Assembly (NCBI RefSeq): GCF_012222305.1
Contig: NZ_CP035730.1
Coordinates: 1,763,501-1,827,500, forward strand
Reading direction: 5' to 3'
Source: Sulfolobus sp. S-194
GTDB taxonomy: Archaea > Thermoproteota > Thermoprotei_A > Sulfolobales > Sulfolobaceae
Length of the DNA: 64,000 bases
Of this stretch, positions 1-64,000 are shown one piece after another. A program made the position numbers and the translations under genes. Under the pieces are notes generated by a model. It had not been told where the DNA came from, searched no databases, and saw only the letters and a program-made list of their open reading frames with translations. Within the stretch, counting starts at the first letter, position 1; each line of letters opens with the position of its first letter.

Positions 1-62
1 TTAGTGGGGCCGTGGGATCCGCGAGGACCCGCAGCCCTTCTAAGCCGAGATGGGCTTCACCA
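1..62 (+). ncRNA. 3' end of an unidentified structured RNA (partial)
   Basis: These bases are far richer in G+C than the DNA around them, which in AT-rich hyperthermophiles usually marks a structured RNA. A stem with one bulged A closes on a GCGA tetraloop at about positions 13-34. A second hairpin pairs AAGCC with GGCTT at about 42-57. The sequence then falls into an AT-rich tract with a T5 run, which suggests transcription on the plus strand ending here. The segment GATGGGCTT is loosely like the 3' P4 strand of RNase P RNA, but no P1 strand follows. SRP RNA or another stable RNA is equally possible. Strand and identity are inferences. Confidence 0.4.
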
Positions 63-63
63 A

Positions 64-76
64 ATTTTTAATAATA
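64..76 (+). promoter_or_regulatory. TATA-like element of the HD-domain gene
   Basis: The AT-rich run TTTTTAATAATAATA sits about 20-30 nt before the ATG at 96. That is the usual distance for a leaderless or nearly leaderless Sulfolobales transcript. No ribosome binding site is visible before the ATG, which fits a leaderless message. Confidence 0.4.
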
Positions 77-95
77 ATACTACACCCTTTTAATT

Positions 96-1283
96 ATGAA
101 AAAAATATTCGATGAGATTCACGGTTATATAACACTTAATGATATAGAGACAAGATTAGTTGATACACCTATTTTCCAAAGATTAAGGCGAGTTAAACAA
201 ACTAGTTTAGCTTATATTGTGTATCCTGGTGCTATGCACACTCGTTTTAGTCATTCTATTGGAGCACTACATTTAGCAAATAGACTAGGCTTAAGACTTT
301 ATAATGAAGGAATAATAAACCAAGAAGAGATTCAGTATCTTAGGCTTGCAGCTTTATTAAATGATTTGGGTCAATTTCCCTTTAGTCATTCTATTGAGCC
401 TTTATTTCTTAGTAAGAATATTAGTAATAAATATTTAAGAGATTTAATAATTACAAAAAGTCAAGAAATAAATGAGATATTTGAAGAATATTCCATTTCT
501 TCGAAGAAAATACTAGATATATATCATGGCCAATCTTTTCTTTCAGCAATAATAGACAGTGATGTAGATGTAGATAGGATGGATTATCTGATAAGAGATT
601 CAAAACATACTGGTGTACAACTAGGTAATTTAGATTTAGATAGGCTTATTGATACTATTAGTTACGGAGAGAACAAAACAATAATAATTCTTGATAAGGG
701 ACTAACTTCCTTAGAAAATTTTTATATATCTAGATTGCATATGTATCAGTCAGTTTACTATCATAAAACTATTTTAGGATACGAAATTCAGTTAAGAAAT
801 ATTTTCTCTCAATTATCAGAATTCTGTTGTCCTGGGATTTTCGATGAATCTTTTCTTAAAGATAGCGTGACTACAAACTACTTTGCATATTGGGACGATG
901 AATGGTTATTTTCAAAACTATATGAAAGCTTATTTGACCCATCTGTACCAGATAGCATAAAAGTTAAGATAAAAAATTTCTTAGATAGAAACGGTCCTAA
1001 AGTAGTTTATGAAGAAATTTCTTTTCAAAATACTGAATCTCGAATAGAGGAAAATGTACTAAAACTTACTAGGTACGGAATTCCAGAAATAGCTATATAT
1101 CCGTTTGAGGAAGCAATTAAAATCATAGATAAGTCTAAAATAAAAATAAAGACCAAGAGTAAAGAAAAGGACCTAAAGGATTATTCAAGTACTCTACTTA
1201 ACGTAATTCCTTCAGTTATTTATATCAGAAGAATTTATGTTGAAGGTATGTATTCAAAAAAAGCGAGGGACTTACTTAGTTGA
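96..1283 (+). CDS. HD-domain (SAMHD1-like) protein with an altered HD motif
   Basis: This 395-residue protein has the layout of the dNTPase/SAMHD1-type HD family. The block PIFQRLRRVKQ is at about residue 25. The first metal-ligand histidine is H53 in TRFSHS. The HD-motif region LLNDLGQFPFSH is at residues 87-98, and the last ligand region DVDRMDYLIRDS at about 157-169. Family members normally read HD(L/I)GHGPFSH. Here the His of HD is Asn89, while Asp90 and the outer ligands remain. It may therefore have weak or altered metal-dependent hydrolase activity. The next gene overlaps it by 4 nt, so the two are probably co-transcribed. The substrate is unknown. Confidence 0.8.
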   Translation: MKKIFDEIHGYITLNDIETRLVDTPIFQRLRRVKQTSLAYIVYPGAMHTRFSHSIGALHLANRLGLRLYNEGIINQEEIQYLRLAALLNDLGQFPFSHSIEPLFLSKNISNKYLRDLIITKSQEINEIFEEYSISSKKILDIYHGQSFLSAIIDSDVDVDRMDYLIRDSKHTGVQLGNLDLDRLIDTISYGENKTIIILDKGLTSLENFYISRLHMYQSVYYHKTILGYEIQLRNIFSQLSEFCCPGIFDESFLKDSVTTNYFAYWDDEWLFSKLYESLFDPSVPDSIKVKIKNFLDRNGPKVVYEEISFQNTESRIEENVLKLTRYGIPEIAIYPFEEAIKIIDKSKIKIKTKSKEKDLKDYSSTLLNVIPSVIYIRRIYVEGMYSKKARDLLS

Positions 1284-1966
1284 TAAAGTTAGTTTTAGTA
1301 GATGTAGATGGCACGTTAACAGTGGATAGAAATTCATATGAAATAGAACTCTCAGCAATAGAATCATTAAGAAGATTAGAGAAAAATGGTATAAAGGTAG
1401 GTTTGGTAAGCGGTAATTCTTATCCAGTACTAAGAGGTCTCTACACATATTTTTATTTTCATGGAGGTTTAGTTGCTGAAAATGGTTGTATAGTATACTA
1501 TAACAATCTTGTAAGGGTATGTGAACCTATTGATAAATCATTAGCAGAAAAATTTAGTAAATTATTTAATGTTGTTTCAAGTTGGCAAAATGAGTTTAAG
1601 TGTTGTGATCTATCTTTTACGCCCCCAACTCTTTCTCATAAAATGATAGAATGGGCTAAAAGTATGGGTCTCTATATCAAGACTAGTGGATATGCTATTC
1701 ATATTTCGAAATCGCAAACCGGAAAAGGAATAGGCGTAAAAAAACTAATAGAACTCCATAATTTAAATAAATCGGAAGTTCTAGGAATTGGAGATTCAAA
1801 CACTGATATAGAGTTTTTTCAAGAGGTTGGTATAAAAGTTGCTGTAGGTAATGGTGATGAAGAAGTTAAAAAGATAGCTAACTATGTTACTTTAAATAAT
1901 AGTGGAAAAGGGGTAGTTGAAATCGTAAATAAAATATTAAAAGGTGAGTTAGATGGAAGAAATTGA
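1280..1966 (+). CDS. phosphoglycolate phosphatase, archaeal HAD type
   Basis: This is a HAD-superfamily phosphatase of 228 residues, the usual length for the archaeal phosphoglycolate phosphatase family (2-phosphoglycolate to glycolate). The nucleophile motif DVDGTLT is at residues 8-14, motif II is VSGNS near 44, the conserved Lys lies in [10 protein letters not shown], and the acidic motif is [10 protein letters not shown] near 172. The TTG start overlaps the stop of the HD gene (TTGA), and the 3' end overlaps gltX by 14 nt, so it lies inside a three-gene operon. Another small phosphosugar substrate is possible within this HAD group. Confidence 0.85.
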
Positions 1967-3653
1967 GAAATTAGTATATAAATACGCGCTACAGAATGCT
2001 TATAAACACGGTGGTAGAGCGCAAGACAAAGCTGTTATAAGCAAGATTTTTGTTGAGCGTCCTGATTTAAGATCTAGAGCTAAGGAAATATCTGAGATAG
2101 CAAAGAAAATAGTAGAAAAAGTAAATTCGATGAGTATTCAAGATCAAGAAAGGGAACTTAAAGAAAAATATCCAGATTTACTCGAAGAGAAAAAGAAGGA
2201 AGAATCAGAAAAGAAAACTCTTCCTCCAATTAAGGTCGAAGGAAACTTTGTTACAAGATTTGCACCAAACCCCGATGGTCCTATTCACTTAGGTAATGCT
2301 AGGGCAGCTATCATATCTTATAAATATGCTGAAATGTATAACGGTAAGTTCATACTGAGGTTTGATGATACAGATCCTAAGGTTAAAAGGCCAATTCTAG
2401 ATGCATATGATTGGATTAGGAAAGATCTTGACTGGTTAGGTATAAAGTGGAATAAAGAAGTTAAAGCATCAGAAAGACTAGAATTCTACTACAGTATGGC
2501 TAAAGAGCTTATAAATAAAGGCTTTGCATATGTCGATACTTGCTCAGAGGAAGAGTTCAAAAAAATGAGAGATTCTGGTAAACCGTGTCCAAATAGATTA
2601 AAATCAGCAGAGGACAATCTTTACTTATTCGAGAAAATGCTTAATGGAGAGTTTAAAGAAGGAGAAGCCGTAGTAAGGATAAAAACTGATCTCTCTTTAC
2701 CCGATCCCTCACAGAGAGATTGGGTTTTACTTCGAATAATAGATGTTAAGAAAAATCCTCATCCTATTACTGGTGATAAATATTGGATTTGGCCAACTTA
2801 TAATTTTGCAAGTGCTTTAGACGATCATGAGCTAGGTATAACTCATATTTTCAGAGGTAAAGAACATGAGGTAAATGCAGAAAAACAAAAATGGATATAT
2901 AACTACATGGGCTGGAAATATCCATATGTTGAGGAATTTGGTAGACTTAGGTTAGAAGGATTTATGATGAGTAAATCAAAGATTAGAACAGTATTAGAGA
3001 AAGGTATAAGCATTGATGACCCCAGATTACCTACGTTGGCTGGATTAAGGAGAAGAGGTATCCTACCAGAAACAATAATAGAAACTATAATTACAGTAGG
3101 TTTAAAGATTAGTGATGCAACTATAAGCTTTGATAATTTAGCCGCACTTAATAGAAAGAAATTGGATCCAATAGCTAAGAGACTTATGTTCGTTGAACAG
3201 TCTAGGGAGTTTACCATTGAGTTACCAGAACCTATTAAGGCAAAAATACCTTATAATCCTAGTAAACCTTTGGAATACAGAGAAATTTTAGTAAATCCTG
3301 GAGATAAAATTCTTCTTGATGCAAAAGATACAGAAGAAGGTGCGATAGTAAGATTAATGGAACTTTGCAATGTCATAATTTCTGGGAAGAAATTAATATT
3401 TCATAGCAAATCCTTAGAAGACGCTAAGAAATTAAATGCAAAAATTATACAATGGGTAAAAAAGGATGAAGCTTCTAACGTTGAGGTAATTATACCAGAC
3501 CCGAATGAAGAAAAACCACCAATATTTGGTTATGGAGAAAAAGAAATTCGGAATCTGAAAGTTGATGAAATAGTGCAGTTCATAAGATTTGGATTCGTTA
3601 GAGTCGATAATAAGACCGATAATAAGGTTACTGTGATATTCTCGCATGAGTAA
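1953..3653 (+). CDS. gltX: glutamyl-tRNA synthetase
   Basis: This class I aminoacyl-tRNA synthetase has 566 residues and the archaeal/eukaryal-type architecture, with a helical N-terminal extension of about 95 residues before the catalytic domain. The HIGH-type motif is [13 protein letters not shown], near residue 107. RFDDTDP follows, and the KMSKS-type loop is MMSKSKI near 342. The C-terminal part is an anticodon-binding beta-barrel domain. A GGTGAG ribosome site at about 1943-1948 supports the ATG at 1953. In archaea this enzyme also supplies Glu-tRNA(Gln) for transamidation; that role is family knowledge, not visible here. Confidence 0.96.
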
Positions 3654-3713
3654 CTTTATTAGCCCAACAAGTTAATTCTTTTTTGCGTGACGAAATAAGA
3701 GGAGGATGAACGC

Positions 3714-4094
3714 ATGTCTAAACCCTCATATGTAAAATTCGATGTACCAGAGGATTTGGCTAATAAGGTATTAGAAGCAGTAAGAAAAGCTAAGGAAAGC
3801 GGAAAGATAAAGAAGGGTACCAATGAGACAACAAAGGCTGTAGAAAGGGGTCAAGCTAAGCTAGTTGTAATTGCAATAGATGTACAACCTGAAGAAATAG
3901 TAGCTCACTTGCCTTTATTGTGCGAGGAAAAGAAAATACCATATGTTTATGTTTCCTCTAAAAAAGCCTTAGGAGAAGCTTGTGGTTTACAAGTAGCTGC
4001 TGCCTCAGCGGCTATTATAGATCCTGGAGAAGCAAAGGATTTATTAGATGAGATTGTAAAAAGAGTGGAAGAGTTAAAAGGTAAAGCAAGCTAA
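3714..4094 (+). CDS. rpl7ae: 50S ribosomal protein L7Ae
   Basis: This 126-residue protein is typical of archaeal L7Ae, the kink-turn binding protein shared by the large ribosomal subunit, box C/D and H/ACA RNPs and archaeal RNase P. Recognisable blocks are [19 protein letters not shown] (about 36-54), the [12 protein letters not shown] segment, and the RNA-contacting [13 protein letters not shown] near 86-98. A strong purine-rich ribosome site, GAGGAGGATGA, lies just before the ATG. Sixty bases separate it from gltX, so it could be read through or have its own promoter. Confidence 0.97.
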
Positions 4095-4104
4095 ATTTTT
4101 TAAT

Positions 4105-5349
4105 ATGAAAATTTTTGCTATAGGGAATGTTTTTAATCCATCAGGTGTTTCTTCGCATATTATAAATGTTCTTAAAGGTCTTTCTAAATTAGGCGAGGAA
4201 GTAACATTATATGTTCCATATTTTCTTGTAGATAACAAGATTGAAATTCTGAAAGACATAGAAAAAGCTGGAGTTCAAATATATCCTTCCGTGTATGATT
4301 TTATTCAAAAATATAAAAGCAAAATAAGAACTACTAATTACTTTATTGAATCTCATACAGTTATATTTAGATGGAATGATATAGGAGCTGATAAGGTTTT
4401 GTTAAGTGATCTAGATAGGATAAAGCCAGATGTAATATACGATATGCATGAGGATGCTATTACTTTAAGATTATCGCACTATTTAGGGAAGAAATTAAAT
4501 GTCCCAGTGGTTAAGTTATTACATGATGAGCCTTTTAGATATTCCTCTTTTGGTAGAGACTATAGAAAGATTCTTGGTATTCAAGGTTTTATTTATGATG
4601 CCTTAATGTCTATTTTCTATAGATTTGATAAAAGAGCTTATGAAATTTCCATGAAAGATGGAGTATTGAGAGGTATAGCCGCGGTATCATATGCATCAAT
4701 TTATTATTCGAAACTTGATGAAATTGCAAAAAGATATCATGCGACAGTGAAAGTCTATGAAATTGGAAATGCTTTTAATAAAGAGTTAATTTTTAAATAT
4801 AGAAGAATAAAAGAGAAAGAAAATTATGCAGTCTTTTTTGCTAGGTTAGTTCCTCAAAAAGGTCTTATGGAATTACCAAAAATTGCCGAGAGGCTTTCAA
4901 CCAAAATAATTGTTTTTGGGAAATTATTTTCAGAAAAATACAAAAAAATTCTTCAATCTAAAAATATTGAATACCGTGGTTATAGGCCAGTTGAGGAAGT
5001 CTATGAAACGGTCAGTAAGGCAAAAGTTTTAATATATCCCTCTCATCAAGATGGATATTCATTAGTAGTTTTAGACACTTTAGCTCTAGGCACATCTATA
5101 GTGGCTTATGATATACCAGCTATTAGATTTGTTTATGAAGGATTAAAACCAGTGAAAATTGTAAAAGAATACGATTATTTATCTTTAGTAAAAGTAGCTA
5201 ATGAAGTACTTAGGATGCCTGAAAAAGAATATTCTATGGAACATGAAGATGAGAAAGTAAGGATGTTTGTGGAAAAACACTCTGACTGGTTGAATGTAGC
5301 CATTGAAACTAGAGATTTTTTAAAACAGTTCACTAGAAATAATATCTAA
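4105..5349 (+). CDS. glycosyltransferase, GT4-type GT-B fold
   Basis: This 414-residue protein looks like a retaining GT-B glycosyltransferase. The N-terminal Rossmann half begins IFAIGNVFNPSGVSSHI, with a Gly-poor version of the acceptor loop. The C-terminal half has FFARLVPQKGLMELPKIAERL near 245 and the nucleotide-sugar motif QDGYSLVVLDTLALG near 315. The usual E-x7-E pair of GT4 enzymes appears here as D-x7-D. There is no signal peptide or membrane helix. It starts only 10 nt after L7Ae. The sugar and acceptor cannot be told from sequence; glycoprotein, glycolipid or glycogen-type roles are all possible. Confidence 0.8.
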   Translation: MKIFAIGNVFNPSGVSSHIINVLKGLSKLGEEVTLYVPYFLVDNKIEILKDIEKAGVQIYPSVYDFIQKYKSKIRTTNYFIESHTVIFRWNDIGADKVLLSDLDRIKPDVIYDMHEDAITLRLSHYLGKKLNVPVVKLLHDEPFRYSSFGRDYRKILGIQGFIYDALMSIFYRFDKRAYEISMKDGVLRGIAAVSYASIYYSKLDEIAKRYHATVKVYEIGNAFNKELIFKYRRIKEKENYAVFFARLVPQKGLMELPKIAERLSTKIIVFGKLFSEKYKKILQSKNIEYRGYRPVEEVYETVSKAKVLIYPSHQDGYSLVVLDTLALGTSIVAYDIPAIRFVYEGLKPVKIVKEYDYLSLVKVANEVLRMPEKEYSMEHEDEKVRMFVEKHSDWLNVAIETRDFLKQFTRNNI

Positions 5350-5434
5350 TTATGTTAATAAATAGTTCCTTTAATACTATTAAGTGTAATAATTATTAAA
5401 TTCTATTTAAATTCTATGTATTAACTGTTTATGA

Positions 5435-5509
5435 CGGGCCCGCCGGGATTTGAACCCGGGATCTCGGGTTCCGGAGACCCGTGCTTTATCCTGGCTAAGC
5501 TACGGGCCC
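5435..5509 (-). tRNA. tRNA-Arg (anticodon CCG)
   Basis: On the minus strand all four arms fold. The acceptor GGGCCCG pairs with CGGGCCC, the D stem GCTT with AAGC, the anticodon stem CGGGT with ACCCG around the loop CTCCGGA, and the T stem CCGGG with CCCGG around TTCAAAT. The anticodon at positions 34-36 is CCG, which reads CGG (Arg). The length is 75 nt, with discriminator G and a 5-nt variable loop. There is no intron, and CCA is not encoded. It lies alone between a glycosyltransferase gene and polB1, transcribed against both. Confidence 0.96.
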
Positions 5510-5528
5510 TTATTAAATGGCATTTAAG

Positions 5529-5535
5529 TTTATAT
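5529..5535 (-). promoter_or_regulatory. TATA box of tRNA-Arg
   Basis: On the minus strand an ATATAAAC element lies about 20-26 nt upstream of the tRNA 5' end at 5509. This is the spacing expected for TBP/TFB-dependent transcription that starts at or just before the tRNA. Confidence 0.5.
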
Positions 5536-5569
5536 CGTATTTCAGAATAATAATATTTTGTAGTGAGAG

Positions 5570-8200
5570 ATGGCAAAACAAATTACACTTTTTGATTTTA
5601 CATTGAAGAAAGAGCAAAACAAGGATGAAAGCAGAAAAGAAGAGATTACGCACTCCAATATCAACGAGGAGAGGAGAAAACCTAAGGAGTGGATAAAAGA
5701 GGCGGAAGAGGGGAAGACTTATTTCTTACTTCAAGTTGATTATGATGGTAAAAAATCAAAAGCCATTTGTAAACTTTATGACAAGGAGACGAAAAAAATA
5801 TACATATTACACGATAATACAGGCCATAAACCTTATTTTCTTACTGATATAGACCCAGAAAAAGTTAATAAAATTCCTAAAGTTGTTAGAGATCCTTCCT
5901 TTGATCATCTGGAAACAATAATTAAAATAGATCCATATTCTGGTAATAAGATAAAACTCACAAAAATAGTCGTAAAAGATCCATTAGCTGTAAGAAGAAT
6001 GAGAAACTCTGTTCCAAAAGCTTACGAAGCTCATATCAAATATTTTAACAATTACATCTATGATTTAGGCCTTATACCAGGTTTGCCTTATGTAGTGAAA
6101 AAAGGAAAATTAGAACAAGTAAGACCAGAGCTTAAGGGAGAAGAAGTAGATGAGATAAGAAAGGCTTTTGCTGATTCTGATGAAATGACTAAAGAAGCTG
6201 TTAATGATTGGATTCCTATTTTTGAATCTGAAGTACCTGATGTAAAAAGAGTAGCAATAGATATAGAGGTATATACTCCTATTAAGGGACGAATTCCAGA
6301 TCCAGAGAAAGCAGAATTTCCTATAATAAGCATATCCCTAGCTGGGAATGATGGCATTAAAAGAGTTCTAGTTCTACTTAGGGAGGATGTAAATTCTCAA
6401 ATTACTAAGCATGATGTAGTTATAGAGACATTTAAATCTGAAAAAGACTTACTTAGAAGATTTTTCGATATAATTCTTGATTATCCTATTATACTGACAT
6501 TTAATGGAGATGATTTCGATATTCCATATATTTATTATAGGGCTTTAAAGCTCAATTTCATACCAGAAGAAATACCATTTGATGTAATAAATGACGAGGG
6601 AAAATATTTAGCGGGTATTCATATAGATTTATATAAATTCTTCTTTAATAGAGCGATAAGAAATTATGCATTTGAAGGAAAATATAACGAATATAACCTA
6701 GATGCAGTAGCTACGGCATTATTAGGAATGTCTAAAGTTAAGCTTGATACATTAATCAGTTTCTTAGATCTTGATAAACTGATAGAATATAACTCGCGAG
6801 ATGCTGAAATAACTCTTAAATTAACTACATTTAATAATAATTTGGTATGGAAATTAATTATATTATTAGCAAGAATATCAAAGATGGGATTAGAGGAGTT
6901 AACTAGAACTGAAGTTTCTACATGGATTAAGAATTTATATTATTGGGAACATAGGAGAAGAAACTGGCTTATTCCATTAAAAGAAGAGATACTAACTAGA
7001 TCAAGTCAGATTAAGACCGCGGCTATAATAAAAGGGAAGAGGTATAAGGGTGCTGTAGTAATTGATCCACCAGCTGGTGTTTTCTTTAATGTTGTTGTTC
7101 TTGATTTTGCATCTCTGTATCCCTCAATTATTAGGAATTGGAACATAAGTTACGAAACAGTTGACGTAGAAAATTGCAAGAACAAAGAATATGTAAGGGA
7201 TGAAACTGGGGAAGTTTTACATTATATATGTAAAGATAAGCCGGGTATAACAGCTGTAATTACAGGTTTGTTGAGAGATTTTAGAGTTAAAGTTTACAAG
7301 AAAAAGGCAAAGTCAAAAAATATATCTGAAGAGCAGAGATCAGTTTACGATGTAGTACAGAGAGCAATGAAAGTATTCATAAATGCTACTTACGGTGTAT
7401 TTGGAGCTGAGAATTTCCCACTATATGCTCCTGCTGTTGCTGAAAGTGTTACTGCAATAGGTAGATATGTTATTACTACAACGGTAAACTATTGTAGGTC
7501 AATTGGTTTACAAGTTTTATACGGCGATACTGATTCGATGTTTTTATGGAATCCATCTAAAGAGAAATTAGAAGAAATAATAAAATTTGTAAAGGGCAAA
7601 TTCGGCTTAGACTTAGAAGTAGATAAAGTTTATAAATTTGTTGCATTTTCTGGTCTAAAGAAGAACTATCTGGGTGTATATCCAGATGGTAAAACAGATA
7701 TTAAAGGTATGTTAGCTAAGAAGAGAAATACCCCAGAGTTCATTAAAAAAGAGTTTAATGAGGTTAAGCAGCTTGTCACTACCATAAATTCCCCAGATGA
7801 TATACCTAAGATAAGAGATCAATTAGAATACAAGATTAAAGAAATATACGAGAAATTAAAGCACAAGGGTTATAATCTTGATGAATTAGCCTTTAGAGTA
7901 ATGTTATCTAAGCCTTTAGAGAGTTATACTAAAAATACACCACAACATGTGAAAGCTGCATTACAATTAAGATCTTATGGTGTAATGGTTCTACCTAGAG
8001 ACATAATAATGTTCGTTAAAGTGAAAAGCAAAGATGGTGTAAAACCTGTTCAGCTTGCAAAACTGAGTGAAATAGATGTGGATAAATATGTTGATGCAGT
8101 AAGATCAACATTTGAACAAATACTAAAAGCGTTTGGTATTAATTGGGGTCAATTCACTACAACTTCTATTGACACTTTCTTTAACATAAGTAAAAAGTAG
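5570..8200 (+). CDS. polB1: family B DNA polymerase PolB1 (replicative)
   Basis: This 876-residue B-family polymerase has all the expected blocks: Exo I IDIEVYTP (about 222), Exo [18 protein letters not shown] (about 304), Exo [15 protein letters not shown] (about 405), Pol [11 protein letters not shown] (about 510), Pol [15 protein letters not shown] (about 602) and Pol C YGDTDSMF (about 647). Both exonuclease and polymerase acidic residues are intact. Near the N-terminus, QITLFDF at residues 4-10 resembles a PCNA-interacting motif. The Pol C block is YGDTDS, unlike the degenerate blocks of PolB2-type paralogues. A GTGAG ribosome site precedes the ATG. It is convergent with the next gene, with a 2-nt gap. 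Confidence 0.97.
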
Positions 8201-8202
8201 TT

Positions 8203-8634
8203 TTATTCTTCTTCTTCGGCTTCTTCTATTTCTGTCTCTTGTACTGGTGAAGTCACTTGCTTTGCATATTCTAATAATTCATTCTCGCTTTTATCGTCTA
8301 TATATGGAGAGACAACGTAAACTTTTTTATCCTTAAAATCTGATTCAACCCACTCATTATCGAAACTGATTACAAATATAGGAATCTCAGCTATTGCTTC
8401 TGATTTTGTTCTAGATTTTATATAATTTTTTAACATTTCATAGGTTTGTGGTTTAAGGGGTAAAGGAATATGAATTTCATACATATCTTTCATTATTATG
8501 AAGTCAGATAGATTCTCATTCCATTCTTTAAGGGCTAGCGTGGCTGTATTTCTTAATACTTGTGGTAATTCACCATCTACGATATCCTTTTTTGAAACTT
8601 GTCCATTTTCACTCTTAACTACTAGAACTTTCAC
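8203..8634 (-). CDS. conserved archaeal protein of unknown function (DUF2286-like)
   Basis: This 143-residue protein has an alternating alpha/beta pattern and a very acidic tail (EIEEAEEEE). It has no signal peptide, membrane helix, cysteines or recognised catalytic motif. I recall it as belonging to a family of unknown function restricted to archaea (DUF2286), but this is from memory. Its start overlaps the stop of the upstream lysine methyltransferase by 4 nt, so the two are co-translated and may work together. It ends 2 nt from the convergent polB1 stop. Confidence 0.7.
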   Translation of the reverse strand: MKVLVVKSENGQVSKKDIVDGELPQVLRNTATLALKEWNENLSDFIIMKDMYEIHIPLPLKPQTYEMLKNYIKSRTKSEAIAEIPIFVISFDNEWVESDFKDKKVYVVSPYIDDKSENELLEYAKQVTSPVQETEIEEAEEEE

Positions 8635-9125
8635 TTATGCTCACCTATAACATACAAGTAAACTTGATGAGTCATTCCTTTATCTTCAACCTTTATAACT
8701 TCTTTTGGTACCCATCCTCTCATTTCGAATTCATGTGATACTACTCTAGTACCAGGCTTTAGCTCTTTTTCTAATTTAGGTTTTAACATCTCATTAACAT
8801 TTGTTAGTAGAAACATAGTTACTATTGTTGCCTCTGAAAGATCAATCTCGAAGAAATTGCCCTTTATGACTATAGCCTTATTTTCCACACCATTTCTCTT
8901 TATATTTTCTAGTGCTTCTTTTATCCTTTCGTCATTTATCTCAATACCTACAGCTTTTTTAACATTGAAATCTTTTGCTGCTGTAATTATGATTCTTCCG
9001 TCTCCGCATCCTAAATCATAAACAATATCTTCTGGCCCTGCATTGGCGATCTCTAGCATTCTTCTTACAACTTTTTCTGGTGTTGGTACGTATGGGACGT
9101 GAGGTATATAGCTCACTTTGCTCAC
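8631..9125 (-). CDS. aKMT: protein-lysine methyltransferase, aKMT-like
   Basis: This small seven-beta-strand SAM-dependent methyltransferase has 164 residues. Motif I is VYDLGCGDGRIIITAA near residue 35, followed by the acidic SAM ribose contact GIEINDERI. The post-I region IVIKGNFFEIDLSEATIVTMFLL is near 90, with TNVNEMLKPKLEKELKPG after it. The opening SYIPHVPYVPTPEKVVRRMLEI closely matches what I remember of Sulfolobus aKMT, a broad-specificity lysine methyltransferase whose targets include Cren7 and other DNA-binding proteins. It is the first gene of a pair with the downstream unknown gene. Identification is by remembered family sequence. Confidence 0.88.
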   Translation of the reverse strand: MSKVSYIPHVPYVPTPEKVVRRMLEIANAGPEDIVYDLGCGDGRIIITAAKDFNVKKAVGIEINDERIKEALENIKRNGVENKAIVIKGNFFEIDLSEATIVTMFLLTNVNEMLKPKLEKELKPGTRVVSHEFEMRGWVPKEVIKVEDKGMTHQVYLYVIGEHK

Positions 9126-9134
9126 TAATGTAAT

Positions 9135-9455
9135 TTATTGGGACAAGATATTTTTAATTTTTTCAAGTGCTTGTTTTTTACCTTCTTCTGGGTCAGGTTC
9201 TAACTTCTGTGGATTAAAAGGCATTTGTGTTAATATAGGTGTAATTTTTCCATCGTCAGTCTCTAAAAATAATTGCGGCAAAAACGTTGTTCCAAATTCG
9301 TCTTTCTCACCATAGTCAGCTAAAAAAGCATAATCTTCCATTTTTATTTCTTTTTCTAAGTTTAATTCCTTACTTAGTTCATCTATTACTTTTAAAAATG
9401 GTTTATGAGATGGATGTGCTTCTGAAGTTACCAGAATCAGTTTTTTAGCCTTCAT
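9135..9455 (-). CDS. thioredoxin-fold-like protein lacking the CxxC pair
   Basis: This is a 106-residue protein. LILVTSEAHPSHKPFLKVIDELSKEL looks like the first strand, active-site loop and helix of a thioredoxin or glutaredoxin fold, but no cysteine exists anywhere in the protein. TTFLPQLFLETDDGKI resembles the cis-proline strand. The fold is an inference from these two segments. It lies 9 nt upstream of the methyltransferase on the same strand, so it may be the first gene of that operon. No redox role can be claimed without cysteines. Confidence 0.65.
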   Translation of the reverse strand: MKAKKLILVTSEAHPSHKPFLKVIDELSKELNLEKEIKMEDYAFLADYGEKDEFGTTFLPQLFLETDDGKITPILTQMPFNPQKLEPDPEEGKKQALEKIKNILSQ

Positions 9456-9490
9456 ATTCCCACTAAAAGTAAAATTAATAGTTTAAAACG

Positions 9491-10075
9491 GTGATGGTTT
9501 TGATTACTAAGATAAGAAAGCAGTCAAAGAGGATATTGCGACCTATAGCTTTAGCTTTAATAAAGATTAATATATCTGCTAATACTATAACTTTTATGGG
9601 CTTAATTCTATCTTTCTTATATTTAGCGATTATGTATTTCTTAAAAGATATAATTATTGGCTTAATTCTTCTTGCATTATCCGCATTTATGGATGCTATA
9701 GATGGGGAAGTTGCTAGATTAAGTAATAAGGCAGGAAGTAAGGGAAGTTTCCTTGATAGTAGTTTAGATAGAATAGAAGATATTAATTATATATCTGGGT
9801 TATTTAGTCTAGGTTTTACGCCCCTCTTGGTAGGACTACTAATTGGTGTATCTATAACAATTTCTTATTTGAGAGCTAAAGCCGAATCTTTAGGAATAAA
9901 AATGGAAGGTAGGGGAATAATAGAAAGAGGAGAAAGAATAATATTTTTAGTTATACTTTTATTGTTGTATCTATTATCTTTTACTGTTTCATACTATTTC
10001 TTTCTCATATTCTTAATACTTTCTATAATAACTGTCATACAACGATTTATTACAGTTTATTCTAGTTTACCATAA
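9491..10075 (+). CDS. CDP-alcohol phosphatidyltransferase, probable archaetidylinositol phosphate synthase
   Basis: This is an integral membrane enzyme of 194 residues. It carries the complete family signature DG-x2-AR-x8-G-x3-D-x3-D from the DGEVAR near residue 78 to the aspartates in FLDSSLD. About five or six hydrophobic helices are visible (for example [19 protein letters not shown]). In archaea such enzymes join CDP-archaeol to inositol phosphate, serine or glycerol phosphate. The inositol-phosphate assignment rests on its size and on crenarchaeal lipid chemistry. GTG at 9491 and ATG at 9494 are both possible starts. Its 3' end overlaps priL by 19 nt. Confidence 0.82.
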
Positions 10076-10977
10076 TAAAATTGAAGAGGGTTTAAAGTAT
10101 TACAAGATGCTACACAAAGGCCTAGTTCTTTCATCTTTTTGCATGAATATATTATGTACTTAGTTTTTTTATCTCCTTTAAATTTTTTAATGACATTCTC
10201 ATCTTTTGTAAGATCTATAGCACTTTTTTCATCACCTATATCGATATAATATGTTATTAAAACTTCAAGCTCTGTATTATTCAGTTCTTTTTTTCTTTTT
10301 AATTCTAAAATACAAGGTGGAGTTTTTCTTCCTTTTAATTCATCTGCAAGCTTCCTAATTTGTTCTGGGATTACTACATCACTAACATTTACCATCTTCA
10401 TTAGTTTATCTCTTATTTGAAATACTAGAATCTTCACGATTTCTTCTTTTGTCATATATACTTTACCATCTTTAAGTATGTGTGATGCCAAACTAAATTT
10501 ATTATCTATTTTTCTAAGTTCTCTTGTATATTTTAGAAAATCAATAAAATTTAAAGAATATTTAAGCGATAAAGAAAGAATCTTTTTATTTTTCTTATAT
10601 TTTATTTCTATATTGTCATAATTAATATTTAATCCTAAATATTTGGCTATTTCAACTACTGTTTCTTCACTTTCATTAAGTAAATTTTTCTCAATCATTT
10701 GTGACTCTTTATCTAAGAACTTCTTCTTCAGAATGTCATTATCTAATGCAGCTACAAGGTATAAGGTTGTGTAAAATACTAGAACAGAATCCTTTATTTT
10801 ATCATAAGATTCTAATTCTTTATCTTTCAAAATTTTGTCTATTCTTTCTTTAGCTTGATCAAGATAATAACTACCACTAACTAATAAATCATTCAGACTT
10901 ACTCCTCCAGCATATTTGTTTAGTTCATCTTCTAGTGGTTTTAAAAACGGATATTTTCTAAAGTCTAATATTAGCAC
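10057..10977 (-). CDS. priL: DNA primase large subunit PriL
   Basis: This 306-residue protein matches the archaeal primase large subunit that partners PriS. The N-terminal helical region begins with [20 protein letters not shown]. The C-terminal iron-sulfur domain has four cysteines in order: PPCILEL (about 213), [12 protein letters not shown] (about 276 and 285) and ASCNTLNP (about 289), ending LQFYYGKLE. Such cysteines bind a 4Fe-4S cluster in PriL. The small subunit is not in this window. GTG is the start, divergent from metG with 67 nt between them. Confidence 0.92.
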
Positions 10978-11044
10978 TTCCTTTAATAATTTAGTGATAA
11001 AGTTTTTATAAGCTTATTACCTTTACGAAGGAATTAAGAGCAAT
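10978..11044. promoter_or_regulatory. divergent promoter region of priL and metG
   Basis: A TATA-like run TTTTTATAAGCTTA at 11003-11016 lies about 35 nt before the metG ATG. On the minus strand an ACTTTATCAC run at about 10993-11002 precedes the priL GTG by about 20 nt. A GGAATT purine run at 11030-11035 may be the metG ribosome site. Confidence 0.4.
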
Positions 11045-12760
11045 ATGAAGATATTTGTAGCCTCCGCATGGCCATATGTAAATTCGGTACCACATTTAGG
11101 AAACTTAATAGGTTCAATATTATCAGCAGATGTCTTCGCTAGATATGCAAGGCTAAGATATGGTAAAGAAAACGTATTATTTGTAAGTGGAAGTGACGAG
11201 CACGGAACTCCAATAGAGGTAGAAGCCAAGAAGAGGAATGTGAATCCTAAAGAGTTAACTGATCAAGCACACGAATACGATAAAAAGTTATTTTTAGATA
11301 TATGGGAGATTAGTTATAATAATTACACCAGAACAGAATCAGAAATTCATAAAACTTTTGTCAGAAATTTTATGTTAAAATTAGAAAAATATATAAAGAT
11401 TGAAGAGGACGAAATTCCATATTGTGAGTACGATAAAATTTACTTACCAGATAGATTTGTGAAAGGTACTTGTCCTTATTGTGGATTTGAAGATGCAAGA
11501 GGAGATCAATGTGATAATTGCGGTAGACTATTAACACCAAAACTTCTCATTAATCCTAAATGTGTATTATGTGGAAGAACACCGGTATTTAAGAAAACTA
11601 AGCACTGGTTTTTTGATCTTTCAGCCTTTAATGATAAAATTGAGGAATGGATTAAAAATTCTCAGACCTTACCTGAAAATGTTAAGTCAGTAGCCTTAAG
11701 TTGGGTTAGAGAAGGTCTAAAGCCAAGAAGCATTACGAGAGATAACGCTTGGGGTATTCCAGCACCTTTCGAAGGTGCTGAAGGTAAAACTATCTATGTA
11801 TGGTTTGAGGCATTATTAGGTTATATCTCTGCTACTATAGAATATTTTAAGAATATAGGAAAAGAAGAAGAATGGAAGAAATTCTGGTTTGGAAATGATG
11901 TTAAAAGTTATTACTTTATTGGCAAGGATAATATTCCATTCCATGCTGTAATATTACCAGCGATGCTTATGGCTTCTGGAGAAAATTATGTTTTACCTAC
12001 CGTTATAGCGGCTACGGAATATTTACTATATGAAGGACAAAAGTTCAGCAAAAGTAGAAAGATAGGAGTATGGATTGATGAAGCTCCTCAATTATTAGAT
12101 ATAGAATATTGGAGATTTATATTGATTAGGCTTAGACCAGAAGAGAAAGATACTAACTTTACTTGGAGAGAAGCACTAAGGATAGTTAATACAGAATTAA
12201 ACGATGATATCGGTAATTATGCGAATAGAGTGTTGAGTATGATAAGTAGATACTTTAATGGTGAAGTTCCCCAAATAAAATATGAAAAACTAAAAGATGA
12301 GGATACTAAATTTATTAGTGAGATAAAAGAAGCTCCTAAAAAGATGAGTGAATTATTTGAATTAGGGAAATTAAAAGCCGGAAGTGAGGAAATACTAAAG
12401 TTAGCTAGAAATGGTAACTCATATTTAAACATAAGAGCACCTTGGAATTTGATAAAGAACGACAAAGAAGAAGCTGGAAATGTCTTAAATATTGCTGTCA
12501 ATTCTCTTAGGACATTGTCTATAATGCTATATCCATTAATGCCAAAGAGCGCTGAAAAGCTGTATAACATGTTAGGGTTTAAAGATATAGAGAGAGAAAA
12601 ATGGGATCTTGCTGGTGAACTTGTTATTAAATCTAGTCATAAAATTAATGAGGTAAGCGTTCTATTTAAGAAAGTCGAACTAAATGAGAATGATATAAAT
12701 AAAAAATTAGCTGAAATAAGAAAGAACTTAGAAAAAATAAGACCTACCTTATTGCGTTAA
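11045..12760 (+). CDS. metG: methionyl-tRNA synthetase
   Basis: This class I synthetase has 571 residues. The HIGH-type motif is [11 protein letters not shown] at about 14-24 and the KMSKS-type loop is KFSKSRKIG near 335. Two zinc knuckles sit in the CP insert: [17 protein letters not shown] (about 142-158) and PKCVLCGR (about 171). The C-terminal anticodon-binding helical domain follows. It lacks the C-terminal tRNA-binding OB domain, which is encoded as a separate small gene at 63081-63422. The 3' end overlaps atpI by 12 nt in convergent orientation. Confidence 0.96.
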
Positions 12761-14854
12761 CTCAACATAAGTCATTACTGGTTCGAATTTTCTTCCTCTT
12801 CCTTCATAGAACTTACTGAACATCTCGTAGAAATGAAGCCTTAAATCTTGTATAAATACTACTAACCCTTCTAAGGCTATTGCAAGTAAATTGCCTATAA
12901 TCAATATGACTATGCCAGCTGGGTTTATGAAAACTGATAATAATGATGAGGGATTTCCAGCAGCTAAATAAGCCATGTAAGAAAACGCATAAAGGATATA
13001 ATAGTGTGCTATTGCAAAGACTAGCACACGTATAAATGATATTGTATTTGATAATAACAATAAAGCAGCTTCAAAACCCCCTTCAATAAAGCCAAATATT
13101 ATGGCCGAACCAGTGCTAGCATGCTCATGCTTCTTTAAGAGATATGCTTTTGCAGCCCAATTATATATTAATCCTATCTCTACCCATATCACTAAAATAT
13201 CAGCTAAAATTTGCACATTTGATGGTGCGGGTGTACCAGAATGGAATAAGAAATATGAAATCCCCTCTAATATTGTTGCCTCTTCTCCTTGATAATTGCT
13301 GATGTTAATGAATCCATACAAGAAAACTGTCAAAGGCACTATGTATATAATAAATAATGGTAACCTATCTAAGAATAGAAATTCTCCATCTTTTTTCTTT
13401 ATTGCATTTATAACCCCAAGTAATGTACTTACGAATAATAATATAGATCCTAATAGTAATGATAATAATATAGTATTGATTATTGCGTTAGCACCGGTAG
13501 GAATTATATCGCTTATCTTTTCATAAAATGAAACTGGAATGGGCCAAGCATAATATAATGGACCAACTGGTGCAGATGGGTTATTTAGTAATTCTTGCAA
13601 ACCTCCTACTGGTAATGGACCAAAGAAATCTCTAGCTAGTAAACCCGTTATGATTGCAACTATACTTGAGTATATTAGAACTAATGATAGTTTTACTGTA
13701 TTATCACTTCCTCTCTTTTTACCGTAATTATAAAACCATATAGAAAAGAGTAAAAGAACAAGTGCATTTCCGAAATCCGGGAACATTAAACCAAAAAGGA
13801 AGGGAAATGTTATAATAAGAAATATTGTAGGTGAAATTTCCCAATAAGAAGGTGTTCCATAAAATTCTATTACAGATTCTAAAGGAATAATTGATCTCGG
13901 TAATTTAACATAAGTTGGTGGCTCTTCTTGTTCTTCTCCGTATCTTCTTGGATATTCATAAGTTATAAATGCAATATTTTCTAGTATTCTTGACAGTCTT
14001 TTTAACGATTTATCTGGTACATAACCTTCAACTTGGACGTAATACTCAGATTTTCTTGCCTTTGAGAGAATATTCATTGCATCTCTAATTGTGAGTAATT
14101 TTCCATAAAGTTCTTTAACATTTTTTTCATCTTCTTTAATTTTATCAGCTAACTCTTTTCTTCTTTGAGTTAGCACAATCTGTATATTGTTAATTCTTTC
14201 CTTCAAGTTACTGTAGTAAATTTGTGGTGCAATAAAATCTGGTGTTTCAAATTTTCTAAGTCCAAGTTCTTTTAATATTTCGTCTAAGTTTAAGCCTTTT
14301 CTTGCAAGTACTAAGCTGGCATATCTATTATTTCCTAATTCTTCTACTATAACTACTACTCCTTTATCTTCTAGTTGTTTTTTCTGTGTTTCATTAATAA
14401 CTACTAATGCTGCTTCGAAATGTGTAGAGGAATATAGAACCTTAAGATCAATTCCAATATTTTTAAATGGTTCTACCTCTTGTAGTTGCGAATTTAAAGT
14501 ATCCAATTCTGCTCTTAATTTTCCTATTTCCTCTAGTAAATCTTTATATTTATTCTCTATTTCTAAGCTTTCATTAAATACTTGATTAGATGCCTCTATC
14601 CAATCGTTTACTTTCATTTTCCCTTGAGGTTCTATAATTAATCCGCCTAATTCCATTAAGATCTTCATTTTGTTTATATGTTCGTTTACTTCACCTAGAT
14701 TTCGTCTTGCATCCTCAAATCTAAGGTTTGATATTGGTGTTTTTGGCTCTTCTGGTTCGAATTCTCTAAATTTTAAGAGAGCTGTTATAAGTTCATTTAT
14801 TTTTTGTTTCGGAGTCAGTATTTCCACTCTAGCCATTGTCTCGGGAATAATCAC
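12749..14854 (-). CDS. atpI: A-type ATP synthase subunit I (a), stator and proton channel
   Basis: This 701-residue protein is typical of the archaeal/vacuolar subunit a/I. A soluble coiled-coil N-terminal half of about 340 residues has long heptad-like charged helices. It is followed by a membrane half with about seven or eight hydrophobic helices (for example [26 protein letters not shown]). The channel helix region [39 protein letters not shown] contains the conserved Arg in SFIRV. GTG at 14854 opens the frame, but ATG at 14836 (MARVEIL) is an equally likely start. It is divergent from the rest of the atp operon. Confidence 0.93.
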
Positions 14855-14924
14855 TGTGATTCAATATGTTAAATTACGGATAGGTTAAAAATATTTAATT
14901 CTTAATTTAAAATGATAGTTCGAG
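14855..14924. promoter_or_regulatory. divergent promoter of atpI and the atpF-K operon
   Basis: The AT-rich element AAAAATATTTA at 14887-14897 lies about 30 nt before the atpF ATG at 14925 and fits a TATA box. The 70-nt gap must also hold the leftward atpI promoter, for which ATATTG/AACATATT sequences at about 14860-14870 are possible. The sequence suggests the two halves of the ATP synthase locus are driven from one region. Confidence 0.4.
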
Positions 14925-15227
14925 ATGGGTAAAGTTTTAGTTATTGGGGATAAGTACACTGTGAACCTTTTTAGATTAATTGGTGTTGAAAGCTTAGTCC
15001 TAGAAGATCCTCTAAAATTAGAGGATACGATACAAAAACTGAAGAAAAGAGAGGATATAGATCTGATACTGATTTCTAATGATTTATATACGCCAGTAAA
15101 AGAGAAAATAGATTCTTTATTGTTAGAACAGAAAAAGCCTTTAATAACGATTATACCTTCTCCTTATAGTGAATCTAAACCAATTGATGTGAAAAGTTTA
15201 ATACTTAGAGCACTAGGATTTGGGTGA
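14925..15227 (+). CDS. atpF: A-type ATP synthase subunit F
   Basis: This 100-residue protein is the usual length for subunit F of the central stalk. The fold signature begins GKVLVIGDKYTVNLFRLIGVES. A strand DLILISNDLYTPVKEKID follows, then PLITIIPSPYSESKP near residues 75-90. It is the first gene of the rightward atp operon, and its stop overlaps the start of atpE by 3 nt. Subunit F binds subunit D in the rotor of archaeal ATPases. Confidence 0.92.
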   Translation: MGKVLVIGDKYTVNLFRLIGVESLVLEDPLKLEDTIQKLKKREDIDLILISNDLYTPVKEKIDSLLLEQKKPLITIIPSPYSESKPIDVKSLILRALGFG

Positions 15228-15808
15228 TAAAGTTGGTCTCTTTTGAAGATTTGCTGAATAATTCTTTAAATGAAGAAAAAAATAAGATTACCGAAGAATT
15301 TAAAAAAATTTTATCCGAAATGAACCAAATAATAGATGAGGCTTATGCAGAAATATACAGAGAATATAGTGCTAAAATAATAGATCTTGTAAATAAAAAC
15401 AATGATAGAATTAGGGGAGAAATAGCTAAAATGGAGATAGAAAATAAGAGACTTATAAGTAGAGAAATGGACTATTGGATAGAAAATGTTAAGGAAAATG
15501 CAAAAAAATCATTATACGAATTTGTTAAAACTGATAATTATAAAAAAGGCTTAGAATCCATTATTAGTAGAGAAGTAAGCGATGGTTCAATTATTTATTG
15601 CTCATCTGGTGATCAAAAATCCATAAGTGATATTATTAAGAAGAAGAAGATTAGCTGTAAGATTGTCGTTGATGAAAAAATAGTAGGCGGTATTAAAATT
15701 TACTATCCTGATAAAAGTTTATTAAAAGATTTTACACTTGAAACAATTTTAAATCAAGTTTTTGATGATATAAGGGATAAAATAGCCCAAATTTTATTTG
15801 GTGAGTAA
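15224..15808 (+). CDS. atpE: A-type ATP synthase subunit E
   Basis: This 194-residue protein has a long charged N-terminal helix of about 100 residues, rich in Lys, Glu and Ile, predicted to form a coiled coil. A smaller globular C-terminal part contains [29 protein letters not shown], the conserved subunit E C-terminal region. It is a peripheral stalk component. GTG start, overlapping the atpF stop. Denda and others described this subunit in the Sulfolobus enzyme as delta; that naming is from memory. Confidence 0.9.
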
Positions 15809-15809
15809 G

Positions 15810-17588
<1,779 letters not shown>

Positions 17589-18986
17589 ATGAGTCTCCTT
17601 AATGTTAGGGAATATTCAAATATTTCAATGATTAAAGGTCCATTAATTGCTGTTCAAGGGGTTAGTGATGCCGCTTATAATGAGTTAGTTGAAATTGAGA
17701 TGCCAGATGGAAGTAAAAGAAGAGGGTTAGTTGTAGATTCTCAGATGGGTGTCACATTCGTTCAGGTATTTGAAGGCACTACTGGAATTTCTCCTACTGG
17801 TTCCAGGGTAAGGTTTCTAGGTAGAGGTTTAGAAGTTAAAATATCAGAAGAGATGCTAGGTAGAATATTTAATCCATTGGGTGAACCATTAGATAATGGT
17901 CCACCAGTAATAGGTGGTGAGAAGAGAAACATAAATGGTGATCCGATAAACCCAGCTACCAGAGAATATCCAGAAGAATTTATACAAACTGGTATATCTG
18001 CAATAGATGGGTTAAATTCATTACTTAGAGGTCAAAAATTACCGATATTTAGCGGAAGTGGTTTACCTGCAAATACTTTAGCCGCTCAAATAGCAAAACA
18101 AGCTACTGTTAGAGGAGAAGAAAGCAATTTTGCAGTAGTATTTGCAGCTATAGGAGTTAGATATGATGAAGCGTTATTCTTTAGGAAATTCTTTGAAGAA
18201 ACTGGGGCAATTAATAGGGTAGCTATGTTCGTTACATTAGCTAATGATCCGCCCTCTTTAAAGATCTTAACTCCTAGAACTGCATTAACGTTAGCGGAAT
18301 ATTTAGCCTTTGAACAAGATATGCACGTACTAGCAATATTAATTGATATGACCAACTATTGTGAGGCTCTAAGGGAAATTAGTGCTGCTAGAGAAGAAGT
18401 ACCTGGCAGAGGTGGATATCCTGGTTATATGTACACTGATTTAGCAACGATTTATGAAAGAGCAGGAAAAGTTATAGGGAAGAAGGGCTCAATCACGCAG
18501 ATGCCAATATTGACAATGCCAAATGACGATATAACCCATCCAATTCCAGACTTAACGGGTTATATAACTGAAGGACAGATTGTGTTAGATAGGTCACTAT
18601 TTAATAAGGGTATATATCCTCCAATTAATGTACTGATGAGTTTATCAAGGCTAATGAAAGATGGTATTGGAGAAGGAAAAACTAGGGATGATCACAAGGA
18701 TGTCTCAAATCAGTTATTTGCCTCATATGCTAGAGCACAGGATATTAGAGGTTTAGCAGCAATAATAGGTGAAGATAGTTTATCTGAAGTAGATAGGAAA
18801 TATTTGTTATTTGCTGAAGCATTTGAAAGAAGATTTGTTGCTCAAGGTGTTAATGAAAATAGGAGTATAGAGACCACATTGGATATTGGCTGGGAAGTAT
18901 TGTCTATATTACCAGAGTCAGAGCTTTCACTTATAAGGTCAGAATATATTAAGAAATATCATCCTAATTACCGTGGTAAGAAATGA
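17589..18986 (+). CDS. atpB: A-type ATP synthase regulatory subunit B
   Basis: This 465-residue protein is homologous to subunit A but lacks a true P-loop. The corresponding segment reads [20 protein letters not shown] near residue 150, as in all non-catalytic B subunits. Other landmarks are the [20 protein letters not shown] barrel strand and the [23 protein letters not shown] segment near 315. Together with A it forms the hexameric head. The ATG follows the atpA stop directly, and the 3' end overlaps atpD by 4 nt. Confidence 0.97.
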
Positions 18987-19633
18987 GTTCGAGAAAAATT
19001 CTACCTACAAAACTTAATCTGATTAACTTAAGAAAACAGATAAGATTAACTAGAACTATAAAAAGACTCTTAGAAAATAAAAGAGAAGTTCTTTTGATAT
19101 ATCTAAGAGAATATGCTAATGAGTATGAGAAACTTTATTCAGAAGTTAGTCAACTGCTTAAAGAGGTCTATGAAACATATTTGATGGGTGTAAGTGCAGA
19201 AGGAATATCTACAGTTGAATCTTATGCCAACTCTGTTCCTTCATCTTTACAAGTAAAAAGTGATCTTAAGGTTCTTTTTGGAGTAAGAATACCTATAGTT
19301 AAACTTGATGAGAATTCTATACAACCTCAGCCTTTTGGTAATATAGAAGTTTCACCTTATATAACTAAATCAAGAGAAGCGATTGCTGAAGCATTTAAGA
19401 AGATATTAGAGCTTGTTGAAATGGAATCTGCAATAAGGTCATTATCTGCTGAATTAAGAAAAACTCAAAGACTAATTAATGCAATCGATTCTTATATACT
19501 CCCATATTATACTTCTTCTGCTAAATATATTAAAGGAGTTCTAGATGATAGAACAAGAGAAGAATTTGTTAGACTTAAGATGATAAGAAAAGTTCTCCAA
19601 AGGAGGAGGGGGGAAAATGTCGGAAATAGATAA
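18983..19633 (+). CDS. atpD: A-type ATP synthase subunit D
   Basis: This 216-residue central-stalk subunit is expected to form a long antiparallel coiled coil. The N-terminal helix contains [35 protein letters not shown]. The C-terminal helix contains [52 protein letters not shown], matching the conserved end of subunit D. It starts at an ATGA overlap with atpB. Its last 17 nt overlap the start of the small epsilon gene. It transmits rotation to the c ring with subunit F. Confidence 0.93.
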
Positions 19634-19796
19634 ATCAACAATAGATAAATATATAAATATTTTGAAATCAAAACTCGATCAGAAGAAAAGTGAATTACTT
19701 TCAAAAATAAATATGGAATATGAAAAAACACTAAAGCAACGACTAGATGAGCTAGAAAAGCTTAAAGGAAATATTTTAAAGGAAGTTCAAAAATAA
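19617..19796 (+). CDS. A-type ATPase epsilon subunit, 7 kDa (atpG-like)
   Basis: This short gene encodes 59 residues from ATG 19617 to TAA 19796, beginning [20 protein letters not shown] and ending [12 protein letters not shown] strong ribosome site, AGGAGGAGGGGGG, lies 3 nt before the ATG. The product is almost entirely charged and helical with heptad-like leucines, so a coiled coil is likely. Its place between atpD and the proteolipid gene matches the 7-kDa epsilon subunit reported in the Sulfolobus ATPase operon (recalled). It is probably the G/H peripheral-stalk partner of subunit E. It is short enough to be missed by automated calling. Confidence 0.85.
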
Positions 19797-19813
19797 TATC
19801 ACGGTGTCTTGAT

Positions 19814-20119
19814 ATGAAGAAAACGTGGCTACCGCTTCTCTTGTTACCACTTCTAGTATCTGCTACTATTTTTTCAGCACAAGCACCATCAGATACTGCA
19901 CAAGGTTTTGCCGGTATTAACATAGGTGCAGGACTAGCAGTTGGTTTAGCTGCGATAGGTGCTGGTGTTGCTGTAGGTATGGCTGCTGCCGCTGGTATTG
20001 GTGTGTTAACAGAAAGAAGAGATATGTTCGGTACAGTTCTAATTTTCGTAGCTATTGGTGAAGGAATAGCAGTATACGGAATCTTGTTCGCTGTACTAAT
20101 GTTGTTCGGTAAGTTCTAA
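19814..20119 (+). CDS. atpK: A-type ATP synthase proteolipid subunit c (K)
   Basis: This 101-residue membrane proteolipid starts with a signal-like hydrophobic stretch of about 23 residues ([15 protein letters not shown]) that may be cleaved after SAQA. Two transmembrane helices follow: the Gly/Ala-rich [23 protein letters not shown], and [24 protein letters not shown] with the proton-binding carboxylate Glu83. One hairpin means one carboxylate per subunit. The polar loop LTERRDM joins them. GGTG lies 8 nt before the ATG. It is the last gene of the atp operon. Confidence 0.95.
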
Positions 20120-20164
20120 AAGACAAAAATGTTTTTTATCTTCTTCTTATTTTCCTTTTCCTAA
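20120..20164 (+). promoter_or_regulatory. end of the atp operon and proS promoter
   Basis: This 45-nt gap contains TTTTTTAT at 20132-20139, about 26-32 nt before the proS ATG, which fits a TATA box for a leaderless transcript. The pyrimidine-rich run CTTCTTCTTATTTTCCTTTTCC is also the kind of tract at which Sulfolobales transcripts end, so the same bases may terminate the atp message. Confidence 0.4.
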
Positions 20165-21616
20165 ATGAGAGTTTCCAGGGAAAAGTGGGAGAAAAATTTT
20201 AGTGAATGGTTAGATTGGGTATTAAGAGAGGCTGAGATTTATGATTATGGCCGATATCCAGTAAAGGGCATGGGAGTGTGGATGCCATATGGTTTTAAGA
20301 TTAGACAAAACGTACTTCAACTTATTAGAAAATTATTAGATGAAACTGGGCACGAAGAAGTTTTGTTTCCATTACTTATCCCAGAAGATCTATTAAAAAA
20401 AGAAAGTGAACATATAAGAGGCTTTGAGGAAGAGGTATATTGGGTAACTAAAGGTGGTTCTCAAGACCTAGATGTGAAACTAGCATTAAGACCTACCAGT
20501 GAAACTTCTATAACATATATGGAATCCTTTTGGGTTAAAAGCTATAGACAATTACCTAAAAAATATTACCAAATTGTTAGTGTATTCAGATATGAGACCA
20601 AAGCTACAAGGCCTATGATGAGATTAAGGGAAATAACAACTTTCAAGGAAGCCCATACACTTCACGAAACATATGAAGATGCAGCTCGTCAAGTAGAAGA
20701 AGCTGTAAGTATATATAAAGCGTTCTTTGATGAGCTTGGTATTCCTTATATGATTTCTAAAAGGCCTGAGTGGGATAAATTTGCTGGAGCTGAGTACACT
20801 ATAGCTTTTGATACTATATTACCAGATTCAAGAGTTTTACAAATAGGTACTGTACACCATTTAGGTCAACACTTTACTAAGGCTTTTGATTTTAAAATCC
20901 AAAGAAAAGATGGAAGTTTAGATTATCCTCATCAAACGAGTTATGGGATTTCAGATAGAGTAATAGCAGTACTTATAGCTATAAATGGTGATGATCACGG
21001 TCCAGTACTAAATCCTAGAATAGCTCCAATAAAGGTAGTTATAGTTCCTATACCAGCTAAGGACGAGGAAACAACGGCTAAAGTTATTAGTTATGCTAAA
21101 GAAATTGGAGAAAATCTAAAGAATAAAGGTATTACTGTGGTAATAGACGATGATAAAGAGAAAACACCTGGTGAGAAATTCTACACATGGGAATTAAAAG
21201 GAGTTCCTTTGAGAATTGAAATAGGTCCCAGGGAACTAAATAATAATACTGCTTATATTAAAAGAAGGGATACTTTTGAAGGTAAATTGGTATCTAAAGA
21301 TAAGGTAGCTGAAGAGGTAAATACTCTATTAGAAAAAATGAAGAATGATTTACATGAAAAGGCATTGAAGTTCTTAAAGGAGAGAATAATATATACTGAA
21401 GACCTTAATGAGGCTAAAAAGATTTTAGAAGAAAGAGCTGGTGTTGTTGAAGTGCCATGGTGTGGTGATAATAATTGTGGCTTGCAACTTCAAGATGAAA
21501 CTAATGCTAGAGTTTTAGGTATTCCTCTTGATGAAAATAAAGATGTTAGTAATACAAAATGTGTATTGTGTAAAAAACCAGCAAAATCATTACTTAGGTT
21601 GGCAAAAACTTATTAA
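20165..21616 (+). CDS. proS: prolyl-tRNA synthetase
   Basis: This class II synthetase has 483 residues and the archaeal/eukaryal type without the bacterial editing insertion. Motif 2 is in [26 protein letters not shown] near residue 140. The catalytic core has [10 protein letters not shown] and [14 protein letters not shown]. After the anticodon-binding domain comes the zinc-type C-terminal domain with [13 protein letters not shown] and [10 protein letters not shown], ending in the conserved Tyr. It has its own promoter after the atp operon. Confidence 0.96.
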
Positions 21617-21649
21617 TAATATAAACTAGGAATTAAATAGGGTGTAAAA

Positions 21650-21937
21650 TTGCCAAAGAAGAGAGAGAACAGAGGAAGAAGAAAAGGAGATAAAGGACAT
21701 GTTGGTTATATAAGTTGTGATCAATGTGGTGCTAGAGTACCAGAGGATAAGGCCATATGCGTTACGAAGATGTATAGTCCAGTAGATCCAGCTTTAGCTT
21801 CTGAATTAGAAAAGAAAGGAGCTATAATAATGAGATATCCAGTTACTAAATGTTATTGTGTAAATTGTGCCGTATTCTTGGGGATAATTAAGATTAGACC
21901 AGAAGAAGAAAGAAAACAAAAAGCAAAACTCTACTAA
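21650..21937 (+). CDS. rps26e: 30S ribosomal protein S26e
   Basis: This 95-residue small-subunit protein occurs in Crenarchaeota and eukaryotes. A basic N-terminus (KKRENRGRRKGDKG) is followed by a zinc-binding region with ISCDQCGARVPEDKAIC and TKCYCVNCAVFLGI, giving CxxC pairs. It begins with TTG, supported by a GGGTG ribosome site at about 21640-21644 and by family alignment. It lies 33 nt after proS with a TATA-like run AATATAAAC between, so it may be transcribed independently. Confidence 0.93.
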   Translation: MPKKRENRGRRKGDKGHVGYISCDQCGARVPEDKAICVTKMYSPVDPALASELEKKGAIIMRYPVTKCYCVNCAVFLGIIKIRPEEERKQKAKLY

Positions 21938-21941
21938 TAAA

Positions 21942-21981
21942 CTTTTTTATATGTTTTACGTATATTTTAACTTGACGTCAA
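21942..21981 (+). promoter_or_regulatory. pdxS promoter with a 10-bp palindrome
   Basis: The TATA-like CTTTTTTATATG at 21942-21953 lies 29-40 nt before the pdxS ATG. A perfect palindrome, TTGACGTCAA, occupies 21972-21981 and abuts the ATG at 21982, where a leaderless transcript would begin. A binding factor there could block initiation. No regulator is known to me for this site. Confidence 0.4.
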
Positions 21982-22992
21982 ATGAGATCATATGAACTAA
22001 GTTTTTATGAGGTCGAGCAATTCTTTTATAAGCTAGCAGAAGTGAGAGATATAATTAAAGATCAAGATTTGCTTTCCTTTTTACCGCAAAAGTTAGATGC
22101 AGAATTAGTCCAAGGTTCTACTATGGTAAAACATGCCTTTCCAATATTCCAGAAAGGAGGAGTTGTTATGGACGTAACTAATGTTACCCAAGCGGAAATC
22201 GCGGAAGATGCGGGAGCTACTGCCGTAATGGTTTTAGATAAGCTACCTTATGATGTTAGAAAGTCTGGTGGTGTGGCAAGGATGGCTGATCCGAAGATAA
22301 TTGAAGAAGTAATGAATTCTATCACAATTCCTGTTATGGCTAAGGTAAGAATAGGACATTATTATGAAGCCAAAATACTGGAAGCCCTAGGTGTTGACAT
22401 GATAGATGAAAGTGAAGTCCTAACACCAGCTGACGAGGAACATCACATTAATAAATGGGAGTTTAAAGTACCTTTTGTAAACGGTGCTAGGAACTTAGGA
22501 GAAGCTTTAAGGAGGATAACTGAAGGAGCATCAATGATAAGAACTAAAGGTGAAGCAGGAACTGGAAATGTAAGTGAGGCAGTAAAGCACATGAAGATAA
22601 TAAATAGTGAGATAAGGTCTTTGGTTTCCATGTCAGAAGAAGACAGAATGAAAAAAGCAAGAGAATATCAAGTTCCATATCAAGTAGTTGAGCTAACAGT
22701 AAAGTTAGGGAGATTGCCAGTAGTCAACTTCGCTGCTGGAGGTATAGCGACACCGGCTGATGCTGCTCTTATGATGTGGTTAGGTGCTGATGGGTTGTTT
22801 GTTGGTTCTGGTATATTTAAGAGCCAAGACCCTGATGTGAGAGCAAAAGCTATAGTATTAGCTACTGCTAACTGGGAAGACCCAGAAATAGTTCTTGAAG
22901 CTCAGAAAATGATAAGCGAACAGAAAAGTATGATGGGAATTGATATTAAAGCATTAAAGCCAGAGGAGTTACTTCAGGTGAGAGGCCAATGA
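21982..22992 (+). CDS. pdxS: pyridoxal 5'-phosphate synthase, synthase subunit
   Basis: This 336-residue TIM-barrel enzyme makes PLP from ribose 5-phosphate, glyceraldehyde 3-phosphate and ammonia. Landmarks are [44 protein letters not shown], the catalytic-lysine segments VMAKVRIGH and [12 protein letters not shown], and the C-terminal phosphate site [34 protein letters not shown]. It overlaps pdxT by 4 nt, which supports formation of the PdxST complex. It is slightly longer than bacterial PdxS because of N- and C-terminal extensions. Confidence 0.97.
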
Positions 22993-23591
22993 AAATTGGG
23001 ATTATTGCATACCAAGGTAGCTTTGAAGAACATGCGTTACAGTCCAAAAGAGCTTTAGACAATTTGAAAATTCAAGGAGATATAGTTGCTGTGAAGAAAC
23101 CTAGTGATTTAAAAGATGTTGATGCTATAATAATACCTGGTGGAGAAAGTACCACTATTGGTGTCATAGCGCAAAAACTTGGTGTTTTAGATGAATTAAA
23201 AGAGAAAATAAATTCTGGAATACCAACTCTTGGTACTTGTGCTGGTGCAATAATGTTGGCAAAAGACGTTACTGATGCTAAGGTCGGTAAAAAATCCCAG
23301 CCGTTAATTGGTTCAATGGATATTTCTGTTATTAGAAACTATTATGGTAGACAGAGGGAAAGTTTTGAAGCGACTATTGATTTATCAGAGATAGGGGGAG
23401 GAAAGGCTAGAGTTGTGTTTATAAGGGCTCCTGCTATAGTCAAAACATGGGGAGATACAAAACCACTATCAAAACTTAATGATATAATAATTATGGCTAT
23501 GGAGAAAAACATGATTGCTACAACATTTCATCCAGAGTTATCTTCAACTACTGCAATTCATGAGTTTCTCATTAAAATGGCAAAGAAATAG
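22989..23591 (+). CDS. pdxT: pyridoxal 5'-phosphate synthase, glutaminase subunit
   Basis: This 200-residue class I glutamine amidotransferase supplies ammonia to PdxS. The oxyanion strand is [12 protein letters not shown] near 47. The nucleophile region is [11 protein letters not shown] with Cys near 79. The His/Glu pair of the triad is in TTFHPELSS near 180. It begins in an ATGA overlap with pdxS. The next gene starts about 45 nt downstream and is probably separate. Confidence 0.96.
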
Positions 23592-23636
23592 GTTTATTAG
23601 TTTTTAAATTAGATTAATTTTTAAGGGTTCAAACTA

Positions 23637-25181
23637 TTGCCTCCGAGAGATCTTTTAATAGATAAGTCAGCTTTAATACATGGCGTATCTAAATATTTAG
23701 AACGTAAAATTATATACGGTAATATCTTGATTCATAAAAGGTTATTAAGTGAGATAGAGAAAGATGCAAGAGAAGGTCTTGTTACTGCTGAAATAGCTCT
23801 TGATGAGATTAAAAGGTTGAGAGACGTCTCGGAATCACTTTTAGTTAGCTTTGAAATAGTTGGCGAGTTAAGTAGTAGACAGGATACAAGTGATGAATTA
23901 AGGGAATATTGCCTTAAAAGAGGATGTACTATAGTTACAGCTGATGAGATACAGAAACAAATTGCAGAGAATTTAGGTATAGATGTATTTTACTTAAGTC
24001 CCTTGGAGAATGCTTTAGAAATAGAGAGTTATTTTGATGAAAATACTATGAGTGTTCATCTAAAGGAAGGAACCACGCCAAAAGCAAAAAGAGGAAAACC
24101 GGGTTATTGGCAGTTTGTAGAGTTATCTTCAGAGATCACATCTGGTTATCAAATAAAGAAATTAGTTAGTGAAATATTAGCCTCAGTTAAGTACGTTAAG
24201 GATTCTTTCATAGAAATTGAAAGAAAAGGTTCAACAATAGTTCAACTAGGTAACTATAGAGTTGTAATTACTCACCCACCGTTAAGCGATGGCTGGGAAG
24301 TTACAATAACTAGACCTGTGACAAGGAAGAGACTTGAAGATTACAACTTACATGAAAAATTAATGAACAGATTAAAAGAACATGCAGAAGGAATTTTAAT
24401 TGCTGGTTCTCCAGGTATGGGGAAAACAACATTTGCTCAAGCCTTAGCAGAGTTTTACAATAGAATGGGGAAAGTAGTTAAGACTATAGAATCCCCGAGA
24501 GATATGCACTTACCTCCAGAGATAACACAATATTCTAAAAACTATGCAGAAATTGGAGAGCTTCATGATATTTTACTATTAAGTAGGCCAGACTATACAG
24601 TATATGACGAGATGAGGAATGACGAGGATTTTAAACTTTATATCGATCTTCGCCTTGCAGGCATAGGAATGGTAGGGGTAGTTCATGCTACCTCACCGAT
24701 TGATGCAATACATAGGTTTGTAAACAGAGTAGATATAGGTACAATACCAAATATCTTGGATACAGTAATATTTATTCATGCAGGAAATGTAGCTAAAGTT
24801 TACAGTTTGGACATGACAGTAAAAGTTCCAACTGGATTGAGAGAAGCTGATTTAGCCAGACCAGTAGTTGAAGTTAAAGATTTAATAGAGGATAAAGTTG
24901 AGTATGAGATTTATGTATTTGGAGAGCAAACAATGTTAGTTCCAGTTGGCAAAATAGCTGGGAATAAACAGAATGCAATGCAGAATAAACTAGAGAGAGT
25001 TATACTTAATGTGATTCCAAATGCTTCAATAACTTATGAAAACGGAGAATATGTTATAACAATTCCTAGAGAAGAAACAGGGAAATTTAATAAAAAACTT
25101 GTTAGTAAGATAAAGAGATATGAGAAGAAATATGGAATTAGAATAAGAGTTAAACTTGATACTTCACAAGAAAGAATCTAA
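23637..25181 (+). CDS. PIN-domain ATPase, PINA-like (Holliday junction branch migration)
   Basis: This 514-residue protein has three parts. An N-terminal PIN-type domain runs over about residues 1-125, with acidic residues in LIDKSALIHG and TADEIQ. A central PilT/VirB11-like ATPase has Walker A AGSPGMGKTTFAQ near 256 and the acidic strand DYTVYDEMRND near 320. The basic C-terminal region, about 440-510, looks KH-like. The layout matches PINA of Sulfolobus, reported as a hexameric ATPase that migrates Holliday junctions with Hjc. The neighbouring convergent gene is hjc, which supports this. TTG start. Confidence 0.85.
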   Translation: MPPRDLLIDKSALIHGVSKYLERKIIYGNILIHKRLLSEIEKDAREGLVTAEIALDEIKRLRDVSESLLVSFEIVGELSSRQDTSDELREYCLKRGCTIVTADEIQKQIAENLGIDVFYLSPLENALEIESYFDENTMSVHLKEGTTPKAKRGKPGYWQFVELSSEITSGYQIKKLVSEILASVKYVKDSFIEIERKGSTIVQLGNYRVVITHPPLSDGWEVTITRPVTRKRLEDYNLHEKLMNRLKEHAEGILIAGSPGMGKTTFAQALAEFYNRMGKVVKTIESPRDMHLPPEITQYSKNYAEIGELHDILLLSRPDYTVYDEMRNDEDFKLYIDLRLAGIGMVGVVHATSPIDAIHRFVNRVDIGTIPNILDTVIFIHAGNVAKVYSLDMTVKVPTGLREADLARPVVEVKDLIEDKVEYEIYVFGEQTMLVPVGKIAGNKQNAMQNKLERVILNVIPNASITYENGEYVITIPREETGKFNKKLVSKIKRYEKKYGIRIRVKLDTSQERI

Positions 25182-25607
25182 GGTTCTGCTCATTTTACTT
25201 TCAACATAACGTACTAGATCTTCTAATTCCATTCCTTTTTCTACCGTTTCTAAGTCTATTACATAATTTCCTCCTTCAGTTTGCCTTAACATATCAAATT
25301 TTATAAACCTTAGCATCTTAGGTAATTTAACACCTAAAAATAGTTCACCACCACTTCTTTTAGCAAACTCTCTAATACCTTCAGCTTGTTCTTTCTCTAT
25401 ATATATTTTCTGTCCATTTTTTCTGCTCTTTACCTCAATTAGTATTATAACTCCAGATTTTAGTGCAATAATATCTGGTACGTGATCTTTTCTCTTAGAA
25501 CCACTTGCTGGAGCTCTTACAACAGCAAATCCTTTATCTCTCAGTCTAGAAACAATATAACGCTCTACCGATGAACCTCGTGATTTATTGGAATTCACAG
25601 TATACAT
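25164..25607 (-). CDS. hjc: Holliday junction resolvase Hjc
   Basis: This 147-residue archaeal resolvase has the PD-(D/E)xK nuclease core: RGSSVERYIVSRLRDKGFAVVRAPASGS supplies the first Glu and basic loop, KDHVPDIIALKSGVIILIEVKSRK supplies the catalytic Asp, Glu and Lys, and the C-terminal dimer region follows. It matches Sulfolobus Hjc as I remember it. It lies 8 nt downstream of ilvC on the same strand, so it may be read from the ilv operon, and its 3' end overlaps the PINA-like gene by 18 nt. Hje, the second resolvase of Sulfolobales, is not in the window. Confidence 0.95.
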   Translation of the reverse strand: MYTVNSNKSRGSSVERYIVSRLRDKGFAVVRAPASGSKRKDHVPDIIALKSGVIILIEVKSRKNGQKIYIEKEQAEGIREFAKRSGGELFLGVKLPKMLRFIKFDMLRQTEGGNYVIDLETVEKGMELEDLVRYVESKMSRTLDSFL

Positions 25608-25615
25608 ATAAAAAA

Positions 25616-26967
<1,352 letters not shown>

Positions 26968-26996
<29 letters not shown>

Positions 26997-28686
26997 TCAC
27001 CTGCTTTAATCTTCCTCCAGGAGGTAATGTGGGTAATGCTAATTCTTCTTTATCAACCGGAATTCTTATCACTGCAGGAACATTTTCTTTCATAGCTGTT
27101 TTAAGTGATTTTTCTATTTCTTCATACGATGTAGCGTTAAATCCTAAAGCACCGAATGCTTCAGCCAATTTAACGAAGTCTGGCGAAGGACCATAATCTA
27201 CACCTACTATTCTCCTTCCGAAGAATAAATCTTGAACTTGCCTCACTAACCCTAAGGTTCTATTATCAAATATCACCGATATTACTGGAATGTGCTCATC
27301 TACAGCCGTGGCCAAATTTGTTCCAGTCATTAAGAACGAACCGTCACCATCTAGATCCACTACGATTTTATCAGGCCTAGCCAATTTGGCTCCCATTGCA
27401 GCAGGGAGACCAAAACCCATTGTACCCATTCCAGATGATGTTAGAAAAGTTCTGGGTTCCAATACTTCCCAAAACACTTCTGCCCACATTTGATGTTGAC
27501 CTACACCAGTAGTTACTATAGCATCCCTAGGTATTGTATTCCTTATTGTCTTTAAGATTTTCCATGGTTTTAGTTTATTTGGTTCGTCATAATAATAGAA
27601 TTGAGAGTAATATTCCTTGTACTCTTTAACTCTTTTTATCCATGCACTATGAGTACTCTTTTTGCCCACTTCGTATATTGCTTTCATTAATTCCCTAAGC
27701 AGAATTTTTGCATTACCTACAAGATTTACATCAACTTTTATTGCCCTCTCTCCATCTGAGGGATCTATATTAATCATTATGAATTTCTTTCTTGTCTCAA
27801 TCATTTCATCATATGAAGTAAAGGTTCTGTCACTAAACCTAGCTCCAATAACTAGCATAGCGTCTGATTCTAAGGCGGCCATTGAAGCTTCTGCTCTCCC
27901 ATAATATCCCATGGCACCGAAATATAGTGGATGATCATGTGGTATAGCTGACTTTCCTGGAAACGTTGATACTATTGGAATATGTAAATACTCTGCAAGT
28001 TCAAGAACTTCTTGTGTTGCGTTAGACCATACAACACCGGTTCCTACTAGGATTATAGGTCTCTCAGCGTTTACTAGTATTTCTGCAGCTTTCTTTAACT
28101 TCTGCCTATCAATTATTGTAGGAAACTCTTTGTAGCCTTTTACCATGGGTTTTTCTGGCCATTTTACTTCGTCAACTTTTTCATAGAAAATATCCCTAGG
28201 GATGTCAACCACAACTGGCCCAGGTCTTCCAGTAGTTGCTATATAAAATGCATTTTTTATCCAAATTGGAATTTCTTCCAATTTCTTTATTTCTACAACG
28301 TATTTAGTAATATGCTCAAATACACCCATAGCATCAGCTTCTTGGAATGCCATTTTTCCTATGGAATTTCTAGGTACTTGTCCAGTTATTGCTATAACTG
28401 GCGAGGAATCCCAATATGCTGTTATTAGACCAGTAACTAAGTTTGTTGCACCGGGACCAGATGTTGCTGTGCATACACCTGGGACTCCAGAAGCTCTTGC
28501 GTATCCATCTGCAGCATGCGCTGCGGCTTGTTCATGTCTCATTAGAACATGTCTTAGTTCTCCATTTTGTAAGTCTTCAATAAATGCGTCGTAAAGTTGC
28601 ATGTTAGATAGACCTGGTATTCCGAATACTACCTTAACTCCTTCTCTCTTTAGAGCATCTATTGTTATTCTAGCCCCTGTCGGCAT
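26968..28686 (-). CDS. ilvB: acetolactate synthase large subunit
   Basis: This 572-residue thiamine diphosphate enzyme catalyses the first common step of branched-chain amino acid synthesis. The activating glutamate is in VLMRHEQAAAHAADGYARA (about 47-65). The TPP/Mg motif GDGSFLMTGTNLATAVDEHIPVISVIFDN is near 440. The central FAD-like domain has ILVGTGVVWSNA. ATG 28686 is preceded by a GAGGTG ribosome site. It is the first gene of the leftward ilv unit, with a TATA-like CTATAAAAG about 30 nt upstream. Confidence 0.96.
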
Positions 28687-28874
28687 TATAGTAACACCTC
28701 TTTAGAATTATTTCTTTTATAGTTAATTTGTGCTTGTTCAAAGTTATCTTTAACTTGAGGAAAAGAATTAGACTTGGAGGGTACAGTCACCTATCATCTT
28801 TTTCACAGACTCTACATAAGAAGTTAAACTTTTTAAGCATTACTATTTTTCTTTTCACAAAAATTATTGGAGAA
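28687..28874. other. 188-nt intergenic region upstream of ilvB
   Basis: It holds the ilvB ribosome site (GAGGTG on the minus strand, about 28692-28697) and TATA-like CTATAAAAG (about 28713-28721). Beyond these I see no gene above 20 codons that I would call, no perfect inverted repeat and no T-loop or box C/D pattern. A minus-strand ATG near 28838 opens a 17-codon frame that I do not call. The remainder may simply be spacer between the ilv unit and the upstream same-strand phosphatase gene. Confidence 0.4.
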
Positions 28875-29366
28875 TTAAAAACTTTTTATTTTTTCAAGTA
28901 TCTGCTTGTGATGGATTATATCTGACCACATTTCTAAACATTTTATATTACCCAAATATAACCATGTATTACCAAAATGTACTCTTCTATCATCGATAAA
29001 CATTATCTCATCTGGTTTTAAATATATCCCCTTTTCTCTCATTCTATCTATAATTTCTGCAATAAAAATAAACTTAAATGGATAATCTTTAGATATAATA
29101 ATATCAAAATATTCTCTTATCTTAAGAAGATCAAGGATTTCATGTGTTTTTTCTGGTAAATTCCAAGTTGCTAATCCAATAAACAATCCCATGTCTTTTA
29201 AACTCCTTAATGTGTCTCTAACTTCTGGAAATAATGTAAGTCTATTCCCTTCTGAATCTTCAATTGAATTCTCGTTAATTAGTTTATAAGGTTTTTTAAA
29301 GATAGAAATATTATAATGATCCCATAGAGTTTTGTCGGCATCAAACACTACTATCTTTATCATCAT
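28875..29366 (-). CDS. HAD phosphatase, magnesium-dependent phosphatase-1 (MDP-1) family
   Basis: This 163-residue protein is typical of the MDP-1-like subgroup of HAD phosphatases. Motif [11 protein letters not shown] is near residue 9, motif [10 protein letters not shown] near 67, the motif III Lys region KDYPFK near 93, and motif [13 protein letters not shown] near 123. Eukaryotic MDP-1 acts on protein phosphotyrosine or glycated proteins; the archaeal substrate is unknown. Its start overlaps the GTPase gene by 26 nt, so both are probably one transcript. Confidence 0.82.
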
Positions 29367-30138
29367 TCATAGATAAAGGAGGGACATAATAAATAATTTT
29401 GCCCTTGTGATAATCTCTTATAAACGCTTTTGCTGCTTCTTCTATGTTAGGTTCTTTAGTAGATTTATATAACCATCCTCTTTTTAACGCTAATTTTTCA
29501 AAAAACTCATATGGAGAATTAAAAGCTATATTATATGTCTCCTTAATAGCATTTGGGTTATATTTTAAAATTCTTTGCAAGAGCATTTCTCCTGCCTTAA
29601 CTGGATCTTCAAGTTTTTCCACATTTATTCCTCTAATGACTTTCTCTAATTCATTTCCGTCTGGTGGTATTATACCGGGTGAATCCAATGCATATATTTT
29701 GGAGTCTATTTTGAATTTTTGAATAGTTTTCGTATAGCCATAAGCCATCGGTATTTTTGAAGTTGAAGCAGAATGTTTTCCCTTTAGTGCATTAATAATA
29801 GAAGATTTTCCCGTTTTAGGATATCCTACAAATATTACTGTTCCCTCTTTTCCTCCTAATAACTCTTTTATTTTATCACGTAGAATTTTAGTGCCTAAAT
29901 GCATAGTCGCTGAAATATATACTGCATCTTTTCCTTCATTCTCAAATATCCTTTTCCATCCTTCTAAAATCTCTTTAGGAATTAAATCGGCTTTATTAAG
30001 AACTATTAAGATTCTTTTTTCTCTATTGAGTGCATATTCCTCTAATTTTTTTGATCTAGTCAAATCTGGCTCTCTAGCATCTATTACCTCTATTACTAAG
30101 TCTGATTTATTAATAAATCTAAGTACTTCCCTAATCAT
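29341..30138 (-). CDS. circularly permuted GTPase, YlqF/RbgA-like
   Basis: This 265-residue GTPase has its G motifs in permuted order: first G4 VLNKADLI (about 46) and G5 YISATMH (about 74), then G1 [10 protein letters not shown] (about 104), G2 near GYTKTIQ, and G3 DSPGI (about 152). This order defines the YlqF/YawG/Nug-type family, whose members assist large-subunit ribosome assembly. A helical C-terminal part follows. The ribosome role is inferred from the family. It is divergent from the unknown gene at 30172 with a 33-nt gap. Confidence 0.88.
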
Positions 30139-30171
30139 TCACTTTATTTTTTTAGTAACTGAATTATATAT

Positions 30172-31122
30172 ATGCCAATTGGAAGTATAGCAGTTTTTGA
30201 CGAGGGCGTTTTCAACGGTTCTATAGAGTATGATGCCTTAGTTGAAGGGGTTAAATTAACATCAAGAGAAAGAGAAATGGAATATACATTTGACATAGAA
30301 AGAAATGCTGAAAAAGTCTATGTAATATTAAATATAGAAAGAAAAAAGTTTTTAGAACCTAAATGGAGATTATGGTTAAACGAATTTTCATTAACGAAAG
30401 AATTTAGACCCAACATAGAAGTTGATTCTGGCAATACCATAATATCCTCTATAATATATGATATAACTCCAATCGTAAAGCAAGGTAAAAATGTTTTTTC
30501 AATAGTATATAAAGGCCTAGATAGTATAACCGTGGATAGTGTTGGTCATATAATATTTTATCCGGTGAAAGAATTTGAAACAAGATATCAGCTATATGCA
30601 GGATCTTTACTGTTAAAACCTAAAGAGAGTGTAGAGTTTACTTGTTATGGTGAATGTTATATTATTGCGAAGAATCCTAGTAAAGATACTAAAGTAAACA
30701 TAGGAGCTAGTGAGGTTACAGGTGATAATGAAGTGGCCGATATAAAGATAGAGAAAGAGGGTAATGTGAGTATAATATTTTCAGCACCAGACAATTTTAA
30801 AAACTATGGAAGAATATATTCTTTCTATTCGTTAAAATATAAAGTGCCTACAATTGATATTAAAGCTGAAGCAATCGTTAAGGACGGATATGTTGAAATA
30901 AAACTAATAAATAATAGTGAAATTGATTTAGATAAAGTGTTAGCAAATTTATTCCTTAATAGTATATCCATTAACTTCAAAAGCTTCAATAACATAAATA
31001 AGGGACAAATAATTGAATATAAAATTCCTGTGAATAATTCTAAGGGAAATTTAAGTCTTAGAGTTGTAGGAATAAAAGCGGGATACAGAAAGATTTTTGA
31101 TATAAATATATTAAACAGGTAA
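30172..31122 (+). CDS. conserved beta-rich protein of unknown function
   Basis: I do not recognise this 316-residue protein. It is strongly beta-patterned, with alternating hydrophobic and charged strands and repeated segments such as EVTGDNEVADIKIEKEGNVSIIFSAP and NNSEIDLDKVLANLFLNSISINF that look like immunoglobulin-like sandwiches. There is no signal peptide or membrane helix. It has two cysteines close together (EFTCYGECYII). It may contain two or three sandwich domains. Its 3' end overlaps the DGGGP synthase gene by 12 nt. A role in the cell surface or in a complex cannot be judged from sequence alone. Confidence 0.7.
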   Translation: MPIGSIAVFDEGVFNGSIEYDALVEGVKLTSREREMEYTFDIERNAEKVYVILNIERKKFLEPKWRLWLNEFSLTKEFRPNIEVDSGNTIISSIIYDITPIVKQGKNVFSIVYKGLDSITVDSVGHIIFYPVKEFETRYQLYAGSLLLKPKESVEFTCYGECYIIAKNPSKDTKVNIGASEVTGDNEVADIKIEKEGNVSIIFSAPDNFKNYGRIYSFYSLKYKVPTIDIKAEAIVKDGYVEIKLINNSEIDLDKVLANLFLNSISINFKSFNNINKGQIIEYKIPVNNSKGNLSLRVVGIKAGYRKIFDINILNR

Positions 31123-31953
31123 TGTACCTAGTGCAAATAAAATTAATGTTCCTAAAGCATAAACTTTCATATAGGCCCTAGCTTTTGAAGCACTTTCTAT
31201 GTTATGTCTTAGTAATATCACTAGGATGAGTATAATGTCTAAGAACAATATTCCAATTAAGTAGATTATGTTAAACCCAAAGAAATAAGGAATAAAAGAC
31301 GTTACTATGAGCATTAGTAGTATAATTTTGGATATAAACCAGGTCTTCTCAATACCTATTCTTACCGCAAGCGTCTTTACACCATTAGCCATATCGCCCT
31401 TTACATCTTCTATTCCCTTTACGAATTCTCTAGTTAAAGTAAAGAAAAATATATATAATGTTGGTATTAATGTCCTAATAACCCATGTTCCTTCAAAAAA
31501 TGCCAGCCCTCCATAAAATGCCGAAAGAGCTGATGTTAAGGCTACTATTAAATTACCTGCTAATCCTTCTTTCTTTAAGTCTTTAGCATAATAATATAAA
31601 GCTAAAACAGTTAGCAAAGCTATTATAAATGCATAAACGTTTAATAAAACCGATAATACTATCCCGATCAAAAACAAAACTATTGATAAGGATCTGGCAC
31701 TTGAGATTTTTATCCTACCAGAAGGTAAGGGTCTATTTGGTTTATTTATTCTGTCAACCTCAATATCAAAAACATCATTAATTACATAACCTCCAGCCGC
31801 AATAACCGAAACAACAATCATTGCAAGGATAAGTTTTATTGGTATTATTTTCCATTCAGAAGCAACAATATAGCCCATAAATGCGGAAATAGCAGAGCCT
31901 ATAACGTTATGTAATCTTACAAGTTCAAAATAAGCTTTTACTGACATTTTCAT
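31111..31953 (-). CDS. ubiA: digeranylgeranylglyceryl phosphate synthase, UbiA family
   Basis: This 280-residue UbiA prenyltransferase has about eight or nine membrane helices. The first aspartate-rich motif is NDVFDIEVDRINKPNRPLPSG (about 59-79). The second is REFVKGIEDVKGD near 175. In Sulfolobus this family member adds the second geranylgeranyl chain to geranylgeranylglyceryl phosphate in membrane lipid synthesis. A reductase of isoprenoid type is encoded nearby (32157-33080), which fits lipid metabolism. The start MKMSVKAYFELVRLHN follows a short AT-rich gap. Confidence 0.88.
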   Translation of the reverse strand: MKMSVKAYFELVRLHNVIGSAISAFMGYIVASEWKIIPIKLILAMIVVSVIAAGGYVINDVFDIEVDRINKPNRPLPSGRIKISSARSLSIVLFLIGIVLSVLLNVYAFIIALLTVLALYYYAKDLKKEGLAGNLIVALTSALSAFYGGLAFFEGTWVIRTLIPTLYIFFFTLTREFVKGIEDVKGDMANGVKTLAVRIGIEKTWFISKIILLMLIVTSFIPYFFGFNIIYLIGILFLDIILILVILLRHNIESASKARAYMKVYALGTLILFALGTLPV

Positions 31954-31989
31954 ATATTGATTTACTAGGAAATTAAAAAGGTGATTTTA

Positions 31990-32187
31990 GTGGTATCCCA
32001 GGAAGAAATTGAAAAAGCTGAAAAATACTTTAAGAATGTTGTTTCGGTGGGGGAAATCATTGCTTTGAGGGAGTTAAAAGCTTTAGGGATTAGTAATCCT
32101 GAGGAAGTAATAAGTAAACTAATGGAAATGGGAGTAATCGAAAAAGGTGAAGGATGTTACAATCTAGTACGGAAGAGAAATGAATGA
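31990..32187 (+). CDS. small winged-helix-like protein of unknown function
   Basis: This 65-residue protein, counted from GTG 31990, begins [14 protein letters not shown] and resembles a small winged helix-turn-helix: [46 protein letters not shown] 31990 is favoured because AGGTGA lies 5 nt before it; an upstream GTG at 31981 would add three residues. It is divergent from the UbiA gene with a 36-nt gap and overlaps the reductase gene by 31 nt at its end. Function unknown. Confidence 0.6.
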
Positions 32188-33080
32188 TAATCGAATTCTT
32201 CATTTACACTTACTGTTTTATCCTTCAAGAGTCTGAAAGCTAATGGCAAAACTACTCTCCACGTTTTTTCAAGAATTATTGTCAATCTAAACTGTTTATT
32301 TATCTCGTTTTTCAATTTGTTAAATTTACTTAAATGTAAAGAATTATCATTCTCATAAACTAGTCTAGGTATAGTTTCTAACATTTCTCCAATTGAAAAA
32401 ATCCCGCCTCCAGTAAATATTTTAATTAAACCTAATGTATCACCTATACCGTATTTATATTCTGGTTTAGCTCTTGGTATTGAGCCTCCATGTATGTCTA
32501 TAATTCTCTTATTTATTTTAGGGATAAATAATTTGGGGTCATAATAAGATAATGAGCCTACTAATGTCCCATAACTAAGTGGTACTATCCATCCGAAACC
32601 TGCCGGATTTCTAAGATCAAAAAATACTTCTATGCTATCACTTTCAATCGGTTCTGTTAGATATTCAATAGCTTTAATCCATTTAGCTCTTCCTTTCCAA
32701 CCAGAAGCAACAATGATTTTTCCTTCATATTTCTCGTTATTTGCAAGAAGTTTATTATTATTTTCTATTTTTACATCAGTAGATTTTTTGACTTTAAGAT
32801 TTTCTTCCAAATATTTTTCAAGTTTCAGTCTATTTAATCTTACTACATTTGTTCTAACTTCAAATGATATATCTGCATAATGAAAAATGATTTTCTTAAA
32901 GTAAGAATCAATAAATTCATTAGATATTCCTAACTTTGAAAAAGTATTATAACTTATAATACCAGTACATTTTTTTCCTAGTTCTCTTTTTCTGTCAAAT
33001 ACGATTACACTTTCATCTTTTAATTTCCATGCAGTTAGTAAACCTGCTATACCTCCACCTACTATTAGAACTCTGATGAT
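32157..33080 (-). CDS. FAD-dependent geranylgeranyl reductase-like oxidoreductase with a non-canonical start
   Basis: The frame is open from just after a TAG at 33081-33083 to the stop at 32157, about 307 residues. It opens directly with the FAD dinucleotide motif [14 protein letters not shown], then [16 protein letters not shown], as in geranylgeranyl reductases. The C-terminal part has [22 protein letters not shown], the second FAD contact. There is no ATG, GTG or TTG before codon 91 (TTG 32810), so initiation is likely at ATC 33080 or 33077, preceded by TGAGG. It overlaps speH by 16 nt. It is shorter than the 450-residue Sulfolobus GGR, so the substrate is uncertain. Confidence 0.75.
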
Positions 33081-33451
33081 CTATCAGCCTCATTTATTGT
33101 GTATCTTTTAGCTTTTAATTCATTAACTATGTATATAAATGCTTTATAAGGATCTGTGTGAGCACCGCAAGAGTATACATCGACTGTTGCGAATCTATAC
33201 TCCGGCCATGTATGTATAGTTATATGACTTTCTAACACTATAGCAACTACACTTACTCCTTCTCCAATCTTCCATGATTTAATATCAAGTAGTGTCATAT
33301 TGCCTACTTTTGCAGCTTCTTTCACAATTTCTTCCAATCTTTTTACGTCTTTAAGAATTTCGTTGTCGCACTCATATAAGCTTCCATATACTTGTCTTCC
33401 GACAACTTTTGGTGTGCTGACGACCCCCATCATACCCCAAACCCCCCACAC
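33065..33451 (-). CDS. speH: S-adenosylmethionine decarboxylase proenzyme (pyruvoyl type)
   Basis: This small pyruvoyl decarboxylase precursor has 128 residues from GTG 33451, or 122 from the more likely ATG 33433 ([23 protein letters not shown]). Self-cleavage should occur at the Glu-Ser bond in [24 protein letters not shown]. It makes decarboxylated SAM for spermidine and longer polyamines. Sulfolobus has a close paralogue that decarboxylates arginine instead. I chose SAM decarboxylase because the UbiA gene nearby matches the neighbourhood I recall for that enzyme. The next gene is translationally overlapped. Confidence 0.85.
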
Positions 33452-33550
33452 TATAAGCCCGCTATCTTCATTTTTAAATTTTAATATCCTTACATCCCTT
33501 TCTATCTCAAGTAATTTTTTATTGATGTTTTGAAAATAGTATTGTAAACA

Positions 33551-33841
33551 GTGATTACGTTGCCTATAAGACGTCTTGTTTTAGATGTCTTAAAACCTAT
33601 AAGAGGTACATCAATAGTTGATCTAGCCGAGAAGATTTCAAGTATAGAAGGAGTTGATGGTGTAAATATTAGTGTCACTGATATGGACGTTGAAACTATG
33701 GGATTAATGATAGTTATAGAGGGTAGCAATTTAAACTTTGAAGAAATAAAGAAATTATTAGAAGAAGAAGGGTGTGCTATCCATAGCATTGATGAAGTAG
33801 TAAGTGGGAATAAAATAGTGGAGGGGAGAAAAGAAGCATGA
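33551..33841 (+). CDS. DUF211 family protein
   Basis: This 96-residue protein fits the archaeal DUF211 family: [69 protein letters not shown]. The pattern suggests a ferredoxin-like beta-alpha-beta fold resembling ACT or metal-sensor domains. Function unknown. GTG 33551 and TTG 33560 are both usable starts. It overlaps the next gene, the tRNA thiolase, by 4 nt, so the two are co-transcribed. Confidence 0.82.
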
Positions 33842-34806
33842 TATGTGATGTCTGTAGAATTAGGGAAGCAGAAATTTATCAATCTCATACCGGAAGAAGA
33901 TTATGTAGGCAATGTTTCATAGAAGACATAAGAAAAAGAGTAGAAAAGGAAGCAGAAATTATAGGACTGAAAAATGCCAAGAAAATTTTACTTGCTGTAT
34001 CTGGTGGGAAAGATAGTTTTGTACTAGCCGATACTTTAGCGTCGTTTATTGATCATAATAAATTAATAGCTTATAACATAGTTGAAGGAATACATGGTTA
34101 TAATAGAAAGGATCAATTAGAACAGCTTAAGAAATTTCTCACTGATTTAGGAATCGAATTAATAGAAGATAGTTTCAAGGATAGTGTAGGATACACTTTG
34201 GACGAGATGGTTAAATCTTCTATGGAAAAAGGCTTGAATGTTTCTGCTTGTACTTTCTGTGGCGGTTTTAGAAGAAAATTAATAAATAACGCAGGTAGGA
34301 TGGTTAACGCTGACTATGTAGCTACTGGACATAATCTTGATGATGAAGTGCAATCTATAGTAATTAATTTGATTAGAGGGGATTTAATTAGGCTTATAAG
34401 ATTCGGAGATAAACCGCTTAAATTAAGTTCAAAGTTTGTACTTAGGGTAAAACCTTTAAGGAAAATATATGAATGGGAAACTACTATGTATGCCTATTAT
34501 AAAGGATATAACTTTCAAGAAGTCGAATGCCCCTATATAACTACAAGACCTACTTTAAGAGCAAAAGTTAGAGAATTGCTTTACATTTTAGAAGAGATTA
34601 AGCCTGGTTCATTATTAAATATTATTGAGGAATTTGATAGAATTTCAGAAAATGTTAGAAAAGAATACTCAACCACTTCTGAATTAAGAGAATTACCTAG
34701 ATGCAAGATATGTGGAGAGCCTACTAGTTATGGAAGAGAAATTTGTAAAAATTGTGAACTTTTAATTAAGTCTGGACTTCTTCACCAAAACTTCCCTATA
34801 TCATAG
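33838..34806 (+). CDS. tRNA 2-thiolation protein, TtuA/NcsA family
   Basis: This 322-residue ATP pyrophosphatase-family enzyme forms 2-thiouridine in tRNA. An N-terminal zinc finger uses C3, C6, C23 and C26. The PP-loop AVSGGKDS is at 53-60. The iron-sulfur/catalytic cysteines are C138 and C141 in CTFCGG and C231 in VECPY. A C-terminal zinc finger has CKICGE and CKNCEL. Family members act on U34 or U54; the sequence does not decide. It is the second gene of a pair with the DUF211 protein, and its end overlaps the adenosyltransferase gene by 25 nt. Confidence 0.92.
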
Positions 34807-35315
34807 ATTTTTTCACTTATATTTCTCCTTTTATTTGCAACTAATGCCATTGCAAATAAAAGTGATGATAATCTATTTAGATAGACTATAATCATTCGAT
34901 TAATTTCTGGTAATTCTTTAGTATATTTAACTGCATTTCTTTCAACTCTTCTTGCTACTGATCTAGTTATATGTAATACTGAGGCTTCTTCCGAACCACC
35001 TGGAATAACGAATAGTCTTACTGGTCCACTTTCTTTTCTATATTCTACAGTTCTTTCTTCCAACCATTTTACGTATTTTTCATCAATTTTCTTTTTGCTA
35101 CTTTGAGTAGAGAGATCCTCGCCTATTTCAAAAAGTTCAACTTGTACTCTTTCCAAATCTTTTTTCATATCTTCCCAAGGTATTTTTGATATTGTAAAAC
35201 CTATAAAAGAGTTCAATTCATCAAGGTCACCTAAAAAGTTAACTAAAGGAGAATCCTTCCCTAATCTTTTATTTATTACGCTAGTATTTCCATCATCACC
35301 AGATTTTGTAAACAC
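34782..35315 (-). CDS. cob(I)alamin adenosyltransferase, PduO type
   Basis: This 177-residue protein has the family's ATP-binding N-terminus [25 protein letters not shown], and [13 protein letters not shown] at about 28-40. The conserved active-site helix [25 protein letters not shown] is near 104-128. It transfers the adenosyl group of ATP to cob(I)alamin to make coenzyme B12. GTG start. It is convergent with the tRNA thiolase and divergent from leuS. Other B12 genes are absent here, though the radical SAM protein at 47033 may use cobalamin. Confidence 0.93.
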
Positions 35316-35352
35316 AACATAATTTAAATATTCGAGGTTATAAAGGTGTTTT

Positions 35353-35359
35353 GGTGATC
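35353..35359 (+). promoter_or_regulatory. strong Shine-Dalgarno site before an ATT start of leuS
   Basis: GGTGATC is complementary to seven bases at the 3' end of crenarchaeal 16S rRNA (family knowledge: the tail reads GATCACCTC). It lies 4 nt before the in-frame ATT at 35364. It thus supports ATT as the first codon of leuS, because no ATG, GTG or TTG exists between the upstream in-frame TGA at 35355-35357 and the HIGH motif. A GAGGT at 35334-35338 precedes another, abortive GTG frame. Confidence 0.6.
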
Positions 35360-35363
35360 AAGG

Positions 35364-38225
35364 ATTTCAGCAAAGGAGTTCGTTGATTTTCTAACATCAA
35401 TAGCTGAAAAATGGCAAAAAGAATGGGAAAAAGCCAAAATCTTTGAAGCAAACCCAGATAAAACGAGGAATAAATTCTTTACCACAGTTGCATTTCCATA
35501 TCCTAATTCTCCATTTCACTTAGGTCATGGAAGAACTTATGTGACCTGTGATATTTATGCAAGATATATGAGAATGAAGGGCTATAACGTACTTTTCCCC
35601 ATGGGATTTCATTATACTGGAACACCTATAATAGCTATGGCTGATGATGTAGCTAAAGGAGATAAGGAGTTAATAGATATTTTCAAAAATATATATGAAA
35701 TTCCAGATAATGTAATTTCGAAATTAGCTGATCCTCTCTTCATGGCTAACTATTTCAGAGATGAAATAAAGAAGGCTATGAGAGAAATAGGTTTGAGTAT
35801 TGATTGGAGAAGAGAATTTACGACTATAGATCCAGAGTTCTCATCATTCATAGTATGGCAGTTTAATAAGCTACAAGAGAAAGGATATATAGTCAGAGAC
35901 ACACACCCAGTTGGATGGTGTCCAGTTCATCATATTCCAGTAGGAATGCATGATACCAAAGGAGATATGGAACCCGAAATCGGCGAATTTGTGTTAATTT
36001 ATTTTAATAGTGATCTAGGAATTTTACCAGCTGCTACATTAAGGCCAGAGACAGTGTTTGGTGCTATAGGAATATGGGTAAACCCAGATGTCACATATTC
36101 TATCATAGAATTAGATGGCAAAAAGATGATTGTCAGCGAGAGGGCTGCATTCAAATTAACTTTCCAGTTTGATAATATAAAGAATTTAGGAAGTATCAAA
36201 GGTTCTGAATTAACGAAATATAAGGCAGTTAATCCAATAACTGGAAAAGAAATTCCTATAATGGCAGCTGATTTTGTTGATCCTAATGTTGCTACCGGTG
36301 TAGTGATGAGTGTCCCGGCTCATGCTCCTTTCGATTATTACTATTTAAAGAAAAATAAACAACAAGATACGCAAATAGTATCAGTTATTCAAGTTGAAGG
36401 TCAAGGGGATACTTTGGCTAAAGATTTAGTAGAGAAGATTAATCCAAAAAACAAAGATGATCTCCAAAAATTGACTGAACAAGTTTACAGAACAGAATAT
36501 AATAAAGGTAAGATGAAGGATGTAAGTTCTCTAGTAAAACTAGAATTTGTTGATTACTTTAAGTCGTTTACTGGGTTATCAGTTCCAGAGGCAAGGCAAA
36601 AAGTAACCGAGTTTTTGATAGAGAAGGGTTTAGGTAGGAAAATTTATGAAATTATGAATAGGCCAGTTTATTGTAGATGTGGTAACGAGGTTGTAGTTAA
36701 AATACTGAAGGATCAATGGTTCTTAGACTATGGTAACCCGCAATGGAAGGCTTTAGCTAAAAAATTAATTTCTAATATGAAATTTATTCCACCAGAGACA
36801 AGGAAAGATTTTGAGTTTGTCACAGATTGGTTACAAAAAAGGGCGTGTGCTAGAACAAGAGGATTAGGTACACCATTACCCTGGGATAAAAAATGGATTA
36901 TTGAAAGTTTAAGCGATTCTACTATCTATATGGCTTACTATACAATTGCACATAAAATAAGGCAATATCAATTGAAACCTTCTCAGCTTACTTATGATTT
37001 CTGGAATTATATAATGTTAGGTATTGGAAACATTGATGAGGTTTCCAGTAAAACTGGTATACCTAAAGAGATAATTAAGGAGATGAGGGATGAGTTTCTT
37101 TATTGGTATCCATTAGATATACGTCATAGTGGTAAGGACTTAATTCCTAATCACTTATCATTCTTTATATTCAATCACGCCGCAATATTCCCAGAAGAGT
37201 TATGGCCAAAGGCTATAGCAGTTAACGGTTTCGTTTTATATGAAGGAAAGAAAATGAGCAAATCACTAAGGAACATTATCCCATTAAGAAAAGCCTTAAG
37301 AATTTATAGTCCAGACGTTGTGAGAATAGCATTAACATCTACTGCGGATATGGGTTCTGATGTAAATTTTAGTGACTCTTATGCGAAATCTGTAGGAGAA
37401 ATACTAAGAAAATACTACGAATTCATCAAAGAGTTGCATAAATATAATGGTGAAGGTAATGAGTTTGCAAATAGATGGTTTAAAGCTCAAACTAATACTA
37501 TTGTACTTAATTCTACTAAGAATATGGATAATATCGATTTTAGAAGCACTATTAACGATATATTGTATTCATTTGATTCATATGTGAGAGAATATATTGA
37601 TATGTGTAGAGCTGATGGAAAAGAGCCGAACGGAAAATTATTAAGAGAAGTAATAGAGACGTGGGTAAAACTATTGGCACCTTTCGCTCCTCACTTTGCT
37701 GAAGAGATTTGGCATGACTTAGGTCATACTAATTTCATCTCATTGGAAAAATGGCCAACAGCTGAAGAATCGTCTGAGGACTTATATTATATTTTAATTC
37801 ATGAATATCATAAGAGGATAATTGAAGATTCACAAAAAATTATAAACTATTACTATAAGGGCAAACCTAATATTGTGAAAATATACGTTGCAGAACAAGA
37901 ATTAATGAAAGTATTAAGAGAAGCTGTTCAGATACTCTCTAATGGTGGTACATTAAAGCAATTAATGGAAAAAGAAAAGCCATCAGATAAGAAACTAGCT
38001 AACCTAATCAAGAAAATTTACGAACTAGCAGTAGAGTTAGATAATAGTATGAAAAAGTTGATTCTAGGTTATAATGTTAATGAGAAAGAAATCCTTGAGC
38101 TTGGAACTAAATATATGAGTTACAAGTTAGGTATACCAGTTGAAGTATATGATATTTCAAAATTAGATAAAAGTAAATATAATAAGGAAGCTTTACCTCT
38201 AAAGCCAGCTATTATTGTTGAGTAA
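35364..38225 (+). CDS. leuS: leucyl-tRNA synthetase, probable ATT start
   Basis: This class I synthetase has 953 residues if read from ATT 35364. The N-terminal segment [24 protein letters not shown] leads to the HIGH motif [11 protein letters not shown] at about 49-59, and the KMSKS loop is KKMSKSLRN near 631. A CP1 editing domain lies between, with [17 protein letters not shown]. The C-terminal anticodon domain is present. The HIGH motif is encoded upstream of the first standard start codon in frame (GTG 35541), so that start would remove catalytic residues. It overlaps the divergently read regulator-like gene by 27 nt at its 3' end. Confidence 0.93.
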
Positions 38226-38789
38226 AACTCTTCCATTTTTTATCTCAACAATTCCTATATCTTTTAGAAAATAAATCTCTTTTCGTATATTATCTCTACT
38301 ACTTTTTGTCTTATGATATATTATCTCTACTACTTCTTTTAAGGAGAGTTCATTATATTCCTTAAGAAGATTAATAATTTCCTCGCTTAATCCTTTGATT
38401 TTCTCCCTAACTATTTTTCCGTCTATTATCCTAAATAAATATATTTTATTATCTATGTTTATCTTAAAGAGATTCTGATCAAGTTTTTGAATTTCTGATA
38501 CTGGAATACCTAGATTAAGTTTTTTAATAGAAGTTACTAAAGTAAAATTATTTGGTATTTGTGATTCATCTTCTACTTCAAAAATTATATTTTCTGATTT
38601 CTCAGTACATTTCATATGAAAATTCAAATCGTATGGATAATATTCCCATTTAATTTTATCAAAATTAAAAATACAAACATCGTGCCCCTTGTTATAGAGA
38701 TATTGTGCAATATTAATAACTAGAACTAATTTAGGGTAGTAATAGTAACTTTTTATTAGTCTTTTCGTCTGGGTAAGCTCCTTAAACAC
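38199..38789 (-). CDS. possible regulator next to the his operon (C-terminal winged-helix-like)
   Basis: I do not recognise the family of this 196-residue protein. The N-terminal 120 residues are mixed alpha/beta with a TOPRIM- or UspA-like hydrophobic pattern ([21 protein letters not shown]). The last 65 residues look like a winged helix: [57 protein letters not shown]. It is transcribed divergently from hisC across a 60-nt gap containing a 22-bp palindrome, so it may regulate the his operon. GTG start. Function is inferred only from these features. Confidence 0.65.
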
Positions 38790-38804
38790 TTATAAAGAGT
38801 TAAC

Positions 38805-38826
38805 AGAAAAGCTTATTTGCTTTTCT
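38805..38826. promoter_or_regulatory. operator-like palindrome between the HTH gene and hisC
   Basis: AGAAAAGC at 38805-38812 and GCTTTTCT at 38819-38826 form perfect 8-bp arms around TTATTT. The centre also reads as a TATA-like element on both strands (GCTTATTT rightward, AAATAAGC leftward). It lies about 25 nt from the GTG of the leftward gene and about 30 nt from the proposed hisC start. A protein bound here would cover both promoters. Confidence 0.5.
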
Positions 38827-38849
38827 TCATGAAATAAGTAGGGTTTCTT

Positions 38850-39923
38850 ATTGCACCAACCGTTGATGTTAAAAACCTTATATATCCTTGGTTAATTGAA
38901 GCAGAAGAGTATAGTTTCGAAGATATAAATGAAGGCATAAGATTGCACCTTAATGAATCCCCTTTTCCACCACCAGATTTTTTGATAGAAGAAATAAAGA
39001 AATATTTGCATTTAGGTAATAGATATCAACACCCTTCATTATTAGAAAGACTAAGAGAATTAATGGCAGAATATAACAAGGTAGAACCAAAAAATATATA
39101 TCCAACACCAGGTGGTGATGGAGCACTTAGAGCAGTATTTTATAATCTTATACAGACTGGAGACAAGGTTGTCATAAATAATCCATCTTACAGCATGTAT
39201 AAAGTATATGCTTCAGTCAGAGGGCTAAAATTAACCAGAGTGAATCTAATAGAAAATGGTAACTGGTGGAAGATGAATTTCGAAAAGTTTTTAGATGAGG
39301 CGAAAGACGCAAGATTAGTTGTAATTGATGATCCAAACAATCCTACTGGTTCGCCTATGTTAAAGTCAGAAGAAGACAAAATTAGAAATTTAGTAGAAAC
39401 TGTTAAGGGCTTTGTACTTATTGATGAGGCGTATTATGAGTTCTCTGGTTATACAGTTGCTAAACTTGTTAACAAATATCCTAACTTACTAATAGTAAGA
39501 ACACTTAGTAAGGCTTTCTCATTAGCATCCTACAGAGTAGGATATTTAATTGGGAATGAGGAGGTTATTAAGAATCTAATGAAAGGAGCAACGCCATTTG
39601 ATATTTCGCTACCAGGGTATATAGCTGGTATCACGGCCTTAGAAAATCCCTCATATGTTAGAAAAGTGGTAGAAGTAATAACCAGGAATAGAGAGTATCT
39701 CATTGAGGGTCTCAGAAAACTTGGATTAAAAGTATATAACTCTCTCACAAATTTTGTTTTTGTAAAGGATGAGAGAGATTTATTATCTCCATTACTGAAT
39801 AAGGGTGTAGCAATTAGAAAACCTACTATTGGATATTTTAGGATTAGTGTAGGTACTAAGGAACAAATTGATACTTTATTAAAATACCTGGGTGAAATAA
39901 TTGAAAATAGCAATTCCAAATAA
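38850..39923 (+). CDS. hisC: histidinol-phosphate aminotransferase, probable ATT start
   Basis: This fold-type I PLP aminotransferase has 357 residues if read from ATT 38850. The N-terminal arm is [20 protein letters not shown], and [15 protein letters not shown] follows. The PLP aspartate is in [12 protein letters not shown]. The catalytic lysine is in [20 protein letters not shown] near 218, and ISVGTKEQI lies near the end. The first standard start in frame is TTG 38943, which would cut off the arm. An in-frame ATG (38829) is followed two codons later by TAA. It overlaps hisG by 23 nt. First gene of the his operon. Confidence 0.9.
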
Positions 39924-40758
39924 GGGTAGATTAAAAGATCCCGTTATTCAGTTTTTAGCTTCAGTAGGAGTGAAAGGGAATTTCTCTGATGATAGGGCTT
40001 TAATAATACCTACTAATTGGGAAGGAGTCCAGTTAGTTATGGTTAGAACTGAAGATATTCCAAGTATAGTAGAATCTGGTGCCGCAGAATTAGGGATAAC
40101 TGGACATGATTATGTAATTGAATCAAATTCTGATATTGATGAATTAATCAAGCTTGATTTTGGGAAATCAAAAATTGTCTTAGCTGTTCCAGTGAGTTGG
40201 AATATCGATAAAGTTGAAGAAATTAAAGATGAAATAAGGATAGCTACAAAGTACTATAACATTGCAAAACAGTATCTTGAAAAGAAGAATATAAAAGCTA
40301 AAATAGTTAAAATCAGCGGTGCAGCAGAAGTAATGCCATCTTTAGGAGCTGCTGATGCTATTATAGATGTAATGAGTACTGGAACTACCCTAAAACTTCA
40401 TGGTTTAAAACCTTTAGATACAATTTTGGAAAGTAGTGCAGTAGTTATTGCTAATAGGAATTGGGTAAAGAGTGAAGAAGCTGATAAAATAAACTTACTT
40501 TTAACCATGATGAAAGGGGCTTTAATGGCAAGAAATAAGAAAATGATATTTATGAATGTTCCAGATGATAAATTAGATAAAGTTATAGCGTCACTTCCAG
40601 CTATGCTTTCTCCAACACTATCAAAGTTGGCGAAAAGCGAAGCATGGGAAGTTATTACAGTTGTAGATGAGGATCTTATACCAGATGTAATAGCTAAGGT
40701 AAAGGCTAATGGTGCTAGGGATATTGTAGTAGTTAACATAGAAAAAGTGGTGAAATAA
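39901..40758 (+). CDS. hisG: ATP phosphoribosyltransferase, long form
   Basis: This 285-residue enzyme catalyses the first step of histidine synthesis. The N-terminal catalytic lobes begin [18 protein letters not shown] and include [13 protein letters not shown] and the PRPP-binding [26 protein letters not shown]. The last 75 residues ([14 protein letters not shown]...[13 protein letters not shown]) are the ACT-like regulatory domain of the long, HisZ-independent form, so feedback by histidine is expected. TTG start within the end of hisC. It shares one base with hisA. Confidence 0.95.
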
Positions 40759-41450
40759 TGCTGAAAGTTATACCCAGTATTGATATTAGCGAAGGGAAAG
40801 CTGTGAAAAGAATAAGAGGTGTAAAGGGTTCTGGTCTAATTCTTGATCATCCTACTAAGATAGCATATAAGATTTATGAGGAAGGTTATGATTATGTTCA
40901 TGTAGTAGATCTTGATTCTGCTGAAGAGAATGGAAACAATGAGGAATACATAAAGGATATATGTAAAATTGGCTTTAAGTGGGTTCAGGTGGGTGGAGGA
41001 GTTCGGAGTGTTGAAAAAGCTGAGAGATTATTGAAGTATGATTGTTCTGCGATAGTTGTTTCTACCTTACCAATAAAGGATCCAAAATCTTATATGAATA
41101 TGGAAAAAATAATTGGAAAAGATAAGATTTTACTTTCTGTTGACTATAATTCTTCTGGTTATGTGTTAATAAAAGGATGGAAGGAGAAATCAATACGAGT
41201 TTTAGATTTTCTTCTTTCTCATGATGCTTTAGGTTATATATTTACTTATGTGGAGAATGAGGGTACAAAGAAAGGAATTGATGATAATGTAAAAAATTAT
41301 ATTTTAAGAGTGAAAGGGTTAAAAGAATACGCTGGTGGTATTGGCTCTATGGGAGATTTATATAAGTTAAATGAGTATGGTATTAGTTATGCGATAATAG
41401 GTATGAGCTTTTATTCTGGTAATTTGAGAGGGATAAAGTATGTCTACTAG
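40758..41450 (+). CDS. hisA: ProFAR isomerase HisA
   Basis: This 230-residue TIM barrel converts ProFAR to PRFAR. The first catalytic Asp is in [14 protein letters not shown] (about 9). The second is in [17 protein letters not shown] near 128. The phosphate sites are VGGGVRS and [10 protein letters not shown]. The strand usually reading TD...DGT is [12 protein letters not shown], a conservative Asp-to-Glu change at the DGT position. It is more divergent than HisF next door, but position and length support the call. The ATG overlaps the hisG stop. Confidence 0.88.
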
Positions 41451-42024
41451 AAGTGTAAGAAAAACTAGAGAAACTAAAGAAACAAAAATAGAATTATATC
41501 TGGATATAGATAAGAAGGGGGAGGTGAAAGTCTCTACTCCAGTTAATTTTCTTAATCATATGCTTTCAACACTTTTTTATTTCATGAATTCCACTGCTAC
41601 TCTCATTGCGGAAGATAAACAAAATTTTGATGATCATCATGTTGTGGAAGATTCTGCTATAGTTATAGGTGAGGCTTTTAAAGAAGCTCTAGGTAATAAG
41701 AAGGGAATAAGAAGGTTTTCTCACCAAATTATTCCCATGGACGATGCATTAGTTTTAGTTGCTGTAGATATTTCTGGAAGAGGAGTAAGCAATATTGAAC
41801 TTAATTTAGAAAGAGATGAGATTGGTGGTTTAGCAACAGAGAATATTATTCATTTCTTTCAAACTTTCTCTTATAATTCTGGAGTGAACATGCATATTAT
41901 TCAATTGAGAGGAAGGAACACTCATCATATTATTGAGGCCTCATTTAAAGGCCTAGGTTTTTCGTTATATGAAGCTTCTAGGATAGTTTACGAAGAAACT
42001 TATAGTTTAAAGGGATCTTTATGA
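41440..42024 (+). CDS. hisB: imidazoleglycerol-phosphate dehydratase
   Basis: This 194-residue monofunctional dehydratase has the two internally repeated metal-binding halves: [32 protein letters not shown] near 65-86, and [36 protein letters not shown] near 142-177. The HHxxED and HHxxEA motifs are intact, as required for manganese binding. It overlaps hisA by 11 nt and hisF by 4 nt. Confidence 0.96.
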
Positions 42025-42770
42025 CAGCTAAAAGAATAATTGCTTGTTTAGATGTAAAAAACGGTAGAGTAGTTAAAGGTGTAAATTTCCTTGACTTAAA
42101 AGACAAAGGAGATCCTGTTGAATTAGCAGCAAGATATGAAGAAGAAGGGGCGGATGAAATAGTATTTTTAGATATCACAGCTACTATAGAAGGAAGAGGA
42201 GCATTACTAGAAGTAGTAAAGAATACAGCTAGCGTCTTATCTATACCACTTACAGTAGGAGGTGGTATAAGAACAATAGATGATGTCTCAAGATTTTTAG
42301 CTAGTGGTGCTGATAAAGTAAGTATAAATACAGCAGCAGTTGAAAATAAAAATATTATAACTGAGGCATCTGAACAATTTGGAGCTCAAGCAGTAGTTGT
42401 AGCAATTGATGCGAAAAAGATTAACGATTCGTTCCTAGTTTTTACTAGATCTGGAACTTATAATACTGGTATGAATGCAATTCAGTGGGCAAAGGAAGTA
42501 GAAAAATTGGGTGCTGGAGAAATTTTGCTTACAAGTATTGATAAAGATGGTACAAGAGAAGGATATGATATCGAGCTTACGAAAGAAGTAAGTAACTCTG
42601 TAAATATTCCAGTTATTGCGAGTGGTGGTGCTGGAAAAATGGAACATTTTTACGAAATTTTAAAAGTAGCTGATGCGGCATTAGCCGCAGGTGTTTTTCA
42701 TGATGGTGTTATCAAGATCCCCGAACTTAAAAGGTTTTTATTAGAGAAGGGTATAGAGGTAAGAATATGA
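42021..42770 (+). CDS. hisF: imidazole glycerol phosphate synthase, cyclase subunit
   Basis: This 249-residue TIM barrel makes imidazole glycerol phosphate from PRFAR and ammonia delivered by HisH. The first catalytic Asp is in [18 protein letters not shown] near 11, and the second is in VVVAIDAKK near 130. Phosphate loops are [11 protein letters not shown] and [11 protein letters not shown]. The [16 protein letters not shown] segment keeps the DGT motif that hisA has lost. It is embedded between hisB and hisD with 4-nt overlaps. Confidence 0.97.
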
Positions 42771-43951
42771 TAGCGAAAGAATTGCCTAAAAAAAGGCCTA
42801 ATGATTTTACTAAAGTTCTTCAAGATGTAGAGAATATTATTAGTTACGTTAAACAAAAAGGTGATGAAGCTTTAATAGAACTTGAAGAAAAATTTGATAA
42901 AGTAAAACTCGCATCTATAAAGTTTACTGATGTAGATAAGCTAGCTTCTCAAATTTCACAAGATTTAAAAATGGCAATAGACTTAATCTTTACGCAGATA
43001 TATGAATTTAACAATTCAATAAAACCACCAAATATTATAGGTGGTAGTTCTAACGGCATAGACTACGGAGTGATATGGAAAAGTATAGAGAGAGTAGGAA
43101 TTTATGTTCCAGGTGGCGAAAAAGCATATCCATCAACATTATTAATGGCTGGTGTTCCTGCTTTAGTTGCCGGTGTTAAGGAAATTTATGTTTCTTCTCC
43201 TCCAACTAAAATAAACCCAGCCATAGCATATATATCTCTTAAGCTTGGGGTCAAAGAAATCTACACAATTGGTGGTGCACAAGCAATAGCTGCAATGGCA
43301 TATGGAACTCAAACTGTTAAAAAAGTGGATAAGATTGTTGGCCCCGGTAATATTTATGTTCAAGCTGCAAAATATTTAGTTAGTGGTGATGTTGGCATAG
43401 ATGGTATTGAAGGTCCTACTGAACTAGTTATTATAGCTGATGAAAACGCAAATCCCTCTAACATAGTACTTGATTTAAAAGCTCAAGCTGAGCATGGTAA
43501 GTCAACTTTTCTAGTTTTGCTTTCTAATTCAGATAAGATTATTAACTTTATATCCAAAGAGCTTGAAATAGATCCAAATATCTATTATGTCATCAAGGTA
43601 AATTCTATAGATGAAGCAATAGATATTGCTAATGAGATAGCACCAGAGCATTTATCTCTACAAATTTCTAATGCTAGAGAATATCTATCAAAAGTTAAAA
43701 ACGCTGGGGCTGTAACTCTGGGAAATACTCCTCCTGCAATAATTGATTACTCTGCTGGTCCAAATCATATTTTACCTACAAATGGTTGGGCAAAGATTAG
43801 AGGTGGTGTATCAGTTTATGATTATTTAAAGATGATAATGTATGCTTCTACGTCTAATCCAGAGAAAAAACTTATTGAATCTTCTAAAATTTTAGCAAAA
43901 TATGAAGGTTTTGTATTTCATGCTGACAGTATTGGTGTTAGGTATGAGTAG
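42767..43951 (+). CDS. hisD: histidinol dehydrogenase
   Basis: This 394-residue zinc enzyme catalyses the last two steps of histidine synthesis. The substrate and NAD region is [15 protein letters not shown] near 106. [39 protein letters not shown] lies at about 166-204. The metal ligands are in [13 protein letters not shown] and [10 protein letters not shown], with the last His in [25 protein letters not shown]. It is somewhat shorter than the 430-residue bacterial enzymes but contains all key blocks. Confidence 0.97.
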
Positions 43952-44228
43952 TAGTGTATTAGACACACTATATTCCATTATTTTAGATAGGATGAGCAAT
44001 AAGAAGGAAGGTAGTTATACTGTAAAATTGCTAGAAAAAGGCAAATCTTATATAGCTAGAAAAGTGGGTGAGGAAGCTACGGAGGTAATTGTGGCTTCAT
44101 TAAGTGAAGGGAGGGAGAGATTTATTAGTGAAGTAGCAGATTTAATATATCATCTTTTCGTATTAATGGCAGTGGAAGGAGTTAAGCCAGAAGATGTTTA
44201 TGAGGAGTTAAAAAGGAGGATGAAGTGA
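43944..44228 (+). CDS. hisE: phosphoribosyl-ATP pyrophosphatase
   Basis: This 94-residue all-alpha MazG-like pyrophosphatase is counted from ATG 43944 ([17 protein letters not shown]). The metal-binding motif is ARKVGEEATEVIVASL, followed by EVADLIYHLFVLMAVEGV. The frame opens earlier at 43902, but those 14 residues are hydrophobic, lie inside hisD and are absent from the family, so ATG 43944 is preferred. It overlaps hisD by 8 nt and hisH by 4 nt. In many organisms it is fused to HisI; here the two are separate. Confidence 0.92.
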   Translation: MSSSVLDTLYSIILDRMSNKKEGSYTVKLLEKGKSYIARKVGEEATEVIVASLSEGRERFISEVADLIYHLFVLMAVEGVKPEDVYEELKRRMK

Positions 44229-44818
44229 TGAAAGCTACTATAATAAACTATGGCGTAGGAAATCTGTTCAGCATTAAGGCTGGTTTAGAAAGGGTTGGAT
44301 TTAACGTTAAGATTTATTTCCTACCAGAAGGAGACGAGGATGTCATAGTTTTACCTGGTGTAGGTGCTTTTTCTGCCGTCTCGTCCTATCTAAATTCTGT
44401 AAAGGATAAGTTTAATGAACTGAGAGAGAGAGGGGTAAAGTTTTTGGGAGTGTGCTTAGGTATGCAAGTAATGTTTGATGAAGGAACTGAGGGAGGTTTG
44501 AGTAAAGGTTTAGGATGGTTTAAAGGTAAAGTTGATAAAATTTATGCTAACGTAAAACTCCCTCATATTGGTTGGGATAGGTTATTTGTTAATAAAGACT
44601 CTTGTAATTTGACTGAAGGCTTAGATGGTAAATATGTGTATTATGTCCATAGTTATGTAGCGTATACAAGTGATTACGTTGCTTATAGTGAATATGGAAT
44701 TAAATATCCAGCAATAGTGTGTAGTGATTTTGCTGTAGGAACTCAGTTTCATCCTGAAAAGAGTAGTGTAACTGGTAAGATATTCCTTAGAAACTTTTAT
44801 TCGTGGGTTAAAAGATGA
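44225..44818 (+). CDS. hisH: imidazole glycerol phosphate synthase, glutaminase subunit
   Basis: This 197-residue class I glutamine amidotransferase feeds ammonia to HisF. The N-terminus is ATIINYGVGNLFSIKAGLERVG. The oxyanion strand is VIVLPGVGAFSAV. The nucleophile is in FLGVCLGMQVMF near 80. The His/Glu pair is in VGTQFHPEKSSVTG near 178. It starts with GTG-ATG behind an AGGAGG ribosome site in the end of hisE. Confidence 0.96.
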   Translation: MMKATIINYGVGNLFSIKAGLERVGFNVKIYFLPEGDEDVIVLPGVGAFSAVSSYLNSVKDKFNELRERGVKFLGVCLGMQVMFDEGTEGGLSKGLGWFKGKVDKIYANVKLPHIGWDRLFVNKDSCNLTEGLDGKYVYYVHSYVAYTSDYVAYSEYGIKYPAIVCSDFAVGTQFHPEKSSVTGKIFLRNFYSWVKR

Positions 44819-45174
44819 TGAAACTAAGTGAAAATGAAGCCTCTAAGTTAATAGAAAAATTATGGTTTAGACATACAGATTCTACTATAATAGCTGTTCT
44901 TCAAGATTACGAAACTAAAGAAGTTCTAATGGTTGGACATATGAATAGAGAAGCTGTTTTTAAAACTTTGACAACTGGGTATGTTCATTTTTGGTCTTTA
45001 AGTAGAAAGAAATTATGGTTGAAGGGGGAAACTAGTGGAAATTTTCAAATAATTGAAGAATTTAAAGTGGATTGTGATGGAGATGCTATGGTTTTCTTAG
45101 TTAAATCAGTTGGGCCTGTATGTCACACTGGAAATAGGAGTTGCTTCTATAGGAATTTTTCAGATTTAATTTAA
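44815..45174 (+). CDS. hisI: phosphoribosyl-AMP cyclohydrolase
   Basis: This 119-residue metal-dependent cyclohydrolase is encoded apart from HisE. Key blocks are MVGHMNREAVFKTLTTGYVHFWSLSRKKLWLKGETSGN at about 42-79, the metal-binding DCDGDAMVFLV near 87, and PVCHTGNRSCFY near 101. The three cysteines that bind zinc in the family are present. It is the last gene of the nine-gene his operon; the 44-nt gap that follows has a TATA-like TTTAAAATATATG for the next gene. Confidence 0.95.
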   Translation: MMKLSENEASKLIEKLWFRHTDSTIIAVLQDYETKEVLMVGHMNREAVFKTLTTGYVHFWSLSRKKLWLKGETSGNFQIIEEFKVDCDGDAMVFLVKSVGPVCHTGNRSCFYRNFSDLI

Positions 45175-45218
45175 TGTAGGGTTTAAAATATATGAAGTAG
45201 TAATTAAATACGGTTAAA

Positions 45219-45626
45219 ATGTCTACTCAGCAAAATATTAACAAAGAGGAATGGAAGAAAAAAATAATGGAAGCGTTAAAAGACGTTTATGATCCAGAAA
45301 TTCCAGTTGATATAGTAAATTTAGGACTTATTTATGAATTAAAAATTAGTGATGAAGGGGATGTTTATGTTCGTATGGGATTAACGGCCCCTGGTTGCCC
45401 TGTTGTAGATGATTTAATCTATACAGTAGAACAAGTAATTAAAGAAACAGTTCCTGCAAAATCAGTAGATGTAGATATTGATTTAGATACACCATGGAAT
45501 CCGTTAAAAATGACCCCAGAGGGAAGAGAAAAGTTCAAGCAATTATATGGTTACGATATAGTTGAGATGTGGATTCAAACATACGGATTACCAGAAGGAC
45601 AAGATCAACAAGATCAGAAGGCATAA
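45219..45626 (+). CDS. MIP18/SufT-like Fe-S cluster assembly protein (DUF59)
   Basis: This 135-residue protein has the DUF59 domain found in PaaD, SufT and the cytosolic Fe-S factor MIP18. The helix IMEALKDVYDPEIPVDIVNLGLIYELKI lies at about 17-44, and GLTAPGCPVVDDLIYTVEQVI near 69-89 contains the single conserved cysteine. The C-terminus LDTPWNPLKMTPEGREKFKQLYGYDI is the extension common in this subgroup. It probably helps deliver Fe-S clusters. It has its own promoter and lies 24 nt before the serS start. Confidence 0.9.
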   Translation: MSTQQNINKEEWKKKIMEALKDVYDPEIPVDIVNLGLIYELKISDEGDVYVRMGLTAPGCPVVDDLIYTVEQVIKETVPAKSVDVDIDLDTPWNPLKMTPEGREKFKQLYGYDIVEMWIQTYGLPEGQDQQDQKA

Positions 45627-45650
45627 ATTCTTTTGTGTTTTTTGTTAATT

Positions 45651-47012
45651 GTGTCTTGGAGTATATTAGAGTTAGTTAGAAATAATCCAGATAAACTTAA
45701 AGAATATGTAAAGAGAAGATTTATAGATGTCTCTTTGGTTGATAGGGCTGTAGAATTAGATAAGAAATGGAGACAAGTATTACAAGAAGTTGAAAAATTA
45801 AGGCATCAACATAATGTTATAAGCTCCTCTATTCCTAAGGCCAAACCAGAAGAGAGACAAGAGTTGATAAAGAAAGCAAAAGAATTGCTAAAGGCATTGG
45901 AGGAAAAAGAAAAAGAACTAGAAGAAATAGAGAATGAAAGAGATAACGTATTAATGCAATTGCCTAATATAGTAGATGATTCTGCTCCTATTGGGCCTGA
46001 TGAAACATATAGCGTTCCTATAAGATTTTGGGGGAAATTTAGAGTGTATGAAAAAGATGAGGCTGAATTTCTTAGCCAATTAAAAGGAAATAGAGTTAAT
46101 TATGAGATTATACATTGGAAGCCAGTTGGACATGCAGATATGTTAGAAAATGTTTTAAAACTAGGAGATACCAAGAAAGCGGCAGAAGTAGCCGGTGCCA
46201 GATTTTACTATTTATTTAATGATATAGTTTGGTTAGATATTGCATTACTTAATTATGCAATAGACACGATGACAAGTAAAGGATATACCTTAGTACTTCC
46301 TCCATATATGTTAAGAGGGGAGGTCATAAAGAGCGTTATTGATTTAGATACATTTAAGGATGCTATATATAAGATAGAAAACGAGGATTTATATCTGATT
46401 GCAACCGCAGAACACCCTATAGCAGCCTTGCACTTTAAAGAGGAAATACCTAAAGAGAAACTTCCATTAAAATATGTTGGTATAAGTCCAGCGTTTAGGA
46501 AGGAAGCTGGAGCCGCAAATAAGGATTTAAAGGGAATTTTCAGAGTTCATCAATTTCATAAAGTTGAACAGTTTATATTTTCAACTCCAGAAGATAGTTG
46601 GAAATTACATGAAGAACTAATAAGGAATGCAGAAGAGATATTTCAAGGATTAGGATTACCATATAGGGTCATAAATATTGCAACTGGTGATTTAGGTGCA
46701 TGTGCAGCTAAAAAGTATGATTTAGAAGTATGGATGCCAGCTCAAGCCAAATTTAGAGAAATGGTAAGTTGTAGCAATTGTACGGATTGGCAAGCTTTCA
46801 GAATGAAGATAAGATATGTAGAAAAGGGAGGTAAGAAAGGTTATGTACATACATTAAATAGTACTGCAATAGCTAGCACAAGAACTATAACAGCTATTCT
46901 AGAAAATTATCAGAGAGAAGATGGCATAGTTGAAATACCTAGAGCGCTCAAAAAATACTTAGAAGCATTTAGTAGAGCTCCTAAAGATTACATATATCCT
47001 AGAAAAGAATAA
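45651..47012 (+). CDS. serS: seryl-tRNA synthetase
   Basis: This class II synthetase has 453 residues from GTG 45651 ([26 protein letters not shown]). The frame opens at TTG 45633, but the extra residues MCFLLI are not family-like. The N-terminal coiled-coil arm, about 25-105, binds the long variable arm of tRNA-Ser. Motif 2 is [37 protein letters not shown] near 276, and motif 3 is [22 protein letters not shown] near 400. It ends 20 nt from the convergent radical SAM gene. Confidence 0.95.
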
Positions 47013-47032
47013 ACAAAGATGTTTGATAAAAA

Positions 47033-48547
<1,515 letters not shown>

Positions 48548-48593
48548 ATAATCACCTCTCTTTATATAGTATATCTATATTTATAAAGACTGT

Positions 48594-48836
48594 TTATAAA
48601 CTACTTAAAACATTTCTTAATATCTTTCTAAGGTTCTCAGGTAAATCTTCTCTTTTCTCTATTGTCTTAGCATTACTTAAATCTTCATTCCAGTCTTCTC
48701 CGTTAGAGAGTTTAGCAGAAGTTAGAACATAAAACGAATAGATTTTTTCTCCTTTCTCATTTCTGCTTTCTTCTACTACTACTTGTCTATTTTTTAGGTT
48801 TAGTATGTATTTAGCTTCTACGTTAGATATTTTCAT
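48594..48836 (-). CDS. small protein of unknown function
   Basis: This 80-residue protein, counted from ATG 48836, begins MKISNVEAKYILNLKNRQ. The frame opens nine residues earlier with the hydrophobic MFCFLYYKL, which is less likely to be translated. It is mixed alpha/beta and highly charged, with no cysteines or membrane helix: VVVEESRNEKGEKIYSFYVLTSAKLSNGEDWNEDL. I do not recognise a family. It lies upstream of the radical SAM gene on the same strand with a 46-nt gap, and divergent from the HIT gene. Confidence 0.6.
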   Translation of the reverse strand: MKISNVEAKYILNLKNRQVVVEESRNEKGEKIYSFYVLTSAKLSNGEDWNEDLSNAKTIEKREDLPENLRKILRNVLSSL

Positions 48837-48889
48837 CAGCTTATAGTAAAGGAAGCAAAACATTAAAGTTTTTACTCTATTTATAATCG

Positions 48890-49315
48890 ATGCAAGTAGA
48901 TAATTGTATATTTTGTAAAATAGCTAAAGGAGAGATAAAATCACAAAAAGTCTATGAGGATCAAGAAATAATAGCATTTTTAGATATTAATCCAGTTAAT
49001 AAGGGACATGTTCTAGTAGTTCCTAAAGATCATTATGAGACTATTTTCGATATTCCTAAAGAGAAATTAAGTAAAGTGATAGAAGTTGTACAGAAAGTTG
49101 CAATAGCACTAAGAAAGATGGGAGCCGATGGTATAAATATTATATCAAATAATGGTAAAGCTGCTGAACAGCACATATTTCACCTACATATTCATGTAAT
49201 TCCAAGATATTTTAATGATGGAAAAGATATTGACGCTATGTCTAAAAGGGCAAAATATAATGACGAAAAGGAAATGTCGGATTATGCTGAGAAGATAAGA
49301 TTATTCCTCATCTGA
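48890..49315 (+). CDS. HIT family nucleotide-binding protein
   Basis: This 141-residue HIT protein is probably a nucleoside phosphoramidase or diadenosine polyphosphate hydrolase. The N-terminal [19 protein letters not shown] has the CxxC pair seen in many zinc-bearing members. The second block is [26 protein letters not shown]. The histidine triad [11 protein letters not shown] is at about 98-108. It overlaps the convergent zinc-ribbon gene by 15 nt. Physiological substrate unknown. Confidence 0.94.
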
Positions 49316-49606
49316 CTCTGTTTCTTCACTCAATTCTTCTCTTAATAGTTCTAATCCTACTTCTTTATAGTATTCTTCTCTCTCTTGTTCTAATTGTTCT
49401 TCCTCTAACTTCCTCTCTCCTTTATCACTAACTAATGATGTGGTCAGTACTCTACTATTTTTATCCTTTTGTTCCTTTACACTATATTCTTTCTTATCCT
49501 TGGCTGTAAGTTCCATCTCATAACCGCACTTACTACACCTCAGTATTTCTTTTCCGTCCTTCTTAGTTGGTATCATTACTCCTCCACATTTAGGGCAGAA
49601 CTTCAT
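49301..49606 (-). CDS. TFS/RpoM-like N-terminal zinc-ribbon protein
   Basis: Counted from ATG 49606, this 101-residue protein opens [33 protein letters not shown], a zinc ribbon like the N-terminal domain of archaeal transcription factor S or Rpb9. The C-terminal ribbon with the catalytic DE loop is missing. It is replaced by a charged helical tail ([34 protein letters not shown]). Transcript cleavage activity is therefore not expected. The frame is open to 49672, but those 22 residues are not family-like. It lies downstream of the Lrp gene on the same strand. Confidence 0.75.
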
Positions 49607-49679
49607 TATTTCACCATATAAAAGAGTAAAGTCATAATACTGTATATAAGGCTTTTGGTAATGATTTGTCATTAAAAAT

Positions 49680-50156
49680 TCATATTACTCTTATTCTTGG
49701 ATCCTCCTTAACAACATTTAAAACAATGCTAGTGTGCGTTCTTTCAACTTTTGGGTTCTTTAATAAGTTTTTAAGAAAGCTATCTAAATCTTCTACGCTT
49801 CTGAATTTAGCAACTATTGCAACATCATATTCTCCTACAATATCATAAACTGCTATGACATTATCATAATTTGAGATTTCCTTTTCAAATTCAACCAAAT
49901 GTTTACCATCTACTTTAGCCATAATGATACTAGTAAGAGAATAGCCTAATTTAGTATAGTCTAATAATGCTATAAAACCTTTTACAACACCTTCCTGCAT
50001 TAACCTAAGGAGCCTATTGTGTAAAGTTGCAGGAGAAACATTCATTTCTTCTGCTAATCTTCTTAAACTAACTCTTGAATCTCTTAACAATTCCATAAGC
50101 AATTTTTTATCTACCGTATCTATTTCAACACGTCTTTTATCAGACATAAATTTCAT
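49680..50156 (-). CDS. Lrp/AsnC family transcription regulator
   Basis: This 158-residue regulator has an N-terminal helix-turn-helix, [47 protein letters not shown] (about 14-60). It is followed by the RAM ligand/oligomerisation domain [46 protein letters not shown]. It resembles Sulfolobus Lrp proteins that bind their own promoters. ATG 50156 or ATG 50147 (MSDKRRV) may be the start. Which amino acid it senses is unknown. The his, ilv and pyr genes in the window are possible but unproven targets. Confidence 0.9.
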
Positions 50157-50206
50157 AATAAAATTGATGAGGTGATTAAAAAATTTTCATCTTACGAAGG
50201 TATTTA

Positions 50207-50815
50207 TCATGCAAACTTTAGTTGAGATATACCTTGTAGTATTAGTTGAACCCCAAATGCAGCAATAATTATTGCCGTAAATCTACCAGCAGCTACTGTA
50301 CCAGTTTCACCTAGAGCTTTTACTATGAAAGGTCCAGTTAGTAGAGATAAATAGACTAGAAAACTCACTATTAAACTACTTATTATTAAAATTAATGGAC
50401 TATAACTAACAGACAATGTTATCAATGCAGTCATTGTACCTGGTCCTACAAGAAGTGGGGTTGCAATTGGGGTTATAATTGCTTCTTCTAATTTTCTAAT
50501 AAATCTTAATTGCTGAAAACCACCCATGGTGTCTACTCCAAGGTATACAAGTAAAATTCCTCCAGCTATTTCAAGTGCCTGGGGCGAAATACCTAAGAAA
50601 TCTAGTAATGGTCTTCCTAATACAGAGAAAATTATTAGAAGAATTATGATAGCTATAGTTATCTTGTTAACTATAAAGTTCCAACTAACTTTTTTATCAG
50701 ATCCCTCTTTAATAGCCTCTTCATATACTGCTAATAGATATGGAAGCACTGAAAAAGGATCTATTATAGCAAATAACTTTACTGTTATAACAGCTATAGC
50801 ATCTAAACTACTCAT
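50207..50815 (-). CDS. MarC family membrane protein
   Basis: This 202-residue integral membrane protein has about six hydrophobic helices and matches the MarC/UPF0056 family: [24 protein letters not shown] near the start, [31 protein letters not shown] in the middle, [19 protein letters not shown] near 117, and [22 protein letters not shown] at the end. Function is unknown despite the name. Its start overlaps the stop of the His-rich gene by 4 nt, placing it at the end of the leftward pyr transcription unit. Confidence 0.88.
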
Positions 50816-51123
50816 TCTAATAAGCCTATGATATCTTTGAGATTTTTAATTCTCTCATCTTTATTTTCAGTAAGAGTAGCTAATAGTAATTTACTAATTA
50901 TCTTATACAATCTAGATATTTCTTTCTTACACTCATCATTACTTTTTTCAAGTTCTGTAACTCTTCCTTCTATCCCTTGAAGCGACATGTACAATTCTGT
51001 AAGTAACTCTTCCTCACTATGCTCATGATGATGGTGGTGATGCTGTTCCTCTTCCTCTACTTCTCTTTGAATCTCATTTAAGTCCTCTTCACTTTTAGGT
51101 ATCTTGTCTATCCTGAACTTCAT
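50812..51123 (-). CDS. small acidic protein with a natural run of six histidines
   Basis: I do not recognise this 103-residue protein. After [20 protein letters not shown] comes [18 protein letters not shown], an uninterrupted six-His stretch flanked by Glu. It probably binds divalent metal. The rest is a helical segment with heptad-like hydrophobics, [36 protein letters not shown], so a coiled coil is likely. It lies between the unknown gene at 51095 (29-nt overlap) and marC (4-nt overlap) in the pyr unit. A metal-sensing or scaffold role is only a guess. Confidence 0.7.
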
Positions 51124-51406
51124 CTTCTTCTACCTCTGTATCCACATTTTTAACATTACTTATATCATTATCCTGAATAATTAGTTTATCAACGCCCATT
51201 CTTAAATAATGTTTAATAACAACTGATATCTTTCCAGCAGCTCTAGTTGCTATACATTCTGTCTCTACTATATCGCCATCAATTGTTTCTACAACAACTT
51301 TAGCCATCTTTTTACTTTCATCACAATATTCAACATTAACAGATTTTATCTTACCCATAAAAAGAAGTGATTCTATATCTCTTCCTTTCATAGTCATTCT
51401 TGTCAT
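51095..51406 (-). CDS. conserved small protein of unknown function in the pyr unit
   Basis: This 103-residue protein is rich in beta-pattern segments: [65 protein letters not shown]. The tail is acidic. There is no signal peptide or membrane helix, and no motif that I recognise. It overlaps pyrD by 4 nt and the His-rich gene by 29 nt, so it is co-translated with both. Nothing in sequence ties it directly to pyrimidine synthesis beyond position. Confidence 0.68.
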
Positions 51407-52269
51407 TTTTTCACTGCTACACCTATTATGTCTGAATATTTTAATCCTTTTTCTTTTAAATATTCTTCCATTTCTTTTCTTATCCTTATAATGCTAGAAT
51501 ATCCTTCGTCAATGATTACAGTACCAAGTCCTACTAATTTTGCACCGACAGCCATCAGCTCAATAGCATCTATCCCAGAAAAAACGCCACCCATACCTAT
51601 AATATCAACATTATACTCTTTATACACGTCATGGATAATTCTTACGGCTAAAGGATGAATACATTTTCCAGATATTCCTCCAGTACCATAATGCATTACT
51701 TTCTTAAATGTCTCCACGTCTATGATCATTCCTTTTACTGTGTTAATAAGCGAAAGTCCGTCTGCTCCAGCAGATATCGCTCGAGCAGCAATCTCTATTA
51801 TATTATCCCAAGGTCCTAACTTAACAAATACGGGTTTATTAGTTATTCCTTTCACATTCTTTACGACCTCGTAAACGTAAGAAGCTAGACTTTCTCCATA
51901 ACCTTTCCTATTAGGACTACTCAAGTTTAGTTCGATGATCTCTCCTCTGTCAACTCTCTTTACAACTTCTATTATCTCATCAATGCTACTTCCACCAACA
52001 CTGACAATTAACTTGCACTCCTCTTTATTCACTTTCTTTAGTTCATCTATTCCTGGGTTTCCAAGACCGATAGCATTTAGATAGCACTTATCATGGAATT
52101 TTACTAGTGTAGGTGGATCATGGGGGTTAAGTGGATTAAGAGTTAATGTTTTAGTTGTTATAGCAGATGGTGAGTAGTTTTTGCACACTTCTTGTATTTT
52201 AGATAGTGTTACTATGCCAGAAGATATGATAATAGGGTCTTTAAACAGGATACCTGCTAGATTTATCAA
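51403..52269 (-). CDS. pyrD: dihydroorotate dehydrogenase, class 1 with serine catalytic base
   Basis: This 288-residue FMN TIM-barrel enzyme oxidises dihydroorotate to orotate. The N-terminal strand [15 protein letters not shown], the substrate region AIGLGNPGI, and FMN sites [16 protein letters not shown] and [26 protein letters not shown] are present. The active-site loop reads [11 protein letters not shown], so the residue that is Cys in class 1A/1B enzymes is Ser118. That matches the type 1S enzyme I recall from Sulfolobus solfataricus. It works with the PyrK-like subunit upstream. It overlaps pyrC by 29 nt. Confidence 0.94.
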
Positions 52270-53416
52270 ATGCGTTTACACCTCTTATCGGTAATACATT
52301 TTTACCTTCAAAAGCTATTTTACCTTGAACAATAGTAAACTCAACTTTTGCTTCTAAGGGGAAATTATCTAAAGGTGTCTCAGTAACCTTAGAGAATTTA
52401 GTTCTATATTTCCAATTATTCCTACTAATAATTGTAAAATTAGCAACATATCCAATTCTTATTTCTCCATAAGGTATATTAAGAATTTTAGCTGGATTTT
52501 TTGAAAGTAGATTTACAGCTCTTTCTAAGCTTAATAAATCCTTAAAAACTAGTGAATAGATAAAGGGAGTAGTAAACGAAACAGCCGCAATACCAGGTGG
52601 GCACAGCTCATAATTCAGTTTTTTCTCCTCTTTTGAATGAGGTGCATGATCACTCACAACTGTATCAACTTCAAATAATGCTCTCCAAAGTCTCAATCTA
52701 ATTAAATAATCTCTTATTGGAGGATTAACTTTTGTAAAACAATCTCTTTCCCCATTAACTAGAAGATGATGTGGTGTAATATCAGTAGAGAAACCTAATT
52801 CTTTGGCTATTTTTACTATTTCGTAGTTTGTAATATGTGTAATATGAATATTTCCTCGAACATAATGTAGAGATGCTATTTCCATCCATATATCTCTTAA
52901 TTTCCTTGGTACTTTAAGTGCCAAAGGTATTTCTGGGTGAAGTACTTTTAACTTCTTGCTTTTTTCTAATAATAATTTAGTCTCTATTTTGTCTAAATCT
53001 TCTGGGTAAATTTTGTATCCAGCAATAGGTAAAGTATCTATTTTTTCTATTTCTTTAGTTACACCAGAATATATTCCGAAATCGGTTCTTGAATAATTTT
53101 CAAATTCTCTTATTCTTTCAATTACTCTCTGGTAAGTATTAACTGGAGGTAAAGTATTTGGCATATCTACAATAAGTCCTATGCCACCATATGCTGCTTC
53201 ACTAGTTGCTGTTGCAACAGTTTCTTTATAGGATAATTGTGCTCCTCTTACATGAACATGCATATCTATTGAGGCTGGCAATATAAGTTGATTTTCTTTA
53301 AATTCTACATCCGGTTTACAGTCTTTTTTTATGTTCTTTATAAATCTATCAATTTGAATACAAATGGTATCAATTGAATTATTAAACCATGCTTTTCCCT
53401 TAATCCACAATTTCAC
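52241..53416 (-). CDS. pyrC: dihydroorotase
   Basis: This 391-residue amidohydrolase closes carbamoyl aspartate to dihydroorotate. The metal motif is [30 protein letters not shown] (about 50). Other ligands are in the AGYKIYPED region, [11 protein letters not shown], and [15 protein letters not shown] near 265. The substrate region [12 protein letters not shown] is also conserved. It is an archaeal class I-like dihydroorotase, expected to be metal dependent and separate from the transcarbamoylase. It overlaps pyrK by 17 nt and pyrD by 29 nt in the leftward pyr unit. Confidence 0.93.
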
Positions 53417-53987
53417 TCACCTTTATAAGAGGTCCATCAATACAAACAAGATTCTCTTTAATCTCACAAACTCCGCAAACTCCTAACATACAGTTCATTT
53501 TTACCCATCTTACATAAACTAATGCCTCCTTAGGCAAGGAAGAGATCATGTCCTTTGGTACAGAGGCAATTATAAGGTCAGCATTTTCATCATCTGCTTT
53601 AGGGAACTCTTTAGTATCGCATTCAATGCATCTCACTTTTACATCAATTCCTTTTCTTTTAGCTTCTCTCAATATATAAAGAATGTCGTAAAGAAGGTCT
53701 TTATATGCAATTCCTAGTAAGCTTGATCCTGTAAGCTTTAATGGTCTTCCTAAAGGTCCTTTTATAAGTATTTTCTTTCTATCTCGTATTAAATCATAAA
53801 TTTTTGACGATACATGTAAAAATAAGATTCGTTCATTATAATCAGTTACACTTAATGGAATTTCTTTTTCTCCCGGTATGATTAAACTCACGAATTGTCC
53901 TGGTAGAGGTTTTTGCGGGAAAAAAATAGCAACTTCATATAAATTATCATTAATTTTTTTAGAGTATAAAATTTCAGAATAAATCAA
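53400..53987 (-). CDS. pyrK: PyrK-like electron-transfer subunit of dihydroorotate dehydrogenase
   Basis: This 195-residue protein lies between pyrI and pyrC. The N-terminal ferredoxin-reductase-like barrel has [25 protein letters not shown]. The 2Fe-2S cysteines are in [11 protein letters not shown] and, further on, LVCIDGP. The segment expected to carry the NAD-binding GGG motif reads [21 protein letters not shown], without it, so NAD reduction as in class 1B seems unlikely. This fits the type 1S system of Sulfolobus. TTG start, 4-nt overlap with pyrI. Confidence 0.85.
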
Positions 53988-54466
53988 CTTTTGCTACCCA
54001 AAATTTGTTTTAGAATTTCATTTTCGTCTATTACTGTATCACAATATATACATTTCATTTTTAGCGGTTTTTCACTTATTTTCCTAAATTCTGGCATCGC
54101 TTCAATATCGTTATTGGTGATACACATTAAATTTGTGCATTTTAAGAGACCTTTAACAACATCTGGCACCTTTAATTTCTTTTTTTCAACCACCTCGTAA
54201 TCTCTAACGATGTTTATCGTAGCAGTAGGTGCTATTAACGTTATTAAGTCAGCTTCTTTCTCATTTACCTCTTTATTCTCAATCTTTACAATATCTTTCT
54301 TACCCATCTTTTTGCTTTCTACATTCATAACAAGAGCTATTCTATAACCTTCTGTAATTTTTAAGATTCTAAGTACAGCTAAAGCCCTTCCTGCTGGTAT
54401 GTGATCTATTACTGTACCGTTTCTAATTTTACTTACTATTAGTTCTTTTTTATTAACTGTCTCCAT
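53984..54466 (-). CDS. pyrI: aspartate carbamoyltransferase regulatory subunit
   Basis: This 160-residue regulatory chain joins PyrB in the ATCase holoenzyme. The allosteric domain runs [22 protein letters not shown] (about 15-36) and [20 protein letters not shown]. The zinc domain has four cysteines in KCTNLMC and KCIYC. Nucleotide feedback is expected from the family. It is the second gene of the leftward pyr unit, 2 nt after pyrB, and overlaps pyrK by 4 nt. Confidence 0.95.
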
Positions 54467-54468
54467 TT

Positions 54469-55365
54469 TTACTCACCTATAATCTTATGGAAGATAGCCA
54501 TTCTTACTGGAACAGCGTAAGAAGCTTGCTCAAAATACTTAGCTTGAGGAGTCTTATCTACCTCCCTACTTATTTCATTTACTCTAGGCAATGCATGTAA
54601 AATTATTGCATCTTTCCTCATTCTGGATACTAAATTCATGTCTACCACATAGCTTTCCTTAACTTTTTCATACTCGCTTTCATCTGGGAATCTTTCTTTT
54701 TGAATTCTAGTCACATACAGTACATCTACCTCTTCAATAACCTCATTATAATCAATAACTTCTCTATAAGGATAATTCAATTCTTCTAATATTTCTTTTC
54801 TAGCAGATAATTGTGGAGGAGAAATCAAGTAAACTTTTTTTGGCTTAAATCTTGTTAGTGCTCTTAAAAAGCTATTAACTACTCTAGCATACTTAAGATC
54901 TCCCATTAAGCCGAATGTTAAACTGTCTATGTTTTTAAAATTTCTATAAATTGTATATAAATCTATAACTGCTTGTGTAGGATGCTCATGCTTTCCATCC
55001 CCTGCGTTAATCACGGGTATCTCAGAAATTTCTGAAGCAAATTTTGCTGCTCCATCGAATTTATGCCTAATCACTATTACGTCAGCATAATTGTTTAGCA
55101 TTCTAATTGTATCAGCTAGATTTTCTCCCTTTGCAATAGAAGTGCCTTCCTCTCCAGAAAATCCTAAAGTTGATGCTCCTAGGTTTATTGCTGCTTTATT
55201 AAAGCTTAAGTACGTTCTAGTACTTGGCTCAAAGAATGCTAATGCTACAGTTTTCTCTTTCAATATTTTTGGAGGAGACGACATATTTCGTAATTTATCA
55301 GTTAATTCGAATAATTCATCAAAATCATTTTTTGAAAAATCATATACTGATATTATATCCTTCAC
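54469..55365 (-). CDS. pyrB: aspartate carbamoyltransferase catalytic subunit
   Basis: This 298-residue enzyme transfers the carbamoyl group to aspartate. The carbamoyl-phosphate loop is [16 protein letters not shown] near 46-61, with [23 protein letters not shown] after it. The substrate regions are [33 protein letters not shown], and [24 protein letters not shown] near 258. It starts with GTG near a TTTAAA element shared with pyrE. First gene of the leftward pyr unit. Confidence 0.96.
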
Positions 55366-55427
55366 AAACGCCCTTTATTTATCTTCGTTCAATGATTATT
55401 TAAACTCTTTCTTTCATAATCTAATTC
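55366..55427. promoter_or_regulatory. bidirectional pyr promoter
   Basis: The 62-nt gap between pyrB and pyrE contains a symmetric TTTAAA at 55399-55404. Read rightward as ATTATTTAAAC it lies about 27 nt before the pyrE ATG, fitting a leaderless transcript. Read leftward as GTTTAAATAAT it lies about 34 nt before the pyrB GTG. One TATA core could therefore serve both pyr units. Bipolar pyr transcription is known in Sulfolobus acidocaldarius (recalled). Confidence 0.5.
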
Positions 55428-56015
55428 ATGGATTTCATTAAATCCTTAGTTGAGAATAAGCTTCTCTTAATCGGTAATTTCGTTTTAACATCTGGAAAGA
55501 TAAGTCCATATTATCTAGATTTAAGAAGATTATCTAATTATTACGAGATTTTTTCTGATACTGTAAATAAGGCAATAGATAAGATAAAAAACATAGATTT
55601 TGATATGATCATAGGAATAGCAACTGGAGGAATGCCTTTTGCATCATTCATATCTTGCAGAATGGGAAAGCCATTAGGATATATAAGAATGGAAAAGAAA
55701 GGGTATGGTACAGATAAGATTCTTGAGGCAGATGTAAGCGGAAAGAAGATACTCTTAGTTGATGATGTAGCTACTACAGGTGGATCGCTAAGTAAGGCTG
55801 TTGAGGTAATTAACTCTGAAGGTGGAAGAGTTGTAGCAAGTCTAGTTATAGTTGATAGAGAAGAAGGTGCGGAGAAAAAACTGGATGAGTATGGAGTCAA
55901 ACTCATTTCTGTATATAAAATTAGAGAGATTTTGGAGTATTTGCTAAATTCTAGTTTAATTTCGGATAATGATAAAAATAATATAAAAGAGTACTTGGTG
56001 AAAAATATTGAATAG
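55428..56015 (+). CDS. pyrE: orotate phosphoribosyltransferase
   Basis: This 195-residue type I phosphoribosyltransferase makes OMP from orotate and PRPP. The N-terminal [26 protein letters not shown] is typical. The PRPP-binding motif is [23 protein letters not shown] near 104-126. The flexible loop region [20 protein letters not shown] precedes it. It begins with ATG behind the shared pyr promoter. Its stop overlaps the pyrF start by 8 nt. Confidence 0.96.
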
Positions 56016-56658
56016 GGTGATTCTTTCATTAGATAAGCAGATTTCTCTTTCTACTCTATCAGAAGTAAACAAATATATACACAAGGTGAAAATAGGGTAT
56101 CCGTTAATTCTTGAAAATATTGCATATCTAGATAATATAGTAAAACTTCATTGGGATGAAATAATATTTGATTTAAAACTTGCTGATATAGATAATACTA
56201 TGCTTTTTATAGCATCTAAATTTATTAATTACGCAGATTCTTTCATTGCACACTCTTTTATAGGCATTGAAGGCGCCTTGGATAAATTATCAGAATTTTT
56301 GAAAAATCAGAATAAGTCTTTATATCTTGTCTTATCAATGTCTCATAAAGGCTGGAATGATGAATTTTACCCTTATTTAAAAAATATAGCCAAGACAATA
56401 GATCCTAAAGGATTTGTGGTTGGTGCAACCAGACCTAACATGATTAGAATTGTAAGGAATGATTTTATGGATAAAATAATCATTTCCCCCGGAGTTGGTG
56501 CTCAAGGTGCTATGGTTGGTGATGCTATCTGTAATGGAGCTGATTATGAAATAATAGGAAGAAGTATATATGAATCTAAAGATCCTGTAGCTGAAACAAA
56601 GAAAATAATTGAGACTCAAGAAGTGAAAATTAATGAGTGCAAAAGAACAGAAAATTAA
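56008..56658 (+). CDS. pyrF: orotidine 5'-phosphate decarboxylase
   Basis: This 216-residue TIM-barrel enzyme forms UMP. The catalytic array Asp-Lys-Asp-x-x-Asp appears in [15 protein letters not shown] near residue 53-67. The first strand is [11 protein letters not shown], and the phosphate site is [30 protein letters not shown] near 155-184. TTG start. It overlaps the downstream JAMM-like gene by 26 nt, indicating coupled expression. Confidence 0.95.
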
Positions 56659-57283
56659 CCGAGATGAATTAAGCGAAAAACTTTCTAAAATAGCAGAATT
56701 GATAAATAAAGCTGAAGAGATTCATGAAGAATTTAATGAAGTTCCTACTACAGATTTCAGTAAATTATACACTATCACTGGAGTCTATGATACAGAAAAG
56801 GGCAAAGCATCTTATGATTATCTTTCTCTTTATGACCTTTTTGCTGAACTCTATGTTAAATTTATTCTAACTACTATGTCTACTTACGCAGTTAAGACTA
56901 AAGAAACAGAAATAGAGTATATTAATATTCTACTTAATGAAGGTCATTATATAATTCTAGAGGGAGAAGAGGATAAAGTTATGATACCGCATCCTAGTGC
57001 TTTGGCTTCTACTCATACGCATCCTAATATATGTTTATTTTCTCATAAGGACATAGAAACGGCTGATCAATTATTTATAAAAGGGTATATAGCGGTGGGT
57101 GTTCTTACTACAAATTGTTTTCTTTTACTTTACAGAAGAGGCGTATATATTATTGATGATAGAGAGTCTTTATTATTATTAGCCAAAAATATTAAAAAGA
57201 GTAAAACAATAGAAGATTTAGTAAAATCATATAACAACGTTAAATTAAATTATCTAATTCTTCGTCTTGTTCAGTTTGTTTAG
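56633..57283 (+). CDS. JAMM-like protein of unknown function in the pyr operon
   Basis: This 216-residue protein starts inside the pyrF end. The N-terminal 45 residues are a charged helix. A later segment, EGEEDKVMIPHPSALASTHTHPNICLFSHKDIETADQLFIKGYIAVGVLT (about 110-159), resembles a JAB/MPN metalloprotease core. H128, H130, S137 and D140 give HxH-x6-S-x2-D, with 9 instead of the usual 10 residues between the second His and Asp. Glu residues suitable as catalytic acid lie near 110-113. A catalytic role is only suggested. I recall an unnamed orf after pyrF in S. acidocaldarius. It overlaps the PhoU-like gene by 44 nt in convergent orientation. Confidence 0.7.
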   Translation: MSAKEQKINRDELSEKLSKIAELINKAEEIHEEFNEVPTTDFSKLYTITGVYDTEKGKASYDYLSLYDLFAELYVKFILTTMSTYAVKTKETEIEYINILLNEGHYIILEGEEDKVMIPHPSALASTHTHPNICLFSHKDIETADQLFIKGYIAVGVLTTNCFLLLYRRGVYIIDDRESLLLLAKNIKKSKTIEDLVKSYNNVKLNYLILRLVQFV

Positions 57284-58289
57284 CTAAGAGATCTATGGTA
57301 GCCTCTGCTATATCTATTGAGTATCTTATAACCCTTCTTATTGAATCCAAGATAATTAAAAGTGAACTGGTCTTTTTAGGACTATAGTTTAAGTTTAACA
57401 CTTTTTCTGCTAAGCTTCTATTTTTATATAATAACTCAAATTCTTTATTTATGATGTTATGAGATATATCTTTATCTTTTTCATTGAATGCATTTATAGA
57501 ACTCTTAAAGAAGTCAGCTACTTCATTGCCATGCTCATATATTTCTTTTTCCTCTAACTTTACTAGAATTGGTAATTGATCAACAATCCTTAAACTATGG
57601 TCTGAGACCCTCTCAATAGATTTTGCGACAGAGTAAAGATTCACCAATTGTGTCAAATTATACTTTTCATTTTCAATTATTTCTGGATATTCTATAGATA
57701 ACGAAAGCTGTCTTACTATATAGAAATAAAATCTATCGACATCGTCATCTCTACTGATGATCTCTTTTGACAAATCAGAATTACCATCATATAATGCCTT
57801 AAATGAATCTCTTAACATGTTATACGATATATTAGCAGCCCTTATGATCGATTTTGTGAGAGAAAGCTCTTTTTCACTCACTAGAAACTGAATTGTTAAT
57901 GAATTTGAGTCTTCGTCTATTATTTCAGCACCTAATAATCTATTTCTAATAGTTTCTTTAATTCTTTCCCTATCTTCAGAAGAAAATTTACTGCAACTCA
58001 CTGTTAATAACGTGAATCCAGCCATATAGTATGCTATAATTTCTCTTATTACAAAACTAATATCTGGCCTATCGCAATTTAAGGAAATCTTTTTCTCTTT
58101 CTTTTCATTACTTTCACTTTTTTTTGGAACCAAAATTAGTCTTGCATGTCTATCTTGGAATATCTCTATCTCGTCGCCTGGTTGAAGGAGATACTGTTTT
58201 ACCCATGTCTTTGGTAAAGATATTATATATGTTGATCCACCTGTTAATTGTATTTTTCTCACTATAGGCTTTACCATAACTATATTCAC
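57240..58289 (-). CDS. PhoU-like protein with an AbrB-type DNA-binding domain
   Basis: This 349-residue protein has an N-terminal swapped-hairpin AbrB/SpoVT domain, RKIQLTGGSTYIISLPKTWVKQYLLQPGDEIEIF (about 11-44), and a helical C-terminal region of two PhoU-like repeats with acidic residues, for example SKEIISRDDDVDRFYFYIVRQLSLS and IERVSDHSLRIVDQL. This combination is common in archaeal phosphate uptake regulators. It could repress phosphate transport genes, but no Pst genes are nearby. It lies 9 nt downstream of the cdvB3-like gene and is on the same strand. Confidence 0.85.
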   Translation of the reverse strand: MNIVMVKPIVRKIQLTGGSTYIISLPKTWVKQYLLQPGDEIEIFQDRHARLILVPKKSESNEKKEKKISLNCDRPDISFVIREIIAYYMAGFTLLTVSCSKFSSEDRERIKETIRNRLLGAEIIDEDSNSLTIQFLVSEKELSLTKSIIRAANISYNMLRDSFKALYDGNSDLSKEIISRDDDVDRFYFYIVRQLSLSIEYPEIIENEKYNLTQLVNLYSVAKSIERVSDHSLRIVDQLPILVKLEEKEIYEHGNEVADFFKSSINAFNEKDKDISHNIINKEFELLYKNRSLAEKVLNLNYSPKKTSSLLIILDSIRRVIRYSIDIAEATIDLLAKQTEQDEELDNLI

Positions 58290-58298
58290 TATATATTA

Positions 58299-58796
58299 TT
58301 ACGCTGGTGCTTTATATTTTTCTTTTAGCTCTTCATTAGCTATTTTTTCAGCCTCTTCAAGAACCTTTTTTACCTCTTCACTTTCTTTCAATACAATTTT
58401 AGCTTCAGGATGTATAGTATATGATAAGTTAAGAATTATATCATCTATAAGTGGTCCAAACTCTATAGAGTTTCCCAGACTTCCTCTTAAACTCTCTAAA
58501 GCTTTAACTACAGGATATATATAGTCTTTCAAAGAGTTCAAAATTACTAAAGTTTCTAATCTAATTTCTAGTATTTCTAGTAAGACTCTAACTTTTAACA
58601 AATTAAAAATTATGTTTCTATTTATTTCTATTTCTTTGTAATATTCCTTAGATAAATAGTTAAATCTGCCAATATTATAAAGAGATAATTCTTCTAAAGT
58701 TTTTATTCTATTATCAATTCTAGCAATAAATGCGTCTATCCTATGAATGGTAAGCCTAATATCCGTAATAATCTCTGGTAGCCCTTTCTTTTTCAC
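58299..58796 (-). CDS. cdvB3: ESCRT-III-like protein, CdvB3 type
   Basis: This 165-residue protein is almost entirely helical. Its N-terminal helical hairpin (IITDIRLTIHRIDAFIARIDNRIKTLEEL, followed by ILLEIRLETLVILNSL-like heptads) is the pattern of ESCRT-III core helices. It is shorter than CdvB, B1 and B2 and lacks the winged-helix and obvious MIM2 ends, matching CdvB3. I recall cdvB3 near the pyr genes in Sulfolobus, which supports the call. It probably modulates membrane division or vesicle formation. The next gene downstream is the PhoU-like regulator. Confidence 0.75.
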   Translation of the reverse strand: MKKKGLPEIITDIRLTIHRIDAFIARIDNRIKTLEELSLYNIGRFNYLSKEYYKEIEINRNIIFNLLKVRVLLEILEIRLETLVILNSLKDYIYPVVKALESLRGSLGNSIEFGPLIDDIILNLSYTIHPEAKIVLKESEEVKKVLEEAEKIANEELKEKYKAPA

Positions 58797-58820
58797 ACAA
58801 AAGCTCTTATTTTATAACAT

Positions 58821-59153
58821 TTAAGAATTTTTAGACTCCTCCAAGATCAAACTATCCAATGCGGATTTATACATTTTAAAAAAGGTAGTTAGTTTATAAG
58901 GTGCCCCATAACCCTCTCCATCTTTATATACAATCTGATTTTCAATTAATACTTCTAAGTGATGAATAACAGTTTTATAATCTAGCCCTAAAGAATTAGC
59001 TATCTGGTTTGCATTAAGAGGTTTTTCCTCAAGTAATCTAACTATTTTTAAACGTGTATTTCCTCCTCTAGAGGTAAGAAAGAGAAATTTAAAAAGTTTC
59101 TTTATCTGGCGTAATTCCTTTTCATTCACTCTGGATTTTAAGTTTATTTTCAC
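58821..59153 (-). CDS. ArsR-type winged-helix transcription regulator
   Basis: This 110-residue DNA-binding protein has a winged helix from [66 protein letters not shown] (about 28-94), with the recognition helix in [12 protein letters not shown]. It has no cysteine pair for metal sensing. It follows lpdA by 2 nt on the same strand and precedes cdvB3 by 24 nt, so it may regulate either gene or itself. The ligand is unknown. Confidence 0.85.
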
Positions 59154-59155
59154 TC

Positions 59156-60514
59156 TTAATAAATTTCTCCAACTATAGCTCTTTGTACTACTTCCGTTAT
59201 AATTTCAGAAACTGTAGGATGAGAGAACTGAACCTTATATAAATCGTCAATTTTTAATAACAATTCCATGGCTAATGCAATTATGTTAATTACTTCAGTA
59301 GCGTTTTCTCCTATCATATTAGCTCCTAAAATCCTATTATCTTCTCCAATGACTATTTTTAGAAATCCTTCAGTTTCATTTAATGTCCATGCTCTTGGTA
59401 TTTCTTTCATATTAACTTTTACCTCCCTTGCGTTTATTCCATTTTTCTTCAACTCTTCTAACGTACTCCCAACTACACCTATTTCTAGGTCAGCAAATAT
59501 AGAGGTTGGAATATATTTGGGCATTTGAGAATTTCTATTACCAATATTATCACCAGCGACTATACCTTGTCTCCATGCTTTAGTAGCTGATAAAGGCGCA
59601 CCGGCTACATCTCCTACAGCATAAACTTTTGAGTTACTTGTTCTAGCCTTGTTATCGACTTTAATATAACCTCTTTGATCAGTCTCAACTTTTATTGCCT
59701 TTAAGTCTAATCCGTCGATAACTGGTTTTCTTCCTATTGTAATTACTGCTAAATCTCCAGAAATTTCTTCAGTCGAAGAAGGTGTTTGAGCTTGAAACAC
59801 TACCTTTTCATCACTCTTTATAATCCTAGATTTAGTATTTACGTAAATTCTCACTCCCTTTTCTTCTAGCCTTTTTTTAACTTCATTAGCTATTTCAATA
59901 TCAATTCCAGGTACTGGAAGTAATCTAGGCATCAACTCTATTATTGTTACATTTCTGTTTAGTGCTCTAAATAGAGTTGCTAACTCAACACCAGCAACTC
60001 CTCCACCAACTATTATTATATTTTCTGGCAAGTTAGTCATATTCATTGCAGTCCAAGGGTCTACTACATTTTTTCCATTAAGCGGAAAATCCGTAAGCGA
60101 TAAAGGTTCCGAACCTGTTGCAATAACTAAATTCTCATAAGTATAAACTTTTCCATTTACTATTACTTCTCCCTCATTTTTTACTTCTCCTTTTCCAGAA
60201 AGTAGATCTATTTTATGCTTATTGATAACCTGGTATAAGTTATCTTTTATTCCTTCAATAATATTATCTTTGAATTTATTCATCAGATCATAATTTATCT
60301 TTGCTGAAGTAGCTATCCACGGAGATTTTAATACCTTATTTACTATCTTTGCAGTATCTATCAATGTTTTTGATGGTATACATGCTCTGTTTATACATTC
60401 GCCACCTATCTCATTTTTCTCTATAATTGCTACTTTTTTACCTAATTCAGCACTTCTTATTGCTGTGGCTAAACCTCCTACTCCTCCGCCAATTATGATT
60501 ACGTCGTAATGCAT
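59156..60514 (-). CDS. lpdA: dihydrolipoamide dehydrogenase-like flavoprotein
   Basis: This 452-residue pyridine-nucleotide disulfide oxidoreductase begins with the FAD motif [30 protein letters not shown]. The redox pair is in [17 protein letters not shown] (C-x4-C). A NAD motif [21 protein letters not shown] is near 165. The second FAD motif [22 protein letters not shown] lies near 290. The C-terminal dimer domain with [14 protein letters not shown] supplies the catalytic His. It is probably a lipoamide dehydrogenase, although other substrates occur. It is preceded by the unknown gene at 60517 with a 2-nt gap. Confidence 0.88.
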
Positions 60515-60516
60515 TA

Positions 60517-60897
60517 TTATCTCTTGTTTTTACTTATTAGATAAGATTTAAGCTTATTTAAAACGTAAATAAGATCCTTGTGTAAATTATTTTTTTCTTC
60601 ACTTTCACATAAGGCTAAAAATTCTAGATCTGTATATACTTTATACTTTTTAAAAATATCCTCAAGAGATAAGGATAAGTCTAAATAATCTCTGCTAAAA
60701 TCTTTTCCGTTCTTACAATATTTATATATAAAACTTAGAATTCCTAGATCTATAATTCTTTTTCTTCTTTTTCCAACGAGAATTATTCTAACTCCTATAG
60801 GGATTTCTTTCTCTAAATTAGATAAATTTATTTCTCCTTCGTTAACTCTAATTACGGCTTCTTCCTCTTTTAGAAATCTATCAACTATATCATCCAC
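60517..60897 (-). CDS. small protein of unknown function upstream of lpdA
   Basis: I do not recognise this 126-residue protein. It is mostly helical and strongly charged. One short strand-like segment, IPIGVRIILVGKRRKRIIDLGIL, is basic; it is followed by a Lys-rich helix and a Lys-rich tail (KLKSYLISKNKR). There are two isolated cysteines (KYCKNG, ALCESE) and no membrane helix. Because only 2 nt separate it from lpdA it is probably the first gene of an operon with lpdA and the ArsR-type regulator. It is divergent from taw3 with a 35-nt gap. Confidence 0.65.
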   Translation of the reverse strand: MDDIVDRFLKEEEAVIRVNEGEINLSNLEKEIPIGVRIILVGKRRKRIIDLGILSFIYKYCKNGKDFSRDYLDLSLSLEDIFKKYKVYTDLEFLALCESEEKNNLHKDLIYVLNKLKSYLISKNKR

Positions 60898-60932
60898 AAT
60901 ATTTTAAAGTTACGATAAGTTAAAAAGAAAAG

Positions 60933-61577
60933 ATGAATGATTGGTTTACGTATAAGCAGAGAGCTTGGGAAAGAGTAATTAGGGATAAAGAGATAGGGTA
61001 TCTTGATCCAGATATATTTGATACGCTAGAAGTCTTTTTTAAAAGAAGGGATACTTTTACCCAAAGCAGTTGTAGTGGAAGAATTACGATAATAGATGCT
61101 GAGATGCCATGGGAGAGGAAAAATTCTAGTGTAATATTCAAAAATCATTTAGTAATTACGGTTACTGATTTGTTAGAAACTATAAATAAAGGGAAAGTCT
61201 GGAATTTATGGTTAGTAGTTCAAGGACCAATATTTCATGTTTATACTAGAACAAATGAGGAAGCTTGGGATATATTAAAATTAGCCAGATCTGTAGGTTT
61301 TAAACATAGTGGTGTTTTGACCGTAAATGAGAAAGGTGTATTGGTAGAGTTAAGAACTGGAGTAAAAATGGTGCATTTGCTCAAGGATAATTACGATGAA
61401 AAAGAAGCTAATGAGCTAGTAGTAATTGCTAACAAGGTATTACATAAAGGAAAGGAGAAATTACGCAAATTAAAAGAAGTTATTGAGAATTCACTGGATT
61501 CCAACAATTCTATGGAATTGAGGAAGAACTCTGAAGGGGATTCCAAGTTTCAATATAATATCAATAAGCTCTCTTAA
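60933..61577 (+). CDS. taw3: tRNA-Phe wyosine modification methyltransferase Taw3
   Basis: This 214-residue protein matches TYW3/Taw3, which methylates the wyosine base at position 37 of tRNA-Phe. The active-site loop FTQSSCSGRITII is at about 42-54. The segments WLVVQGPIFHVYTRTNEEAWDILKLARSVGFKHSGVLTV and VLVELRTGVKMVHLL are typical. The last 25 residues are extra and polar. Its 3' end overlaps the convergent queE gene by 87 nt, unusually long for this window, so the C-terminal tail may be variable. Confidence 0.92.
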   Translation: MNDWFTYKQRAWERVIRDKEIGYLDPDIFDTLEVFFKRRDTFTQSSCSGRITIIDAEMPWERKNSSVIFKNHLVITVTDLLETINKGKVWNLWLVVQGPIFHVYTRTNEEAWDILKLARSVGFKHSGVLTVNEKGVLVELRTGVKMVHLLKDNYDEKEANELVVIANKVLHKGKEKLRKLKEVIENSLDSNNSMELRKNSEGDSKFQYNINKLS

Positions 61578-62129
61578 GCTCTCTGCATAATTCTCTTTTC
61601 TTCCATCGGGCTGAAGAATAACTTTACTTGGTTCAATATTATTCTCTCTTATAAATCTAGTTATCTCTTGAATATCCTCTATGGGATTCACTATAACAAA
61701 TTTAAAATATGTTGCCCAATTATCCTCCTTAAAATCATATTTGAATTTGTACCCAGAATTAGATAACTTAGGGGAAACAGAAAATATATCAACTATTTCT
61801 CTTAGCTTTTTAGACGGTTTTATAGTACCACTTGTTTCTACTAAAACTTTATGATTAAGTGATTTTAATGCCTCAACTAATGGTAAAATATCTTGAAGTA
61901 ATGGTTCCCCACCTGTAATTGTAGTAAATCTAATTCTTTTATCAATTCTATCAAGAATCTGTTCTATGGTCATTTCCTCTCCATCATATTTGTGCCAAGC
62001 GTATTTGGTATCACACCATATGCATCTTAAATGGCATCCAGCCAGTCTAATAAAATTAGAAGGAATTCCTATAACTTCTCCTTCACCCTGAATTGAGGTA
62101 AATATCTCGCTTATCCAGTATTTGATCAT
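61491..62129 (-). CDS. queE: 7-carboxy-7-deazaguanine synthase QueE
   Basis: This 212-residue radical SAM enzyme makes CDG, a precursor of archaeosine in tRNA. The N-terminal substrate block is [28 protein letters not shown]. The SAM cluster cysteines are C-x3-C-x2-C in CHLRCIWCDTKYAW near 32-39. ITGGEPLLQ lies near 77, with LVETSGTIKPS beyond. It overlaps the Nog1-like gene upstream by 47 nt and taw3 by 87 nt at its end. Other archaeosine genes are not in the window. Confidence 0.92.
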   Translation of the reverse strand: MIKYWISEIFTSIQGEGEVIGIPSNFIRLAGCHLRCIWCDTKYAWHKYDGEEMTIEQILDRIDKRIRFTTITGGEPLLQDILPLVEALKSLNHKVLVETSGTIKPSKKLREIVDIFSVSPKLSNSGYKFKYDFKEDNWATYFKFVIVNPIEDIQEITRFIRENNIEPSKVILQPDGRKENYAESLRELIDIILKLGIPFRVLPQFHRIVGIQ

Positions 62130-63087
62130 TTTGTAGTAGGTTAATAACGTGATTTAAAAGTGTATCTAGTCCTATGTTCTTCTCAGCACTTACCTCAAAA
62201 ACTTTTTCAGAAATGTTTTCCTTTATTTTTTTATATAACTCCTCGTTTTTATCATCTATCTTATTCAGTACTGGGATAACCACACTTTTAATGCTTTTCA
62301 CTTCTTTGTATAAATCCAATTGTTCTTTCACAGAATAAATTGAAGAATTTGAGACATCAAAGAGGAACAGTATGATTCCATTAAGGTTCTTTATTGCATT
62401 TATAGCCTTAAGTTCTATGCTGTTTCTTTCACTCATAGGTCTATCAAGTATACCTGGAGTATCTATTACCTGGATTTTAACAACGCCAGTATCTATATGC
62501 CCTACATGAATTTCTTTAGTCGTGAAGGGGTATGATGCAACTTCAAGTTTTGCAGATGAGATTTTACTGACTAAAGTGCTTTTACCTACATTTGGAGGAC
62601 CAGTAATTATTATAGTTGGGAGATTAGGATCTATTGCCTTTAATTTTTTTAATTGACTTGTTATGTCTATAAGCCAATCAATACAATCCTTTCTACTACG
62701 TAATATAGAACTTACTCTTCCAAAACATTGTCTCATTAGTCTATTTGCTTCTTTTTCATCTGAAGATTTAATTAACCTTCTATAACGTTCTATTATGTTA
62801 AACGATAACTGAACTCCCCTATTTATTGCCCCTAAGCACATCTTTACCTTATCTATATCTGCGATAATCTCTATATTCTCTCTGTAAAATGGATGTAACT
62901 GATCTATTCTAGGAAATTGTGATACAAAATCTTTGTATTTTTGAAGTTGTTCTTTGTAAAAAAGTATTCTTTTTATTTCTCTCTCCCTTACATTCTTACC
63001 TCCTATTTTAGGTATCCTATCTAGAACTATCTTTATTAAGTCCTCTGTCTTTGGTGGTATTCTTATATTTTCAAAGGGGTTTAACAT
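62083..63087 (-). CDS. Nog1-like GTPase
   Basis: This 334-residue OBG/NOG-type GTPase has an N-terminal helical domain of about 155 residues ([26 protein letters not shown]), then G1 [10 protein letters not shown] near 164, G2 in [13 protein letters not shown]3 DTPGIL and G4 LNKIDD near 280. This layout is that of Nog1, a 60S-type ribosome assembly factor; archaeal members are shorter. Its start overlaps the tRNA-binding gene by 7 nt. The assembly role is inferred from the family. Confidence 0.88.
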
Positions 63088-63422
63088 ACTTTTGTTCCTG
63101 CGGGAATTTCCCCATCTACTGTAAGTATTCTCGGTTTTATTCCTTTCTCTTCATCTTCTTTACAACCAGCGGCTAATATCATCCCTTGGCTTTCAAATCC
63201 TCTTATTTTTTTAGGCTTTAAATTAGCTATTAGTATGACCCTCTTTCCAACTAATTCTTCTGGTGTGTAAAATTCAGCTATACCAGAAATAATCTGTCTT
63301 GATTCACCGCCTAAATCAACGATTAGTTTTAGTAATTTAGTCCCTTCAATCCTCTCAGCCGACTTTACAATTCCTACTCTTAAATCTAGTTTTGCAAAGT
63401 CGTCTATTGTAATCTCACTCAT
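63081..63422 (-). CDS. tRNA-binding OB-fold protein (MetRS beta-like/Trbp111)
   Basis: This 113-residue single-domain protein has the tRNA-binding OB fold found at the C-terminus of many methionyl-tRNA synthetases: [49 protein letters not shown] (about 4-52) and [26 protein letters not shown]. Because metG here lacks this domain, it probably acts as a separate MetRS beta chain. The family dimerises and binds tRNA nonspecifically. ATG 63422 lies 3 nt from an inverted-repeat arm, so regulation may occur there. Confidence 0.9.
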
Positions 63423-63425
63423 AGG

Positions 63426-63470
63426 GGTTAAGTAAAATGAACTAGGTAATGAGTATTCGTTTACTTAACC
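63426..63470. promoter_or_regulatory. 11-bp inverted repeat between the tRNA-binding gene and purC
   Basis: GGTTAAGTAAA at 63426-63436 and TTTACTTAACC at 63460-63470 are perfect inverted copies with 23 nt between. A further AAGTAAAAAT directly follows the right arm. The left arm lies 3 nt before the ATG of the leftward gene. The right arm lies about 60-71 nt before the purC ATG, upstream of its TATA box. It could be a binding site for a regulator of purine genes or of the leftward operon. Confidence 0.5.
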
Positions 63471-63500
63471 AAGTAAAAATACTGAGGTTATTAACACAAG

Positions 63501-63510
63501 TTTTTTATAC
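63501..63510 (+). promoter_or_regulatory. TATA box of purC
   Basis: TTTTTTATAC lies 21-30 nt before the purC ATG at 63531. This is the normal spacing for a leaderless Sulfolobales transcript. No ribosome site is visible before the ATG, in line with that reading. Confidence 0.5.
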
Positions 63511-63530
63511 TGCTCATGTAAAGTTGTCAT

Positions 63531-64000
63531 ATGGAATTTCTAAAGCTTAGTGAAGGTAAAACGAAAGAAGTTTACGCATATGATGATTCCCGTGTTCTTT
63601 TGAAATTCAAAGATTCTATAACTGCGGGTGATGGTGCAAGGAAAGATATACTCGAAGGAAAAGGAGTATTAAATGCACAAACTTCAGCCTTTTTATTTAG
63701 ACTCTTAGAGTCAAAAGGAATAGAGACACACTATATTGGAATGTTTGATGAGAGGACAATGATAGCTAAAAAATTAAAAATGATACCGGTTGAAGTTGTT
63801 TTAAGAAATATAGCTACTGGGAGTATAGTAAAGCGATTACCCATAAAAGAGGGTGAAGTTTTTGAGCCCCCAATTATAGAGTTTTTCTTAAAAGATGACG
63901 AAAGACACGATCCAATGCTAAATTACTATCACATGGAACACTTGAAATTAATGACAAGAAAAGAAGCAGAAAAAATAGAAGAGATTATGCTTAAGGTTAA
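63531..64000 (+). CDS. purC: SAICAR synthetase (PurC), partial at window end
   Basis: The first 156 residues are present; the frame runs off the window. [17 protein letters not shown] is the characteristic N-terminal strand and loop of PurC. It is followed by [17 protein letters not shown], the conserved [19 protein letters not shown] near 96-114, and [13 protein letters not shown] near 124. The enzyme joins aspartate to CAIR in purine synthesis. ATG 63531 is supported by the TATA spacing. An inverted repeat lies upstream. Confidence 0.95.

Follow-up and report, generated by a model that had tools for sequence, protein, structure and literature searches.

The gene for the canonical leucyl-tRNA synthetase (LeuRS) of Sulfolobus sp. 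S-194 carries no usable ATG, GTG or TTG at its 5' end, and it is one of several genes of the Sulfolobaceae in which AUU, AUA or AUC (AUH) very probably serves as a genuine start codon. The comparison of related genomes suggests that a Shine-Dalgarno site placed at the 5' end of the mRNA would position this near-cognate codon, which appears to have been kept by selection.

In the window, by which we mean the whole 64,000-nucleotide stretch analysed, leuS occupies positions 35364–38225 of the plus strand (953 aa and the stop). A candidate TATA box, TTTAAATA (35323–35330), stands 30 nt before GGTGA, the conserved part of a Shine-Dalgarno site GGTGATC (35353–35359), and 6 nt separate GGTGA from ATT (35364–35366), the proposed start codon, whose place is taken by ATT, ATA or ATC across most of the Sulfolobaceae. 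The codons of this region read TTT TGG TGA TCA AGG ATT TCA GCA AAG GAG. The TGA (35355–35357) lies within the Shine-Dalgarno site and closes the frame upstream, and ATT is the third codon of the leuS frame counted from that opening. From the position of the TATA box, the 5' end of the mRNA is predicted to fall at GGTGA, 11–12 nt before ATT. A GTG in the leuS frame (35346–35348) is followed by two codons and then by the TGA, and the mRNA is predicted to begin downstream of this GTG. Between the TGA and the GTG at 35541–35543 the frame contains no ATG, GTG or TTG, and the use of this first standard start codon would remove the HIGH-type signature HLGH (35517–35528).

On re-reading, the places given for the TGA, ATT, GGTGATC and GTG 35346 in the original prediction were exact, as were its statements that GTG 35541 is the first standard start and that the HIGH motif precedes it. 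It had also taken the segment upstream of GTG 35541 to be part of LeuRS, and the alignments cover this segment: residue 8 of the Pyrococcus horikoshii LeuRS (1WZ2) is aligned with residue 12 of the window LeuRS onward, and position 5 of the NF008957 profile with residue 9 onward.

Two leuS paralogues are present in most Sulfolobaceae. One of them encodes LeuRS-I, which can bind tRNA and form leucyl-adenylate but is unable to aminoacylate (PMC9437257). Judged by its sequence, the window gene is the canonical LeuRS and distinct from LeuRS-I. Its translation has both signatures, HLGH and KKMSKS, its score in a profile search against TIGR00395 (leuS_arch) is 930.3 bits, above the cut-off of 648.5, and LeuRS of this type is the only one present in genomes G007, G008, G024 and G025. 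Of the four genus members, three have an ATG start in the LeuRS-I paralogue and one has a choice of GTG or TTG; the LeuRS-I gene of the window's own genome starts with ATG.

leuS starts across the Sulfolobaceae

The leuS starts were read in 30 Sulfolobaceae genomes (designated by G-numbers) of 11 genera (g1–g11). The anatomy found in the family is TATA, about 30 nt, GGTGA, 6 nt and ATH (H = A, C or T), mostly followed by TCN. The start is ATT, ATA or ATC in 8 of the 11 genera sampled, with ATT in g1, g10, g5 and g2 (where the spacing from GGTGA is 7), ATA in g7 and ATC in g11. The earliest standard start in these six genera lies well inside the protein, except in G001 and in some g7 genomes, in which a TTG stands about 14 codons 3' of ATA, inside the conserved N-terminus. 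The spacing is 5 in g6 and g8, ATT or ATA being nonetheless present; the GTG of GGTGA is in frame there, and a GUG start is therefore possible in these two genera. An ordinary ATG opens leuS in g3, g9 and G007 (g4). Conservation of AUH alone would be compatible with a conserved isoleucine, of which AUU, AUC and AUA are the codons, but the missing upstream start argues against this.

The comparison with related genomes that had been suggested in the original prediction came out in favour of ATT, which each of the four species in the genus has at the same position. A wrong base had been offered there as one of three options, together with readthrough and the AUU start. An assembly or sequencing error, or decay into a pseudogene, is now vanishingly improbable. 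No point in its favour was found, the 953-aa frame is intact and encodes the only LeuRS type of four relatives, and the same arrangement is present in independent genomes of several genera, which excludes an error of sequencing. Retention of the AUH start in so many species likewise argues against both error and chance.

Readthrough or recoding of the TGA at 35355, with initiation at GTG 35346, would agree with the in-frame order GTG TTT TGG TGA and with G001, a member of the same genus in which the TGA of the Shine-Dalgarno site is replaced by TGG and the frame runs upstream to GTG (MFWWLGISAKEF). The position of GTG 35346, however, is open to leuS only in G001. In g7 no start codon occurs between the preceding stop and the TGA, the leuS of G008 is preceded by three stops in a row (TGA TAG TAG), fen1 of g7 has TGA TAA ahead of its start, and in tbp of both g8 genomes TAA directly abuts ATA. 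Because relatives have startless upstream frames, tandem stops or a stop abutting the start, we consider readthrough excluded for practical purposes, and the AUU start is left as the sole survivor of the three options. The occurrence of the arrangement throughout the family, the restriction of the variation to AUU, AUA and AUC behind GGTGA-N6, and the similar starts of tbp, fen1 and a kinase gene had not been foreseen.

A TATA-like hexamer is found 28–31 nt before the GGTG of the start site in 26 of the 30 relatives, and the leuS mRNA is therefore predicted to begin at the Shine-Dalgarno site. The coincidence of the predicted 5' ends with GGTGA could also mean that the mRNA has in effect no leader and begins with the GUG of GGUGA, the LeuRS frame being entered directly at spacing 5 and via a +1 shift at spacing 6. 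Like the leaderless GUG mRNAs of Sulfolobales, these genes have a TATA box at a distance of about 30 nt on the 5' side and a GUG near the predicted 5' end; this GTG is in frame in leuS of g6 and g8 and in several tbp genes, and high eS26 has been reported to favour a GUG located 7 nt from the 5' end of a Shine-Dalgarno-leadered mRNA in S. solfataricus (PMC11698992). We nevertheless find such initiation unlikely in leuS, since in the species with spacing 6 the GTG and the protein are in different frames, the frame that it opens stops immediately in g7 (GTG AAG TAA) and is short in G008 (GTG ATA GTA GAT TTC TAG), no common slippery sequence was seen, and the retention of ATH at a fixed distance would be left unexplained.

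Outside the Sulfolobaceae, the N-terminus encoded by leuS is of the ATTGC type in G056, G066, G081 and G087, where standard starts in the vicinity are few or absent. This is no more than suggestive of non-standard starts; leuS of G048 may start with CTG.

Similar starts in tbp, fen1 and other genes

The start of tbp, the gene of the TATA-binding protein (TBP), is ATA, ATT or ATC in 29 of the 30 genomes read, with ATG in G007 as the exception. In g1 (three of four genomes), g7, g6 and g10, ATH follows GGTGA-N6 and at least 15 codons pass without a standard start; in g8 the next standard start is at least 20 codons into TBP. In tbp of g2, g3, g5, g9 and g11 the GTG contained in GGTG shares the reading frame of TBP, and a GUG start is therefore possible in those genera.

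For fen1, which encodes a DNA flap-cutting enzyme, starts were read by the pattern GGTGR-N6-ATH-GGN-RTN-GAY at FEN1 coordinates, and of the 29 genomes that have FEN1, 26 showed GGTGR-N6-ATH (23 ATA, 3 ATC). The same pattern with DTG (ATG, GTG or TTG) at the start codon gave no FEN1 match in these 29 genomes. The archaeal FEN1 profile TIGR03674 begins exactly at the ATH codon (1-353 to 1-338). Matches of an order-wide FEN1 pattern were mixed and not attributable to FEN1 outside the Sulfolobaceae, and that pattern was set aside. The gene of a small P-loop kinase starts with ATT in all 16 genomes matched by a pattern that had allowed any NTN, including ATG, GTG and TTG, and its next ATG falls within the Walker A motif.

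The genome-wide scan covered 2.45 Mb (88%) of the 2.79-Mb chromosome, with genes chosen by a dicodon coding score. Open reading frames that appeared coding from their opening and lacked an early standard start were compared after sorting by the preceding sequence. Of the 12 frames opening after GGTGA, among them tbp, fen1, leuS and a PIN-domain gene, 6 carry ATH at the third codon, vs 14 of the 197 opening after other stops (Fisher p = 2e-4). Genome-wide, the codons at spacing 6 after GGTGA comprise 57 ATG, 9 GTG, 16 TTG and 11 ATH, and ATG also peaks at this spacing. In single genes other codons stand exactly 6 nt after GGTGA: CTG in nadM (G000:C1:542637-543161, plus strand), kept in all four members of the genus and in two g7 genomes, and ACG in sucD (G000:C1:1480465-1481325, plus strand). 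An MFS transporter gene of this genome has CTG at the start position after GGTGA, and ORF 589773, found in this genome only, has ATA at spacing 6. We do not claim the TTA codons at spacing 6 in cobA and ileS as starts, because TTA differs from ATG at two positions and, in ileS, a standard start follows 8 codons later. No sequence was found to support a spliced upstream exon that would supply a start. With a dedicated initiator tRNA in mind, the tRNAs were inspected in 88% of the genome, where three tRNAs with a CAT anticodon and no unusual anticodon were found.

Parsimony on the LeuRS tree gives at least 3 changes among ATA, ATT and ATC in leuS, at least 6 in tbp and at least 2 in fen1, at least 11 in total; these counts are lower bounds from one tree with some open forks. 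No change to ATG occurs on this tree in tbp or fen1. The ATG of leuS in g3 and g9 fits either direction of change on the tree; from these ATG starts and from that of tbp in G007 it follows that the AUH start is either subject to loss or derived.

The free interchange of ATA, ATT and ATC, and the occurrence of CTG and ACG at spacing 6 in single genes, would also be expected if the AUH starts were real but neutral, the strong GGUGA making the third base unimportant and no regulation being involved. This possibility, which concerns the purpose of the codon and not the site of initiation, deserves to be taken seriously, although we favour it less than selection for AUH. Neutrality predicts that ATG should be frequent, and it is seen neither in fen1 nor in 29 of the 30 tbp genes, even though ATG predominates genome-wide at spacing 6 (57 ATG vs 11 ATH). 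As ATG is the rule at spacing 6 and changes to it are absent on the tree in tbp and fen1, ATH is tolerated or preferred in particular genes and is not a free alternative to ATG.

A possible mechanism and known systems

We infer that leuS is translated from AUU with methionine in the following manner. Transcription from TTTAAATA would yield an mRNA beginning at or just before GGUGAUC, with a leader of about 11–12 nt consisting mostly of the Shine-Dalgarno site. Pairing of GGUGA with the 16S rRNA 3' end would hold AUU, 6 nt further on, in the P site, where the initiator Met-tRNA could pair with two of its three bases, the mismatch at the third position being accepted. The genes tbp, fen1 and that of the P-loop kinase may be started in this way from AUU, AUA or AUC, and single genes from CUG or ACG. 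The bases preceding the CCTCA of the 16S gene are GATCA, and UCACC is complementary to GGUGA. The 16S gene of S. solfataricus ends in CCTCA and is processed to CCUCC (PMC11698992); in the 2.45 Mb (88%) of the present genome examined the 16S 3' end was not found.

The simplest explanation for selection of a non-AUG codon would be that it caps expression and makes it dependent on the stringency of start-codon choice, exerted by aIF1. In S. solfataricus aIF1 favours discrimination against non-canonical starts (PMC6237735), and the AUH genes should therefore respond to stringency. It is possible, though we put it forward only tentatively, that leuS, tbp, fen1 and the P-loop kinase gene form a translational regulon, whose near-cognate starts tie translation to the level or activity of aIF1 or to the choice between leadered and leaderless initiation. 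The eS26 experiment (PMC11698992), together with the in-frame GUG of the spacing-5 genes, suggests an alternative role as a switch between two modes of initiation, at AUH through the Shine-Dalgarno site or 5'-terminally at the GUG of GGUGA.

The Shine-Dalgarno-leadered initiation of S. solfataricus and Pyrococcus resembles the proposed mechanism in the pairing of GGUGA with the 16S 3' end and in the choice of the start by aIF1, aIF1A and aIF2, and differs from it in that here the codon is AUH and the Shine-Dalgarno site lies at the predicted 5' end. Among bacteria, the infC, recJ and pcnB genes of E. coli have AUU start codons, and for infC discrimination against AUU by an initiation factor is a known means of control. 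As in infC, the AUU of leuS stands behind a Shine-Dalgarno site, at the appropriate spacing, in an important gene to which no AUG, GUG or UUG is available, and the non-AUG start is conserved among relatives. Unlike infC, the archaeal genes give no sign of autoregulation, their products being LeuRS, TBP, FEN1 and a kinase and not aIF1, and they interchange AUU, AUA and AUC at a fixed spacing across a whole family. In a review of initiation in archaea, the start codons named are AUG, GUG and UUG (PMC7531240). We found no description of AUU, AUA or AUC starts in Sulfolobaceae in the open-licence literature, and an earlier notice by annotators or structure depositors in database entries is possible.

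Gene finders restricted to ATG, GTG and TTG would truncate or mis-start LeuRS, TBP and FEN1 across the Sulfolobaceae, with consequences for annotation, N-terminal biochemistry and cloned constructs. If the proposed reading is true, archaeal ribosomes initiate on AUU, AUA and AUC well enough to supply core proteins, and selection prefers AUH over AUG in these genes. The genetics, transcript maps and in vitro translation available for Saccharolobus and Sulfolobus make the purpose of aIF1 discrimination testable on natural mRNAs.

Neighbouring genes and other genes lacking usual starts

Divergent from leuS in the window is a gene at 34782–35315 of the minus strand, cobalamin adenosyltransferase-like by eye, with a GTG start at 35315. 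A TTTATAA box is present on the minus strand near 35338–35344, and from its position relative to this GTG the gene probably lacks a leader; the promoters of this gene and of leuS overlap. A geranylgeranyl-reductase-like gene (TIGR02032, weak; 32157–33080, minus strand) opens directly after TAG and runs for 90 codons without ATG, GTG or TTG, ATC being its sole plausible start; it is preceded by an upstream gene on the same strand. The first standard start of an aminotransferase gene, hisC-like by eye (38838–39923, plus strand), is TTG 38943; about 35 codons before it look coding, and no GGTGA site was seen.

Elsewhere in the genome, a prephenate dehydratase gene (G000:C1:536162-536989, minus strand) has 186 codons without a standard start. 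ATT ATT GAT comes right after TAG, with a TATA-like sequence, TTTATATA, about 24 nt before, and the arrangement is possibly that of a leaderless AUU start. The gene for tRNA-Ile2 agmatidine synthetase, tiaS (G000:C1:549497-550852, plus strand), which is required for the reading of AUA, has about 35 codons without a standard start and an ATT at spacing 7 after GGTGA.
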